Assembly (NCBI GenBank): GCA_902579395.1
Contig: CACHGK010000004.1
Location: 66,732-130,731, forward strand
Source: an uncultured Alphaproteobacteria bacterium
GTDB taxonomy: Bacteria; Pseudomonadota; Alphaproteobacteria; Methylaequorales; Methylaequoraceae
Length of the DNA: 64,000 nucleotides
Reading direction: 5' to 3'
Below the pieces are notes generated by a model, which was given only the letters and a program-made list of their open reading frames with translations, was not told the DNA's origin and searched no databases. The translations under genes were made by a program, and so were the position numbers. This document shows, piece by piece, positions 1 through 64,000 of the stretch (position 1 is its first letter; each line of letters starts with the position of its first letter).

Positions 1-1
1 T

Positions 2-769
2 AAATATTTTTTAAATAAAGATTTATTAAGTTATTGCAAAGCTTTAAAAATGATCTTTACGCCAACAACAGGATTAAATCACATTGACCAAGATTATGTG
101 AGAAAAAGAAAAATATGTCTTATAAGTCTTAAAGAATACAAAAAGGAAATTAGAAATATTAATGCAACTGCAGAATTAACTATTGGTTTAATACTTAATC
201 TTACAAGAAATATTTGTAATGCTAAAGATCATGTGGAAAAATTTAATTGGAATAGGACTCTTTTTTTAGGAAATGATCTAAACGGGAAAAATTTAGGTAT
301 AATTGGTTATGGAAGAATCGGAAAGATTTTATCCAAATTAGCTAAAAGTTTTAAGATGAATATATTGTATTATGATATTGTCAAATCACGACGTAATACA
401 ACAATTAAAAGCTTATGCAGATCATCTGATGTTATTTCAATTCATATTGATTATAATAAAAAAAATCACAATTTTTTCGATGAAAAATATTTGTCATTAA
501 TGAAAAAAAGTAGCTTCTTAGTAAATACATCAAGAGGTGAAGTTGTAAATCATGAACATCTTTTGAGTTTCTTAAAAAAAAAAAAAATTAATGGAGCTGC
601 GTTAGATGTATTAGATAACGAACATTTATTTTTAACTAAACTACATAAAAAAATTATATCTTATGCTAAAAATAACCAGAATTTAATTATAACACCTCAT
701 ATAGGAGGGTATAGTAAAGAAAGTTTACAAAAAGCTGAAAATATAGTGCTTGGAAAATTATTGAAGTAG
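2..769 (+). CDS. D-2-hydroxyacid dehydrogenase (phosphoglycerate dehydrogenase-like), 5'-truncated by window edge
   Basis: NAD-binding motif GYGRIGKILSKLAKSF, STSRGE-like NTSRGEVV and TPHIGGYS; reading frame stays open from base 2 (KYFLNKDLLSYCKALKMIFTPTTGLNHID), so the listed ATG at 50 is probably internal. Confidence 0.85.
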   Translation, partial: KYFLNKDLLSYCKALKMIFTPTTGLNHIDQDYVRKRKICLISLKEYKKEIRNINATAELTIGLILNLTRNICNAKDHVEKFNWNRTLFLGNDLNGKNLGIIGYGRIGKILSKLAKSFKMNILYYDIVKSRRNTTIKSLCRSSDVISIHIDYNKKNHNFFDEKYLSLMKKSSFLVNTSRGEVVNHEHLLSFLKKKKINGAALDVLDNEHLFLTKLHKKIISYAKNNQNLIITPHIGGYSKESLQKAENIVLGKLLK

Positions 770-1921
770 ATGTTAAAGAAGAAAAGAAAATTAGTTTTTG
801 TAATTACAGCAAGGGCGAGCTTGCCCAGAATTCGAACTGTAATATCTTCTTGTAAAAAAGATAAATCTCTAGCTGTTTCAGTAGTGGTGGCTGCATCAAT
901 GATTTCCAATAAATATGGTCATGTGCACGATAGACTAAAGGCTTTTGGCTTTGATTATGATTGGCTTATCAACTCATTACATGATGATGAAAGAATTTCT
1001 TCACAACCTAAAACAACAGGTAATATGATATGTGAACTAGCCACATTCTTTGAAAATAAAAAACCTGACGCAGTTGTCACAATTGCTGATAGATATGAGA
1101 CAATCGCTACAGCAATAGCAAGTAGTTATATGAATATACCTTTGATTCATATTTTAGGTGGAGAAGTAACAGGCAATATCGATGAAAAAGTAAGGCATAG
1201 TATAACAAAATTATCTGATTTTCATTTCGTTTCAAATGAAGATTCTTATAAAAGAGTAATCAAAATGGGTGAAAAAAAGCAGAATATCTTTAACACAGGT
1301 TGTCCCTCCATTGACGTAGCAGAGGAATCTAAACTTATTAAACTTCAAGATATAAGGTTAAATGGTGTAGGACCAAAAATAGATTTAAAAGATCCATATG
1401 TAGTTGTTTTACAACATTCTGACACAAACAGATTTACTAAATCAAGAGATGATATAAATATATTGTTGAAAGCAATAAAAAAACTCAAGTGTCAAGTTAT
1501 TTGGTTTTGGCCAAATCCAGATGCTGGAACATCGTCACTTGCAGAGGGTATAAGATCTTTTAGAGAGCTAGATGATGTTGATAATATTCATTTTTTAAAA
1601 CATTTGGATGATATGAAATTTCTTAAATTAATTGGAAACTCGAAATGCCTTATAGGAAATTCTAGCGTAGGTATTAGAGAGTGTGCATATCTAGGAGTTC
1701 CAGTAGTAAATATAGGGTTCAGGCAAGAGAATAGACTAAGATCAAACAATGTTCATAACGTTGATTTAGATAGTGAAAAAATATATATTGAGATAATTAA
1801 ACAAATTAGGGTAGGAAAATATAAACCTTCATTAATTTATGGTTCAGGTGGTTCTGGTAAAAAAATTGCTAAAAAATTGTCAGAAATTAAATTAACTTTT
1901 AAAAAACAAATAGTTTATTAA
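770..1921 (+). CDS. UDP-N-acetylglucosamine 2-epimerase (hydrolysing), NeuC-like
   Basis: TARASLPRIRTVI start, HILGGEVTGNIDEKVRHSITKLSDFHF, GNSSVGIRECAYLGVPVVNIGFRQ are typical of the epimerase family. Confidence 0.88.
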   Translation: MLKKKRKLVFVITARASLPRIRTVISSCKKDKSLAVSVVVAASMISNKYGHVHDRLKAFGFDYDWLINSLHDDERISSQPKTTGNMICELATFFENKKPDAVVTIADRYETIATAIASSYMNIPLIHILGGEVTGNIDEKVRHSITKLSDFHFVSNEDSYKRVIKMGEKKQNIFNTGCPSIDVAEESKLIKLQDIRLNGVGPKIDLKDPYVVVLQHSDTNRFTKSRDDINILLKAIKKLKCQVIWFWPNPDAGTSSLAEGIRSFRELDDVDNIHFLKHLDDMKFLKLIGNSKCLIGNSSVGIRECAYLGVPVVNIGFRQENRLRSNNVHNVDLDSEKIYIEIIKQIRVGKYKPSLIYGSGGSGKKIAKKLSEIKLTFKKQIVY

Positions 1922-1924
1922 AAA

Positions 1925-3454
1925 ATGGGTTTTAACTTCAAAGATTTATTCGTTCTAGATATTGCTAATAATCATCAAGGCAATTTAGAGCATGGATTAA
2001 GAATAATTAATCAACACTCTGAAGTAATTCAAAAAAGAAACGTTCGTGCGGGTTTTAAATTTCAATTTAGAAATCTTGAGACTTTCATACACAAAGATTT
2101 CCAGGAATCTAATATTAAACATATTAAGAGATTTAACGAGACAAAAATTTCCGATAATGACTATAAAAAACTATTAAAAGAAATTAAGAAACAAAATTTA
2201 TATAGTATCTGCACACCTTTTGATGAAGAATCCGTTGATAAAATCTTAGATTTTGGATTTGATATTCTAAAAATTGCTTCCTGCTCCAGTAATGATTGGC
2301 CTCTGCTTGAGAAAATTTCAGAAACCAACCTTCCAACTATAATTTCTACAGGTGGACTAAAGATAGATGAGATTGATAATCTTGTAAGTTTTGCCGAACA
2401 CAGAAAAATTGACCTTGCAATTATGCATTGTGTCTCTATTTATCCAACTAATATCGAACAATGCCAACTTAGTAATATAAAAATGCTTAAAGAGAGATTT
2501 CCTGGCCTGACCATAGGTTGGTCAACACATGAGGATCCAGATGACTCAAATATTGTATCGATAGCCAAGGCTGCTGGGGCTGATATTTTTGAAAGACATA
2601 TTGGGGTTGAGACCAAAGATATAAAACTTAATAAATATAGTTCAACTCCAGAACAAGTTGGTAAATGGATTGATTCATGGATAAATTCAAAGAAAACTTT
2701 AGGAAAACCTAATAGAGATATTCTTGAAATTGAAAGGGAGAGTCTTCATGAATTAAGAAGAGGGGTTTATATGAAAAAATCTCTGAATAAAGGTCATTCT
2801 TTGGGTATCAATGACGTATACTTTGCAATGCCATGTCAAGAAAATCAAATTTATTCAGGTGATTTTAAAGAGGGAATTATTTTGAGTCAGGATATAAAAA
2901 AAGATGATGCTTTATTTACCTCAAATGCAAATTTTCCAGAAATCTCTGATGCTAATATTCTTTATAAATATGTGCACAAAGTAAAGGCTATGTTAAATCA
3001 CGCTCGAATTGATTTGGGCAATGAATTCAATGTAGAATATTCTCATCATTATGGAGTAAAAAAATTCAGTGAAACGGGTTGTGTTTTAATAGAATGCATA
3101 AACAGAGAGTATTGTAAAAAAATTCTAATTCAAATACCTGGACAATCTCATCCATTTCATTTTCATAAAAGAAAAGAAGAAACTTTTCAAGTGCTATGGG
3201 GTGTTATGGATATAAATATTGATGGAAGAGAAAAAAAATTATATCCAGGAGATACTGCATTGGTTTTGCCTGGAACATGGCACAAATTTAAAACTGAAAA
3301 TGGTTTTATAGCAGAGGAAATTTCAACAACACATTTTGATAACGACTCAATATACAAAGATAAAGGTATTAATGACATGGAAAAGAAAACAAGAAAAACT
3401 ACTGTTAAACATTGGGGGAGGTTTGAAATTCAAGATAAACTCCCAAGTTTTTAA
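1925..3454 (+). CDS. NeuB-family N-acetylneuraminate synthase-like protein with SAF domain and C-terminal cupin
   Basis: NeuB barrel motifs (DIANNHQGN, KFQFR, ISTGG, HCVSIYPT, GWSTHE, FERHIGVE), SAF-like RRGVYMKKSLNKGHSL, then cupin HPFHFHKRKEETFQVLWGVM...PGDTALVLPGTWHKF. Confidence 0.88.
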   Translation: MGFNFKDLFVLDIANNHQGNLEHGLRIINQHSEVIQKRNVRAGFKFQFRNLETFIHKDFQESNIKHIKRFNETKISDNDYKKLLKEIKKQNLYSICTPFDEESVDKILDFGFDILKIASCSSNDWPLLEKISETNLPTIISTGGLKIDEIDNLVSFAEHRKIDLAIMHCVSIYPTNIEQCQLSNIKMLKERFPGLTIGWSTHEDPDDSNIVSIAKAAGADIFERHIGVETKDIKLNKYSSTPEQVGKWIDSWINSKKTLGKPNRDILEIERESLHELRRGVYMKKSLNKGHSLGINDVYFAMPCQENQIYSGDFKEGIILSQDIKKDDALFTSNANFPEISDANILYKYVHKVKAMLNHARIDLGNEFNVEYSHHYGVKKFSETGCVLIECINREYCKKILIQIPGQSHPFHFHKRKEETFQVLWGVMDINIDGREKKLYPGDTALVLPGTWHKFKTENGFIAEEISTTHFDNDSIYKDKGINDMEKKTRKTTVKHWGRFEIQDKLPSF

Positions 3455-3455
3455 A

Positions 3456-4244
3456 ATGTCCTTTTTCTTATCAAATAAGGAGAGATTCTATAAAATATTT
3501 GATTCAAAAATAAAGTCGTTATTAATTTATTTTTACTATACCCAAAAACCAAGACTAATTAATCCGCTTAGTTATGTTATAAAATTAAATGAGTTTTTTG
3601 CTTTCAACTACATTAAAAAAAAACGATATCTTTACAATCTAATTTTAGAATTAATGAAGAAGTCTAATTCTACTGGCGTTAGCTTCTCAGATTACCGTGA
3701 GTTGTATGATATCATTAAAAAGAAAAAACCTAAAAATGTTCTTGAGCTTGGTTCTGGAATTTCCTCTGTAATCATGGCGCAAGCCCTTAAAGAAAATTAT
3801 TTAGAATCAAATATAAAAGGTCTGCTAGAGACCTATGAGGAAGATAATTTTTATTTCAAACAAATAAAAGATATCACTCCAAAAGATCAAAAAGATTTTA
3901 TTAATTTTAATTTATCAAAAAGAATTACAAAGAAAATTTTAAATATGAAAGCTTCGATGTATAAATCTATAAAAATAAAAGAGTATGAATTTATTTTTAT
4001 CGATGGGCCAACATTATGGAGTAAAAACGAGAAAAAGGTTGGTCAGAAATCTTTTAATGCAGATATATTAAGAATTTTGTCTCAAATGAAAAAACCACCT
4101 GATTTAATACTTCTCGATAAAAAAATTGGAACAATGTGGGCACTAAAGAAATGTTTGCCAGATACTAATCTTGATTACAACTTTATAAAAGGTTTGGTTA
4201 AGATTAATTATAAAGCTGGGCAGAGAATCCTCCAAGATGCGTAA
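3456..4244 (+). CDS. class I SAM-dependent methyltransferase-like protein
   Basis: VLELGSGISSVIMAQAL and FIFIDGP motifs; ATG at 3456 preferred over the ORF-track start at 3336 because the latter overlaps NeuB. Confidence 0.6.
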   Translation: MSFFLSNKERFYKIFDSKIKSLLIYFYYTQKPRLINPLSYVIKLNEFFAFNYIKKKRYLYNLILELMKKSNSTGVSFSDYRELYDIIKKKKPKNVLELGSGISSVIMAQALKENYLESNIKGLLETYEEDNFYFKQIKDITPKDQKDFINFNLSKRITKKILNMKASMYKSIKIKEYEFIFIDGPTLWSKNEKKVGQKSFNADILRILSQMKKPPDLILLDKKIGTMWALKKCLPDTNLDYNFIKGLVKINYKAGQRILQDA

Positions 4245-5328
4245 AAAAAAAATCGCTTATATTTCTAATTCAGTTATTCCAAGTTTCCAGGCAAACTCAT
4301 TTCATGTAATTAATATGGCATTTGAATTAAATAAATTTTTTGATGTTACATTATTTTCTTACAATGATAAGAAAAAGGACTTCACAAAGTTCTATGGGTT
4401 GGAAATCCTTTTTAAAATAAAATTTTTTAAATTATCTCCTGCTCCGATCTTTAATTTTTTTACAATGATTTTTTTCTCTTTTTTCAATTTTTATAAATTC
4501 GATTTTTATTTAGGAAGAAATGTTAAAATTTTATGTTTTCTATTTCTTCTAAAAAAAAAAGTAATATTAGAATTACATCAACCTATATTTCGACATTCTT
4601 TTTTAGAGAGATTATTGTTAGTTAAAGTCATAAAAAAAGGGATCAATCTTGTAGTTATATCAAATAGATTAAAAAAAATTATTCAAGGAGAGGTCAATTT
4701 AAGTAAATTAAATATTTTTGTTTTTCCAGATGCCTCTCGAAATCATTATAAAAAGAGATCGATCAAAAAAAATTGTATAGGGTATTTTGGAAGTTTATTA
4801 CCCGGCAGGGGCCTTGAAATAATATTTCTACTAGCAAAAAAGTTTCCAGAAATAGAATTTAATATTTTTGGTAAAAATAATCATTATTTTGATAATATTT
4901 TTCAAAAATCAAAAACGAAGAACGTCATACTTAACAAATTTGTATCTCACACAGAAATTGGTAGATTTATGAGTGAGCAACTAATTCTTCTAGCTCCATA
5001 TCAAAAAGACACCATTGTTCCAGGAGGTGCCATTACCTCTAATTGGATGTCACCATTAAAAATTTTTGAATATATGTCTTCAAAAAGACCAATTATTTCT
5101 TCAAACTTAAAAGTATTAAAAGAGGTTTTGATTCATAAGGAAAACTGTTTATTAGTGAATCCAGAAAATTTAGACGATTGGGTATTAGCAATAAAATTAC
5201 TTCAATCTAACAGTAAACTTAAGAATTATATTATAAAAAACGCTTATAATGATTTTAAGAAAAAATTTTCTTGGAATGTAAGAGTTAAGAATTACTCAAA
5301 AATTTTGAGAAAAATGGATATTCCTTAA
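4237..5328 (+). CDS. glycosyltransferase family 4-like
   Basis: GYFGSLLPGRGLEIIF, MSPLKIFEYMSSKRPIISSNLKVLKEVL (GT4 donor-site motifs). Confidence 0.75.
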   Translation: MRKKKIAYISNSVIPSFQANSFHVINMAFELNKFFDVTLFSYNDKKKDFTKFYGLEILFKIKFFKLSPAPIFNFFTMIFFSFFNFYKFDFYLGRNVKILCFLFLLKKKVILELHQPIFRHSFLERLLLVKVIKKGINLVVISNRLKKIIQGEVNLSKLNIFVFPDASRNHYKKRSIKKNCIGYFGSLLPGRGLEIIFLLAKKFPEIEFNIFGKNNHYFDNIFQKSKTKNVILNKFVSHTEIGRFMSEQLILLAPYQKDTIVPGGAITSNWMSPLKIFEYMSSKRPIISSNLKVLKEVLIHKENCLLVNPENLDDWVLAIKLLQSNSKLKNYIIKNAYNDFKKKFSWNVRVKNYSKILRKMDIP

Positions 5329-6684
5329 ATGTCTTTAAATTTTAAAAAAATAATTACTCTCGAAATCTTTATTTTTCTGTTCTTAACGATCATTTCGTTC
5401 TTGATAATTAAGTTCTCACCATCGTTATTAGCTTTCAACCTACCTGATTCTGAAGGTTATGTGAATTCAAGTGCTTATCGTTCTTCGATATATCCAGCTT
5501 TTATCGACATAACAAAATCAATAAAAATTGATATAGTAAATATGCAAATTCTAATTTTGTCATTAAGTTTAAGTTATCTTTGTATGACATTAATACAAAA
5601 AAATATAAAATACATTTTTATAATTGTTTTCTTTTTAGCTGTCAGCCTTAATATTTATTACACATCTTTCGCTAAAACTTTACTACCAGAATGTATATTT
5701 TTTTCATTAATAAATTTTGCTTTTTCATTATTTTTAAAAAAAAAAAAAAAAGTTAGACACTTTATTTACTTGGGTATTTCCTTAGGCTTAATTCTTTCAA
5801 TAAAAAAGATAGGAATTGTAATTGTTCTGACTTTTATAATTTTATTTTTTTTAAAACAATTAAAAAAAGAAAGATTTAAAAGAAATTTATCACTCGTAAT
5901 TTCTTCAATAATGATAATATTTTCTCTGGAAAATTTCCTTTTTTTTCAAAAACATAGTAATAGGAGTTCTGTCTTTGTTTATACTATCATCGGTAAATTA
6001 TTACTTATTTCAGGGAATGAAAATTTTGATTCAAATTACTATGATCCTAAATATAAAGAATTATTAAATCAGTCAGGAGAATATTTTAAAAACGTTAATA
6101 TTTTTTTAAATTCCATTGATGATGTTTTTCTTAAAGCTGAGCTATTGTCAGATTATGAAACAATTGCTCAATATCAATTTCATAAATTTGACGAAGTTAA
6201 GAGATTTAATATTACTGTTAATAATCATTTTAAAAAAGATCAGAATGAAATTTTATTAAATATGCTAAAATATAATTTTAAAGATCTATTAGAATTATCA
6301 TTTTATCATTATGTCGGAATGTGGTCTGCAGGATCAAAACAGATTTATTTGAATTCCAATAATGTTAACCCTCCTTACTATGATAGCCTTAAAAAATCAT
6401 CTGGGGGTATTAATGAAATTGACGATGATCTTATAAAAGTAGTAAATCAATTATTTAAAATCTTAATGTATTTTTCACTATTGGGTATATTTTTTTTATT
6501 TATGAGAAAATCATCAATTAAAAAAATGGTTTTATATTGTTTTATTATTTCACAATTCTATCTTATTTCTGTCTCGTTTGTAAATCTTGCTACTTTAAGG
6601 TACCTTATGCCTGTTTATGCTATTACAATCTTTCAGGTATTAATCATGGTCGACTATATTTATAAAAGAATTCGGAAAAATTAG
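5329..6684 (+). CDS. polytopic membrane protein of glycan cluster
   Basis: Multiple hydrophobic segments; located between GT4 and AsnB genes. Confidence 0.6.
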   Translation: MSLNFKKIITLEIFIFLFLTIISFLIIKFSPSLLAFNLPDSEGYVNSSAYRSSIYPAFIDITKSIKIDIVNMQILILSLSLSYLCMTLIQKNIKYIFIIVFFLAVSLNIYYTSFAKTLLPECIFFSLINFAFSLFLKKKKKVRHFIYLGISLGLILSIKKIGIVIVLTFIILFFLKQLKKERFKRNLSLVISSIMIIFSLENFLFFQKHSNRSSVFVYTIIGKLLLISGNENFDSNYYDPKYKELLNQSGEYFKNVNIFLNSIDDVFLKAELLSDYETIAQYQFHKFDEVKRFNITVNNHFKKDQNEILLNMLKYNFKDLLELSFYHYVGMWSAGSKQIYLNSNNVNPPYYDSLKKSSGGINEIDDDLIKVVNQLFKILMYFSLLGIFFLFMRKSSIKKMVLYCFIISQFYLISVSFVNLATLRYLMPVYAITIFQVLIMVDYIYKRIRKN

Positions 6685-6686
6685 TA

Positions 6687-8558
6687 ATGTGCGGTATATC
6701 AGGTTTTTTAACTCAAAATAAGTCTACCACAAAAAATATATTGAGATTAAGTAGGATGACTTCAAAACTTAGTCATAGAGGACCAGATTCTATGGGTTCG
6801 TGGTCCGATAATAATAATGGAATTTATTTAGGTCATACAAGATTATCGATCATTGATTTAACCAAAAAAGGCAATCAACCCATGGTTTCAAAGAATGGTA
6901 GATATGTAATTGTATTTAATGGTGAAATATATAATTTTAAAAAGTTAAGAAATTTTATTATTAATAAAACTAATATTAAGTTTTCTAATAATACAGATAC
7001 AGTTGTTTTATTAGAATTAATTAATTTGTTAGGTATAAAAGAGGCTTTAAAGCTAGTACAAGGAATGTATTCAATTGGAGTTTGGGATAAAGAAACAAAA
7101 AACCTTTATCTTGCAAGAGATAAATTTGGAGAAAAACCACTTTTTTATTATATAGATTCAACACAATTTATTTTTGCTTCTGAACTTAAATCTATAAAAT
7201 CTTATTTTGAATCTCAAAAATTAAAAATAGATGAAGAATCTGTTAAGCTTTTTAGTTCGCTAGGTTATATTCCCGCACCGAAATCAATTTTTAAAAATAC
7301 TTTTAAAGTAATGCCTAACCAAATTTTAACTTTTAATTCTGGAAAGATTATAAAAAAAACATTGATTTATCAAAAAAATACAAATGCCTATGAACATGAT
7401 CAACTTGAATCAAAACTAGAGGAATCAGTTACAAAAATGATGGTAGCGGACGTTGAAATTGGATGTTTTTTGTCTGGGGGAATTGATTCATCTTTAGTTG
7501 CTTCAATAATGCAAAAAAATTCTTCAAAAAAAATTAAAACTTACTCAATAGGTTTTCATGAAGATGAATACGATGAGTCTGTATACGCAAAAAACATAGC
7601 AAAGTATCTGAATACTGACCACCATGAAATAAAGTTGTCAGTTAATGATTTAATAGAAAATATTTATAAAATCCCTCAAATTTTCGATGAACCCTTTGGA
7701 GATTCGTCATGTTTGCCTACTGAAATAATCTGTAAATATGCAAGTAAAGACCTCAAAGTTGTATTATCGGGAGATGGTGCAGATGAAATATTTTTAGGAT
7801 ATAATAGATACTTATTTGGACACAAAATAAAAAAATTAAATCAATATATGCCTTTGATAATTAGAAAGTTTTTATCTTTAATATTAAAAATCGTTCCAAA
7901 TAGAGTTTATGATTATATAAGTGGTCCCGTAAAAAAAAGTTTTGGTCTACAAGGTTTTTCTCACAAAATAGAAAAGATTAGAAAAATTTTAGAGTTTGAC
8001 AGTAATGCCGACTTTTATAAGAAATTAAATATAATTGATAACGAAATGTCAGAATTCCTAAATACTGAAAGTAATATTTTCAAAGAATCCAATGAATTAG
8101 ACTTTATTGAATCCATTCAATACAATGATATAAATTATTATTTATCTAATGATATTCTAGTGAAAGTTGACAGATGTAGTATGTTTCATTCACTCGAAGT
8201 AAGAGCTCCATTTCTTGACATAAATTTAACAGAGATTGCTTCCAATATTTCAGTCAAAGATAAACTTAAAAATAAAAAATTAAAATATATAACAAGAAAT
8301 ATATTGAAGAATTATTTACCTGAAAAATTATTTGAAAGACCAAAAATGGGTTTTGGAATTCCAATTGACAAATGGTTGGATCAAAAAGAAACTTCTAAAA
8401 TATTTGATGAAATATTTTATGAAACAGACTGGAGTAAAGTTTACATGGAGAAACCTGATGTAATAAGAAAATGGCAGTCTTATAAAAAATTTAAAAATTT
8501 CATACCTGCATTGATCTGGAATTATGCTATTATTGGGTTGTGGGTGAGAAATAATTGA
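6687..8558 (+). CDS. asnB: asparagine synthase (glutamine-hydrolysing)
   Basis: MCGISGF N-terminal Cys amidotransferase, SHRGPDS, FNGEIYNF, FLSGGIDSSLVASIM, LSGDGADEIFLGYNRY. Confidence 0.93.
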   Translation: MCGISGFLTQNKSTTKNILRLSRMTSKLSHRGPDSMGSWSDNNNGIYLGHTRLSIIDLTKKGNQPMVSKNGRYVIVFNGEIYNFKKLRNFIINKTNIKFSNNTDTVVLLELINLLGIKEALKLVQGMYSIGVWDKETKNLYLARDKFGEKPLFYYIDSTQFIFASELKSIKSYFESQKLKIDEESVKLFSSLGYIPAPKSIFKNTFKVMPNQILTFNSGKIIKKTLIYQKNTNAYEHDQLESKLEESVTKMMVADVEIGCFLSGGIDSSLVASIMQKNSSKKIKTYSIGFHEDEYDESVYAKNIAKYLNTDHHEIKLSVNDLIENIYKIPQIFDEPFGDSSCLPTEIICKYASKDLKVVLSGDGADEIFLGYNRYLFGHKIKKLNQYMPLIIRKFLSLILKIVPNRVYDYISGPVKKSFGLQGFSHKIEKIRKILEFDSNADFYKKLNIIDNEMSEFLNTESNIFKESNELDFIESIQYNDINYYLSNDILVKVDRCSMFHSLEVRAPFLDINLTEIASNISVKDKLKNKKLKYITRNILKNYLPEKLFERPKMGFGIPIDKWLDQKETSKIFDEIFYETDWSKVYMEKPDVIRKWQSYKKFKNFIPALIWNYAIIGLWVRNN

Positions 8559-8950
8559 TGTTTGATATAAAGCAAGGCATTGATATTGTAGATGTTAGAA
8601 GAATCAACAAGATTTATAATATTTACGGAAAAAAATTTGAAAAAAGAATATTATCAAATTTTGAATTAGAGAAACTTGATTTAAATAAAAAAATTAAAAA
8701 AAAAAGAATCGAAAAGATATCAGGCAGATTTGCACTTAAAGAAGCATTCAGTAAAGCAGTTGGAACAGGTATTTCAAAAATATTATCTTATCATGACGTT
8801 GAGATAATTGATAACAAGAGCGGTGCTCCTAAAATAATATTAAATAAATATTTTAATGAAATTTTAAAAACAAATAATCTTTCAATAACATGTTCCGTTT
8901 CTCATGAGACAGATTATGCAGTTGGAATTGTAACGTTATTAATCAGATGA
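8558..8950 (+). CDS. acpS: holo-[acyl-carrier-protein] synthase
   Basis: GIDIVDVRRI, GRFALKEAFSKAVGTGI, SVSHETDYAVGIV. Confidence 0.88.
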   Translation: MFDIKQGIDIVDVRRINKIYNIYGKKFEKRILSNFELEKLDLNKKIKKKRIEKISGRFALKEAFSKAVGTGISKILSYHDVEIIDNKSGAPKIILNKYFNEILKTNNLSITCSVSHETDYAVGIVTLLIR

Positions 8951-10035
8951 AAAAAATTCTAATTTTTTTAGGAAGTACAGATATTGGAGGGACGGAAAAA
9001 CAACTCCTAAATATATTAAATTATTTACAATTAGAATTTAAGATATCTTTAGTAGTTTTTTATAAAAATGGATTACTTGAAAAAAAATTTAAAAGTCTAA
9101 AAATAAATTTCATCGATATTACAAAATTAGGACAGGGTAAAAATAAAATTCTAAAGATAATTAAAAAATTTTTTGGCTTTTACAAAATTGTACAAAACGA
9201 AAAACCCGATATTACTCATTTTTTCCTTCCTCATTCTTATTTGATTGGAGGTTGGTTATCCTTTTTCTTTAGTTGTAAATTTATAATGTCAAGAAGATCA
9301 TTAAATTTATATCAAAAAAAATATTTTCTTCTGAGACAAATTGAAATTTTACTTCACAAAAAAATGGATTTGATAATTGGAAATTCAAAGAAAGTTCTTG
9401 AAAACTTATCGAAGGAAGAATTTGTTCCTAAAGAAAAATTAAAATTAATTTATAATGGAGTTAATAAAAATCATAACAGGAAAAAAACCCGGAAAAATTT
9501 AAACTTAATCTGTACTGCAAATTTTTTACCCTATAAAAACCATGAAATGCTTGTTAAAGCATGTCATTTAATAAAATCAAAAAAAAAATGGAGTCTTAAA
9601 TTAATAGGTACTGGAGAAAAACAATATGTTTTAAAAATAAAAAATCTTATTAAAGAACTTGGACTTCATAATAATATAGAAATTATTGAAAATCAGAGTT
9701 TAGTCGATAAATATTTAGTAATTTCTGATATAGGCGTTCTCACGTCTAATGAAGAGGGTTTTTCAAATAGTATTCTTGAATATATGAGTTATGGACTTTG
9801 TGTAATAGCAACAAAAGTTGGGGGGAACGATGAGGCTATAGTAGATAAAAAATCAGGATTTTTGGTTCAGAAAGGCGATTATGTATCTTTTGCAGAAAAG
9901 CTTAATCTTGTCATAAATAACCATAAGATAAGGAATAAGACCTCAAAATCTGCATTAGAAAGATCAATTCAAGAGTTTGATATGAAGAAAAGCGCATCTG
10001 AGCTTTCATCTATTTACAATAAGGTTTTGAAGTAA
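8947..10035 (+). CDS. glycosyltransferase family 4
   Basis: GGTEKQLLNIL, GNSKKVLENL, NEEGFSNSILEYMSYGLCVIATKVGGNDE. Confidence 0.85.
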   Translation: MKKILIFLGSTDIGGTEKQLLNILNYLQLEFKISLVVFYKNGLLEKKFKSLKINFIDITKLGQGKNKILKIIKKFFGFYKIVQNEKPDITHFFLPHSYLIGGWLSFFFSCKFIMSRRSLNLYQKKYFLLRQIEILLHKKMDLIIGNSKKVLENLSKEEFVPKEKLKLIYNGVNKNHNRKKTRKNLNLICTANFLPYKNHEMLVKACHLIKSKKKWSLKLIGTGEKQYVLKIKNLIKELGLHNNIEIIENQSLVDKYLVISDIGVLTSNEEGFSNSILEYMSYGLCVIATKVGGNDEAIVDKKSGFLVQKGDYVSFAEKLNLVINNHKIRNKTSKSALERSIQEFDMKKSASELSSIYNKVLK

Positions 10036-10092
10036 TTTTGAAGCCTGTTTATAATAACTTTAATTTATTTAGAAATATTAGATATTTACAAT

Positions 10093-11337
10093 ATGGACGA
10101 TTTAAAACTTATACCAATTATTAATAAATTCTCAGCTTGCAGATCTAAAACCTTAGAACTTATTAAATCACTTCATGAAGAGGATACAGTTGTTCAAAGT
10201 GTAAATTTTGTAAGCCCGTTGAAGTGGCATCTGGGTCATACGACCTGGTTTTTTGAGAATTTTATTTTACTTCAGTATGACAAAAATTTCCAAGTTTACA
10301 ATGAAGGTTTTTCTTATATATTTAACTCTTATTATAATGTTTTTGGAGATTTTAATAAACAAGAAAATAGAGGTTTATTAAATAGACCACTCTTATCTGA
10401 AATACTAGAATACAGAAAATTTATTGATCTTAAAATGATGGAACTTCTTGAGAAAAAGTCATTTGAAAAAGATATAAATTTCTTGATAAACCTTGGTATT
10501 AATCACGAACAACAACATCAAGAGCTGATTTTAATGGATATAAAACACATTTTTTTTTCAAATCCTTTAAAACCAGCATATTTAAAAAAAATCGAAGATA
10601 ATTTTATAATTGATTCAAAATCTAAGAATGAATGGACTCTTAAAACAAAAAAAAATGTAGTAATTGGAGCTGATTCAGATGACTTCTGTTTTGATAATGA
10701 ACTTCCTAGTTTTGAAATTATCATTCATCCCTTTATACTTTCTGAGTATATAACTAATGGTGACTGGATGAATTTTATGGAGGAGGGCGGTTACACAAAT
10801 TATGAATATTGGTTATCTGATGGATGGGATTTTATTAATAAAAATAAAATTCAAAGACCCATGTACTGGATTGATAACAACTATTGTTTTGACTTAAGTG
10901 GAATTAATAAGATTGATAAAAACCTTCCCGTATCTCATATAACCTATTACGAGGCAAACGCTTTTGCAAATTATGCTAAAAAAAGGATTCCATCAGAGTA
11001 TGAAATTGAAATTGTTTTAAAAAAGAACAGAAAAGATGGAAACTTTCTTGAGAATCAAATCTTTAGAGAAGTATCTTATAAAAACGAGTGTTTTTCATCT
11101 TCTTTCTCTGGTAACCTTTGGATTTGGTCATCAAGTAACTATAATCCATACAAAGGTTATAAGCCTATTAAAATGAAAGCCAATGAATATAATTCAAAAT
11201 TTATGTGCAACCAATTTGTTCTTAAAGGTGGCTCTTTTGCTACTCCAAAAGATCATATAAGACCCTCTTACAGAAATTTTTATTATCCCTCAGATAGATG
11301 GCAATTTTCTGGAATCAGACTAGTTGAAGATTTGTAA
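10093..11337 (+). CDS. egtB: ergothioneine biosynthesis sulfoxide synthase EgtB-like
   Basis: DinB region KWHLGHTTWFFENFIL, NHEQQHQEL metal motif, FGE-like C-terminus VLKGGSFATPKDHIRPSYRNFYYPSDRWQFSGIRLV. Confidence 0.87.
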   Translation: MDDLKLIPIINKFSACRSKTLELIKSLHEEDTVVQSVNFVSPLKWHLGHTTWFFENFILLQYDKNFQVYNEGFSYIFNSYYNVFGDFNKQENRGLLNRPLLSEILEYRKFIDLKMMELLEKKSFEKDINFLINLGINHEQQHQELILMDIKHIFFSNPLKPAYLKKIEDNFIIDSKSKNEWTLKTKKNVVIGADSDDFCFDNELPSFEIIIHPFILSEYITNGDWMNFMEEGGYTNYEYWLSDGWDFINKNKIQRPMYWIDNNYCFDLSGINKIDKNLPVSHITYYEANAFANYAKKRIPSEYEIEIVLKKNRKDGNFLENQIFREVSYKNECFSSSFSGNLWIWSSSNYNPYKGYKPIKMKANEYNSKFMCNQFVLKGGSFATPKDHIRPSYRNFYYPSDRWQFSGIRLVEDL

Positions 11338-11339
11338 CA

Positions 11340-12308
11340 ATGAGAAATTTAAGTTTTTTTAACTATATAAATGGAGAAGAAGATGATTTCTCGGAAATTC
11401 TAAGTGGTCTAGAAAATCAAGAACAAAAAAAAATCAATTCAAAATTTTTTTATGATGAAAAAGGTTCACGATTATTTGATCAGATTACAAAATTATCTGA
11501 TTATTACCCAACAAAGAAAGAATTGGAAATTCTGGACAGAGAGTATGAACAAATAAATAACTATTTACCTGCAAATGCAATGGTAATAGAGTTCGGGAGC
11601 GGTTCTAATCAAAAAATTTCCAAATTGCTTAAAATTATAGAGAAACCTGAGGAATATATTTCAATTGATATAAGTAGAAACTTTCTCTTAAAGAATGCAA
11701 GGGAGTTGGCAATAAATTTTCCAGACATTAAGATAACTGCAGTATGTGCTGATTTTTCCGATACAAATAACTTATCAAAGGTAATTAAAAATAAGAAATC
11801 AAAGGTTGGTTTCTTTCCAGGTTCAACAATTGGAAACTTTTGTCCAGAAGAGGCAAGAGAACTACTTAAAAAGTTTTCCAAAATTCTTGGATTAAATAAT
11901 TATCTAGTTATCGGAGTGGATCTTAGAAAAGATGAAAAAATACTTGAGAAAGCTTATAATGACTCAGAGGGCTTAACTGCTAAGTTTAATAAAAATATTC
12001 TCTCAGGAATAAATAAAATATGTGGGACAATATTTGATGTTAATAATTTTGATCACAAGGCATTTTTTAATAAGAATGAAAGTAGAATAGAGATGCATTT
12101 AGTTAGTAAAAAAGAACAAACAGTTGAAATTTTAAATAAGAAAATAAAATTAAAGCAGGGAGAATCTATTCATACAGAAAATTCCTATAAATATTCTGTA
12201 GACAGTTTTAAGAATCTTGCTGAATCAGCCTGTTTTGAAATAAAGAAAGTCATGACAGATCAGAAAGCGTTTTTTGGTATTTTTTTTCTGAAAGTAAAAA
12301 GTCCTTGA
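11340..12308 (+). CDS. egtD: L-histidine N(alpha)-methyltransferase EgtD-like
   Basis: FFYDEKGSRLFDQIT, YYPTKKELEIL, VIEFGSGSNQKI, FFPGSTIGNF. Confidence 0.88.
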   Translation: MRNLSFFNYINGEEDDFSEILSGLENQEQKKINSKFFYDEKGSRLFDQITKLSDYYPTKKELEILDREYEQINNYLPANAMVIEFGSGSNQKISKLLKIIEKPEEYISIDISRNFLLKNARELAINFPDIKITAVCADFSDTNNLSKVIKNKKSKVGFFPGSTIGNFCPEEARELLKKFSKILGLNNYLVIGVDLRKDEKILEKAYNDSEGLTAKFNKNILSGINKICGTIFDVNNFDHKAFFNKNESRIEMHLVSKKEQTVEILNKKIKLKQGESIHTENSYKYSVDSFKNLAESACFEIKKVMTDQKAFFGIFFLKVKSP

Positions 12309-13426
12309 AATTTATAAACTTTAATAACGCTGGATCAAGTTTTGTAAGTAAAAATGTTAATAACTCAATATATAAATATTTAAGATATGAAGAAAAGTAT
12401 GGTGGGTACTATGCAGCTGATAAATTTAATTGTAAGTTAGACGCATTTTATAAAAATCTTTCTATTTTAATCAACTGCAAGAAAGATCAAATTTCATTTC
12501 TTCCAAGTACAACGTATGCCTGGAATATTTTTCTAAATTCTCTAAATTTTCCGAATAAAAAAAATATAGTCATCTTAGACAATGAATATGGAAGTAATCT
12601 TATTTATTATAAAAAAAGAAATTTAAATTATCGAGTTGTTAAGATTAATAATGGAAAAGTTTGTTTTAAGGACTTAGAAACGAAAATTGACTCAAAAACT
12701 TTTCTTGTTTCCGTTTGTCATATTGCTTCACAGTGTGGTGATGTAATTGATATTCAGAAAATAGGTAAATTAGTAAAAACAATAAACCCTAAAATAATAT
12801 ACGTAGTTGATGCATGCCAATCAGTTGGACATGTAAAAATAGATGTTAACAAAATAAGATGTGATGTTTTAGTGGGTTCTGGAAGAAAATACTTGAGAGG
12901 TCCAAGAGGGACTGGTTTTATTTTTTTTAAAGATACTTTGAAAAATAATTTTAAACCGTCCATCCTAGATATGAAAAATGCTAAAATAAAAAATAAAAAA
13001 ATAGAGGTTGAGAAAAAAAGAATGTTTGAAAATTTTGAGTATTCTCCTGCACTAAAATTTGGTTTAAACGCAGCCATAGAGGAAATAAATAATAAAGGTT
13101 TAGGAATAATTGAGAAGGATATTAAAAAAAAAAGTATATTTTTGAGAGAAAAGCTAGATAGTTTTAGTCAGATAATATTTTATGAAAATAAGAAAATCCT
13201 TTCTGGAATTAATACTTTTAATATTGAGGGGTTTCGTGCAAAAGAAATATACAATTATTTGCTTTCAAAAAATATTTTAAGTTCTATATCAACACCTCAG
13301 TCAAGTATGATATATTTTAAAAAAAAAAATCTTGTAGAGTTGGTAAGAATTTCAATTCATAGTTACAATACTATAAATGAGATAAATTATTTGATAAAAT
13401 GTTTGATTGACTTAATTAAAAAATAA
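12305..13426 (+). CDS. class V aminotransferase / PLP enzyme, candidate EgtE
   Basis: FNNAGSSF, VDACQSVGHV, SGRKYLRGPRGTGF (PLP lysine); TTG start overlapping egtD stop. Confidence 0.78.
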   Translation: MKFINFNNAGSSFVSKNVNNSIYKYLRYEEKYGGYYAADKFNCKLDAFYKNLSILINCKKDQISFLPSTTYAWNIFLNSLNFPNKKNIVILDNEYGSNLIYYKKRNLNYRVVKINNGKVCFKDLETKIDSKTFLVSVCHIASQCGDVIDIQKIGKLVKTINPKIIYVVDACQSVGHVKIDVNKIRCDVLVGSGRKYLRGPRGTGFIFFKDTLKNNFKPSILDMKNAKIKNKKIEVEKKRMFENFEYSPALKFGLNAAIEEINNKGLGIIEKDIKKKSIFLREKLDSFSQIIFYENKKILSGINTFNIEGFRAKEIYNYLLSKNILSSISTPQSSMIYFKKKNLVELVRISIHSYNTINEINYLIKCLIDLIKK

Positions 13427-13440
13427 GCAATTATAGAGTA

Positions 13441-13824
13441 ATGAAGATTGAAAAGTTTATAAGATTAATTCAGATCTTCGCAGTTTTATTGATTCTTACT
13501 GGTGCAGTTATTGGCTTTCTGAGTGAAGTTTATTTTATGTTTAATAAAATGAAGGTCGAGCTAGCGGATCTCTTGCTTCTTTTTATTTATGTTGAAGTTA
13601 TGGGTATGATAAGAGTATATCTGGCTAATGCTGAGATAAGGATAACATATCCATTAATCATTGCTATAACAGCTATTTCAAGGCTAATAATTCTTCAAAA
13701 AAAGGATTTAGATCCAGCAATCCTAATTTATGAATCTTTGGCAATATTGATAATTGCCCTAGCCATAATAGTTTTAAGGCTAAGATATTTAAATTCATTA
13801 AAACCCAAAAGGAATTTTAAATAA
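13441..13824 (+). CDS. PsiE-like phosphate-starvation-inducible membrane protein
   Basis: Four-TM protein with LLLFIYVEVMGMIRVYL and AITAISRLIIL motifs. Confidence 0.7.
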   Translation: MKIEKFIRLIQIFAVLLILTGAVIGFLSEVYFMFNKMKVELADLLLLFIYVEVMGMIRVYLANAEIRITYPLIIAITAISRLIILQKKDLDPAILIYESLAILIIALAIIVLRLRYLNSLKPKRNFK

Positions 13825-13833
13825 ATATTGTAA

Positions 13834-14547
13834 ATGCATTTTAGATCCTTGAAAAAAGTATTTGAATGGAACAGTGTATTATTAGTTTTATTTTCTGTAA
13901 TTTTTATTCTTTTCCCAAAATTTGATATTTTTCTATCAAATCTTTTTTTTTACAATGGAAGTTTTATTTCAGAAAATTTTGTTTTCATCAAAGAATTACG
14001 AGTATTTTTAAAAAATTTGATGATAATTATTCCAATAGTTGCATTGTTTTGTTTAATTATTGATTTTATAAGAAAGAAAAATAGAAAAAAAGTTTTTTTT
14101 TCTTTGCGATCAAGGATTGCAATGGTTGGTTTTTTAGTAGGCCCAATCATTGGGTGTGGTTTGATAGCAAATCTTTATTTTAAAGATACATGGGGCAGAG
14201 CCAGACCAGTCCATATAGAAGAATTCGGTGGAAATAAAATTTTTACAGGAGCATTTAAAAAATCGTCAGAATGTCAAAGGAATTGCTCATGGATAAGTGG
14301 TGAAACATCTGCAGCATTTTCATTTATGGTGGGTAGTCTGTTGTTAAAAAATCAGATTTTTGTTCGTTTAAATATAATTCTTGGGTTTATGGTTTTTTTC
14401 TGTAGACAATCTATGGGTGGACATTTTTTTAGTGACAATATATTTGCTATGATATTCATGATTTATTTAGCAATTTTATATAAAACATTAATATATTTAT
14501 GTTTCAAGAAAAGGTTATTCAGTGAAAAGAATATTAGTAATTATTGA
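13834..14547 (+). CDS. PAP2-superfamily phosphatase
   Basis: KDTWGRARP, WISGETSAAFSF, RQSMGGHFFSDNIF tripartite PAP2 motifs. Confidence 0.8.
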   Translation: MHFRSLKKVFEWNSVLLVLFSVIFILFPKFDIFLSNLFFYNGSFISENFVFIKELRVFLKNLMIIIPIVALFCLIIDFIRKKNRKKVFFSLRSRIAMVGFLVGPIIGCGLIANLYFKDTWGRARPVHIEEFGGNKIFTGAFKKSSECQRNCSWISGETSAAFSFMVGSLLLKNQIFVRLNIILGFMVFFCRQSMGGHFFSDNIFAMIFMIYLAILYKTLIYLCFKKRLFSEKNISNY

Positions 14548-15454
14548 TGAGAAAAAAAGTAGTTTAAATCAATGTAATGCTCTTTTAAGTGAATACAAAA
14601 AAGGAAGAAAGATAAAAGTTAAATATAAAGTTATTTCTAAAAGGTTAATTCACTATTTACCCAATTTATTAATTTATTATCTTTTATTTTTTAGATCTTT
14701 ATTTGAGAAATTTTTCGAAAATAATTATGATTTTATTATTTCCTGTGGAAGAATAAGTGCACCTTATAGTTTATTATTTAAAAAAAAAAATAAATGTCAA
14801 AATCTTCACATTTTAGATCCGTATTTTTTAAGAAAGAAATTTGATCTTATTATTTTACCTTCTCATGATACTTTAAGTATTTCAAATTCTAATAATATAA
14901 TAAGAATAACTGGAACATTTGTTAATAAAAGGAATCCATCCAAAGAAGAAATTTTAAGATTTAGGAATCTATCAAATAAGAAAATTGTAACTTGTTTTAT
15001 TGGTGGAGACGGAAAAAGTTCAAAATTTTCAGAAACCAATGCGATCGACTGTGTTAGAAAAATAAATAGAATAAGTAACGAATATTGCATTGTCTATTGC
15101 TTTTCTAGAAGAACAAGTAAAACAGTTAAGAATATTATAGAATCAAACAAAAAAAAAGAGCATCTTTTCTTTGAGTATGATTCTGTAAATCCATATTGGT
15201 ATTTAATAAAAAAATCAGAATTTTTTATTGTCACCGAAGACTCTGTAAGCATGATTTCAGATGCGACTTCTACTGGCAAACCAGTTTATATACAAGAAAT
15301 AGATTATGTAAAAGCAAAAATTAGAAATTTTGTTTCTATTCTTGAAGACAAAGGCTTCGTGAGGTCTTTTAAAAACGGTGAATTAAAAAGTTGGGTTTAT
15401 AAACCACTTGATGAATCTATGAGAGTATCAAAAATTATTAAAAGTACAATTTAA
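14522..15454 (+). CDS. ELM1/DUF1022 family protein
   Basis: FIGGDGKSSKF, EDSVSMISDATSTGKPVYI; GTG start. Confidence 0.75.
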   Translation: MKRILVIIDEKKSSLNQCNALLSEYKKGRKIKVKYKVISKRLIHYLPNLLIYYLLFFRSLFEKFFENNYDFIISCGRISAPYSLLFKKKNKCQNLHILDPYFLRKKFDLIILPSHDTLSISNSNNIIRITGTFVNKRNPSKEEILRFRNLSNKKIVTCFIGGDGKSSKFSETNAIDCVRKINRISNEYCIVYCFSRRTSKTVKNIIESNKKKEHLFFEYDSVNPYWYLIKKSEFFIVTEDSVSMISDATSTGKPVYIQEIDYVKAKIRNFVSILEDKGFVRSFKNGELKSWVYKPLDESMRVSKIIKSTI

Positions 15455-16305
15455 TCATTCCATCTGTTATGAAACCAAATCCATTGTTCAGGATTATTTT
15501 TTATCCACTTCTCAATAATTTTATTAAAATAATTCATTATCTCTTTTTCGTTCCCAATTTTTTTTAATTTGAAAGGAGTCAGTGGTTTCAAATAAGATAT
15601 TTTAAATCTTGTTGATTTTAATCTTGTACACACAGCTGGAATTATTGGGCAGTCATATTTAATTGCAAACTTCACTATCGCAGATGGAGACATAACATTT
15701 CTCCCAAAAAAAACTGTTTTGATTCCATCATTCATTTTTTGATCAATGAGCATTCCGATATGCCCCCCTTTCTTATTTAGAATTTTCAAACATTGCCTAG
15801 CACCTTCATTTCCTTTTTTAATCAGGCCAACTCCATAACCAGTTCTTATTTTTTTAAGAAGACTATCAACCAATTTATTATTTGGTGCTCTATAAATAAA
15901 ATTAATTTTATATCCACTTTTTGTAAGAAGGTGAGATGTTAGTTCCCAATTTCCAATATGCGCTGAAAAAAATATACAATTACGATTTCTTCTAAGAGGT
16001 TGAATTAGATTTTCTTCATTTTGGATTAAAATATTTTCTCCAACATTAAGTTTATTTAAATTTGGGTATTCACCAACAACTCTTCCAAAATGAAACCACA
16101 TTTTTTTAATAATAATTTTTTTTTTTCTTTTTTTAAGATTAGGGAAGGCAATATTTAAATTTTTTTCAATTATTTTATTTCTTTTTGAAAATATCCCATA
16201 TAGCGATAAAGTCATTCCTCCCAAAAAAGATGAAGCTCTTAATCCAATTATTTTAAAAAAATAGTAAAAAAATAATAATGTCCAGTATTCGATATATTTT
16301 TTCAA
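15451..16305 (-). CDS. lipid A biosynthesis acyltransferase (LpxL/HtrB-like)
   Basis: FFSAHIGNWELTSHLL, IYRAPNN, GHIGMLIDQKMNDGI, NPEQWIWFHNRW. Confidence 0.88.
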   Translation of the reverse strand: MKKYIEYWTLLFFYYFFKIIGLRASSFLGGMTLSLYGIFSKRNKIIEKNLNIAFPNLKKRKKKIIIKKMWFHFGRVVGEYPNLNKLNVGENILIQNEENLIQPLRRNRNCIFFSAHIGNWELTSHLLTKSGYKINFIYRAPNNKLVDSLLKKIRTGYGVGLIKKGNEGARQCLKILNKKGGHIGMLIDQKMNDGIKTVFFGRNVMSPSAIVKFAIKYDCPIIPAVCTRLKSTRFKISYLKPLTPFKLKKIGNEKEIMNYFNKIIEKWIKNNPEQWIWFHNRWND

Positions 16306-16324
16306 TTCATTACCTATATAATAC

Positions 16325-17074
16325 TTAATTAATAATTATAATTGATGGAGGACTAATTTTATTAGAAATAATTGCTTTTTCTACATTATCCAGCGTTGTA
16401 TTTATTATTTTTTCATAAGAAAATGATGTATTTGAAACAATACATACTTTTGTATTTTTTTTCATCCCTAAATTAAGTAGTTGAGATGAAATTTTCTTGA
16501 TTTGTCCAACACCCATGTATACGAGTATCCTACCTCCATTTTTATAAATTTTTTTAAAATCAAAAATAATTGATTTTTTATCTATTTTTTTATGTCCGGT
16601 TACGAAGTTACATACCCCACTCTCATTGTAAAAGGAGTAATGACAACTTTTTATGGCTTGTTGAGAAGATGTAACTCCAGTAAACACTCTAAAATTGATT
16701 GAATTTTTTTTTAAAAAATCGATTTCTTGGCTTCCTCTACTAAAGAAACTTGGATCGCCTCCTTTCAATCTTAATATTTTTTTATTTTTTTTTGCATGAT
16801 AAACCATCCACTGATTAATTTCGTTTTGAGAACAAGCCTTTGTATTTTTAGTTTTTCCTGCGAAAATTAAAATCGAATTTTTTTTTGAATTTTTCAATAA
16901 ATTTTTATTAACTAATGCGTCATAGATTATTACGTCAGCTAATTTTATTGCAATGTAAACTTTTAATGTAATTAAGTCTTTTGATCCTGGTCCACTACCA
17001 GCTAAAATTACTGTTCCAGGTTTGAAATCAATTTTTGGAGGTTTAAAATTAAACTTCATGTGATATCGTAGCAC
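16325..17074 (-). CDS. cobA: uroporphyrinogen-III C-methyltransferase
   Basis: [53 protein letters not shown]. Confidence 0.85.
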
Positions 17075-17082
17075 TTATTAGT

Positions 17083-17805
17083 ATGAAAAATACAATCGTT
17101 TTAAAAAAAGTATCACTGGATATTAATAATAAGACTATACTTAGAGACATTTCTTTTAAAGTTAGTCCAGAAAAACCATTATGTATTATTGGAAGAGGAT
17201 CGTCAGGAAAGAGTACTCTACTTAAAAGTATAATAGGTCTAATTAGTCCCAGTAAGGGTTCTATTCTTATAAATAATACTCCAGTGAATGATAAAAAAAT
17301 AGAAGAAATATTTAAGACTTTTGGAGTGGTTTTTCAGAAAGATGCATTATTTGATAGCTTACTTGTTTGGGAAAATATAATGTTTAAAAGTTTGAGTATT
17401 TCAAAGAAAGAAACATTATTAGAGAAATCATTTGAAATACTTGAACAGGTTGGACTTGAGAAAAGTGATGCCTTTCTTTATCCAGCTGAATTATCCGGTG
17501 GAATGAGAAAACGAGTTGCAATTGCAAGAGCAATTTCTCATAAGCCAAAGTTCTTAATATTAGATGAACCTACTGCTGGATTAGATCCTATAAAAACTAA
17601 TGTAATTTTTAATATTATTAAAAAATTTTCAGAAAATTATAAAACAACCTTAGTTGTTGTTACCTCTGATATGAAAGGAGCCCTAAATTTTTTCAGAGAT
17701 ATTTTGGTTCTTGAAAATTCTCAAGTTTATTGGGCAGGAACAACTAATGATGTTCTCAAAAGCAGTAAATCGCATTTAAGAAAATTGTTTAAAGGGTTGA
17801 AATAG
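17083..17805 (+). CDS. ABC transporter ATP-binding protein, MlaF-like
   Basis: [14 protein letters not shown] Walker [43 protein letters not shown]. Confidence 0.83.
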
Positions 17806-17824
17806 AGCTCGATCTTAATCTGGA

Positions 17825-18214
17825 CTATTTTCTTGTCAAATCTGCGCAGCCTGCTGTTGCGTCTATTCCAGACTCAACGTAACACGCGCTGATTCTGTTC
17901 TTACTTAAAATTTTTCCTAAGTTGTATCCGCGACTATTTGAAGCTACCCAAGTAATGGTTTGATTGTCTGGATGAATTACACCGAAAAAGTTCTTCGTAC
18001 CATCAGTGTATGAAAAGGAACCTTTAAATCTTCTTCCATTTTGCTCTAAAATCTCGACTTTTTTTTCCCAACTTCTAAAGCCCCTTTGTTCAGAAACTGT
18101 ATCATTTTTTCCTACCCATGTTCCAATAATGTTGGGAACATGGTCATTTGCATATGAAAAAGGCGTGTAAGTTATAAAAGAGAAAAAGAAGTAGTACAAA
18201 ATTTTAAATATCAT
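17825..18214 (-). CDS. conserved hypothetical secreted protein
   Basis: N-terminal signal-like segment; IGTWVGKND beta-rich domain. Confidence 0.55.
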   Translation of the reverse strand: MIFKILYYFFFSFITYTPFSYANDHVPNIIGTWVGKNDTVSEQRGFRSWEKKVEILEQNGRRFKGSFSYTDGTKNFFGVIHPDNQTITWVASNSRGYNLGKILSKNRISACYVESGIDATAGCADLTRK

Positions 18215-18256
18215 ACTATAAATATCTGTAAAAAAAAAAAAAAATCAACCTCAATA

Positions 18257-19513
18257 ATGAATAATAGTTTATTAACGTTATATTTTTCAAAAAAAATTCT
18301 CATTATATTCATAATGGGAATAGCCAGCGGCATACCGCTATATATGGTTTTATCAACATTGTTTATATGGTTAACAAGGGAAAATATTGATATTTCAACT
18401 GTTGGATTATTCGCCTTGACCCAAATACCTTGGACATTAAAATTTCTGTGGGCACCTATTGTTGATACTTTTAAGCTACCTTTTATTAACCAATATCTTG
18501 GTCAGAGAAAATCTTGGTTGTTATTGACACAATTTTTTTTGATTATTTCAATAATCTCTCTAGGATTTAGCAACCCCAATCAAAATCTTTGGATAACTGC
18601 AATTTTTGCATTTTTGACAGCATTCTTCTCTGCTACTCAGGATATTATAATAGATGCTTACAGGATTGAAATATTAGAAGATGAAAAACAAGGTGCTGGA
18701 GCTGCAGCGACACAATTTGGATATAGATTGGGTGGTATAATAGCTGGTGCTGGATCCTTATATCTTAAACATTTATTTGAATGGTCAATTGTTTTTTTTA
18801 TTGTTGCAACTTTTATTGCTTTTTTAATGATAATAATTGTTGTAGTTAAAGTTGATTTTGATCGAATACATAGGTCCTCAGAGAATTTTCTTACTCCTTT
18901 TAAAGAGTTTATTTCAAGGAATACAATTGAAAAAAATTTGGTTATTATTTTTTTAATTTTTTTTTTTAAATTTGGCGATGTAGTCGCTGGGATAATGGCA
19001 AATCCATTTTATGTAAAAATTGGTTTTACAAACATTGAAATTGCTAATGCCAGTAAAATTTTTGGAGTTATTATGACACTTGTTGGAGTTTTCTTAGGTG
19101 GTTATCTTGTAAAAAAAATAGGACTAATAAATTCATTAATTATCTCTGCTTTTTTTCAAATTTTGTCAAATTTGCTTTATGTAATGTTGAATAGTATTGG
19201 TTCAGATTTTGATTATCTTCTACTAACAGTCGCTGGCGAAAATTTTTCAGGCGGATTGGGATCTGCTGCATTTGTCGCATATTTATCAGTACTATGTAAA
19301 AAAGAATATTCTGGTACTCAATATGCTCTGTTATCCTCAGTTATGGGTTTAGCAAGAACTTTTTTGTCTGCTCCTTCAGGCTTTGTCGTAGAATTAGTTG
19401 GTTGGGGAACCTTTTTTCTTATTTCAACTGTTGTCGGTTTGCCAGGCCTAATTATTCTTTTCTGGATGAAAAGTAAATTCCCTATAAGTAAGCAAACTGC
19501 AGTTAATTACTAG
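18257..19513 (+). CDS. MFS transporter, AmpG-like
   Basis: MGIASGIPLYMVLSTLFIWL, GLFALTQIPWTLKFLWAPIVD, SATQDIIIDAYR. Confidence 0.8.
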   Translation: MNNSLLTLYFSKKILIIFIMGIASGIPLYMVLSTLFIWLTRENIDISTVGLFALTQIPWTLKFLWAPIVDTFKLPFINQYLGQRKSWLLLTQFFLIISIISLGFSNPNQNLWITAIFAFLTAFFSATQDIIIDAYRIEILEDEKQGAGAAATQFGYRLGGIIAGAGSLYLKHLFEWSIVFFIVATFIAFLMIIIVVVKVDFDRIHRSSENFLTPFKEFISRNTIEKNLVIIFLIFFFKFGDVVAGIMANPFYVKIGFTNIEIANASKIFGVIMTLVGVFLGGYLVKKIGLINSLIISAFFQILSNLLYVMLNSIGSDFDYLLLTVAGENFSGGLGSAAFVAYLSVLCKKEYSGTQYALLSSVMGLARTFLSAPSGFVVELVGWGTFFLISTVVGLPGLIILFWMKSKFPISKQTAVNY

Positions 19514-20147
19514 ATAAAATTTCTTTAAATTCACTGAGTTCTGAAAAATATTCGAGGCAAGAAATTTTTTCATAATACTTTTTAAGCAGAGGCAATTTAT
19601 TAAGAAAAGAGGCATTTATCAGATCAAGTTTTCCTGAAGTAAACCAATATATTACTCTCCAAGCAGTAATATCAGCAATGCTAAATTTATCTGTGAAGAA
19701 TAATTTCTCTGAAGAAGATCTTTTAAGCAAACTTTCCAAGTAAAAAAACCAAAGATGTAAATCATTCTTTATAAACTTTTTTCGTAATCTTTCTGATTTT
19801 TTTAAATCTTTTTCCCTCATAGCAGCTCTGATCGAAGGAGCAATTTTATTGGTAATTTCATTGGCCCAATCAAGCACTTGGTCAATTATTATTGCTTTAT
19901 AATCATCAGAATCATATAATTTTGATTTTTTGGCGCAAAAATGAGCTAAGGAATGAGTATGAGAATATACTTTATCTTTGACAATCATTGTTGGTAGTTG
20001 TGCAAATGGATAATTTTTTTTTTTATTTATCCAATCTTTTCTTAAGATTCTCTCATATTCATATGGAATATTTGAGTATGAAAGAGATAGTCTTAAGATG
20101 TCTATTCGCCAAAAATTAAAATCAAAGTATATTAATTTTATCATCAT
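19503..20147 (-). CDS. glutathione S-transferase family protein
   Basis: N-terminal thioredoxin-like FAQLPTMIVKDKVYSHTHSLAHFC, C-terminal FSIADITAWRVI. Confidence 0.72.
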   Translation of the reverse strand: MMIKLIYFDFNFWRIDILRLSLSYSNIPYEYERILRKDWINKKKNYPFAQLPTMIVKDKVYSHTHSLAHFCAKKSKLYDSDDYKAIIIDQVLDWANEITNKIAPSIRAAMREKDLKKSERLRKKFIKNDLHLWFFYLESLLKRSSSEKLFFTDKFSIADITAWRVIYWFTSGKLDLINASFLNKLPLLKKYYEKISCLEYFSELSEFKEILSSN

Positions 20148-20911
20148 TTTTCTGCAAATGCCTTTTCAATAACGAATCCTCCTTGAACTTTTGTGGAACC
20201 CTCTTTTGAACCTAAGTCCTCAAAAATTTTTTTGAGATCAAAGGTCATTGATTCAGATCCACAAATCATCACCCTATCTTCCTCAGGATTGAACATTTCA
20301 ACCCCTAAATATTCCCATAACTTATTTTCTTCTATCCATTTTGTTATTCTCCCTTTTCTTTCCCAATTTTCCCTAGTTACAGAATTAAAATAGATGAACT
20401 TTCCATTTGTTATCTCAGAGTAGATCTCATCTTGATTAAGATTTTCTAAAAAATCCTTGTAGGCTAATTCTTTAGGTGTTCTTACTGTGTGTGTTAAAAC
20501 CACTCTTTTAAATTTTTCGTAAGTTTCTGGGTCTCTTACGATACTCATAAAGGGGGCTAAGCCAGTTCCCGTAGAAAACAAATATAAATTTCTACCAGGT
20601 AACAAATAATCACAAACCAAAGTTCCGGTTGGTTTGGAATTCACAATTATTTCATCATTGACTTTAATATGTTGTAATTTACTTGTGAGTGGGCCATTAG
20701 GTACTTTTATACTTAAAAACTCCAGGTGATCTTCATGATTTGGACTTACCACAGAATATGCTCTTAAAAGAGGCTTTCCATCGATTTCAAGTCCTATCAT
20801 TGCAAATTCTCCATTTTTAAACCTAAAGCTCATATCTCTTGTAGTCTTAAAACTGAAAGTTTTGTCTGTCCAATGATGAATACTGGTAACTTTTTCTTTC
20901 AAGAGTGACAT
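20144..20911 (-). CDS. fpr: ferredoxin--NADP+ reductase
   Basis: LLRAYSVVSPNHEDHLEFLSIKVPNGPLTSKL, LFSTGTGLAPFMSIVRDPE, VMICGSESM. Confidence 0.85.
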   Translation of the reverse strand: MSLLKEKVTSIHHWTDKTFSFKTTRDMSFRFKNGEFAMIGLEIDGKPLLRAYSVVSPNHEDHLEFLSIKVPNGPLTSKLQHIKVNDEIIVNSKPTGTLVCDYLLPGRNLYLFSTGTGLAPFMSIVRDPETYEKFKRVVLTHTVRTPKELAYKDFLENLNQDEIYSEITNGKFIYFNSVTRENWERKGRITKWIEENKLWEYLGVEMFNPEEDRVMICGSESMTFDLKKIFEDLGSKEGSTKVQGGFVIEKAFAEK

Positions 20912-20991
20912 AAATTTCTTTCTTTTAAAAAAACATCATATTAATGATTATAAATTATGATATAAAGCTTAATTATATAATTTTAAGTTAA

Positions 20992-23900
20992 ATGACAAGT
21001 ATAAATATAAGAAAATTATCTCATTCAGAAATGGATCTTTATAGAAAACCATTGTTACCAGAAACATGGAGTTGCTTTCCTGTTGATAGAGATATTGATA
21101 CTCAACAATTGAGAAAGATTCTCCAAAAAGATTTGGATCGAATCAGGTCTGGAGCAGAAAAAGATCCATTTTCAAACTCCATTACTATGCTAGCTCTTGA
21201 TATTTCAAGAAGATTAGAAAAAAATAAATTGAATTATTCAGCTCTTGAGGCACTAATTCAAAGACTAGCAGTTGGCTCGTTTGGTCTAAGAGCTGATAGA
21301 CTTAAATCATACATGGGAACAACTGATAAACAAAAGAATACTGAAGATATATCAAAAATAATTAAGTCTCTCGCCTACAAAAACGAAAAGTTAATAAACT
21401 TTGATGAATTTAATGAAGAGCTGGAAAAGGAAATTTTTGGAATAGTTTTAACTGCTCATCCAACATTTGGCATGACATATGAAATGATGCTCCAATTAGC
21501 AAAATTAGCTACATCGAAAAATCAAAGCAAAAAACTTTCTGATAAAGAATTAAAGTTGATAGTAAAAGAGGTTTTTAAAACTGAACAGAGACCTGAGAAG
21601 AAAATCACACTTGATTTTGAACATAGATTATCAATGTCAGCACTTCAATTCCTTCAGCAGTCATTGAAAACACTTTATGAAATAGTTGTAAAAATTGCAA
21701 AGCAACTTTTTCCTAAAGAATTCCATAAAGTTAAGCCTCAAATTTTTAGATTACATACTTGGGTTGGATATGATGTTGACGGAAGAGGAGATATTTTTTG
21801 GAGCGATAGTTTTTCAAAAAGAATCGAAGTAAAATTAGATCAATTATCTTTATATATCACTTCATTAAATAAAATAATAAAAAGTTGTAAAGATAAAAAT
21901 GTAAAGGCAGAACTTTTAAGAATAAAACTTATATTTACTGATTCTGTTACAAGTAATTCAGTTGCGTTGAGAAAATTCTCTCAGAGAGGTTTCGTAGAAA
22001 ATTTTAATGCCATCAAGGATGTTTCTAACTATTTACACAAAAATAAGGAAAAATTATTAACAAATACCAACTCAATAATAAAAGACTTAGATTTATTGAT
22101 AAATGAAATTATAGAAAAAAAAATAAAGGCAGGACAAAACATAGTTGAAAATTTAATTATCTTAAAAATTGAAATTAAAAATTTTGGTTTGGGCTTAGGT
22201 AGAACTCATCTAAGGTTGAATGCAAATCAACTTAACAATGCAATTTCTAAAGAAATAGATTTAAGTGGTGATCCAAATGACCCATCAAGCAAGAGGACTT
22301 ATCTAAACGTGATTTCAAAAATGATTGATAAAGTAAGGCCAGCAAAAATTAATTTTGGAAGTATTTATGAAGAAAATATGAATGCACGACGCTACTTTAT
22401 GCTTACAAAGCAAATTTTAAAATATATAGATGAAAATCAATCTATAAGGTTCCTTATTGCTGAATGTGATTATTCCCTAACAGTAATGACAGCATTATAT
22501 TTTTCAAAGCTTTTTGGTGTAGATAAAAAAATTGATATTTCTCCTCTCTTTGAGACAAGGAAAGGACTTGAAATCGGTCATGATGTAGTTAGGACTTTAC
22601 TTAAAAATATCAATTTTAAAAAATATGTTCTTTCAAGGAAAAAACTGACTGTTCAAACAGGCTTTTCTGACGCCGGACGATACCTTGGTCAGTCTGCAGC
22701 AGTATTATCAATTGAAAACTTACAAAGAAAAATTGCTAAAGCTCTTTATGATCAAAATATGAATGATGTCAAATTACTGATTTTTAATACACATGGTGAA
22801 TCAATTGGAAGAGGAGGGCATCCAGTTTCTTTAAGTGATAGATTAAAATATGTTAATTGTGATTATACGAGAAAAAAATTAAGTGATTGGAAAATTGATT
22901 TAATTCAAGAAATGAGTTTTCAAGGTGGAGATGGATATCAATATTTTATGAATCATGATTTATCCTTAGCATCACTATCAAGAATTTTAGAATTTTGTTT
23001 TGATAAAAATAGTGTTGAAAAAGTTGACCCATTATACGAGTCAGTTGATTTTGGTATAGAATTTGTCAATACAATTAAGAACTTTAACACAGAAATTATG
23101 GACGACCCAAATTATGCAGCACTTTTAAATGTTTTTGGATCAAATTTAACTCACTCAACTGGTTCTAGATCTGTAAAAAGACACTTGGACAACTCAATGA
23201 AAACTCTCGCTTATCATCCCAGTCAAACAAGGGCTATACCTCAAAATTCTATTCTCCAACAACTTGGGATGTTGGCAAATTCTTTGGGTGGGATTGGAAG
23301 ATTTATTAGAAAAGATCAAAAAAATTTTTTAAGATTTTACAAAGAGTCTGAGAGATTTAAAAGAATAATGGATATTGTTCAGCATGCCTTTGCCTTTAGT
23401 GATATTGAAGTTCTTAAGGCATATATAGATTGTTTTGATCCTGGCATGTGGTTATCTTGGTCTACTAGAACTGCAGACTCTCAAAGAAGTGAGGATATGA
23501 AAGAGGTTGCTAATCTTCTAGAGAAATTTGATGTGCATTGGAGACTTCATAAGGTCTATAGAAATTTACATCAAGAGTATATGGAGATAAGGAATTGGAT
23601 TCTTGGAAGAAAATTAAGGGGCAGAATTGCTGTAGGTAGGGGAAGAATTATTGAAAAAGAGATAAGAGATGAACTATTACTTATGCATGGAATAAGGGTT
23701 GCAATTTTTCATGAGATTTTCTTATTATCAGTCAGAATTCCAAAATTTAGTGATCAGGCTGGTACATCAAGAGATGAAATAATTGCTAAATTGATAAGAT
23801 TCGATGTTTTTGACGCTGTATCAACACTTAGAAAAATTTTTCCAACAGGAAAAATCAAGACCTCCAACAAAGGTTTTTCTGATAAGTCCGATTACGTTAG

Positions 23901-24021
23901 TGAGGGCAATATAAATTACACTAGAGAGGAAAAAGCGATTTTCCAGAAATTAGAGGCCTTATATGAGTGTGCGAGAAGAGTAAGTAATGGAATTACTCAT
24001 TTTATCGGAGCCGTTGGCTAA
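20992..24021 (+). CDS. divergent phosphoenolpyruvate carboxylase family protein
   Basis: VLTAHPTFGMTY (cf. LTAHPTE), GYDVDGRGDI (cf. GGDRDGN), TGFSDAGRYLG (cf. SDSGKD), FNTHGESIGRGGHP (cf. HGRGG), STGSRSVKRHLD, RAIPQNSILQQLG. Confidence 0.72.
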   Translation: MTSINIRKLSHSEMDLYRKPLLPETWSCFPVDRDIDTQQLRKILQKDLDRIRSGAEKDPFSNSITMLALDISRRLEKNKLNYSALEALIQRLAVGSFGLRADRLKSYMGTTDKQKNTEDISKIIKSLAYKNEKLINFDEFNEELEKEIFGIVLTAHPTFGMTYEMMLQLAKLATSKNQSKKLSDKELKLIVKEVFKTEQRPEKKITLDFEHRLSMSALQFLQQSLKTLYEIVVKIAKQLFPKEFHKVKPQIFRLHTWVGYDVDGRGDIFWSDSFSKRIEVKLDQLSLYITSLNKIIKSCKDKNVKAELLRIKLIFTDSVTSNSVALRKFSQRGFVENFNAIKDVSNYLHKNKEKLLTNTNSIIKDLDLLINEIIEKKIKAGQNIVENLIILKIEIKNFGLGLGRTHLRLNANQLNNAISKEIDLSGDPNDPSSKRTYLNVISKMIDKVRPAKINFGSIYEENMNARRYFMLTKQILKYIDENQSIRFLIAECDYSLTVMTALYFSKLFGVDKKIDISPLFETRKGLEIGHDVVRTLLKNINFKKYVLSRKKLTVQTGFSDAGRYLGQSAAVLSIENLQRKIAKALYDQNMNDVKLLIFNTHGESIGRGGHPVSLSDRLKYVNCDYTRKKLSDWKIDLIQEMSFQGGDGYQYFMNHDLSLASLSRILEFCFDKNSVEKVDPLYESVDFGIEFVNTIKNFNTEIMDDPNYAALLNVFGSNLTHSTGSRSVKRHLDNSMKTLAYHPSQTRAIPQNSILQQLGMLANSLGGIGRFIRKDQKNFLRFYKESERFKRIMDIVQHAFAFSDIEVLKAYIDCFDPGMWLSWSTRTADSQRSEDMKEVANLLEKFDVHWRLHKVYRNLHQEYMEIRNWILGRKLRGRIAVGRGRIIEKEIRDELLLMHGIRVAIFHEIFLLSVRIPKFSDQAGTSRDEIIAKLIRFDVFDAVSTLRKIFPTGKIKTSNKGFSDKSDYVSEGNINYTREEKAIFQKLEALYECARRVSNGITHFIGAVG

Positions 24022-24026
24022 AAAAT

Positions 24027-24932
24027 TTATTTTTTTGATTTTATATGCTCCTCAATCGCACCTATATCTTTATCAGTAAGATTAAGCTTCTCCGACAAAA
24101 TTTTTAGTTCGGCTCTCTCATCTTTATCAATAATGTCATCTTTTAGCATAAACTTTAACTTATCCTCGTATGTTTTTTGGTTCCTTCTGGTAAATTCAGT
24201 AAAAGCTGAGGCCATTATTCCCGCTGGAAGCGCAACTGTTCCAATCCCAAGAATAATACTTATAGATCCAAACATTTTACCCAGAGGAGTAATTGGATAA
24301 ACGTCTCCATAACCTACAGTTGTAAGCGTTACCAATGCCCACCACATAGATTGAGGAATACTCCCAAATTTATCTGGTTGAATATCTTTTTCAACTAAGT
24401 ACATTCCACTAGAAACAATTATAAGTGCAATAAAAAGTAAAAAGAATGCTGCTCCAAATGACCTTCTCTGATCCCAAAGTACAGAAATTAAACTATTGAT
24501 TGAACCTGAATACCTTGAAAATTTTAATAATCTCACAATTCTTAATGCTCTAATAAATCTTAAGTCAATAGATGGATAAAATAATGCAATCAAGCTTGGA
24601 AGAATAGCGACTGCATCAATTATTGCACCAAAACTAAAAATATATTTTACTCTTTGATTAAAATTAGACTGATTTTTTTCTTTGTCTGTTACACAAGACC
24701 AAAATCTTAAAAGATATTCTACTGAAAAAATAAAAACTGAAAAATATTCAAAATAAGAAAAGAAGCTTCTATAGCTTGTATAGATTGAGTCAACAGTTTC
24801 AAGCATTACTGATATGACATTAAAAGTAATTAAAATTAAAAGAAATAAATCAACTATTTTACTTGCAAGGTCTTTTTCTTGAGCTGGCTCCAGTAATTTC
24901 CAACATCTTGATCTTATTTTATTATAAGCAAT
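24027..24932 (-). CDS. voltage-gated-type K+ channel; probable N-terminal extension with non-ATG start
   Basis: S4-like RFIRALRIVRLLKFSRYSGS and filter TLTTVGYGDVYP. Extra in-frame N-terminus IAYNKIRSRCWKLLEPAQEKDLASKIVDLFLLILITFNVISV supplies the first TM helix; AGGAG at 24941-24945 sits before ATT codons; no ATG upstream of 24806 before an in-frame TAA. Confidence 0.75.
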   Translation of the reverse strand: MAYNKIRSRCWKLLEPAQEKDLASKIVDLFLLILITFNVISVMLETVDSIYTSYRSFFSYFEYFSVFIFSVEYLLRFWSCVTDKEKNQSNFNQRVKYIFSFGAIIDAVAILPSLIALFYPSIDLRFIRALRIVRLLKFSRYSGSINSLISVLWDQRRSFGAAFFLLFIALIIVSSGMYLVEKDIQPDKFGSIPQSMWWALVTLTTVGYGDVYPITPLGKMFGSISIILGIGTVALPAGIMASAFTEFTRRNQKTYEDKLKFMLKDDIIDKDERAELKILSEKLNLTDKDIGAIEEHIKSKK

Positions 24933-24950
24933 AATTATATCTCCTAAACC

Positions 24951-25238
24951 TTATTTTTTTGGGCAGGTAATTTCTTTTTGGCAAGTATTCCCAGGAGATC
25001 CTAAATATATCTCTTTATCCTTATCTCCTCTTTTCTGTGATTGATATGTGCAAATCACATCGCCTGGAACTTTTTTTTCTTTTATCAATCTACATTTTGG
25101 TTGAATTACTATTCTTTTTCTTCTGTCAAAGGTTCCCTCTTCAGGAGCGTAGGTTCGTCCTTTAGATTTAGGTATTGATTCAGCGACGATAGGAATAAAA
25201 AATGCTAAAACTAAAATTATGTTAAGGGTTATCCTCAT
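24951..25238 (-). CDS. small secreted Cys-containing hypothetical protein
   Basis: Signal peptide MRITLNIILVLAFFIPIVAES; internal ATG preferred to ORF-track start because of overlap with the upstream gene. Confidence 0.5.
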   Translation of the reverse strand: MRITLNIILVLAFFIPIVAESIPKSKGRTYAPEEGTFDRRKRIVIQPKCRLIKEKKVPGDVICTYQSQKRGDKDKEIYLGSPGNTCQKEITCPKK

Positions 25239-25470
25239 CAGAATCTTCTTTTGTTTCTGTATTGTTTTGCTGTTCCTGCTTAGTTGATTCTTCATTTCCA
25301 GGCTTGTAGGCTGTCCCCTGAATTGATTTTGCAACAAATTTATTCATTAGGACGTCAGAATTTTTGACGTAACCTTCAAGACCATCTTGAAGAATTTTCT
25401 CTGCTTCTTCCTTGTCCTTAGCTTCAATTTCTGCAATGCCATCTATAATCCAGTGAACTTTAAAAATCAT
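25222..25470 (-). CDS. small hypothetical protein
   Basis: ORF tightly coupled to upstream gene; MIFKVHWIIDGIAEIEAKDKEEAEKIL. Confidence 0.5.
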   Translation of the reverse strand: MIFKVHWIIDGIAEIEAKDKEEAEKILQDGLEGYVKNSDVLMNKFVAKSIQGTAYKPGNEESTKQEQQNNTETKEDSDEDNP

Positions 25471-26117
25471 TATTCTCCTTTTTGAACATTGAAATAAGTA
25501 TCTTTTGTATAAATTTCTTTAGCTTGTTGTTGAATCTCTATAATTTTTTTTTTATCTATTAAATTTGCCACCCTGTCTCTTATTTTCATTGCTTTATAAA
25601 CCCCTGCACTCACAGAAACAGAATACCACAAATATGATTTTTCTAAATCAATTTCTGGTGAAATTTTTTCATACCAATATCCTAACTTAAAAGGAGCTAA
25701 TTTGTCATTTTTATTTACAAAATTACTTTCAAGGGTTTCTGGTATAATTTTAGAAATTTTTATGTATTCATCTTCGTCTAGTTTTTCTTTGATACTTTTA
25801 ATCTTTTTTAGACATTTTTTGTTTCCATTTAAAGCGCATAACCAAGTATATTCAAGTGATTTACTAAAGTTCTGAACAGTCCCAATTCCTTCGTCATACA
25901 TATTAGAGATATTATAGATAGCGTCAGGATTGCCTTTCTCAGATAAATTAAAAAAAACTATAAACGATTTTTTAAATTCACCATTATCATAAAAATCAAC
26001 TCCGCTTTTATAATAATCTTCATCATTAAGGTATACATTGTTATTATTTTCGTGATCTTTTGCCAAAACATTCAGATGAAAAAGATTAATCATAAAGATA
26101 AGTATAAGTTTATTCAT
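25470..26117 (-). CDS. SEL1-like repeat secreted protein
   Basis: Signal peptide; FNLSEKGNPDAIYNISNMYDEGIGTVQNFSKSLEYTWLCALNGN resembles SEL1 repeat. Confidence 0.6.
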   Translation of the reverse strand: MNKLILIFMINLFHLNVLAKDHENNNNVYLNDEDYYKSGVDFYDNGEFKKSFIVFFNLSEKGNPDAIYNISNMYDEGIGTVQNFSKSLEYTWLCALNGNKKCLKKIKSIKEKLDEDEYIKISKIIPETLESNFVNKNDKLAPFKLGYWYEKISPEIDLEKSYLWYSVSVSAGVYKAMKIRDRVANLIDKKKIIEIQQQAKEIYTKDTYFNVQKGE

Positions 26118-26497
26118 CTTCCCGCCATCATAATAAGTTGTAAATATAAAACCCTGAGCTTAAATTTTGAATTTGGTCTTTGTTCGTAAACAACAATTCT
26201 TGGTCTATCTGAATTAGGTTTTTGGAACTCTATATGCATGTCATCTGGAAGAAAAACTCCATTGAATTCAAGAGTCTTTTGAGGATCATTTTCAAATTGT
26301 TCTTTAAAGTTTGAATCAATCCAAATTCGTGCTAATACTCTTCCGAGTATGTCGGGTAAAAATTTCCTAACCTCAGATCTATTTTTAAGGTGATGAAGTT
26401 TCTGTGTAATATCAAATGAAGAGGTTTTTTCTTGATTAACAGTTATCATCTCATTTGGTTTGGCCTTAACAGGGAGATTTTGTTGCTTTTTTTTCAT
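26114..26497 (-). CDS. NHLP / nitrile hydratase alpha-leader-like domain protein
   Basis: GRVLARIWIDSNFKEQFENDPQKTLEFNGVFLPDDMHIEFQKPNSDRPRIVVYEQRP matches the ARAWxDxxFKxxLxxDPxxALxxxGxxLPxxxxIxVxEdT pattern of NHLP leaders. Confidence 0.6.
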   Translation of the reverse strand: MKKKQQNLPVKAKPNEMITVNQEKTSSFDITQKLHHLKNRSEVRKFLPDILGRVLARIWIDSNFKEQFENDPQKTLEFNGVFLPDDMHIEFQKPNSDRPRIVVYEQRPNSKFKLRVLYLQLIMMAGR

Positions 26498-26584
26498 TTA
26501 TAGTTTTATTATATAACTAAATCTTCATTCAAAATAAATAAATAATTTATTAAAATTTTCTAGAATTAGGTCGTAATCTATATT

Positions 26585-26881
26585 ATGTCAACTTCAAACA
26601 ACATAATAAAATTTCCAAATTTATTAGAAAAAAAGAAAAAAGAACTTAGCGAAATAAGGGATGAAATTGAAATGATTTTAACAAATTATTCAATTAGTAA
26701 GAGAGACCTGTGGGCAGTTTCTTTGGCTGCTGGAAGATTTTCATCAATCAACTTGATGAAAATTGAGGGTCAAGATAAAGCAATAAAGTTTTTTAACAAC
26801 TGCATGGAAACACAAAAGAAATTTGAATTATCCAGAAATTCTTCCAACATTACCCGAGATCTGGGCACCAGTATCGACTGA
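26585..26881 (+). CDS. hypothetical protein
   Basis: 98-aa ORF, non-low-complexity; 3' end overlaps bactofilin CDS on opposite strand. Confidence 0.45.
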   Translation: MSTSNNIIKFPNLLEKKKKELSEIRDEIEMILTNYSISKRDLWAVSLAAGRFSSINLMKIEGQDKAIKFFNNCMETQKKFELSRNSSNITRDLGTSID

Positions 26882-27145
26882 TAAAGAATTTGTTTTTAAT
26901 TTTCCGTCAATTACTCCACTGTTTGAAACTTCCAATAAATCTGCTGTTATATCTCCATCAACTTTCCCTTCCACTTTTAGGTGTTCAGCATTAATGTTTC
27001 CATTAAATAGAGCTGAGGATTCAATAATCACTGACCTTGCAACAATATTACCTTTAAACTCTCCAGCTATTACAACTTGACCATCTTTAGATTCAAGAGA
27101 ACCTTCCATTAAAAGATCTTTATTTATATATGTTATATCGCTCAT
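26828..27145 (-). CDS. bactofilin (third of tandem set)
   Basis: Right-handed beta-helix repeats: EGSLESKDGQVVIAGEFKGNIVARSVIIESSALFNGNINAEHLKVEGKVDGDI. Confidence 0.82.
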   Translation of the reverse strand: MSDITYINKDLLMEGSLESKDGQVVIAGEFKGNIVARSVIIESSALFNGNINAEHLKVEGKVDGDITADLLEVSNSGVIDGKLKTNSLSVDTGAQISGNVGRISG

Positions 27146-27147
27146 TC

Positions 27148-27504
27148 TTAACCTTCAGATTCCTCATTTTTATTTCTTAATTTATTTTCGTCCCAATTAT
27201 GAATTATTTTACAATTAAGTGCAGCTCCTCTATCCATTTGGAGAGATTTATAATTAATTTCTCCTGTAATTACAGATGAATCTGTTAACCATACCGAGTC
27301 AGCTTTAATTTTTCCTTGATAATTTCCAGAAATAACTACTAATTCAGAGATTATTGAACCTTCTAGAGAAGCAGATCTGCCCAAAGTTACTTTCTCTGAT
27401 TTGATGTCAGCCTGAACTCTCCCATTAATTTCTATGGTTGAAGCATTGGAAATTTTACCTTTAAAAATAGCTCCTTTACCTATAATTGATTGATTATCTG
27501 CCAT
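27148..27504 (-). CDS. bactofilin (second of tandem set)
   Basis: IIGKGAIFKGKISNASTIEINGRVQADIKSEKVTLGRSASLEGSI. Confidence 0.87.
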   Translation of the reverse strand: MADNQSIIGKGAIFKGKISNASTIEINGRVQADIKSEKVTLGRSASLEGSIISELVVISGNYQGKIKADSVWLTDSSVITGEINYKSLQMDRGAALNCKIIHNWDENKLRNKNEESEG

Positions 27505-27507
27505 ATT

Positions 27508-27930
27508 TTAAGTCCCTTTAATTTTTTTGCGTTGTGTTTTTTTTACTTTATCTTTTTTAGGACTTTTGTCTTCAATTCTTTTCTCAAGCCCTCTAAAGAG
27601 GTGTATTTCTAGATTTGAACCGGGTCGTGCACTTAGACTATTATAATACATATTTCCTTTAATATTTGCATTTGATTCAAATGCTAATGATTCCGCAACA
27701 ACATCTCCCGTAAAATTACCGCCTATAATACATTCAATAGCTTTAATATTACCTGTTTGAGTGCCCTCCGATGAAATGTGAACATGTTCGCATTCTATAT
27801 TACCCTTAACAGTACCTTTTAAAACTAACTTACCACTACATTTAATGTTCCCATTGATTTGCATTTCTGTTCCAATTATACTTGATGAAGAGGAATTTTT
27901 TGTTGGTTTATCGGAATCTCTCGAGAACAT
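27508..27930 (-). CDS. bactofilin (first of tandem set)
   Basis: SSSIIGTEMQINGNIKCSGKLVLKGTVKGNIECEHVHISSEGTQTGNI. Confidence 0.87.
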   Translation of the reverse strand: MFSRDSDKPTKNSSSSSIIGTEMQINGNIKCSGKLVLKGTVKGNIECEHVHISSEGTQTGNIKAIECIIGGNFTGDVVAESLAFESNANIKGNMYYNSLSARPGSNLEIHLFRGLEKRIEDKSPKKDKVKKTQRKKIKGT

Positions 27931-27941
27931 TTGTAAGATAC

Positions 27942-27957
27942 TGCAATAACGTTGCCA
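27942..27957 (-). promoter_or_regulatory. sigma54 promoter (TGGCAACGTTATTGCA) upstream of bactofilin operon
   Basis: Matches TGGCAYR-N4-TTGCW with correct GG/GC spacing; GC is 12 nt from a start 1 nt before the ATG. Confidence 0.8.
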
Positions 27958-28025
27958 ATTTAAAAATTATGAAAATTATAATTATCACAAATAAAATTAA
28001 AAAAAAACTTTTTATTATTTAATTT

Positions 28026-28041
28026 TGGCTTACTTAATGCA
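28026..28041 (+). promoter_or_regulatory. candidate sigma54 promoter (TGGCTTACTTAATGCA)
   Basis: GG and GC at correct spacing, -12 element ATGCA rather than TTGCA; upstream of 28086 ORF and M23 gene. Confidence 0.45.
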
Positions 28042-28085
28042 TAAATTTACTTTTTAATTATAATGTTGTAACTTAGGAAATTATT

Positions 28086-28622
28086 ATGACAGAACAAGTG
28101 ATTGACATCAGAGATAGGATAGAAAAGATGAGGAATCAAATGACTCCAAATTCTGATAACACAATTAAGAAACAAAATTTGAAAACCAAAAATGCAATCT
28201 TTGATTCAAAATCAACAATCAGTGAAAAAAATAAGTTAGTTGGAAATCCCAATCAAACGCAAAAAAAATCTGAAATAATTGAAGAAGTAGATTTTACTCC
28301 GAGTAAATTAATTCAAGAAAATTCTAAAAAGCAGAATGACTTAAATGAAGAAAGAACTGATATCTCAGAGCGTCGTAAAGAATCTCAAGAACAAAGAAAA
28401 GAGAATTTTAGAAAAAAAGAAAATTTTAAAACCTATGACGATTATCAGAATGAGAATGTAGTTAATGAAAAAAAACAAACAGTAAATATAGACGAAAACC
28501 AGCCTTTTCCTCAATTTAGTCTCAACGTTAGCAACCCTATATCGTGGAAATTAATGTTGTTAATTATGCTGATGCAATTATTGACTAATATGATGCTGGT
28601 TGTAGTGCTCTATTTAAAATAA
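28086..28622 (+). CDS. hypothetical protein, charged/disordered with C-terminal TM anchor
   Basis: Charged repeats then SWKLMLLIMLMQLLTNMMLVVVLYLK. Confidence 0.6.
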   Translation: MTEQVIDIRDRIEKMRNQMTPNSDNTIKKQNLKTKNAIFDSKSTISEKNKLVGNPNQTQKKSEIIEEVDFTPSKLIQENSKKQNDLNEERTDISERRKESQEQRKENFRKKENFKTYDDYQNENVVNEKKQTVNIDENQPFPQFSLNVSNPISWKLMLLIMLMQLLTNMMLVVVLYLK

Positions 28623-28627
28623 TAAAA

Positions 28628-30007
28628 ATGGAGAAGCTACTAGGAAAAATATCTTTCAAAGGTTTAAAATCTTCAGTTACAAAAAATTTAAAATCAAGTG
28701 AGAGATTCGGAGAAACCAGTGTTTTTTCAAAGAATTTAAGTGTCTTTTCAAATAATTTAAGACTTCTTCTAAAAGAAAGAAGGTTTTTGTATTTCACAAA
28801 AAAGGGTCCCATAGAAGTTGTTTTCAATTTAAAACACTATATTTCTGCGTTTATTCTTTTTTTGGCATTTCTATTTAAAGTATTTCAATTAATTTTTTTT
28901 GGATTTTCTTCTTTTTTTTCTTACTTAACCTATAAAAATACTGAAATAACAAGTAAAAGTTTTACAGAGTCCGAAATAAAAACCTTAAAGGATATTGCAC
29001 AAGGAAAATCAATAATTGATCAAAAAAATAATTCTGAAAAAGTTGAGATAGTCATCAATAAAGAGGATGAGATGAATATTGATAAGGGAAGTTCAAATGA
29101 AATACAAAGAAAACTAAAACAAAAACTTGTCAACTTAAAGAATATGATGGGCAATATAAAAATTGATTTTCCAGATGACTTAGAATACTCAGATGAGGTA
29201 AAGTTTGAACAATTCTCAAAAATTGCAAGTCCAGAAATGATTGCAATAGAACATGCAGTAGAGAGTAGGGCAGATGTTACGACATATCCAAAAATTAAAA
29301 AAGATACTTTTTCATACAGAAAACTTCCTGTTATTCCATTTGTTGCCCCAAGAACTAAAAAATTAAAAATAATTAATTTTACTAAAAAAATTGACACAGA
29401 AATTTTACAACTTTTGAGTGTTTTTAAACAACTAAAATTAGAACCAGAAAAACTTAATATTGAAATAATAAATAATCTTCTTGCAGAGAATATTAGTATT
29501 GTTGAAGATAATGAAGATTTACTAGATTATACCTCATTAAGATTTCAGATTCTTGAAGATCTGAAGGATGCAATAATTTATGTCCCATTAAAACCTCCAA
29601 TGCAATACTATTATGTTTCAAGTCCATACGGTTTAAGAATTCACCCAAAGAGTAAAAGAAAACAAATGCATCATGGAATAGATATGGCAGGCACTTGGCA
29701 AGAAGAGGTTAGAGCTCCAGCGGATGGTTTTGTTTCGTTTTCAGGAAGAAATGGATCATTTGGAAAAACAATAAAAATAGTCCATAAACACGGGGTTTCC
29801 ACTTTATATGGTCATCTTCATAAACTAAATGTAAAGAAAGGTGCAAAAGTAACTGAGGGTCAGGTCATTGGTAGAATGGGCTCAACCGGAAGAGCCGTTG
29901 GTGCTCATTTGCACTACGAAATAAAAGTAAACGGAAAGTCAATTAATCCTTACAATTTTATTTCAGTGGGGAGAGATTTACTAAGCAGTTCTAGTATAAA
30001 GAGATAA
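28628..30007 (+). CDS. M23-family (LytM) peptidoglycan endopeptidase
   Basis: HHGIDMAGTWQEEVRAPADG, GKTIKIVHKHGVSTLYGHL, GAHLHYEIKVNGKSINPYNF. Confidence 0.9.
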   Translation: MEKLLGKISFKGLKSSVTKNLKSSERFGETSVFSKNLSVFSNNLRLLLKERRFLYFTKKGPIEVVFNLKHYISAFILFLAFLFKVFQLIFFGFSSFFSYLTYKNTEITSKSFTESEIKTLKDIAQGKSIIDQKNNSEKVEIVINKEDEMNIDKGSSNEIQRKLKQKLVNLKNMMGNIKIDFPDDLEYSDEVKFEQFSKIASPEMIAIEHAVESRADVTTYPKIKKDTFSYRKLPVIPFVAPRTKKLKIINFTKKIDTEILQLLSVFKQLKLEPEKLNIEIINNLLAENISIVEDNEDLLDYTSLRFQILEDLKDAIIYVPLKPPMQYYYVSSPYGLRIHPKSKRKQMHHGIDMAGTWQEEVRAPADGFVSFSGRNGSFGKTIKIVHKHGVSTLYGHLHKLNVKKGAKVTEGQVIGRMGSTGRAVGAHLHYEIKVNGKSINPYNFISVGRDLLSSSSIKR

Positions 30008-30018
30008 GTTTAATAAAT

Positions 30019-30034
30019 TGGCATTTAAATTGCT
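30019..30034 (+). promoter_or_regulatory. sigma54 promoter (TGGCATTTAAATTGCT) upstream of lytic transglycosylase
   Basis: Perfect GG-N10-GC spacing with TTGCT; ATG at 30046. Confidence 0.78.
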
Positions 30035-30045
30035 CAATAAACTTT

Positions 30046-30654
30046 ATGAGAGTTTTATTAAGTTTTGCAATTATTTATTTTTCGTATACATTTCTCCACT
30101 CTAACGAAATAAATAATTGTAATATCCTAACTGAAAAGTACGGTAAAGAGTATAATTTACCAAATAAACTTTTAACATCAATAGCTTTAGTTGAATCAGG
30201 AATTAGGAAAAACAATGATTTTCGTTCCTGGCCTTGGACACTTAATGTTTCCGGAAAATCAATATATTTCGATACAAAAGAAGAAATAGTAAGTTATTTA
30301 AAAAAAAATATTGGGGAAAAAAAAAGTATTGATGTTGGTTGTATGCAAATAAATACAAAATATCACTTAAAAAATTTTAAAGATTTAAATCAAATTGTTG
30401 AACCTGAAGAGAATGTTAAATATGCAGCTATATTCCTTTCAGACCTTTATAAAAAATACAGATCATGGAATGAAGCAATAGCTAGATATCATTCTTCAGT
30501 CCCTAACAAAAAGAAAAGATATTTAAAAAAAGTTTATTCTTTTTGGAATGATGTAAGACAAAGAAAAATTTTAAATGAGTTCTATTATGTTAATTCTCTG
30601 GAAAAGAGACAAATAGAAACTTTTAAGAGAATATTAAAAAAAGAAAATATTTAA
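30046..30654 (+). CDS. lytic transglycosylase (SLT domain)
   Basis: Signal peptide; LPNKLLTSIALVESG, VGCMQINTKYH, YAAIFLSDLYKKYRSWNEAIARYHS. Confidence 0.8.
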   Translation: MRVLLSFAIIYFSYTFLHSNEINNCNILTEKYGKEYNLPNKLLTSIALVESGIRKNNDFRSWPWTLNVSGKSIYFDTKEEIVSYLKKNIGEKKSIDVGCMQINTKYHLKNFKDLNQIVEPEENVKYAAIFLSDLYKKYRSWNEAIARYHSSVPNKKKRYLKKVYSFWNDVRQRKILNEFYYVNSLEKRQIETFKRILKKENI

Positions 30655-30665
30655 ATATTTAGTTT

Positions 30666-30681
30666 TGGCAAAAAAATTGCA
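30666..30681 (+). promoter_or_regulatory. sigma54 promoter (TGGCAAAAAAATTGCA)
   Basis: TGGCA-N6-TTGCA with canonical spacing, about 31 nt upstream of the ATG of a small ORF. Confidence 0.82.
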
Positions 30682-30711
30682 GAATATTTACTTGTTATAA
30701 AAGGAGTGTCA

Positions 30712-30882
30712 ATGAAACCACAAATAAAATCGACTGAAGATAATCTTAATATATCCAGATTAAATCCAGTCATACAAATAACGCATTTTGATAATGATAA
30801 ACATGTTAAAACCGATGTATATCCTATTACACATTTTCTTGATCAAAAATCTAAAGAAATCAAAACATTTAGATATTCATAA
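30712..30882 (+). CDS. 56-aa small ORF (not in ORF track) behind sigma54 promoter
   Basis: AAGGAGTGTCA-ATG; MKPQIKSTEDNLNISRLNPVIQITHFDNDKHVKTDVYPITHFLDQKSKEIKTFRYS; strong SD and promoter. Confidence 0.65.
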   Translation: MKPQIKSTEDNLNISRLNPVIQITHFDNDKHVKTDVYPITHFLDQKSKEIKTFRYS

Positions 30883-30985
30883 GTTTAAAAAAATTTAACC
30901 TAAAATTTATCTAAATGATAATTTCTTAATCATTCATTATTATTGTAATTGAATAAATTGTTTCAGATAATGATTATTTATTAAT

Positions 30986-32446
30986 TTAAAAATTAATATT
31001 TTGAATTTTCATTATTTTTCTTCTAACTGATGAAGCAGGAATGTTTAGTAACTCTCTGTATTTTGCTACAGTTCTTCTTGCTAATTCAATTCCCTCTGCC
31101 TGAAGTTTTTCTACTATCATCTCATCACTGAAAGGATTATTAACTGGCTCGCTGCTTATAAGTTTTTTTAATGACTCTCTAACTGACTCAGCCGAGTGGG
31201 TTTCTCCTTGTTTTGTACTACTTATCGAAGCACTGAAGAACAACTTCATTTCAAATATTCCTAGAGGCGTAAGCATTAATTTATCTGACGTAACTCTGCT
31301 TACTGTGCTTTCGTGCATATTAATTTTTTTGGCAACATCTTTCAAAACCATTGGTTTTAAATATTTTTTACCTTTCTCAAAAAACATTTTTTGTTGGCTG
31401 ACAATTTCAGAACTGATTTTGAGAGTTGTCAAATTCCTTTGCTGAATTGCCTTCAAAAGCCATCTTGCTGAATTTAATGATTCATTAATATACTTTTTAT
31501 CAGATTCTCCACATGTTAGACTTTCAATTTCTTTTACGTAACTCTCATTGATAGTAATTTTAGGTAACGTACCTTCATTTAGTTCTACTGACCACTCAGA
31601 ATTATTTTTTGTTACAATAACATCAGGATGAAAAATATTATCAGAGTCATTGTTATATTTTCTTCCTGGTTTGGGATCCAAAGATCTAATTAATTGAATA
31701 TTATGTTTAAGTGTTTCCTCGTTTAAATTTGTTAGTTTTTGAAGTGCCTTAATGTCACCACAACCTAGTAAGTCTAAATTATCCACTATAATCTCTTTTT
31801 CTTTATCGAGATTATCATTATTTCTTAGTTGAATCTTTAAACATTCTTTCAGATTTCTTGCAAATACTCCACTTGGTTCAAAATTTTGCATTTTTTCAAG
31901 TACCTCAGTTATTAATTCAGTTGAATAACCGCTAAATTCTGATAATTCCTCTAATTTCTCTGTAATCCATCCATTTTCGTCAATATAATCAATCAATATT
32001 TCAGATACTTTTTTTTCATTATCACTTTCAAATTCAAGTTCAGCCTGATTTGATAGAATTGATTTTAATGAAATTTTATTACTAAGTGTCTGTTCTATAA
32101 TGCTTCCTGAATCACTTATATCACTTCCAGAGTTTCTATTGTTAAATTCATAAGGGGTTTCAGAGTCCCATCTATTTTCAAAATCATCATTTTTTGGTTC
32201 ATCAGAGACAGAGTCACCATTTTCAAATGATTCTCCTAGATCACAGGTTTTTTCTTCAGTTGAAACATCTTCATTATCTAACTCCTGACTTTCATTCTCG
32301 AGAAAAGGGTTTTCCTCTAACTCTTTATTTACTAGATTTGTTAATTCAAGATTATTTAATTGAAGTAGTTTGATTGCTTGCTGCAACTGAGGTGTCATGA
32401 CCAAAGACTGACTTTGCTTTAATTTTAGGTTCTGTGAAATTTGCAT
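30986..32446 (-). CDS. rpoN: RNA polymerase sigma-54 factor
   Basis: N-terminal LKLKQSQSLVMTPQLQQAIKLLQLNNLEL; RpoN box ARRTVAKYRELLNIPASSVRR. Confidence 0.96.
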   Translation of the reverse strand: MQISQNLKLKQSQSLVMTPQLQQAIKLLQLNNLELTNLVNKELEENPFLENESQELDNEDVSTEEKTCDLGESFENGDSVSDEPKNDDFENRWDSETPYEFNNRNSGSDISDSGSIIEQTLSNKISLKSILSNQAELEFESDNEKKVSEILIDYIDENGWITEKLEELSEFSGYSTELITEVLEKMQNFEPSGVFARNLKECLKIQLRNNDNLDKEKEIIVDNLDLLGCGDIKALQKLTNLNEETLKHNIQLIRSLDPKPGRKYNNDSDNIFHPDVIVTKNNSEWSVELNEGTLPKITINESYVKEIESLTCGESDKKYINESLNSARWLLKAIQQRNLTTLKISSEIVSQQKMFFEKGKKYLKPMVLKDVAKKINMHESTVSRVTSDKLMLTPLGIFEMKLFFSASISSTKQGETHSAESVRESLKKLISSEPVNNPFSDEMIVEKLQAEGIELARRTVAKYRELLNIPASSVRRKIMKIQNINF

Positions 32447-32518
32447 AATTTATATCCTTTCATTGTTATTTCACAATTTTTTTTATTGAAATGCAAAACT
32501 TTAATTTGACAGATTTTT

Positions 32519-32538
32519 TAAGTCAGAAAATTGACTTA
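32519..32538. promoter_or_regulatory. inverted repeat TAAGTCA-GAAAAT-TGACTTA between rpoN and SPOR gene
   Basis: Perfect 7-bp arms, 6-nt spacer. Confidence 0.5.
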
Positions 32539-32621
32539 GACAAAATTTCTTATTAGAAAAAAAAATCCTTTAAATTCCTTAAATTCTGGTAAAATTTTTT
32601 ATTTTCCATAATATTAGATGT

Positions 32622-33242
32622 ATGATAAAAACGCTTCCATTATTTTTAATTCCCTCTATTTTTTTTATTTTTTTTTTAAATGTTGAAAATCTGACATCTA
32701 AAATTGATGAGAATTTATCTTATAAGTCGAATAATAATGTCACTAAGGAACAGTTAGATAAAGATAAAGAAAAAGAAGCTAGGGATAATTTAGACAAAAA
32801 CATTAAAGAAGACAAAAAAAAAGTTGAGTTAGATAAAGAAAAAAATTCCGAAAAGATTAAAACTGTCAAACAAACAGAAATTAAAAACAACATGGATATT
32901 GCAAAATCTAAAAAAAGCATTGATTTGTCAAAAGAATTTAAAGAAAAAGAATTAGCGAAAAATATTGAGCAAAAGGAAGAATTAAAGATAGATAATATCA
33001 TAAAAAATAAAGTTAAAATTCAATTTGGAGCTTTTTCAAAATTGAAGAATGCAGAAAAACATCAGAAATTTGTAACAGCTGCCATTTCAAAAGAATTTCC
33101 AGAATTAACTGATAAAATAAAAATTAATAATGAAAATAAACTTTACAAGGTTCTATACCAATCTGAAACAATTGGGAATGCAAGAGCTTTATGCGAATTT
33201 TCAAAATCCAAAAAAATCAGTTGTTTAATATTGAAAAAATGA
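32622..33242 (+). CDS. SPOR-domain protein with Lys/Glu-rich linker
   Basis: N-terminal TM, charged linker, C-terminal KVKIQFGAFSKLKNAEKHQKFV...YKVLYQSETIGNARALCEFSK. Confidence 0.68.
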   Translation: MIKTLPLFLIPSIFFIFFLNVENLTSKIDENLSYKSNNNVTKEQLDKDKEKEARDNLDKNIKEDKKKVELDKEKNSEKIKTVKQTEIKNNMDIAKSKKSIDLSKEFKEKELAKNIEQKEELKIDNIIKNKVKIQFGAFSKLKNAEKHQKFVTAAISKEFPELTDKIKINNENKLYKVLYQSETIGNARALCEFSKSKKISCLILKK

Positions 33243-33439
33243 AAACCTGTAGAATATGTCTATATATAAGATACTTCATTGGATTTATAATTCTGATTAT
33301 AGTAACTGCACTGCTATTCAAAGAAAAGATGCATTATTTATCTTTTGTAACGCCTTGGAATGCAGTTATAGTAATTTTTATTTTTGGTATAATTTTATTT
33401 TTGACAAAACTTTTAGAATACTTAAAAGATAAAAACTAG
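33239..33439 (+). CDS. small membrane protein
   Basis: ATG at 33239 overlaps upstream stop; two hydrophobic segments. Confidence 0.5.
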   Translation: MKTCRICLYIRYFIGFIILIIVTALLFKEKMHYLSFVTPWNAVIVIFIFGIILFLTKLLEYLKDKN

Positions 33440-33909
33440 CGATCCTTTACAAACCTAACAAAGAGTTCTTTTTCAGGAACAAATCTCCCATACGAGTGAC
33501 CAGTAAAAAAATTAACTGACCAATAAAATTTTGGTGACCACCAATTTCTCTGAGATGTCCAAAAAGGCTCTGCAGGTGTGTTAGGAAATAACTTTTTATC
33601 AATTTTTGCCCCATCACAATTTTTACAAACAATTGATTCTAATTCTTTTCTTGAAGGTAATCTCCATTTACCTTCTATTTGGCTGTTAAGTTGAAAATTT
33701 GCATCTTCAATTGATTTATAATCTAGTTTGACAGCATTTCCGACACAGGTATTTTTTTTATCACTCCATTGTTGACCTGCGGAACATTTTAGCCACTCAA
33801 TTTTATTTTTTAAATCAATTACATAATAACCTTTATCGATAAAGCTTGAGGCTAACAAATTCTTATTTATTAATAGAAAAAATAATAATAAAATTTGACA
33901 CACATTCAT
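33436..33909 (-). CDS. DUF1566 (Lcl C-terminal) domain secreted protein
   Basis: GKWRLPSRKELESIV, FPNTPAEPFWTSQRN, FWSVNFFTGHSYGRF; signal peptide. Confidence 0.72.
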   Translation of the reverse strand: MNVCQILLLFFLLINKNLLASSFIDKGYYVIDLKNKIEWLKCSAGQQWSDKKNTCVGNAVKLDYKSIEDANFQLNSQIEGKWRLPSRKELESIVCKNCDGAKIDKKLFPNTPAEPFWTSQRNWWSPKFYWSVNFFTGHSYGRFVPEKELFVRFVKDR

Positions 33910-33958
33910 AACTATATATTACAATAAAATATTAATTTTATAAAAAACTTTCGTATTT

Positions 33959-33974
33959 TGGTATTAAAGTTGCA
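33959..33974 (+). promoter_or_regulatory. sigma54 promoter (TGGTATTAAAGTTGCA) upstream of motA
   Basis: Canonical GG/GC spacing with TTGCA. Confidence 0.72.
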
Positions 33975-34026
33975 GAATCTGTACCAAAATACTATTTTAA
34001 TATATAATTTGTTAATGGAAAAATAA

Positions 34027-34797
34027 ATGGATTTAGCTACAATAATAGGTTTTCTTGGAACAATTGGTATGATAGCGGGTGCTATGATATCGGCTGGAGG
34101 CTTGGGCTCTTACATAGATGTCCCGTCAATTTTAATTGTGTTTGGAGGTTCTTTTTTTGCCGTTATGTATACTGCTCCCCTACCTGTCTATCTTGGATCT
34201 TTTGGAGCATTCGGAAAAGCCTTTAAGCCACCTGTTAAGAAAATGGATGAATTAATTGAAAGAATAGTAGAGTTGGCTGGTATTGCAAGAAAAGACGGTA
34301 TGATGGCATTGGAGGGTCAAGAAACACCTGATCCATTCTTTGATAGCGGTTTGCAAATGCTTGTCGATGGTGCTGATGAATCTAAACTTACCATTCAATT
34401 AAAAAAAGAATTAAAAGCAATGCAAGTTAGACATGAGAAAAATATTGGTTGTGCTCAATCATGGGTGGATATAGCTCCGGCTATGGGAATGATTGGAACT
34501 TTGGTGGGTCTTGTAGCGATGCTTGGAAATATGGCAGATCCAAAGGCAATTGGACCAGCAATGGCTGTTGCTTTACTTACAACTTTATATGGTGCGATGA
34601 TAGCAAATACCATTTTTATGCCCATTGTGATTAAATTAAAGGGCTATTCTGCTTATGAAACAACTTACAGAGAAATGATTATTACTGGTTTACAATTTAT
34701 TTCCCGAGGTGAAAGCCCTAGAAATATTCAAGATCAGCTTGTTGCTAATCTACCTCCTAAAGAAAAACAAAAATTACTAGAAGCTCAAGCGGCTTAG
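34027..34797 (+). CDS. motA: flagellar motor stator protein, PomA-like MotA
   Basis: MDLATIIGFLG, DVPSILIVFGGSFFAV, DIAPAMGMIGTLVGLVAMLGNMADPKAIGPAMAVALLTTLYGAMIAN. Confidence 0.93.
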   Translation: MDLATIIGFLGTIGMIAGAMISAGGLGSYIDVPSILIVFGGSFFAVMYTAPLPVYLGSFGAFGKAFKPPVKKMDELIERIVELAGIARKDGMMALEGQETPDPFFDSGLQMLVDGADESKLTIQLKKELKAMQVRHEKNIGCAQSWVDIAPAMGMIGTLVGLVAMLGNMADPKAIGPAMAVALLTTLYGAMIANTIFMPIVIKLKGYSAYETTYREMIITGLQFISRGESPRNIQDQLVANLPPKEKQKLLEAQAA

Positions 34798-34808
34798 GGT
34801 TAGTTAAT

Positions 34809-35993
34809 ATGGCTGAGGAAAAAACAGTAAACGAAGAAACCTCAACTGAAGAAGAGGAGCATGAATGTCCTGAGTGTCCACCAAAGGGTGCTCCTGCGTG
34901 GATGGCTACCTTCGCTGATATGGCAACTCTGTTAATGGCTTTCTTTGTGTTAATTCTGTCTTTTGCAGAATTCAATGTTCCTAAATTTAAACAAATTAGC
35001 GGAAGTATGAAAAATGCGTTTGGTATTCAAAGAGTGATTCCTGTTGTTGAGCCTCCTAAAGGGACAACGATTTTATCTCTAAATTTTAGTCCAAACCCAA
35101 CTCCGGCTGTTCAGGAAAATTTAAAACAACAAACAACAGAAACAGATCAACCGAAAGTAGAACTCCAAACCAAAAAAGAAGATAACACCAAAGATGAAGG
35201 TGAAAATGAAGAAGCTACAGAATTGGCTAAAAATATACAAGATGCAATTGCACGTGGAGATATAAAAGTAGAGGCTTTGGGTGATAAAGTTGTAGTTAAT
35301 TTTACTCCAACTGAAGCGAATGAAGAAGAATTGCCTCAATTATTACAAAAGACACTTAATGCTGTAGAGTCGGTTAAAGCAGCTTCAGGAAAATCAGATT
35401 CTGAGATTTTAATTGGTGGACTTGAAAAACAATTAGCTGATTTAGCAACTGCATCATCTCAGGCTGGAAAGAATGAAGCTGAGGGAACTGAAGGTGAAAG
35501 TGTAGGTCAATCTGAACAAAGTCAATCAGCTAAAGAGGAAGCTAAAAAAGCAGAACTAGCTGAAGATAAATTGAAAGTTGCTTTGAAGGAAGAAATAGGT
35601 GAGGGATTAGTAAACGTAGATAGGGAAGAAGACAAAGTGGTGATTACTGTTGGTTCTGCTGGAGCTTTTAAATCAGGATCTGCGGAGTTGACCAAAAGAG
35701 CCAGAGAAATCATGGCTAAGATAGCAGAACAAAATAAAAAGGGTAGAAGTGAAATACTAGTAATGGGTCACACAGATAATGTTCCTCTAACATTTGGCTC
35801 AAATTTTAGAGATAACTGGGATCTAGCAGCAGCAAGGTCAGCATCTGTGGTTCAACAGCTTTCTAAAAATGATTCATTAGACCCAAAAAGAATGAAAGCA
35901 ATTAGTTATGGTGAAACAAGACCTATTGAATCAAATGACACAACCCAAGGTAGAGCTAAAAACAGAAGAATTGAAATTGAAATAAATTACTAA
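34809..35993 (+). CDS. motB: flagellar motor stator protein, PomB-like MotB
   Basis: CPECPPKGAPAWMATFADMATLLMAFFVLILSFAEF; OmpA-type C-terminus VMGHTDNVPLTFGSNFRDNWDLAAARSASVV. Confidence 0.93.
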   Translation: MAEEKTVNEETSTEEEEHECPECPPKGAPAWMATFADMATLLMAFFVLILSFAEFNVPKFKQISGSMKNAFGIQRVIPVVEPPKGTTILSLNFSPNPTPAVQENLKQQTTETDQPKVELQTKKEDNTKDEGENEEATELAKNIQDAIARGDIKVEALGDKVVVNFTPTEANEEELPQLLQKTLNAVESVKAASGKSDSEILIGGLEKQLADLATASSQAGKNEAEGTEGESVGQSEQSQSAKEEAKKAELAEDKLKVALKEEIGEGLVNVDREEDKVVITVGSAGAFKSGSAELTKRAREIMAKIAEQNKKGRSEILVMGHTDNVPLTFGSNFRDNWDLAAARSASVVQQLSKNDSLDPKRMKAISYGETRPIESNDTTQGRAKNRRIEIEINY

Positions 35994-35995
35994 AA

Positions 35996-36949
35996 ATGAA
36001 AATTGAAAACAGTCCATTCCACATAACAAAAAACTCAAGAAATGTTTCGCAAGAATTCAAAGTTAAAGGGGATACAAGTAAAATCTCAAAGAATTCTGAT
36101 TCTTTAGTCCCAAATAAAGAAGAAAAATCATTTTGGGACTGGTTTAGAGGTTTAGTTAATCCATTCCAAAATCTCCCAATTATAAGTGGCATATATTCAA
36201 GTATTAACTCTGAGGATGCTAATTCGGATAGAGACTTAGTTCAAAATAGTCTTGGTGGTTTTATGTATGGAGGACCGATTGGAGCAATTGCTGGTTTCGG
36301 AAATTGGATTTTTAATAAGCTCTTTGATAAGACTCCGTCAGAACTGGCATTAGAATTTACCGGAATAAGCAAGCTATGGAAAGATGAAAAAAGTTCAGAA
36401 AAAAATAAAGAAATAGTCAAAAATACCTCAGAACAAAAAAAAGAGTTAAATAATGCTTCTGGTAACGATGATGTCGCTTGGTGGAATAAAAACCAAAGAA
36501 ATCTTATTGAAAATCAAACTCAACTTGTATCTGCAAAAAGTCGTCAAATAAAAATAAATTCTTTAGAATCCGCGGAAAAAAAAATTCATAAAGATATACA
36601 ATTAGCAAATATTTCTTCTAGGTATTCTAATCAAAATATTATAACGAATAAAAAAGTTATTGGAATTAAACCAAAAAAATTAAGTTCAACGCCTGTTACG
36701 CAAATCAATAAAAGTGCTTTAATTGATAATTTAGAAAAAATGTCTAATTTTGAAAATAAGATCCTAAAAAAAGAAAAAACAACTGAAGGATACAGGGATT
36801 TAAATTTTAACTATCCAACCTGGAGTGCAAATGAGAATGAGATTGGACAAAATATAATTGATAAGTCTAAAAGTAATCATTTAAAAAACAAATATTTAAA
36901 TATCAAAAAAAATGAAACAACAGGTTCAAATTTAAATATGAAGCTTTAG
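35996..36949 (+). CDS. uncharacterised stator-operon protein
   Basis: Starts 3 nt after motB; GLVNPFQNLPIISGIYSSI...LGGFMYGGPIGAIAGFGNWIFNKLF glycine-rich hydrophobic core. Confidence 0.6.
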   Translation: MKIENSPFHITKNSRNVSQEFKVKGDTSKISKNSDSLVPNKEEKSFWDWFRGLVNPFQNLPIISGIYSSINSEDANSDRDLVQNSLGGFMYGGPIGAIAGFGNWIFNKLFDKTPSELALEFTGISKLWKDEKSSEKNKEIVKNTSEQKKELNNASGNDDVAWWNKNQRNLIENQTQLVSAKSRQIKINSLESAEKKIHKDIQLANISSRYSNQNIITNKKVIGIKPKKLSSTPVTQINKSALIDNLEKMSNFENKILKKEKTTEGYRDLNFNYPTWSANENEIGQNIIDKSKSNHLKNKYLNIKKNETTGSNLNMKL

Positions 36950-36955
36950 TGTAAT

Positions 36956-37555
36956 TTATTCAAAATCTAATTCTTCTGTTTTATATTTCTCGAAATACTC
37001 ATCTCCCAAAATTTCTTTAATTTTTGCCAATGTAAGTTCATTGATTATTAATGAATATTCCTCATGCATTTCTGAGCATTTACGAGACACAGCGTTTGCA
37101 ACACCTTGTGTAATAAATTCATTTTCGAGTGCTGTTCTAGCTCTTGTTGTGGCCTCAGATTTTGCTTTTGTAAGTCTTGACAAACCAGAGTTTTTTTTTA
37201 TGTTCAGATCGTCTACCACTTCCATAAGTTGTTTGTAGCTTGGATCAGGAAGATCAATATTGATGAATTGTCCATCAATCTCATAGTTAAACTCGACTTC
37301 ATCTATCTTCTCAGTAAGTAATGGTATATGGTCGGTGTTGAAAACAAGAATTTGTATTACATTTTCATTTTCTGTTCTTTTGATATCCCCCACATCAACA
37401 AGCCTTCTCGGTTTTCCTTGAACACTAATCCTTAAACCTTTGAGAGTAGCCAAATTTGCATCAGCTGATTTAACTTCTGTAATAGTCTCTTTATATTCTT
37501 CTATAGCAGCTTTCATAAGTGTTTCTGCTTGTATTGTATATTTATCTGCAACCAT
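36956..37555 (-). CDS. ribosome-recycling-factor-like protein at end of flagellar export operon
   Basis: LRISVQGKPRRLVDVGDIKRTENENVIQILVFNTDHIPLLTEKIDEVEFNYEIDGQFINIDLPDPSYKQLMEVVDDL matches the RRF core pattern; RTGR-type motif absent. Confidence 0.5.
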   Translation of the reverse strand: MVADKYTIQAETLMKAAIEEYKETITEVKSADANLATLKGLRISVQGKPRRLVDVGDIKRTENENVIQILVFNTDHIPLLTEKIDEVEFNYEIDGQFINIDLPDPSYKQLMEVVDDLNIKKNSGLSRLTKAKSEATTRARTALENEFITQGVANAVSRKCSEMHEEYSLIINELTLAKIKEILGDEYFEKYKTEELDFE

Positions 37556-37564
37556 TTTTGAATA

Positions 37565-38359
37565 CTATACTATCACTGTATCTTTTTCATCAACAATGTT
37601 TTCTTTATTTGGTTCTTTTTTATCTAAATTCTTATCTTCATCAACCTCTTCAATTAAAGGTTTTGGCAGTTTTGTATATCTAAATTTGGACTTTGGATCA
37701 AATTTTCTAATTATTTTTTGAGCTTCATCCATTGAGCCTGCTACTAATTTGAAACAAAAAACTTTTCCCTCAAGCATAGAAAAACTATATAGTAAATTCA
37801 GTTGAGCCTTATAGCAATACAATGAGGTAAGCAAATATCCTATTAAAAAAATAAAGATGTTTACTGCAAAAGAAATTGCCATTATTGCGATAAACAAAAA
37901 TAAAACCCACCATTTTTGACTATATGCAAGCCATAAAGGTGGAAAAAGTCCAGCCGAGAGAGAACTTGAATTTTCTATAATTTCGTAATTTCTATAAACA
38001 TCTCGCATTCCCACATATTCATTTAATTGATCTAGATCTCTAGTTTCTCTCGAGGAATAATGAGATTTAATTTTTGAGGTTTCTTCACTAGTAAGGGAAA
38101 TAAATTTACAGCCCAAACTATTCTCTACTATTAAGTCAAAAAAAGTTTCATCTCTAAGAATTGTTAAAAGCGCTTTTTGTTTATTTTTTTTTATTTCTTT
38201 GAGATCATTTGTTAGCTGTTTCTCACCAAAAGTATAGAGTTGATTATCTAAAGCTACTATTACATCATGTTGTTTTAAGAAATTTGAAGCTGCGTGGCAT
38301 CCTCCAGTTATTTTATCAATCTTGATAAGAAAATTACCTTCTTTTTTATTTTCAGCCAT
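37565..38359 (-). CDS. PDZ-like plus DUF2628-like membrane protein
   Basis: ITGGCHAASNFLKQHDVIVALDNQLYTF; LFPPLWLAYSQKWWVLFLFIAIMAI. Confidence 0.55.
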   Translation of the reverse strand: MAENKKEGNFLIKIDKITGGCHAASNFLKQHDVIVALDNQLYTFGEKQLTNDLKEIKKNKQKALLTILRDETFFDLIVENSLGCKFISLTSEETSKIKSHYSSRETRDLDQLNEYVGMRDVYRNYEIIENSSSLSAGLFPPLWLAYSQKWWVLFLFIAIMAISFAVNIFIFLIGYLLTSLYCYKAQLNLLYSFSMLEGKVFCFKLVAGSMDEAQKIIRKFDPKSKFRYTKLPKPLIEEVDEDKNLDKKEPNKENIVDEKDTVIV

Positions 38360-38363
38360 TGTT

Positions 38364-39089
38364 CTATGGGAAGGTAATGTTTTCTTTTTGATCTTTAATT
38401 TCTTTTACAAGTAATTTATTTTGACTTGAAATTGCTTCAAGTGCTGCATTTAGAGAGGAAGTACTATTGGAAAGTTCTTTTAATAATTTCATACTCTGAT
38501 TCTTCTTATTATCTTGCATCAATTTACTTAATTCTTTGTTTACACTTGCGGATGTCATAACTCCAGATTCTTGAATTGATTTACCCAATTTATCAGTTTC
38601 ATTCTTAATAGATTTGGAAAGTCCACTTGATAAATTGGTGATTTCTTTAGAGAGGTTTATCATTAGTTTTTTATCATTTGAATTTATCGCATCCGAAAGT
38701 TCTTCGATTTTAAATTTCATTTCTTCACTTGCATTTAAAAGATCAGTGTGTCTAGCAAGACTTGAGTTCATATTATCTACGGCCTTGTTTACATTCTCAA
38801 CATTTTCTGCAAATACTACCAAAGCTTCTCTACTTGTGCTAGTCATATCCTCTAACTCAGATAATGATTTGAAATATAGAAGTCCAGTAAGAATAATGGC
38901 TATAACTGCAGTTGCGATTGAACTTGAAAAAATGATTGTGGTGTATTTATGGATTTCTTTCATTTTTTGCTCCGTTTTTAGGTACTCGTTTTTAATTCTT
39001 TTATATTCTGATGTTACATCAGTTGCAGCATCAGCTGCATCAAGGGCGATTTTTATGCTCTCCTGCATTGCATTTAGTTGTTGTGTCAT
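38364..39089 (-). CDS. coiled-coil membrane protein
   Basis: TM segment TTIIFSSSIATAVIAIILTGLLYF followed by long heptad-like region. Confidence 0.55.
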   Translation of the reverse strand: MTQQLNAMQESIKIALDAADAATDVTSEYKRIKNEYLKTEQKMKEIHKYTTIIFSSSIATAVIAIILTGLLYFKSLSELEDMTSTSREALVVFAENVENVNKAVDNMNSSLARHTDLLNASEEMKFKIEELSDAINSNDKKLMINLSKEITNLSSGLSKSIKNETDKLGKSIQESGVMTSASVNKELSKLMQDNKKNQSMKLLKELSNSTSSLNAALEAISSQNKLLVKEIKDQKENITFP

Positions 39090-39286
39090 GCAATTCTTCC
39101 TTTTAATTTAATCTTAACATTTTTTTCTTTACTTGAGAAGAGTGCACAATTTGTGCCAGAAACTTTTTTTATTTCAGAATAAGGATAATTTTTTGAAATC
39201 ATGCCAAATGCTCTGCATCCATATGGAAAATCTCTTTTATAAGTTACATAAAAGTGAAGACATTTATTACAATTATTTTTTTCCAT
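39086..39286 (-). CDS. small Cys-rich protein
   Basis: CNKCLHFYVTYKRDFPYGCRAFGMISKNYPYSEIKKVSGTNCALF; four conserved-looking Cys. Confidence 0.6.
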   Translation of the reverse strand: MEKNNCNKCLHFYVTYKRDFPYGCRAFGMISKNYPYSEIKKVSGTNCALFSSKEKNVKIKLKGRIA

Positions 39287-39515
39287 TTTTGATTAAATCC
39301 CTAATTTTATAAACAATTTTTGCTATTTGGAATCTTAATGCACCACAAAAAGATGTTAAAGCACAGAACCACAGAAAAAAAGCTAGAAATATTTCTTTAT
39401 TTTCAAAAAACTCCATTGCTTTGAAATGACACACCAAGGCGCTATAAAAAAAAGCTAATGTTATAATTATCTTTGAAATATTTTGATTAATCATTTTTTC
39501 TTCCATACTCGTCAA
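39273..39515 (-). CDS. small two-TM membrane protein
   Basis: Hydrophobic ORF overlapping flhB 3' end and the downstream gene. Confidence 0.5.
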   Translation of the reverse strand: MTSMEEKMINQNISKIIITLAFFYSALVCHFKAMEFFENKEIFLAFFLWFCALTSFCGALRFQIAKIVYKIRDLIKNGKK

Positions 39516-40635
39516 AATTCATATCTTCTGGAATTTCAATTTCAGGTTTTTCAATCTCTTCACCGTTATCGACTTTATAAATGTATGCCAGGGCTATTGC
39601 AACTGCATTATAAAGTTTACTCATTATTTCATCACCAATCTCTGAGGTAAAATATAGTGCTCTTGCTAGTTTTGGACTTTGCATAGTTCCAATCTGCAAT
39701 TCTTTACCTTTTTTTATAATTTCTTCAGCATTTTTACCCTTACCTTTTGAAATAATTACAGGTGCACTAGAGTCTCCAACTTCATATTTTAGTGCTACAG
39801 CAAAATGTGTTGGGTTGGTTATAATTGCTGTTGCCTCTTGAAGATTATCAATTGAAGCAGTTTCTTTTCTTCCTTTCATTGCAGCTTGAGCCTGAAGTTT
39901 TCTTATTTTTTGTTTAACCTCCGGTTGCCCATCTGTTTCTTTGTACTCATCTTTAAGATCTTGATGAGACATTCTTAATTGTTTTATATAATCATACTTC
40001 TGGTATACAATATCAATAAAAGCTATTAATGCTAAAGCCAATAAGAGAGAAATTACTAAATCTGGAAAAAATGAAGATAACCTATTTACTGCTGAAAAAA
40101 GATTTGCAGTCGTTAAATTAGTTAAATCAGCAAGATAGTAATTTATTACAAAGTAAGAGATTATTCCTAGAAGTGAAACCTTTAAAATAGCCTTAAAGAG
40201 TTCAACTAAACCTTTGATTGAAAAAATTCTTTTTAGACCTTTAATTGGATTTATTTTTTCTATCTTCCAGTATATTGATTTTATAGAGAAGTTAATACCA
40301 CCTACTATAAATTGTGTAATAATACTAACAATAAGAAGTGGAATTGAGAAAATTAAAAAAACTTGAAGAAAAAATTTTATAACTTTTGCCATTGATTCCA
40401 ATGGTGATTTTCCGGAAACAAGTTCAGGTCCAAAAGAAAATAATGATTTACAGATTTTCAAAAAATCGTCTAAAAGCATTGGTGAAAAATAAAGTAGTAA
40501 AACCCCCATGAACATTGAAGTAAAAACAAACGCCTCCTTTGATGATAATACTTTACCATCCTCTTTTGCCTTTTCTAATCGTCTGGATGTTGGTTCCTGG
40601 GATTTTTCCTGACTATCGTCTTTTTCTTCTGCCAT
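39487..40635 (-). CDS. flhB: flagellar export protein FlhB
   Basis: EEKDDSQEKSQEPTSRRLEKAKEDGKV, NPTH autocleavage site (IITNPTHFAVALKYE). Confidence 0.95.
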   Translation of the reverse strand: MAEEKDDSQEKSQEPTSRRLEKAKEDGKVLSSKEAFVFTSMFMGVLLLYFSPMLLDDFLKICKSLFSFGPELVSGKSPLESMAKVIKFFLQVFLIFSIPLLIVSIITQFIVGGINFSIKSIYWKIEKINPIKGLKRIFSIKGLVELFKAILKVSLLGIISYFVINYYLADLTNLTTANLFSAVNRLSSFFPDLVISLLLALALIAFIDIVYQKYDYIKQLRMSHQDLKDEYKETDGQPEVKQKIRKLQAQAAMKGRKETASIDNLQEATAIITNPTHFAVALKYEVGDSSAPVIISKGKGKNAEEIIKKGKELQIGTMQSPKLARALYFTSEIGDEIMSKLYNAVAIALAYIYKVDNGEEIEKPEIEIPEDMNFDEYGRKND

Positions 40636-40644
40636 CTATTTTTC

Positions 40645-41460
40645 CTAATTAACTAGAACACTTTCAATTGATTCTAAAGAGCTTTTTGTTAATTCTGCAA
40701 ATGCATTGCCGATTGATTGAGATGAAATATACATTATGAAAAAAGCTAAAATCATCGTTACTGGAAAAGCAAAAGAGAACATATTAAGTTGGGGGGCGGC
40801 CCGAGTAATAATTCCAACTGCTATATTTGTCATCAAAAGTGCACCAACAACTGGAAGCATTATAAGACCACCTGTATAAAACATTGCTCCAGCTGCTTCG
40901 ATGCCAATACCAACCAATTCAATTGATGGTATGCCGTTGTTGATATTGAATATTTCAAAACTTTTAAATAAAAATTCAATAGCAATCAAATGCCCATTTA
41001 AAGACAAAAAAATTGTTATCAGAAAAAGATCTAGAATCAAACTCATAACAGGAGTTTGTCCTCCAGTATCTGGGTCCACCATTTGCGAAAAACCTAATCC
41101 TGTTGTTGATGCAATTTTTTCTCCCGCCAAACTTGCAGCAGCGAACCAAATTGTTAGAGTTAATCCTAATGACAATCCAATCAAAAGTTCAACAACCACA
41201 ACTGTAAAAAGATTTTCAAGAATTTTTTCAGAAATTTCTAAATCAGAGAGATAACCGAAGTAAAAAAATGAAATGATAAGTGAGAAAACAATTTTTACAT
41301 TTAATGGAATGACTCTAGAGCCAAGAAAAGGACTAGATATGAAAAACGCTGAAAGTCTGATAGAACATAAAAAAAACTTAAATAAATATTCCAGCAAAGA
41401 GTTAAGCTCAAGCCCTGGTAATGGATCCATTGGACTAAAAAATGGGAGAGGAATAAACAT
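40645..41460 (-). CDS. fliR: flagellar export protein FliR
   Basis: RLSAFFISSPFLGSRVIPLNVKIVFSL, GEKIASTTGLGFSQMVDPDTG. Confidence 0.92.
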   Translation of the reverse strand: MFIPLPFFSPMDPLPGLELNSLLEYLFKFFLCSIRLSAFFISSPFLGSRVIPLNVKIVFSLIISFFYFGYLSDLEISEKILENLFTVVVVELLIGLSLGLTLTIWFAAASLAGEKIASTTGLGFSQMVDPDTGGQTPVMSLILDLFLITIFLSLNGHLIAIEFLFKSFEIFNINNGIPSIELVGIGIEAAGAMFYTGGLIMLPVVGALLMTNIAVGIITRAAPQLNMFSFAFPVTMILAFFIMYISSQSIGNAFAELTKSSLESIESVLVN

Positions 41461-41726
41461 TAATTTATACCTGAAATTGTATCAAATATAAAATCAAAGT
41501 AATCTGTTAGGCTAACTAGAAAAAAATTGGCTAAGAAACCCATTGCAAAAATTACTAAAACTATTTTTGGAACAAAACTCAATGTCATCTCTTGTATTGA
41601 CGTCGCAGCCTGAATAATTCCAATAATTAGACCTATTGCTAAGGCAGCACCGAGGAATGGACCACTTGAAATTAAAACTTGATAGAAGGCTAATCTTACC
41701 ATTTCAACATTTTCATCAAATCCCAT
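41460..41726 (-). CDS. fliQ: flagellar export protein FliQ
   Basis: LGAALAIGLIIGIIQAATSIQEMTLSFVPKI. Confidence 0.93.
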   Translation of the reverse strand: MGFDENVEMVRLAFYQVLISSGPFLGAALAIGLIIGIIQAATSIQEMTLSFVPKIVLVIFAMGFLANFFLVSLTDYFDFIFDTISGIN

Positions 41727-41747
41727 ATCTAACTCCGTATATTAATT

Positions 41748-42494
41748 TTATGAAAAAGTTCCCACAAGAGACCCAACTGTCATTGACCATCCATCAACTA
41801 GTACAAAAAGTAAAAGTTTGAAGGGTAGGGCAATCAACATAGGAGACAACATCATCATACCTAAAGACATCAAAACTGAGGCGACCACCATATCAATAAC
41901 AAGAAAAGGTAAGAATAAAAGAAATCCAATTTGAAACGCAGTCTTTAGTTCACTCGTTATGTATGCTGGTAAAACAATATAGAATGGAACCTCTGAACTA
42001 TTTTCAAAATTTCCTTCATTTGCCATTTGAGCAAACATTAAAAGATCATTTTTTCTTGTATTTTTTATCATGAATTTTTTTAACTCACCTCCACCAGTCT
42101 CTACTGCTTCACTTAAATTCATTTCACCTTTATTGTATGGTTCTGAAACATCTGAATAAATTTTATTGAAAGTTGGGGCCATAACAAAAAATGTTAAAAA
42201 TAAAGAAATTGCTACTAATATTTGATTTGGAGGTGTTTGTTGTGTGCCAAGAGCTTGTCTTAGAATAGACATAACAATTATTATTCGTGTGAAAGCTGTC
42301 ATACCTAAAACCAAAGAAGGTAAAATAGTTAGCGCTGTCATTAGGGCTAAAATTTTTAATGAAATAGAATAAGTCTTTGTTCCATTAGCTGCTTCAGTAA
42401 TTGTAAGAGCGTCTAAACCCTCAGGAGAAACTTGAGTAATCCCAAATACAGGGAAAAAAAGAATAAAAAATAATATTATACTATTTTTTTTCAT
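41748..42494 (-). CDS. fliP: flagellar export protein FliP
   Basis: MTAFTRIIIVMSILRQALGTQQTPPNQILVAISLFLTFF. Confidence 0.95.
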   Translation of the reverse strand: MKKNSIILFFILFFPVFGITQVSPEGLDALTITEAANGTKTYSISLKILALMTALTILPSLVLGMTAFTRIIIVMSILRQALGTQQTPPNQILVAISLFLTFFVMAPTFNKIYSDVSEPYNKGEMNLSEAVETGGGELKKFMIKNTRKNDLLMFAQMANEGNFENSSEVPFYIVLPAYITSELKTAFQIGFLLFLPFLVIDMVVASVLMSLGMMMLSPMLIALPFKLLLFVLVDGWSMTVGSLVGTFS

Positions 42495-42807
42495 TCATAA
42501 GCCTTTTCTCAAACACTTTCTCAAGATGGTTTGTTCTTACTTTATTGTTTTTAATTTCTGTCAGTAAAGACCCTGAGTTTTTTCCTGATATAAAAAGATA
42601 ATCTTTGTCATCTAGATTTAAAATTAAGGCTCGGTCTCCTTGACCAAGAATTGTAACTTCCGAAACCTTCATTCTTTTTTTAGAATTAATTGTTCTGGTA
42701 ATGAGGTGTCTGTTTTTTTTTATATAATAAAAAGCTACGAATAGAACAGCTAGGAAGCCTAAGACAAGTAAATAGTTAGCTAAGCTTGGTCCTGAGTATT
42801 CTGGCAT
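42481..42807 (-). CDS. fliO: flagellar protein FliO
   Basis: Small single-TM protein directly before fliP; SEVTILGQGDRALILNLDDKDYLF. Confidence 0.78.
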   Translation of the reverse strand: MPEYSGPSLANYLLVLGFLAVLFVAFYYIKKNRHLITRTINSKKRMKVSEVTILGQGDRALILNLDDKDYLFISGKNSGSLLTEIKNNKVRTNHLEKVFEKRLMNEKK

Positions 42808-42843
42808 TTTTCCTCTCTAGTTAAAATTATGTGAGAAAGGAAA

Positions 42844-42859
42844 AGCAAGATTCTTGCCA
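42844..42859 (-). promoter_or_regulatory. sigma54 promoter (TGGCAAGAATCTTGCT) upstream of fliO
   Basis: Canonical elements and spacing; predicted TSS 26 nt before fliO ATG. Confidence 0.82.
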
Positions 42860-42940
42860 TCATGGAAAATGTTTTTCTAAGTTATTGATTTTACTGATAA
42901 AAAAATAATATAAATTTTATCTTTGTCAATTTAATGACAT

Positions 42941-43357
42941 TTATAAATTTTGCATTAGCTCTTCAGGAGTAGCGACCTCGGTAAATCTTATTCCAAACTT
43001 TTCTCCTACCATGACAACTTCACCTTTAGCTATTTTAGTTCCATTTGCTAATATATCTAATGCATCTCCTGCTAATCTATCGAGTTCAATAACTGAACCT
43101 TCATTAAGTCGTAATAGATCTTTGATTTTAATTTCAGTATTACCAACCTCGACTGTAAGTTTAACTTCTATATTTTCTAAAAGTCTTAAATTACTGACAG
43201 CAGTTGAACTTGGTTCCACTTTGTTGTCTGTTTCTGTTTTATTTGTTGATTCACCAGCTGCATCATTTGGAGTCTCGGAAGCTTTTCCTTCTTCTTTTAT
43301 CTCTTCCTTGACTTCTTCTGGTTTATTATTTTCTTTTTCTGCCATTTCTGCATTCAT
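42941..43357 (-). CDS. fliN: flagellar motor switch protein FliN
   Basis: LTVEVGNTEIKIKDLLRLNEGSVIELDRLAGDALDILANGTKIAKGEVVMVGEKFGIRFTEV. Confidence 0.95.
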   Translation of the reverse strand: MNAEMAEKENNKPEEVKEEIKEEGKASETPNDAAGESTNKTETDNKVEPSSTAVSNLRLLENIEVKLTVEVGNTEIKIKDLLRLNEGSVIELDRLAGDALDILANGTKIAKGEVVMVGEKFGIRFTEVATPEELMQNL

Positions 43358-43368
43358 AGTTTATCTCC

Positions 43369-44346
43369 TTAATTTGATCTACTTGCTAATTTAACTGAAG
43401 CATTTCCATTTAGTTCTCCCATTTCTGCCTTATAATATTTTTGATTTTCAACGTAAAAATCAACAGTATCTTCCAAATTTACATTCAATGTATCTCCTGG
43501 TTTCATCCTTAGAAGTTTCGACATTGAAACAATTGGTTCTGAAAGATTACTTTTTACCATTAATGGTACTTCTAAGACAGCTTTTTCTAATTTATCTCTC
43601 CACGACATGTTAGATTCAACAACATCAGACTGAACCCTTGATCTAAGGAGAGACGACACTGGTTTAAGAGTTTGGAGAGGATACACTATGTCAAAAGACA
43701 TAGAATCAATATTGGGTAACTGCATAACGAATGAACAAACTATTACTAAATCTGAAGATTCAACAAATGCTGCAAATTGTGGATTTTGTTCTCTACTTTG
43801 AAATTTAATTGTAATTGGTGTTAAGTCTTTCCAGCACAATTCTAAAACATCTGATATACCATTATTTATTACCTCAATGATCTTTTCTTCGGTTGCAGTA
43901 AATTCAGTTCTTGCAGCATCATTAACTTCTAATTTTCCACCATATCTACTACTTGTACAAAGACTCACAAAAGATGGAGGCAGAACTGTTAACATTGATC
44001 CTCTTAATTCATCAATTCTACTGTTTGTTAAACTCATAAAGGCGTCTAAACCTGAACTATATTCCTCAAAAGATTTTACTTCGGGAGGAAATGAACTTAT
44101 TCTTGGTTGAACTCTCAATAAAGGAAGAAAGACTCCCCTTACTGTCCTCGCAAATCTCTCGTTAATTAATCTTAAAGCGTAGTAATCTCCCAAGAGAGAC
44201 AAGTCATCTGAGCCAAAATTAAATTTCTTATATTCAATTTCTTTTCCATCCCTCACAGACGTTGATGCACTTAAGTCTCCAGACTTAAGTCCATCCATAA
44301 GTGCGCTAACTTCTTCACTTGATAATTTTCTTGATGGTTCACTCAT
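43369..44346 (-). CDS. fliM: flagellar motor switch protein FliM
   Basis: LSSEEVSALMDGL, NERFARTVRGVFLPLLRV, C-terminal SpoA-like domain. Confidence 0.92.
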   Translation of the reverse strand: MSEPSRKLSSEEVSALMDGLKSGDLSASTSVRDGKEIEYKKFNFGSDDLSLLGDYYALRLINERFARTVRGVFLPLLRVQPRISSFPPEVKSFEEYSSGLDAFMSLTNSRIDELRGSMLTVLPPSFVSLCTSSRYGGKLEVNDAARTEFTATEEKIIEVINNGISDVLELCWKDLTPITIKFQSREQNPQFAAFVESSDLVIVCSFVMQLPNIDSMSFDIVYPLQTLKPVSSLLRSRVQSDVVESNMSWRDKLEKAVLEVPLMVKSNLSEPIVSMSKLLRMKPGDTLNVNLEDTVDFYVENQKYYKAEMGELNGNASVKLASRSN

Positions 44347-44361
44347 ATCATTTAACTTTAA

Positions 44362-44994
44362 TTATTGTACAACAAAAGAGGTAAAATGAACATTTTCAAT
44401 ACCCCCAAATCCTTCGACTTTCATTAAAACTTCATTAATTCCGTCTCTTAGTGATTCAGCCAATTTATATTTGCCATCTCTACCGGAAATATCCTCTGAC
44501 GAAAATTCCGACATTATTGTTAATATTTCTGATCTTAATGCTAGTTGGTGACTCTCAACATTTGCCATAACCTGCTCGTCGTATTGCGTTGACACCCCTA
44601 CAGATAATTGGAGAAACTTTTTTGATCCTTTAAGATTTGCTGTGAAATTTCCTGGAAACTCATAGTACGTTGTTGTGAATATTTCTTCATCGGGGGTGAT
44701 TTTAGGAATTTTCTTTGGTCCTGTTGGACAATTTCCTTCTTCATCTTTCTCTTCCTCTGCACATTCTTCGGCAAGCTCTTCCTCTTTTTCTTGATTTTCT
44801 TGATCTGATTCTTTAGGATTTTCTTTTTTTTCAATTATTTTTGATATCTCGGTTGATGGGTCTGTTTCATCTCCCCCTCCAACAAACATTCCAACGCCAA
44901 TCCCGCCTCCTAGTAGAACAATCCCTCCAACAATCATAAGGATTAATTTAATTGGGGATTTTTTTTCGTTTTCTTGATTATTTTCTTCTGCCAT
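44362..44994 (-). CDS. fliL: flagellar basal body-associated protein FliL
   Basis: N-terminal TM, acidic linker, YYEFPGNFTANLKGSKKFLQLSVGVSTQYDEQV...RSEILTIMSEFSSEDISG. Confidence 0.88.
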   Translation of the reverse strand: MAEENNQENEKKSPIKLILMIVGGIVLLGGGIGVGMFVGGGDETDPSTEISKIIEKKENPKESDQENQEKEEELAEECAEEEKDEEGNCPTGPKKIPKITPDEEIFTTTYYEFPGNFTANLKGSKKFLQLSVGVSTQYDEQVMANVESHQLALRSEILTIMSEFSSEDISGRDGKYKLAESLRDGINEVLMKVEGFGGIENVHFTSFVVQ

Positions 44995-45021
44995 TTTTAT
45001 CTCCTTAATACTTTAAATCAA

Positions 45022-46299
45022 TTAGGCATTTACATCAATATTATGATTGTTTATTTTTTTTAAATTGGTGAGGTTTTCTTTTTTCTTCTTTATTACACCT
45101 TCTGATGAAAATTCACCTTTATTTTTTTTGTTACTAAAACTTCCATTTTGATTATTATTCATAAAACTTGCAAAAGCTTTATTTTCCTTCTCAGCCAATT
45201 CTTCAAATTTTGAAAAATTTTCATTTAAAATATTTACGACTTCTTGATTTTCAGAACTGAGATTAATAATTGTTTTATTATTTTTGACTGAAACTTCTAA
45301 ACTTAATTTTCCAAGATTTTTAGGTTTCAACTCAATTTCTATTTTATTTAAATTATTTTTTATAGAATTTTTGATAATTTTTGAAAATTTTTCACCCCAA
45401 CTACTTTCTAATAAATCTAAAAATTCTTTTCCTACAATATTTGTTTGAGTTTTATTATTTTCTGAAAATTTTATGTCATTAGTTTTTATATCTTTCTTCA
45501 GACTTACTTTATTATCCCCAAAATTTTGAGTTTTTATATTTTTGTTTATATTAAAGTTTAACCCTAATTTTTGCTCAGTAATCTTTAATTTTTTATTTTC
45601 TAAATCATCTTTAGAAAAATTATTTAACTGTTTGTTTTTTTTTTTTGATTTCTTTTGAATCAAGTTTATTTTTGATTCATCAGCATGGGTTTTATAAGAA
45701 TTTTTAAAGTCAGTAGTTAATCTCTCTGATCCTTTGTCAGTCTCAAACTTAATATCTTTAAAATTTAAAGAGTCTATTTCTTTTTTCCTAGGATTTTGTT
45801 TATTAACTGTCTTTTTTGTTATATTAAACTCTAAATTTTGTAATTTGACAAAATCATCTATCTTATTTAAATCTTCTTTTTTAAGATGATTTTCTGGTTT
45901 GAGGCTTCTGAAAAATTCTATTTGATTAATTGAAGTTTTTTTTTTGTTAATAGCTTCGGGGTGACTTTCAATTCCAAATTCTTTGTAAAATGTTTGTACA
46001 AGGGATTTAGCCAATTCAATGTCGTTATTATTGATTATTTCATTTTCAAAAAGGGGTTTTTCCGAATCAGTTGTTAATTGTGAGTTTGTATTTTTGTTAA
46101 TATTTTGATTAATTAATGCTTTCTCAGAAATTACACTCGCAAGCTTTTCTTTATTACTTTCGGTGAAATGTTCATCAGACATTATACTAGAACTCATTAG
46201 AGCAAAGAGTTCTGCAAATAGTTCATTTGTTTTATCACTTGATAAGTTTGAATCGACTATTTTAAATTTATTACTTAAATTGTTATTAATTGCAACCAT
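45022..46299 (-). CDS. fliK: flagellar hook-length control protein FliK; start reassigned to internal ATG
   Basis: C-terminal IEIELKPKNLGKLSLEVSVKNNKTIINLSSENQEVVNIL; sigma54 promoter at 46324-46339 places the TSS downstream of the ORF-track start at 46320. Confidence 0.82.
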   Translation of the reverse strand: MVAINNNLSNKFKIVDSNLSSDKTNELFAELFALMSSSIMSDEHFTESNKEKLASVISEKALINQNINKNTNSQLTTDSEKPLFENEIINNNDIELAKSLVQTFYKEFGIESHPEAINKKKTSINQIEFFRSLKPENHLKKEDLNKIDDFVKLQNLEFNITKKTVNKQNPRKKEIDSLNFKDIKFETDKGSERLTTDFKNSYKTHADESKINLIQKKSKKKNKQLNNFSKDDLENKKLKITEQKLGLNFNINKNIKTQNFGDNKVSLKKDIKTNDIKFSENNKTQTNIVGKEFLDLLESSWGEKFSKIIKNSIKNNLNKIEIELKPKNLGKLSLEVSVKNNKTIINLSSENQEVVNILNENFSKFEELAEKENKAFASFMNNNQNGSFSNKKNKGEFSSEGVIKKKKENLTNLKKINNHNIDVNA

Positions 46300-46323
46300 A
46301 ACTGCTCTTTCTGCACGCATTTC

Positions 46324-46339
46324 TGCAATAATAGTGCCA
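46324..46339 (-). promoter_or_regulatory. sigma54 promoter (TGGCACTATTATTGCA) upstream of fliK
   Basis: TGGCACT-N4-TTGCA, in the short fliJ-fliK gap. Confidence 0.82.
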
Positions 46340-46342
46340 CTA

Positions 46343-46756
46343 CTAAAGAAGTGGAATGTTTTTTGGTCTAAAATAGTTTTCTTTTTTTAATTCTGATAAA
46401 TTATCCAACTTACTCTGGTTCATCTTCTTTCTTAAGTTAATTTTTTCCTTTTGTTTTTCAATTTTTCCAATTTCTGATAGATTTTCTTTAATCTCGTTAT
46501 TAATGTGTCCTTCTCTATTACTTGATATTTCAAGCTTATTCATCAAACTTGCTCTAAAAGAAGCCTTAGCTTTTATATCTGAGCCAAATTCCTCTTTGGA
46601 ATCAGAGGTATTTTTTTCAGAGAGCATTTCTATCAAAGTTTTTTTAACTAAATTAATTTTGCTTTTTTCTTCATTCAAAGCTGAGAGATTATTAAGTAGT
46701 TTAAATTTATTTAATTTTTTTAAGATCAAAAATAGATCGTATTTATTCTTTTTCAT
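46343..46756 (-). CDS. fliJ: FliJ-like coiled-coil protein
   Basis: Position between fliI and fliK; charged coiled-coil composition; no strong motif. Confidence 0.6.
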   Translation of the reverse strand: MKKNKYDLFLILKKLNKFKLLNNLSALNEEKSKINLVKKTLIEMLSEKNTSDSKEEFGSDIKAKASFRASLMNKLEISSNREGHINNEIKENLSEIGKIEKQKEKINLRKKMNQSKLDNLSELKKENYFRPKNIPLL

Positions 46757-46757
46757 A

Positions 46758-48077
46758 TTAGTTTATTTTTTTTAAGCTTTCACAACTGTCATTAAAATTT
46801 GATTTTATTTTGTAACTTTGTTTTATGAGCTCGCAAATTTTGGACCAATTATTTAAAGCGCTGTCAATATCAGAATTTTGTCCTTTGCTATAACCACCCA
46901 TCAGAACCAATTCTTTATTTTCTTGATAAATAGAAAAGAGTTTTTTTACAAATTCTGATCTTTTTTGTTGATCCTCAGAAACAATATTATTCATAACTCT
47001 ACTTAAAGATTGATTTAAGTCTATTGCAGGAAAAATCCCCAGCTGTGCAAGGTCTCTTGACAGTACTATATGTCCATCTAATATAGCTCTTGCAGTATCA
47101 ACAACAGGATCATTCGTGTCATCAGAATCAGCCAAGATCGTATAAAAACTTGTTATTGTCCCTTCATTTTTTCCACCTGATCCAGTTCGTTCTATTAGAT
47201 TTGGGATCATTGATATTACAGACGGAGGATAACCCTTTGAAGTAGGTTGTTCTCCTAATGCTAATCCTACTTCTCTTTTTGCATGTGCAATTCTTGTCAA
47301 AGAATCCATGATTAATAAAACGTTCTTACCTTTAGATCTAAAGAACTCTGCAATAGAAGTTGCTCTTTCAGCTCCTTTAATTCTTAGAAGTGGGGAATTG
47401 TCTGCTGGTACCGCAACAATAACGGTCCTTCTTCTAGATTCATCGTTCAAAATTTCTGACACAAAATTCCCTAACTCTCTTCCTCTTTCACCAATTAATG
47501 CAACCACAACTACATCGGCATCAGTAAACTTTGTCATCATTCCTAATAAAATAGACTTCCCAACTCCTGAACCAGCAATTATTCCAAGTCTTTGCCCCCG
47601 TCCAACTGTAAAAAGAGAATTGATTGCCCTAATCCCAACATCTAAAACTTCTTTGATGGGTTTTCTTGACATTGGATTTATAGGTTTTCCATTTATGGGC
47701 CACATTTCTTCTGATTCAATATGATTTGAAACACCATCTATTGGTCTACCAAAAGCGTCCAAAACTCTTCCAAGCAATCCAAAACCTACATCAACATTAT
47801 TTGATGAGCTTAAAACTTTGACTGAAGACCCTAAAACAATGTTTGAATTTTGTTGATGAACTGCAATTATATTTTTGTTCTCTCTAAATCCTATGATTTC
47901 TCCAGTGACTTTGGTACTGTCATTGCATTCAATCTCACATATTGTCCCAATGGGTGAAGGAAAAGAATCACATTCAACAACTTTTCCATCAAATTTTGAG
48001 GTTTTACTTTTGTAGACCCTATTTTCACTAATACTGTGTTTTTCTATAGTTTTTAATATGTTTTTTGCAAGGATCAT
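46758..48077 (-). CDS. fliI: flagellum-specific ATPase FliI
   Basis: GIIAGSGVGKSILLGMM Walker A, ALIGERGRELGNFV, MDSLTRIAHAKREVGLALGEQPTSKGYPPSV; ATG at 48077 preferred over TTG at 48134 that overlaps fliH. Confidence 0.94.
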   Translation of the reverse strand: MILAKNILKTIEKHSISENRVYKSKTSKFDGKVVECDSFPSPIGTICEIECNDSTKVTGEIIGFRENKNIIAVHQQNSNIVLGSSVKVLSSSNNVDVGFGLLGRVLDAFGRPIDGVSNHIESEEMWPINGKPINPMSRKPIKEVLDVGIRAINSLFTVGRGQRLGIIAGSGVGKSILLGMMTKFTDADVVVVALIGERGRELGNFVSEILNDESRRRTVIVAVPADNSPLLRIKGAERATSIAEFFRSKGKNVLLIMDSLTRIAHAKREVGLALGEQPTSKGYPPSVISMIPNLIERTGSGGKNEGTITSFYTILADSDDTNDPVVDTARAILDGHIVLSRDLAQLGIFPAIDLNQSLSRVMNNIVSEDQQKRSEFVKKLFSIYQENKELVLMGGYSKGQNSDIDSALNNWSKICELIKQSYKIKSNFNDSCESLKKIN

Positions 48078-48105
48078 AGGTAAGTAAAAAAATTTATTAA
48101 ATTTT

Positions 48106-48972
48106 TTAATTCTCTTTAAGTTTTTCTCTGTCAAGATTCAGTTGTTCTGGAGCAGAAAACTTTACCTTTTTAGAAACAGATTCACTGATTTCTATTGTTG
48201 CTGATTTTATTTTTAAATCACCTCTTTCAAGATTTTTATCTTCAGAAATGTTAAAACATAATTTAATATTATTTTTTTCGTTATAGTTTTTTATTGATAG
48301 ATAATCCTCTGGATTAAGAATTACTTCAATGTTTTTGGCAGAGTCCTCTATTGAACTTACTAAAGTTTCGATTTTATTTTTAAAAAATTCAGTATTATTT
48401 TCGATTTCATGTCCAATTACTTCTTTACATAAATTAAAAATTAATTTGTTTATTAATTTTGTTAAGTTGCTTTGGAACCCAGGGAAAACTTCGAACAAGT
48501 TATCAGTAATTCTCTTAAGTGTAACTGCTAATGATTTTTCTCCATTTTGTAATTCTTCTGTAGTTTTTTTTACTCCCATTTTGAAACCATTGTCATAATA
48601 TTTTCTTGATAATTCGTTTGCCATTTTTCTTGCTTCTTCTTCAGTATATTTTTTCTCTGGCTCAACTTTTTTATTCTCAAAATTTTTTTCAGATTCTATT
48701 TTTTCAAGACTTTCGTTATCTTTTATTTCATTATCTTTTTTATCTTTATTTACAACTTCATCTGTTTTGTGATCTTTCTTGGCCAATATTTTAGGTGAAA
48801 TTTTCTTAAAGAGATTAGTTATGTTAGATGATATTTCTGATTCTTTGATAAAATCTTTATTACTTTTACTCAATAAACTGATAATCTCATCTGTGCTTAG
48901 TGCTTCTGAGACTTTATTCAAATTTTTTTCTTTTTTTTGGGGTTCAGTATTATTTTCTTTTAGAGGCATCAT
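48106..48972 (-). CDS. fliH: flagellar assembly protein FliH-like
   Basis: Position between fliG and fliI; KMANELSRKYYDNGFKMG and FliH-like C-terminal domain. Confidence 0.75.
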   Translation of the reverse strand: MMPLKENNTEPQKKEKNLNKVSEALSTDEIISLLSKSNKDFIKESEISSNITNLFKKISPKILAKKDHKTDEVVNKDKKDNEIKDNESLEKIESEKNFENKKVEPEKKYTEEEARKMANELSRKYYDNGFKMGVKKTTEELQNGEKSLAVTLKRITDNLFEVFPGFQSNLTKLINKLIFNLCKEVIGHEIENNTEFFKNKIETLVSSIEDSAKNIEVILNPEDYLSIKNYNEKNNIKLCFNISEDKNLERGDLKIKSATIEISESVSKKVKFSAPEQLNLDREKLKEN

Positions 48973-50018
48973 ACAAAGTCATCTCCACCTCTTCCGGCAA
49001 GCACAATTGTCCCTTCATCAGACATTGTTCTTGCTACGTTTATAATAGCCTTTTGGGCTTCTTGAACTTCCGTAAGTCTTAATGGACCAAGTACTTCCAT
49101 CTCATCTCTTATATTAGCTGAGGCTCTTTGAGACATACACGAAAAAATTTTATCTTTTAATTCATCTTCTGTTCCTTTTAATGCAATTATTAAGATTTCT
49201 TGATCAACATTTCTGAGTAAAGTTTGCATACTCCTATCATCCATTAAAATAAGTGTATCGAATGTAAACATACTTTCCTGAATTTCTTTTGCCAGGTTTC
49301 TGTCTTTCTCTCCAAGAGTTTTCATTATTCTCTGCTCCATATTTTGTTTGGTGAAATTCATTATAGATGCTGCGTCTTTTATTCCACCTACGGAAGATGC
49401 TCGTAAAGAGGTATTGGTTTTAAATTTTAATTGCATGACTCTCTCTAATTCTGAGAGAGCATCTGGTTGCACTGTTTCCAAAGTTGCAATCCTGTGAATA
49501 ATATCGGATTGTGTTTCTTCAGGTAAAAGTGTTAGAACATCAGCTGCAACACCTGGCTCTAAATAGGAAATTATCAATGCCATAATTTGCGGATGTTCAT
49601 CTGATATAAGTTCTGCAACCGACCTTGCATCCATCCAATCAAGTATTTCAATGGGTTTATCGCTTTCTGTTGGTGTAATCCTTCCAAGAACAGATTGAGC
49701 TTTATTTTCTCCTAAAGCTTTGGTCATAACATTTCTAATATAGTTTGTAGAACCCATACCTAGATCTGTTTGAGTTTTTATTATAGCCAAAAATTCGTCT
49801 AAAACTCTGTTTACTGTTTCTTGATCAAGACCTTGAACATTATACATTTCCTTCCCAAGTTGCTGAACTTCTTTAGGACCTAGATTTTTAAGAATTTCAG
49901 AAGCTTCATCCTCACCTAACAACATCATTAATATCGCACACTTTTGCGTACTAGTGAGTTGCTCATATTGCGACTTTTCTTCTTCTTCCTTATTTTCTTC
50001 CTTAGCTTTTTCAGCCAT
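48969..50018 (-). CDS. fliG: flagellar motor switch protein FliG
   Basis: AILMMLLGEDEASEILKNLGPKEVQQLG, EHPQIMALIISYLEPGVAADVL, MDDRSMQTLLRNVDQEILIIALKG. Confidence 0.96.
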   Translation of the reverse strand: MAEKAKEENKEEEEKSQYEQLTSTQKCAILMMLLGEDEASEILKNLGPKEVQQLGKEMYNVQGLDQETVNRVLDEFLAIIKTQTDLGMGSTNYIRNVMTKALGENKAQSVLGRITPTESDKPIEILDWMDARSVAELISDEHPQIMALIISYLEPGVAADVLTLLPEETQSDIIHRIATLETVQPDALSELERVMQLKFKTNTSLRASSVGGIKDAASIMNFTKQNMEQRIMKTLGEKDRNLAKEIQESMFTFDTLILMDDRSMQTLLRNVDQEILIIALKGTEDELKDKIFSCMSQRASANIRDEMEVLGPLRLTEVQEAQKAIINVARTMSDEGTIVLAGRGGDDFV

Positions 50019-50043
50019 TTTTCTTCTCCTAGATTAAATTTAA

Positions 50044-51768
50044 TTATACATCTTTTTTCATTAATTGTCTGAAAACGTTTGAAACTTTTCCAGCTTCATC
50101 ACCAACTATCATCCTTATTACTGCCACTTTATCATCATAGGTATTAGCAGTATCAAGCATATCAGCAGAAATAGTTGATTTTTTTGGTTTAAGCTTGGCT
50201 TTTATATCTTCTAAAGATTCTCCCTCCTGAACCTGAACTTCATCTTCTGCTTCATCGGCTTCAAGGTCTGATTCAGTCGCTCCGCCAGGCACACCTGCAG
50301 TTCCAGCTGAAGGAACAAGAATTCTATTTAGAAGTGGTTTTAATGCCCCGAAAGTTACTATTGCTAATATTAGGACAGTTGAAAGCTGACCAATCATATT
50401 TTGAAACCAAGATTGTTCATACCATTGAGTTGTGATTACATCCATTTCTTGAATGAATTCGCCACTTGTAACAACAATTGTATCTTCTCTATCTTCATTA
50501 AATCCGACAGCCTCTTTTACTAATGACGTAATTTTTTCTTTGTCTTCATCACTAATAGGCTCGGAAACAGTACCTTCAGGGGTTTGTACTATTTTATTTT
50601 TAACTAATACAGCAGTTTTAACCTTCTTAATTTTCCCAATTTGGCCAACTGTTGTACTTAATTTTTTACTCACTTCATAATTTTTTACATTACTTGATGA
50701 CCTTTGTTTGAATTCAGCCGGCTCACCAGTTTCAGGAGCTGCAACCTGTAAATCTGCAGCTAAAGGAGCCTGATTTGCAACAGCACCCGGTATTCCTCTG
50801 GCAGGTCTGTCGGTTGATTCGTCTTGGCTATTTTGTTCACTCCTTGTAGAAATACTTTCAGGGTCAAATATTTCTTCTGTAGTTTGATTACTAGTAAAAT
50901 CCATTTCTACATTTACTTGGGCTGTTAAATTTCCTGCTCCAACAATTGGAGAAACAAGAGATAAAATTCTTTCTCTATAAATTGATTCTATTTTCACTCT
51001 ATGTGCAAGCTGTTTTTCACTCATAGCTAGATTTGGATCATCTTCAGGTTTAGATAATAGAGATCCATATTGGTCAACAACTGTAACGTTATCGGATGTC
51101 ATATTTGGTATTGAGGATGAGACAATATGAACAATTGATCTAATTTGTTCTAAACCTAACGCCCTCCCATCTGCCAGTTTAACAAAAACAGAAGCAGTTG
51201 GGGGGGAACTGTCTCTGACAAAAACTGATTTTTCCGGTATAGCTAAATGAACCCTTGCACCTATTATGTTAGCTATTTCATTAATAGATCTTGCTAATTC
51301 AATTTCTTGAGTTTGTTTCATTTTCATGAACTCAACTGATCTACTTGTTCCCATAGGAATTTTCTCAAGTATATCATAACCTTGAGGAACAGAGCTAGGG
51401 AGACCCTCTGCTGCAAGCTTCATCTTAGCCTCGTAATATTCTGGAGAAGGGACTAAAATTTCCCCAGTTGTTCTGTCTATTGAAACATCAATTCCATTTC
51501 CCCTTAAAACATCAATTACTCTTGACTTTTCGTGTTCTGGAAGGGTAGAAAAAAGTGTAGTTCTTGATGGCTCTCTAAAAGAAATAAAAAATACTAATCC
51601 AATAAATATTACAAATAAGGTTATCATTACAGGGATGGACCTTTGAACAGCAGGTTCATTCGAGAACTTTTTTATTTTTTCTAATGAATTGCTAATATTT
51701 GATAGCATTCCCTGATTTGAAATTTGTGTATTTGTTATCTCAGTTGTATTTTGTATTTCTTCAGCCAT
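50044..51768 (-). CDS. fliF: flagellar MS-ring protein FliF
   Basis: LFSTLPEHEKSRVIDVLRGNGIDVSID, ARVHLAIPEKSVFVRDSSPPTASVFVKL. Confidence 0.96.
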   Translation of the reverse strand: MAEEIQNTTEITNTQISNQGMLSNISNSLEKIKKFSNEPAVQRSIPVMITLFVIFIGLVFFISFREPSRTTLFSTLPEHEKSRVIDVLRGNGIDVSIDRTTGEILVPSPEYYEAKMKLAAEGLPSSVPQGYDILEKIPMGTSRSVEFMKMKQTQEIELARSINEIANIIGARVHLAIPEKSVFVRDSSPPTASVFVKLADGRALGLEQIRSIVHIVSSSIPNMTSDNVTVVDQYGSLLSKPEDDPNLAMSEKQLAHRVKIESIYRERILSLVSPIVGAGNLTAQVNVEMDFTSNQTTEEIFDPESISTRSEQNSQDESTDRPARGIPGAVANQAPLAADLQVAAPETGEPAEFKQRSSSNVKNYEVSKKLSTTVGQIGKIKKVKTAVLVKNKIVQTPEGTVSEPISDEDKEKITSLVKEAVGFNEDREDTIVVTSGEFIQEMDVITTQWYEQSWFQNMIGQLSTVLILAIVTFGALKPLLNRILVPSAGTAGVPGGATESDLEADEAEDEVQVQEGESLEDIKAKLKPKKSTISADMLDTANTYDDKVAVIRMIVGDEAGKVSNVFRQLMKKDV

Positions 51769-51785
51769 AATATTTTCCTTTTAAA

Positions 51786-52124
51786 TTAAACCGGCATATT
51801 CATTATATCTTTATATGCACTTAAAACTTTATTTCTAACATTTAATGTCATCTGAAAACCAAGACTCGCAAGTTGTTGTTGAATCATTACTTTTGTAAGG
51901 TCATTTTCAATACCAAGTTCAAAGTTTTTTGTAAGTTCAGCACTTTGTTTCTGATTGTCAGAAACATCTTGAATAGCTGCTTTTATATTTTCCAAGAATC
52001 CTCCATCTTCTCCTTGTGCAATCTCTGGAGAAAGCTTTACTACTTCTTCTTGAACATTTTTAATTTGTGTTTGATTGCTTGGTGTGTTGAGTGTTGGTTT
52101 TAGATTTATAAGATTTGGTTTCAT
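51786..52124 (-). CDS. fliE: flagellar hook-basal body protein FliE
   Basis: FELGIENDLTKVMIQQQLASLGFQMTLNVRNKVLSAYKDIMNMPV. Confidence 0.9.
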   Translation of the reverse strand: MKPNLINLKPTLNTPSNQTQIKNVQEEVVKLSPEIAQGEDGGFLENIKAAIQDVSDNQKQSAELTKNFELGIENDLTKVMIQQQLASLGFQMTLNVRNKVLSAYKDIMNMPV

Positions 52125-52139
52125 GATTTATCCTTTTTT

Positions 52140-53297
52140 TTAAGCCTGCATTAATTTTTTTTCAGAAAAAGTTTCTTGAATATTATTATAAAAATTGCTG
52201 TTTTTAGAGACGTCAATCATTATATCTTTTTCATCAATAATATTTTTTTCACAAAGTACAATTGCTCTTTGCAAAACGTTTTCAAGTTCTCTTACGTTTC
52301 CTGGCCAATTATAATCTCTCAAAATTTTTTGAGCTTTATGATTTATGTATGGAAGCATACTATCCTCGGTATGTCTGTTTAATAGAGCAACGCTTATAGG
52401 TAAAATATCATCTGGTCTTTCAGATAGATTGTGTGTTTCAATTGGAAAAACATTTAGCCTATAGTACAAATCCTCTCTAAATTTCTTTTCCTTTACTTCG
52501 CTTAGCATATCTCTGTTTGTTGTAGCAATCACTCTAACATTTACATCAATATCCCTTTGACCACCAATAGGGGTTACTTTTTTTTCCTGGAGTACTCTTA
52601 GTAATTTTGCCTGAAGTGATAGAGGCATTTCTGATATTTCATCCAGTAACAATGTGCCGGTGTCTGCTGCTCTAAAAATTCCTTTATTTGCTGAAGATGC
52701 ACCGGTAAAAGCTCCTTTTTCATGACCAAAAAGCATAGCCTCAAGCATATTTTCAGGAATCGCTGCGCAATTAATAGCTATAAATGGTTTTTCTGACCTA
52801 TCAGATTTTGTATGAATAAGATTTGAAATTACCTCTTTTCCTGTCCCAGTTGGCCCATGAATGAAAACAGTTACATCTGTTTTTGCTACTTTATTAACCA
52901 TATTTATCAAAGAAAGAGTTTTTTTATCCGAAAAACTATATTTTTCTTCAGATATTATTTGAAATATAGTTTCTTTAATTACTTCGTCAAATTCATTGAA
53001 AGATAAGCTTATGTAAGCTCCTCCCATTTCTTTTTTTAGATTATATCCGTGATTATTATTTGACTCTAAAACAATAAGTTTTGTGGAACCAATATTTCTG
53101 ACAATTTTAAGAATGTTTGATTGTCCACCAATTTTTTCTTCAAATTCTTTATGAATTATTAATATTGATTTTGGACTATCTAATTTATCGATACTCTTAT
53201 AGTCAAATAATTTTACTTCCTTATTTTTGTCCGAAAAAAAATTACTTAAATTAGAAAAGTCTGCAAAACAATCTTTAATAATAAATATTTCCTTCAT
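52140..53297 (-). CDS. FlbD-like sigma54-dependent activator lacking an obvious HTH domain
   Basis: AAA+ with GPTGTGKEV, GHEKGAFTGA, WPGNVRELENVLQRA; protein ends about 30 aa after the AAA+ domain. Confidence 0.85.
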   Translation of the reverse strand: MKEIFIIKDCFADFSNLSNFFSDKNKEVKLFDYKSIDKLDSPKSILIIHKEFEEKIGGQSNILKIVRNIGSTKLIVLESNNNHGYNLKKEMGGAYISLSFNEFDEVIKETIFQIISEEKYSFSDKKTLSLINMVNKVAKTDVTVFIHGPTGTGKEVISNLIHTKSDRSEKPFIAINCAAIPENMLEAMLFGHEKGAFTGASSANKGIFRAADTGTLLLDEISEMPLSLQAKLLRVLQEKKVTPIGGQRDIDVNVRVIATTNRDMLSEVKEKKFREDLYYRLNVFPIETHNLSERPDDILPISVALLNRHTEDSMLPYINHKAQKILRDYNWPGNVRELENVLQRAIVLCEKNIIDEKDIMIDVSKNSNFYNNIQETFSEKKLMQA

Positions 53298-53330
53298 TTT
53301 TTATTTTCCTTTATTAGTTTAATCTGTAAA

Positions 53331-53346
53331 AGCAAGAACACTGCCA
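53331..53346 (-). promoter_or_regulatory. sigma54 promoter (TGGCAGTGTTCTTGCT) upstream of FlbD-like/fliEFGHIJ operon
   Basis: Canonical elements and spacing; TSS predicted 23 nt before ATG. Confidence 0.82.
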
Positions 53347-53441
53347 AAAGAATTTAAAATAAATCAAAAAATATTTTTTTTCATTACTTTCAATTACTTA
53401 GAAGCTATTTTTTTTTTTTTTTTATTTTAAAATTTGATTAT

Positions 53442-53457
53442 TGTCATTTTTCTGACA
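53442..53457. promoter_or_regulatory. inverted repeat TGTCA-TTTTTC-TGACA upstream of 53485 activator gene
   Basis: 5-bp perfect arms with 6-nt spacer; core resembles the IR at 32522. Confidence 0.45.
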
Positions 53458-53484
53458 TTATTTTAACAATATTATACATATTAT

Positions 53485-54549
53485 ATGACTGACATAATAA
53501 AAGGTAACTGCGAAGCAACTTTGCAACTTAAAAAACTAGTTAAAATGGTTGCTAAATCAAACTCTACTGTTTTACTAAGGGGGGAAACAGGTTGTGGAAA
53601 AGATGTAGTGGCAAGGTCAATACATGAAGTTTCAAAAAGATCTGGAAATCTTATAAATGTAAATTGTGCCGCAATACCTTCCGAGCTCCTCGAATCAGAA
53701 TTATTTGGTCATGAAAAAGGAGCATTCACCGGAGCAGATTCTAGAAGAGAAGGTAGGTTTGAGGCTTCAGATAATGGTACTTTATTTCTTGATGAAATTG
53801 GAGATATGCCAATGTCTCTTCAGGCTAAACTATTAAGAGCTATTGAAACAAGAACTATTCAAAGAGTTGGTGGAAGAAATGAAATAGAGTTGAACTTACG
53901 ATTGATTTGCGCAACACATCAGAATATTGAAAAAAAAATTGATGAGGGGCTTTTTAGAGCAGATCTTTTCTACAGAATAAATGTCTTCCCAATTGAAATT
54001 CCAACCCTCGCTGAAAGGAAGGAAGATATCCCAATTCTTGTTAAACACATTCTCGATGAATTAGAGAAAAATGGTTCAATAAGCCCTAAAATTGATTCAT
54101 CAGGAATTAATGCGTTAAAAGAATATGTATGGCCAGGAAATGTTAGAGAATTAAGAAATGTAATAGAAAGAGCAGCCATAATTTTTCCACAAAAAAATAT
54201 TACTGCAAAAAATATTAAAGAAAACCTTCTTAAAGTTAACCTTCCTGATAATAGTGATGAGAAAAATGTCTTATGGGAAATGACAGCTGAATTATCTGAA
54301 ATTGATATTGATAAATCTCAAAATAATGGCTCTATTCCTCATCCAAATCATTATAAAAAATGGTTTGAATTTCTTGAAAAAATTGATTTAAGAAGACATC
54401 TGAGTGAAGTTGAATTAATACTTATTGAAGGTGCTCTAAAAAAGAATAACGGTTCAGTAACTGAAGCCTCTAAAAGCCTTAAAATTAATAGGACAACGCT
54501 CATTGAAAAAATGAAGAAATATTCAATACCTAGACTAGGAAGCGATTAA
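53485..54549 (+). CDS. sigma54-dependent activator without receiver domain, Fis-type HTH present
   Basis: GETGCGKDVVARSIH, GHEKGAFTGAD, WPGNVRELRNVIERA, C-terminal LIEGALKKNNGSVTEASKSLKINRTTLIEKMKKY. Confidence 0.92.
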   Translation: MTDIIKGNCEATLQLKKLVKMVAKSNSTVLLRGETGCGKDVVARSIHEVSKRSGNLINVNCAAIPSELLESELFGHEKGAFTGADSRREGRFEASDNGTLFLDEIGDMPMSLQAKLLRAIETRTIQRVGGRNEIELNLRLICATHQNIEKKIDEGLFRADLFYRINVFPIEIPTLAERKEDIPILVKHILDELEKNGSISPKIDSSGINALKEYVWPGNVRELRNVIERAAIIFPQKNITAKNIKENLLKVNLPDNSDEKNVLWEMTAELSEIDIDKSQNNGSIPHPNHYKKWFEFLEKIDLRRHLSEVELILIEGALKKNNGSVTEASKSLKINRTTLIEKMKKYSIPRLGSD

Positions 54550-55460
54550 CTCCCTAAATGCTTAATACCCTTTTGTTTTGCCATAAGTATTTGTTTTTGT
54601 CTTTCTTTGTATCTTTTTTTTTGTTTTGTCGTAGTTTCTGTGAAACATTTAGGACAGGAAATTCCAGCCTCGAAAAATTTTGATTTTTTTTCATTTGATT
54701 TCAAAGGTGACCTGCAAGCGAAGCACTGAGTGTAACTTCCCTTTTCAAGCCTATCATTAATTGTTACCCTTTCATCAAAAACAAAACATTCTCCTTCCCA
54801 CATTTTGTTTTTATTTTTTGTTTTTTTTAGATAATTAATTATTCCACCCTCAAGTTGATAAACATTTTTGTAGCCTAAATTTATTAAATAATTGCTTGCT
54901 TTCTCGCACCTAATTCCACCAGTACAAAATATACCAATCTTTTTGTTTTTTAGTTTTTGCTTATTTTCCATAATCCAAACTGGGAAGTCCCTAAAATTTT
55001 TCGTTTTTGTTTCTACAGATGACTTAAATGAACCTACATTTGACTCATATTTATTTCTTGTATCAATTATTATGGCATCTTGGTTTTTGATGAGTTTTTC
55101 CCATGATTGAGGATCAAGATATCTGCCAGAATTTTTTTGTGGATTAATATTTTTTTGGCCAAGAGTAACTATTTCTTCTTTTAGTTTAATTTTGAGTCTT
55201 AAAAAAGAGTGATTATTATTAGGTTGATGCTTGAATTGAATGGTAGTTGCAATTAGATTTTCAATTATTTTACATACATTAATTATATTTGCCTTTTCTA
55301 TTGAAAAAGAACCGTTAATACCTTCATTTCCAATTATAAAGGTACCTTTAATATCATATTTGATCAGCCTTCTTGAAAGAAGGATTTTTACTGTCTCTGG
55401 TTTTGGTACGTAGACAAATTTATAAAAGCTAGATACTATATATTCTTTTTTTTTATGCAT
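54546..55460 (-). CDS. trhO: tRNA uridine(34) hydroxylase, rhodanese family
   Basis: KGTFIIGNEGINGSFS, IIDTRNKYESNVGSF, GIFCTGGIRCEKASNYL, C-terminal CFACRSPL and CPKC. Confidence 0.9.
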   Translation of the reverse strand: MHKKKEYIVSSFYKFVYVPKPETVKILLSRRLIKYDIKGTFIIGNEGINGSFSIEKANIINVCKIIENLIATTIQFKHQPNNNHSFLRLKIKLKEEIVTLGQKNINPQKNSGRYLDPQSWEKLIKNQDAIIIDTRNKYESNVGSFKSSVETKTKNFRDFPVWIMENKQKLKNKKIGIFCTGGIRCEKASNYLINLGYKNVYQLEGGIINYLKKTKNKNKMWEGECFVFDERVTINDRLEKGSYTQCFACRSPLKSNEKKSKFFEAGISCPKCFTETTTKQKKRYKERQKQILMAKQKGIKHLGS

Positions 55461-56075
55461 GATCTTTTTATTCAAAACTTTTTAAGAGCATTGGTTGCAG
55501 TTGACCCAATTTCCTTAATTCCTATTTTAACAGTTATTACTCATGGTTTAAATACAAAAAAAACTATCAAACTTGCTTTATCAGTTTTTTTAATTACTTC
55601 TATCGTGCTAACCTTTTTTTCATTATTTGGTAACAATTTTTTACAATTTATGGGTATATCCATTAGTTCATTTAAGATTGTTGGTGGACTTTTCTTACTA
55701 ATTATTTCCTACGAAATGGTATTTGAGAAGAGAATCCAAAGAAAAAAATCCTTAGCAACAGAATTAATTGATGACAAAGAAATTAATAATTTAGCTGTCT
55801 TTCCAATATCGATTCCTTTGGTTGCTGGTCCTTCAGCCATAACTTTATCGGTATTAATTTCTAAAGATATGAATATTTCGATGATGAACTTTTACACACA
55901 AATTTTTCCATTGATATTGACATTATTTATGACTTCTTTAATTATCATCTTTTCCAATTTTTTTATGAAAATATTCAACAAAACAATAATGAATGTTTTT
56001 CAAAAAATCTTTGGGTTAATATTAGGTGCACTAGCAATTGAGTATATTATTAAAGGAAGTTATGAATTACTATGA
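55455..56075 (+). CDS. MarC family membrane protein
   Basis: LRALVAVDPISLIPILTVIT, AVFPISIPLVAGPSAITLSVL. Confidence 0.87.
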   Translation: MHDLFIQNFLRALVAVDPISLIPILTVITHGLNTKKTIKLALSVFLITSIVLTFFSLFGNNFLQFMGISISSFKIVGGLFLLIISYEMVFEKRIQRKKSLATELIDDKEINNLAVFPISIPLVAGPSAITLSVLISKDMNISMMNFYTQIFPLILTLFMTSLIIIFSNFFMKIFNKTIMNVFQKIFGLILGALAIEYIIKGSYELL

Positions 56076-56542
56076 CTATTAAATCTCCTTGCATTGATAA
56101 TTGTAAATTAAACCCCAAAACTAATACTTGTGAGGGATGTTACAGAACATCAGAGGAAATAAGTAATTGGACACATTACTCTTCAAAACAAAAAAAAAAG
56201 GTTCTTAAACTTATTAAATTTAGGAAACCAAAAATTCTGTGTTTTGCTATAATTCTTCTTATTGCAATTAATAGTTTTGCCAGTGATATTTGGATGGGGA
56301 AATGGTTGGCTCTAGATCAGTGGCAATCTGAATTTTTAATTAAAATAAATAAAGATGGTACAGCTTTCTCAGAATATGGCGCTGGTGAAGAGGGAAGTTG
56401 GTCCGTAGTTGACGGAAATTTAGAGATAAAATGGAAATCTGGCAAAACAGATTATCTTTTTAACGGCGTAATGGGTTATCAAAGACTTTCTAAAGATAAA
56501 AATAACAGTTATACATCAGGACTAAAAAAATTACTTGACTAA
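56072..56542 (+). CDS. DUF1289 Fe-S-like domain fused to TM plus lipocalin-like domain
   Basis: SPCIDNCKLNPKTNTCEGCYRTSEEISNW, then hydrophobic segment and GKWLALDQWQSEFLIKINKDGTA. Confidence 0.7.
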   Translation: MTIKSPCIDNCKLNPKTNTCEGCYRTSEEISNWTHYSSKQKKKVLKLIKFRKPKILCFAIILLIAINSFASDIWMGKWLALDQWQSEFLIKINKDGTAFSEYGAGEEGSWSVVDGNLEIKWKSGKTDYLFNGVMGYQRLSKDKNNSYTSGLKKLLD

Positions 56543-56839
56543 TTTTAAGTAAGGCTTTTTTAAATAATTTATCACTTTTCCAAGACTTTTTGAGCTTGCA
56601 ATAACGTTATTTTGAGAAGTAAGAGTAAAAAAACTGTCCTTCTTATTGTTTTTTTTTATTTCTAGGCATGGACCATGTTTAAAAGATCTGTGAATCGAAA
56701 ATATTGCATGACTCTTCTCAAAGCTAATTGAATAGTCTTTCCACTCGCCAATAGAGATCTTTTTTGAGTAGAGTTCCATAATTTGATGGATTTCTTCTTT
56801 TTTAAATCTAATAAATTTTGATTTTTTTAAATTATTCAT
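56531..56839 (-). CDS. DUF2794 family protein
   Basis: IRFKKEEIHQIMELYSKKISIGEWKDYSISFEKSHAIFSIHRS. Confidence 0.65.
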   Translation of the reverse strand: MNNLKKSKFIRFKKEEIHQIMELYSKKISIGEWKDYSISFEKSHAIFSIHRSFKHGPCLEIKKNNKKDSFFTLTSQNNVIASSKSLGKVINYLKKPYLKLVK

Positions 56840-56924
56840 AAATATAAAATTGAAATTTTAATTTGATAGAATATAAATACATTAAATATATGATATTAGA
56901 GAATTTTTTAAAACAAATAAAAAA

Positions 56925-57566
56925 ATGAGTGAAGAATTTATCAGAGAAGTTGACGAGGACGTCAAAGAAGAAAAAAGAATGAAACTATGGAAGAAGTTTC
57001 TTCCTTACATTATAAGTATTTCATTAGGTGTTATCTTAAGTACTTCAGGCTATGTTTTATGGGATAACTACTCAAATAAAGTTAAACAGCAGTTAGGTGA
57101 TGACTTCACAGCAGCGGTTGAGTTATCTAACGATGAAGATGTAGATGCTGCTCTCATAGCATTAGATAGAATTGTTGATAAAGGATCTGATGGATACGTC
57201 ACTATGGCTAAAATGAAAAAAGCTTCACTTTTGATAGATAGAGGAGAATTACAGAAAGGGCTTGATATATATCTTGACCTTGAAAAAAATGCAGTTGATC
57301 AGTCATTTAGGGACATATCCACAATTTTATATGTTATGAATTCACTAGACTCTAAAGACTCTGATATTCTAATTGAAAAACTAAAACCTCTTGAAGATAG
57401 TCAGATTTGGAAATCTTCTGCTTTAGAACTAAAGGCATTTATTTATCTTAAGAATGAAAAAAGAAAGGAAGCATTAGAAGTATTTGAAAAAATAGTTTCT
57501 ATGCCAAGCAAACCAAGTTCCCTTGCATCGAGAGCAAAGAATATGATTGATTTTTTAGGGAAATAA
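56925..57566 (+). CDS. YfgM-like TPR membrane protein
   Basis: N-terminal cytoplasmic tail and TM, TPR-like C-terminus; upstream of bamB-der. Confidence 0.72.
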   Translation: MSEEFIREVDEDVKEEKRMKLWKKFLPYIISISLGVILSTSGYVLWDNYSNKVKQQLGDDFTAAVELSNDEDVDAALIALDRIVDKGSDGYVTMAKMKKASLLIDRGELQKGLDIYLDLEKNAVDQSFRDISTILYVMNSLDSKDSDILIEKLKPLEDSQIWKSSALELKAFIYLKNEKRKEALEVFEKIVSMPSKPSSLASRAKNMIDFLGK

Positions 57567-57570
57567 AAGT

Positions 57571-58857
57571 TTGTATAATTTAAGATTAATACCTTTCTTT
57601 TTGATTTTTTTAACCTATTCTTGCTCGTATTTCGAAGAGAAGGAAAAAATTCTCCCTGGAAAAAGAGAAAATGTTTTCGAATTTGATAATAATTTAATAA
57701 TCAAAGCAAACGATAGGATAAATATTTCGAAAAGTAAAAATATTCAATCATGGTCTCAACAAAATCAAAATGAGAGAAATCATTTGTTCCATTTTAAAAG
57801 TAAACCCAGTTTAAAATTAAAAAAAAAAATACGATTAAATGACATTGCATTCGATAAGATAGATCATGTTACAGCACCAGTTTTTACTCAAAATAATGCA
57901 TATTATGGAGATAATAATTTCAATATTTATTCTTTAAATCTTTCAAACGGTAAAAGTAATTGGAAAACTAAACTAAAAAAAGAAAAAGAAGAAAACGTAC
58001 CATTTATCGGTGGTTTTGCTTTAGATAAAAAATTGCTTATAGTCACAACTGGTTTAGGTAATATTTATGCATTAGACAGTAAAAATGGGAAAGTAGTCTG
58101 GAGAAAAAATTTTTTAGCTCAATTCTCAAGGCCTGCACTTATATACAATGGAATGATTTTTGTTGTTTCAGATGATAATCAAACATTTTCATTAAATGTT
58201 TCAAGCGGAGAATTAATATGGACACATGCTGGAAACTTGGAAGAGGTTTCTATAATAGGAGGATCAAAACCGGTTATTTATAAAAATATGATTATAGTTT
58301 CTTATTCATCCGGTGAAGTTTATGCTCTTAATGCAAAGGATGGAACATTATTATGGTTTGATAATGTTACGTCAGGAAATTATCTTAACAAGTCATCTTT
58401 AAATGATATTCAATCACCCCTTACTATTGTTGAAGATAAACTTTTTGTTCCTTCTTTTTCTGATAAATTTATAGTTTATGAATTATCGAGTGGAAATGAA
58501 GTTTGGAGTTTACAATTATCTTCTATTAATCCAATTGTGATCTCTGGCGAAACAATATATTTAATTGACACAACAGGAAGATTACTATGCTTGAATATGA
58601 ATTCTGGAAAATTACTATGGGCTGTACAATTAAAAGTTTCAGACAATGGAGATGAAATATCATGGTATGGTCCACTTTTAACTTCAAATAAATTACTTTT
58701 AGGAAGTTCTAATGGGAAGGTTATTTCTATATCTCCATTTTCTGGAAAGTTGCTAAGTAAAATTAATTTTTCTGAGGAGCTTGTCGCAAACCCAATACAA
58801 TTAGGGGAACAAATAATGTTTATATCTAAAGAAGGAACATTATTTATTTTAGGTTAA
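57571..58857 (+). CDS. bamB: outer-membrane assembly lipoprotein BamB
   Basis: Lipobox-like TYSCS, PQQ-type repeats (GKSNWKTKL, GKVVWRKNF, GELIWTH, GTLLWFD, GKLLWAV). Confidence 0.88.
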   Translation: MYNLRLIPFFLIFLTYSCSYFEEKEKILPGKRENVFEFDNNLIIKANDRINISKSKNIQSWSQQNQNERNHLFHFKSKPSLKLKKKIRLNDIAFDKIDHVTAPVFTQNNAYYGDNNFNIYSLNLSNGKSNWKTKLKKEKEENVPFIGGFALDKKLLIVTTGLGNIYALDSKNGKVVWRKNFLAQFSRPALIYNGMIFVVSDDNQTFSLNVSSGELIWTHAGNLEEVSIIGGSKPVIYKNMIIVSYSSGEVYALNAKDGTLLWFDNVTSGNYLNKSSLNDIQSPLTIVEDKLFVPSFSDKFIVYELSSGNEVWSLQLSSINPIVISGETIYLIDTTGRLLCLNMNSGKLLWAVQLKVSDNGDEISWYGPLLTSNKLLLGSSNGKVISISPFSGKLLSKINFSEELVANPIQLGEQIMFISKEGTLFILG

Positions 58858-58859
58858 AG

Positions 58860-60176
58860 ATGTTGGCTAGAACAATAATCCTTGGAAAACCCAATGTTGG
58901 TAAATCATCAATATTCAATGTCATATTGAAGAAGAAAATTGCCATTGTTGACGATTTTTCCGGTTTAACAAGAGATCTTCGAAAAAAAACTATTAAATTG
59001 TGGGATAAAAAGTGCGAAATGGTAGATACTCCAGGATTATTTAATTCTGAAGATAAATTAGAAAAAAATATACTAAATTCAACAATAGATTATGCAAAGT
59101 TAGCAAATATCATAATTCTTGTTTTTGATGGAAAAGCAGAGCTCACTATAGATGATCATAAAATAATTAAAATAGTAAGAAAGTTAAACAAAAAAGTAAT
59201 CTTGGTCATTAATAAAACGGAGGGAAAAATAAATCAAAATCTTTGTGAAACTGTAAATAATTTGGGACTAGGTCAGGCAAATAATATTTCAGCCACACAT
59301 AATCAGAGTATTGATCAATTGAAATGGAAATTATACAAAATGATCGATGATAAAGATAATTCTTTTGACGAGAAAGTTGAAGATGTATCCATTGCGATAG
59401 TTGGCAAAACAAATACTGGAAAGTCGACAATTTTTAATTTAATTAATAAAAAAAATATTGCTTTAACAGGGTCTCTTCCTCATCTAACTAGAGATAGTAT
59501 TGAGGCTTATTCAAATCTAAGTGATTTAAATATTAAAATATTTGATACAGCTGGTTTTTCAAACAATAACAGCGAAAAAGTAAATAAGTTATCAATTGAA
59601 CAAACCTTAAAAAAAATTAGATTATGTAAATTTATTTTAATTATTTTGGATATAAACAATTATTTTGAAAAAATTAATTCTAAAATCATCAGTTTAGTTT
59701 ACTCTGAAAATAGATGTTATGTTGTCTTAGTAAATAAAATTGATTCTGTTAAAGATTTTTCAAGAAGGATGGTAACTGATCATCTATACAACCTTAATCC
59801 CCAAATAAAACAATCACCAATCTTATTTGTTTCTGCTAAAGATGAGATAGGATTCAAAGATCTTTATACAGTTATAAAAGATCAACTAAGCTCTTGGAAT
59901 ACAAGGATAAAAACAAACGAATTGAATAGGTGGTTAACAAAGGTGGTTAAAGAAAATCCACCACCTCTTAAAAATGGAAACATAGTAAAATTAAAGTATA
60001 TTGTTCAGGTAAGTGTATCACCTCCAAAGTTTAATATATTCTCAAATTTTCCTAATTCGCTTAATAATCAATATAAGAGATATATATCAAATAAATTAAA
60101 AAGAAATTTTAATTTGAAAGGCATGCCTGTTAAAATCTTATTTAAGAAAACTTCAAATCCTTATGAAAAAAATTAG
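58860..60176 (+). CDS. der: ribosome biogenesis GTPase Der (EngA)
   Basis: Tandem GTPase domains: GKPNVGKSSIFN, DTPGL and GKTNTGKSTIFN, DTAGF. Confidence 0.93.
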   Translation: MLARTIILGKPNVGKSSIFNVILKKKIAIVDDFSGLTRDLRKKTIKLWDKKCEMVDTPGLFNSEDKLEKNILNSTIDYAKLANIIILVFDGKAELTIDDHKIIKIVRKLNKKVILVINKTEGKINQNLCETVNNLGLGQANNISATHNQSIDQLKWKLYKMIDDKDNSFDEKVEDVSIAIVGKTNTGKSTIFNLINKKNIALTGSLPHLTRDSIEAYSNLSDLNIKIFDTAGFSNNNSEKVNKLSIEQTLKKIRLCKFILIILDINNYFEKINSKIISLVYSENRCYVVLVNKIDSVKDFSRRMVTDHLYNLNPQIKQSPILFVSAKDEIGFKDLYTVIKDQLSSWNTRIKTNELNRWLTKVVKENPPPLKNGNIVKLKYIVQVSVSPPKFNIFSNFPNSLNNQYKRYISNKLKRNFNLKGMPVKILFKKTSNPYEKN

Positions 60177-60444
60177 TCTATTTTTAATTTTACTATTTTT
60201 AGAGTTTTCTACTGTTGCTGATGATGTAAGCAATTTAATAGTTGAAAATTGTACCTCCTGTCATAATTTAAATAATTACCAAAATAAAAATATACCCTCG
60301 TTACAAAATCTGACCAAAGAAGAATTTATTAAAGTGATGGAGAAATATAAAGACGGAGACGGAAATGGAGTCATGGCAAGAATTTCCAAGGTTTTGACAA
60401 ATCAAGACATCTTAAAGATAAGTGAAATTATCTATAATGAATAG
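60163..60444 (+). CDS. c-type cytochrome, FccA-like monohaem subunit
   Basis: Signal peptide and CTSCH haem motif; coupled to FccB-like gene. Confidence 0.75.
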   Translation: MKKISLFLILLFLEFSTVADDVSNLIVENCTSCHNLNNYQNKNIPSLQNLTKEEFIKVMEKYKDGDGNGVMARISKVLTNQDILKISEIIYNE

Positions 60445-61732
60445 TAAAATCAATAGAAGAAAATTTTTATCTAACCTAGCAAGTGGTTTAACTTTTTTCA
60501 CACTGTCCAATCTCTTTTTATTAAAAAGATTGAATGCTAAATCCAAACCTAAAGTTTTGATTATTGGTTCGGGAATAGGAGGATTAACATGTCTCAGTTA
60601 TCTAAATAAAATATCCGATGCGATTGATATAATAGTTATTGATAAAAATAAAAGCATCAGAACAGGACCCCTTTCCAACCTGGTGCTTGGAGGTATCTTG
60701 TCAGAAGAAAAAATCACTTTCACAATTGATCCCAAAAAATACAGAAATGTAAAGTTTGTTTATGATGAAGTGAAATATATTGACTCAGATAAAAAGTTTG
60801 TAAAAGTTTCTGGTGATGTTTCAGTGAATTTTGATTTTATTATTTTGTCACCTGGGATTGGTTATAAAGAAAATATAATTGAAGGATATAATCCAAATAA
60901 TACAGAGCTGTTACCCCATTGTTGGGACGGAGACAGTAATCTTAAAAAATTTAAAAAGCAATTAAATGATCTAGATAGAAATTCAAAAATAATTATTTCA
61001 TCTCCTGACTATCCATACAGATGTCCGCCCGCCCCTTATGAAAGAGCATCACTTATTGCAAATTATCTAAAGAAAAAAAAAAATAATTCAAAAATATTAA
61101 TATTTGACTCCAAAAATTCATTTACAAAACAAGAAAATTTTTTTAAGGAGTGGAATTTGTACTATAACAATATAATCGAGTGGATTCCTAGAAAGAAAGG
61201 AGGAAGAATAATTAAGTACGATCATCAAAATAAAATAATTAAAAATGAACAAGGAAACAAAGTAAAAGCTGATTTAATTCATTTTATTCCAGATCAAAAA
61301 GCATCAAATATTTTTTTTGATTCAGGTGTTTTAGATAAAAAAAATGATTGGTGTGAAATCAATCCCACTACATTCGAGTTAAAGGGTTTTGATGATATTT
61401 TTGTTTTAGGAGATTCAATAAATGCATGGGATATGCCTAAGTCAGCCTTCTCAGCTAATAGTCAAGCTAAGGTTCTTGCCATAAATCTAATTAATAAGAT
61501 TCTAGGAAGGAAGTTTGTTGATCCAGTATTTTTGAATACGTGTTATAGTTTTTCCAAAGAAAATAGAGCGTTCTCAATAACAGCTTGGTATCGTTTAAAT
61601 ACAAGTAAGGATCGAATAGTTTCTCTTGGAAGTTCACAAAGTAGTATTAATTCATCTCATATAGATAGAAATCAAGAGGCAAGTCATGCATTTGGTTGGT
61701 TTAACACAATGGTGAATGATCTTTTTTTGTAA
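60437..61732 (+). CDS. flavocytochrome c sulfide dehydrogenase flavoprotein, FccB/SoxF-like
   Basis: Tat signal NRRKFLSNLASGLTFF, KVLIIGSGIGGLTCLSYL, CPPAPYERASLIANYL, FVLGDSI. Confidence 0.85.
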   Translation: MNSKINRRKFLSNLASGLTFFTLSNLFLLKRLNAKSKPKVLIIGSGIGGLTCLSYLNKISDAIDIIVIDKNKSIRTGPLSNLVLGGILSEEKITFTIDPKKYRNVKFVYDEVKYIDSDKKFVKVSGDVSVNFDFIILSPGIGYKENIIEGYNPNNTELLPHCWDGDSNLKKFKKQLNDLDRNSKIIISSPDYPYRCPPAPYERASLIANYLKKKKNNSKILIFDSKNSFTKQENFFKEWNLYYNNIIEWIPRKKGGRIIKYDHQNKIIKNEQGNKVKADLIHFIPDQKASNIFFDSGVLDKKNDWCEINPTTFELKGFDDIFVLGDSINAWDMPKSAFSANSQAKVLAINLINKILGRKFVDPVFLNTCYSFSKENRAFSITAWYRLNTSKDRIVSLGSSQSSINSSHIDRNQEASHAFGWFNTMVNDLFL

Positions 61733-61739
61733 ATTATTT

Positions 61740-62399
61740 TTATAAAAAATTATTAATTATATCTTCGGAAACTTTTTGCAGATTTTGATTTTCAAATTTT
61801 TTATTTCCTCTGAGAGATGAAGACATGCCCCCATTAATCTGTTGAACATCAACAGAAATTATTTTTAAACCTAGATTTTTATTTTCCTCTTTTAATGTTT
61901 GAAACATAGTATTTCTTGCACTTAAACAAATACTAAATATATTGTGATACGCTTTTCCAACTGAAATATCAGAATTGGTTAGAGTTATTAACTTTGGTTC
62001 TTCTGCACTTCTGATTAGAGGCTCGAGTTCTTTTAAAATTCTCCAATAAGAAGAAATATTGATTTCTAAAAATTTATCCCATTCACTATGAGAAAGATGA
62101 GTAAGAGGTTTTAATCCATTAAACTGACCAATTAGGTTTACAATTAAATCTATTTTCTTATATTTTTGTGATACAGATTTAAATAAGTTATCGTAAAACT
62201 CTTTCTTTGTTACATCACCTTGAAAAAGCGTCGGTTTTTTAATTTGTGATATCTTATCACTTAAATCTTTTAACTTTTCTAATGATCTTCCTTGAAGTAC
62301 AAGATTAATATCTTTTTTTGCTAATTCAAAAGATAGATTTGAGCCAAATACACCCGTAGATCCAAAGATAATTGCATTGTAGATCCCAGGTTTTTTCAT
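61740..62399 (-). CDS. short-chain dehydrogenase/reductase
   Basis: IIFGSTGVFGSNLSFELAKK, LIVNLIGQFNG. Confidence 0.78.
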   Translation of the reverse strand: MKKPGIYNAIIFGSTGVFGSNLSFELAKKDINLVLQGRSLEKLKDLSDKISQIKKPTLFQGDVTKKEFYDNLFKSVSQKYKKIDLIVNLIGQFNGLKPLTHLSHSEWDKFLEINISSYWRILKELEPLIRSAEEPKLITLTNSDISVGKAYHNIFSICLSARNTMFQTLKEENKNLGLKIISVDVQQINGGMSSSLRGNKKFENQNLQKVSEDIINNFL

Positions 62400-62402
62400 T
62401 TT

Positions 62403-63863
62403 TTATTTTTTAGGTTCAATAAGAAGTGAAAGTTGTGATGCTTTTACCCCAGACTCCTGATCAATCAATTTAATCGGATAATCTCCACTAAAATAATGAT
62501 CGGTAAACATTGGTTTTTCGTGATTTCTGCCTTTCTCAAACCCTAGAGCTCTATAAACTCCGTCTAGTGAGATAAATTTCAGACTATCAACACCTATATA
62601 ATCTTTTATTTGAGAAATTGTAAATTTTGATGCTAATAATTCTTCCTTTGTGGGGGTATCTATACCATAGAAACATGGGTATTTTACTGGAGGACTTGCT
62701 ATTCGCATATGAATTTTTTTTACTCCACAATTTTTTAACATTTCAACAATTTTGATTGAGGTTGTTCCTCTAACTATTGAATCATCAATCAAAGCGATAT
62801 TTTTGTTTTTAAATGAAGCCACATTCGGATTATGTTTTAATTTTACAGATAAGTTTCTTACACTACTGGAGTCTTCTATAAAAGTTCTCCCCGTATAGTG
62901 ATTTCTTATAATTCCTAATTCAAATGGTTTTTTTATAACTTTTGAATACCCCAAAGCTGATGCATTACCTGAATCAGGAATTGGAATTACTGCATCAATT
63001 ATTTGGTTATCATTGGGGTTTTCTTTAGCCATTTCATTACCAATTTTTTTCCTAACATTATAAACGTTCCTTCCTTGAAGAATGCTGTCTGGTCTAGAAA
63101 AATAAATATATTCAAAAAGACAAGGCCGCAGGAATGTTTTTTTAAATGGCTTTATTGATTCTATTCCATTATCTGTAATTATTACAATCTCTCCTGGTTC
63201 AATATCTCTAATTAATTCGGCACCAATAATATCAAGGCCACAGCTTTCTGAACTAAATATATGTGTATCTCCAAGTTTCCCAAGTACTAGTGGTCTAATC
63301 CCGAGTGGATCCCTAACTCCTATTAATGAGTTTTTTGTAAGTAAAACTAAAGAAAATGCTCCTCTTATTGATTCAAGAGCATAGATCAATCTCTCTAAAA
63401 GATTACCCTTAAATGTTGAAATTAAATGAAGTAATACTTCTGTATCTGAGGTTGATTGAAAAATTGCTCCGTTTTTTATTAGCTTTTCTTTGAGATAATT
63501 AGTGTTTGTCAAATTCCCATTATGTGCAATTGCTAAACCACCAATATTTATTTCAGAAAACAAAGGTTGTACGTTCTTTAATGCCGACTCTCCAGTTGTT
63601 CCGTACCTATTATGACCTATAGAGATATTACCTTCAAGTTTAGATAAGATACTTTTATCTGAGAAAACTTCAGAAACCTGACCCATACCTCTGTGAGCAA
63701 AAAATTTTGACTTATTGGATGTAACTATACCAGCCGAATCTTGTCCTCTGTGTTGTAAAGCATGAAGACCCAATGCTGTAAGAGAAGCAGCTTTTTGATG
63801 ATTGAAAACTCCAAAGACTCCGCATTCGTCTTTTGGTTTGTTTTTAGAAAAGAAATAGTTCAC
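62403..63863 (-). CDS. purF: amidophosphoribosyltransferase
   Basis: DECGVFGVFNHQKAA, ALQHRGQDSAGIV, GHNRYGTTG, ALIDDSIVRGTTS. Confidence 0.96.
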   Translation of the reverse strand: MNYFFSKNKPKDECGVFGVFNHQKAASLTALGLHALQHRGQDSAGIVTSNKSKFFAHRGMGQVSEVFSDKSILSKLEGNISIGHNRYGTTGESALKNVQPLFSEINIGGLAIAHNGNLTNTNYLKEKLIKNGAIFQSTSDTEVLLHLISTFKGNLLERLIYALESIRGAFSLVLLTKNSLIGVRDPLGIRPLVLGKLGDTHIFSSESCGLDIIGAELIRDIEPGEIVIITDNGIESIKPFKKTFLRPCLFEYIYFSRPDSILQGRNVYNVRKKIGNEMAKENPNDNQIIDAVIPIPDSGNASALGYSKVIKKPFELGIIRNHYTGRTFIEDSSSVRNLSVKLKHNPNVASFKNKNIALIDDSIVRGTTSIKIVEMLKNCGVKKIHMRIASPPVKYPCFYGIDTPTKEELLASKFTISQIKDYIGVDSLKFISLDGVYRALGFEKGRNHEKPMFTDHYFSGDYPIKLIDQESGVKASQLSLLIEPKK

Positions 63864-63864
63864 T

Positions 63865-64000
63865 TTATTCTAGGTTATTTTCTATTATATTTTCTAAATT
63901 TTGTCTTCCGCTATCGTCATATATTTCATTTTCAGATTGGCTATTTCTTTTTAATTTAAGTTTTGAATCTATGCTTTTTTCAAAAAGTAACTCGGATTTT
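63865..64000 (-). CDS. 3' end of CDS truncated by window edge, possibly CvpA-like
   Basis: Open frame ending ...SELLFEKSIDSKLKLKRNSQSENEIYDDSGRQNLENIIENNLE*; identity suggested only by position upstream of purF. Confidence 0.45.
   Translation of the reverse strand, partial: KSELLFEKSIDSKLKLKRNSQSENEIYDDSGRQNLENIIENNLE

Follow-up and report, generated by a model that had tools for sequence, protein, structure and literature searches.

A conserved gene set behind flhB in pelagic Alphaproteobacteria: a candidate flagellar accessory set, extended by an unusual RRF-fold protein

The gene block behind flhB

The window (the whole stretch of DNA analysed here, 64,000 nucleotides) comes from a 1.3 Mb draft genome belonging to the HIMB59/AEGEAN-169 alphaproteobacteria, two names for one group (PMC10308909). 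Family-mates include 'alpha proteobacterium MED-G10 HIMB59' as well as other uncultured Alphaproteobacteria. The five genes described behind flhB in the initial annotation are present on the minus strand from 39506 to 36956, in the order and with the spacing claimed, all junctions being overlaps or gaps of <12 nt (Table 1). Reading the frames directly, flhB overlaps TM80 by 20 nt, TM80 overlaps C66 by 14 nt and C66 overlaps CC by 4 nt, with gaps of 4 nt between CC and PDZ and 9 nt between PDZ and RRFL. No curated family in Pfam or NCBIfam was matched by TM80, C66 or CC. The earlier domain calls for the other two genes hold, with RRF supported by Pfam and fold, DUF2628 by Pfam, and the PDZ domain by profile and fold.

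Table 1. Coordinates in the window of the block, its upstream genes, promoter element and converging motAB.
Feature	Position	Strand	Basis
flhB (export gate/switch protein, block anchor)	39487..40635	-	TIGR00328 5.1e-103, PF01312 2e-100
TM80 (two-TM small protein)	39273..39506 (ATG; TTG at 39515)	-	two hydrophobic segments; orthologues in 78 of best 80 of 168 loci
C66 (four-Cys CxxC...C...C soluble protein)	39086..39286	-	invariant C10, C13, C28, C51; wide Pseudomonadota family
CC (single-TM coiled-coil protein)	38364..39089	-	alignments, topology prediction, C-terminus
PDZ (N-terminal PDZ domain and DUF2628-type membrane segment)	37565..38359	-	Pfam, profile, fold
RRFL (RRF-fold protein without canonical RRF signature)	36956..37555	-	Pfam, fold, residue comparison
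fliO-fliP-fliQ-fliR (same run, upstream of flhB)	40645..42807	-	ORFs and domain matches; FliO match weak, below cut-off
motA-motB (converging on block)	34027..35993	+	ORFs, tblastn, locus comparison
sigma54 -24/-12-like element TGGCAAGAATCTTGC (upstream of fliO)	42845..42859	-	pattern match; conserved in relatives

The sigma54 promoter proposed upstream of fliO is borne out as a site that is both present and conserved in relatives. Scanning the window with the pattern TGGCACN5TTGC, allowing up to two mismatches, gave 39 matches compared to 19.9 expected. Of 66 scored loci, 55 have the strict pattern ahead of fliO, and an alignment of HIMB59 sequences retains the GGC...TTGC core in all 17 rows, with a variable first base (several rows have C instead of T). 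Placement of flhB and the accessory genes in one operon suggests co-expression, not physical association.

Three further features of the window were noted. X317 (35996-36949), a HIMB59 gene behind motB, has a conserved N-terminal half and a fast-changing remainder; it belongs to no curated family, and the SAR116 and PS1 loci examined showed no sign of it. An Lcl_C-domain gene with a hydrophobic N-terminus lies between motA and rpoN (33436-33909), and is kept in HIMB59, PS1, and SAR116 loci having motAB nearby. Three adjoining short ORFs on the minus strand (26828-27930) look bactofilin-like by eye.

Conservation of the block and lineage of its carriers

Nineteen window proteins were compared by tblastn with stretches from 20 relatives. 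The order flhB-TM80-C66-CC-PDZ-RRFL was found in all 18 HIMB59 loci complete across the block, while one incomplete locus (L076) begins within CC. The flhB/TM80 overlap ranges from 20 to 32 nt, the TM80/C66 overlap from 4 to 14 nt, and the C66/CC overlap is 4 nt in every complete locus; the CC/PDZ gap measures 4-10 nt (15 nt in L076) and the PDZ/RRFL gap 3-54 nt. Identity to locus L061 at codon positions 1/2/3 is 87/97/55% for CC and 87/94/48% for RRFL, an excess at the first and second positions that, read from these alignments, is the mark of strong purifying selection at the protein level. The conservation of CC equals or exceeds that of the gate proteins. Since order and overlaps recur among the HIMB59 loci, and codon positions 1 and 2 are far more conserved than position 3, the block is not a chance arrangement. 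In a single locus (L080, genome G027, 5193-5643) RRFL is split into two pieces corresponding to residues 1-84 and 132-199, reflecting either gene breakage or a misassembly.

Within HIMB59, co-occurrence of the block with flhB looked perfect but was dropped as evidence: eight genomes are devoid of both flhB and CC, and all eight carry flhA. Because flhA is still present, the flhB gap is best explained by incomplete assembly.

Searching a class sample of 386 genomes with a PDZ profile revealed six further carriers outside HIMB59, surrounded by flhB-TM80-C66-CC-PDZ wherever the contig reaches. A wider PDZ profile added no full-length carriers to these: its weaker matches either cover the DUF2628 part or are limited to stretches of long ORFs the size of a PDZ domain. 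When the CC alignment was used to scan the named genome collection, a scan in which rarer unlinked copies could be missed, the four-gene core TM80-C66-CC-PDZ came in order after flhB in 78 of the best 80 of 168 loci; the remaining two are cut by contig ends, starting within CC or immediately ahead of it. Named carriers include HIMB59, SAR116/Puniceispirillum (Puniceispirillaceae), the PS1 clade IMCC14465 and UBA4588; other lineages have the core too, and its order is kept at 25-37% CC identity across lineages. Alphaproteobacterial loci that are not of the core type have different genes downstream of flhB. This linkage survey did not find CC and PDZ orthologues regularly away from flagellar genes, in keeping with the flagellar association first put forward for them.

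The block was also taken at first to be a unit of five genes, and this has to be narrowed to a core of four. RRFL ends the flhB run in HIMB59, and many loci with the core lack the RRF-like gene. Among the best 80 of 168 loci, eight from SAR116 and two from UBA4588 have it between PDZ and motB, on the motAB strand.

A tree of 70 FlhB rows places the 27 core-bearing FlhBs in one clade (support 100/100), separate from the group formed by 15 of the 16 other alphaproteobacterial FlhBs. The exception, G042, adjoins the core-bearing clade on a long branch and its placement is unsure. Seven non-alpha rows fall near the core-bearing clade, although a 'gamma-like' label for the lineage would be an interpretation. 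The core thus appears, from FlhB phylogeny, to mark a distinct flagellum type or lineage in pelagic Alphaproteobacteria, set apart from the usual alphaproteobacterial type. Several carriers also have divergent FlhF-like genes (adjoining flhA in G011); these match model positions 1-261 at scores below the family cut-off.

The core proteins and RRFL

TM80 is predicted to form an N-in/C-in hairpin with a basic C-terminal tail. The four invariant cysteines of C66 (first-sequence numbering) form a putative metal-binding knuckle. Assignment of C66 to a named metal-binding family was dropped, with no Pfam, NCBIfam or convincing PDB match. C66 relatives were detected in 85 of 299 Pseudomonadota genomes, and in 29 loci of such relatives (flanks mostly 1.5 kb each side) flagellar profiles matched just one MotB-like frame. 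Hence C66 belongs to a wide four-Cys family with members mostly away from flagellar genes, and the flagellar linkage initially proposed for it does not extend to that family.

CC has one TM segment in each of the 80 orthologues from the best 80 of 168 loci. As the N side of this segment is the more basic in all 80, CC is predicted to adopt an N-in/C-out topology. The cytoplasmic N-terminus is highly conserved in the alignments. The extreme C-terminus reads [IV]-x-[FY]-P in 79 of these 80 orthologues although the coil itself diverges, and the sole orthologue lacking the motif has unknown residues there. Matches of CC to coiled coils in the PDB are generic.

The membrane segment of the PDZ protein matches DUF2628 (PF10947) at 23.3 bits, just above the gathering score of 23.0. 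Among 45 orthologues DUF2628 was matched in 19 and the PDZ domain in 17. Profile matches to the PDZ part are confined to PDZ-sized stretches of long ORFs. In the model (mean pLDDT 84.1) the N-terminal part resembles PDZ structures, with a weak E-value of 1.7e-4 at best; as modelled, this domain is a PDZ fold. The protein is thus akin to known PDZ domains and to DUF2628, and differs from both in being a PDZ+DUF2628 fusion behind flhB for which no full-length match was found outside the known carrier families among the 386 class genomes. The CC C-terminus was considered as a ligand of the PDZ protein on account of its conservation. This pairing is disfavoured and was set aside, because the CC C-terminus is predicted to be periplasmic and the PDZ domain lacks a signal for export.

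RRFL matches Pfam RRF (PF01765) at 5.9e-11, above the gathering score, but scores 29.2 bits against the frr equivalog, for which the cut-off is 149.1. The RRFL model has the two-domain fold of ribosome recycling factor (mean pLDDT 89.3), and its best Foldseek matches are RRFs (1.6e-11). It differs from the recycling factor in its residues: measured against the 56 near-invariant residues of 29 canonical RRFs, the window RRFL keeps 11, and the GLRTGRA and IRNxRR signatures are lost. R129, R132 and R133 are changed in all 18 RRFL sequences, R132 being replaced by K in each. Any activity of RRFL would therefore rely on the fold of a recycling factor without its signature. A role as substitute for canonical RRF was rejected, as the canonical gene is present separately alongside RRFL. 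From these comparisons we infer that RRFL derives from RRF, was added to the set and retained in HIMB59 and some SAR116/UBA4588 members, and has lost the recycling-factor role.

HIMB59 genomes often contain a third, RRF-like paralogue in addition to canonical RRF. This gene (L081, 9075-9677) has a conserved neighbourhood. Its neighbours, judged from their sequences, are presumably non-flagellar genes.

A proposed role at the early basal body and export gate

The suggestion of an undescribed accessory set acting on the export apparatus stands as regards the gene set itself, which overlaps flhB and lies under a conserved sigma54-type promoter; its action on the export apparatus is read from position only. 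The literature searched contained no description of these genes and none of an RRF-like protein in flagella. We propose, with moderate confidence, that TM80, C66, CC and PDZ are the conserved accessory set of one sigma54-dependent flagellum lineage, most likely a complex in the inner membrane that assembles or scaffolds the early basal body and the export gate, with RRFL as an RRF-derived addition. The four proteins and the FliOPQR-FlhB export gate would be expressed from a single promoter, with overlapping genes. TM80 and PDZ would sit in the inner membrane with parts facing the cytoplasm, C66 serving as a small soluble metal-binding partner of the membrane set. CC would pass through the membrane, with its conserved head in the cytoplasm and the coiled coil in the periplasm, where its conserved C-terminal tetrapeptide may dock on a partner. 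We infer the protein complex, its basal-body location and every biochemical role of the core.

A precedent for such a set is provided by CP1-CP4 of the Rhodobacterales fla1 cluster, conserved unknowns that are essential for motility in Phaeobacter inhibens (PMC12363192). CP1-CP4 show that motility can require lineage-specific unknowns encoded within a flagellar cluster, and the core resembles them in this setting. They are reported as exclusive to Rhodobacterales fla1 clusters (PMC12363192), whereas the core described here follows flhB and occurs in other lineages; the two sets are distinguished here by description.

A bolder version of the proposal, which we regard as speculative, has the RRF-derived fold exapted into flagellum biogenesis beside an undescribed four-protein inner-membrane complex. 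RRFL could then be a structural or assembly factor, or a ribosome-docking factor linking the fliOPQR-flhB mRNA, as it is translated, to the forming basal body.

Rather unlikely, in our assessment, is a motor scaffold in which membrane-anchored CC builds a ring or spoke in the periplasm, arranged around the MS-ring and positioning or stabilising the stators as the E-ring proteins MotE/FlgY/FlbB do; TM80 and PDZ would be its base in the inner membrane. FlbB, an early flagellar part of the E-ring (COG3334), likewise combines an N-terminal TM with a parallel coiled coil (PMC13023049), and CC is predicted to be a membrane-anchored periplasmic coiled coil of this kind. Furthermore, 44 loci show motAB converging on the block, and FlgY homologues are absent from beta/gamma-proteobacteria (PMC13023049), the core FlhB lineage grouping with a subset of non-alpha FlhBs. 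However, the C-terminal MgtE_N/ARM-like head that defines the E-ring proteins gave no Pfam match in 8 CC members, and CC was not adopted as an E-ring protein for this reason. In 27 of 71 scorable loci motAB lie outside the ~8 kb downstream span, and there flhB always adjoins the core where the contig reaches (best 80 of 168). Because the core trails flhB even with motAB elsewhere, its position favours an early basal-body or gate role over a stator role.

It is improbable that the membrane set acts in polar placement or licensing, recruiting FlhF or marking the pole in the manner of FipA, a small membrane protein affecting polar flagellum formation in gamma-proteobacteria (PMC11620751). The FlhF-like genes of several carriers, including the one next to flhA, and the conserved cytoplasmic N-terminus of CC are in line with such a role, but the core is linked to flhB rather than flhF. 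A Pfam search gave no DUF2802 or other FipA-like match, and the core proteins have no sequence match to FipA, such that the likeness is a functional analogy and a lead only. Least probable are unrelated passengers that remain behind flhB simply because the operon is inherited, within a single cluster that spread laterally: all carriers fall in one FlhB clade, so that linkage may partly reflect descent, and RRFL is variable, but the order persists despite the low CC identity between lineages and the strong purifying selection is hard to explain in this way.

We class the set as flagellar accessory genes specific to a lineage, joined by an unusual RRF-fold protein. The early basal-body and gate proposal gives abundant, little-studied ocean bacteria (HIMB59/AEGEAN-169, SAR116, PS1) an accessory set of the flagellum that can be put to the test, and supplies four proteins of no known function with a narrow functional context. 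RRFL would place a recycling-factor fold in use at a flagellar locus, and the core may serve as a genetic marker for one flagellum lineage.
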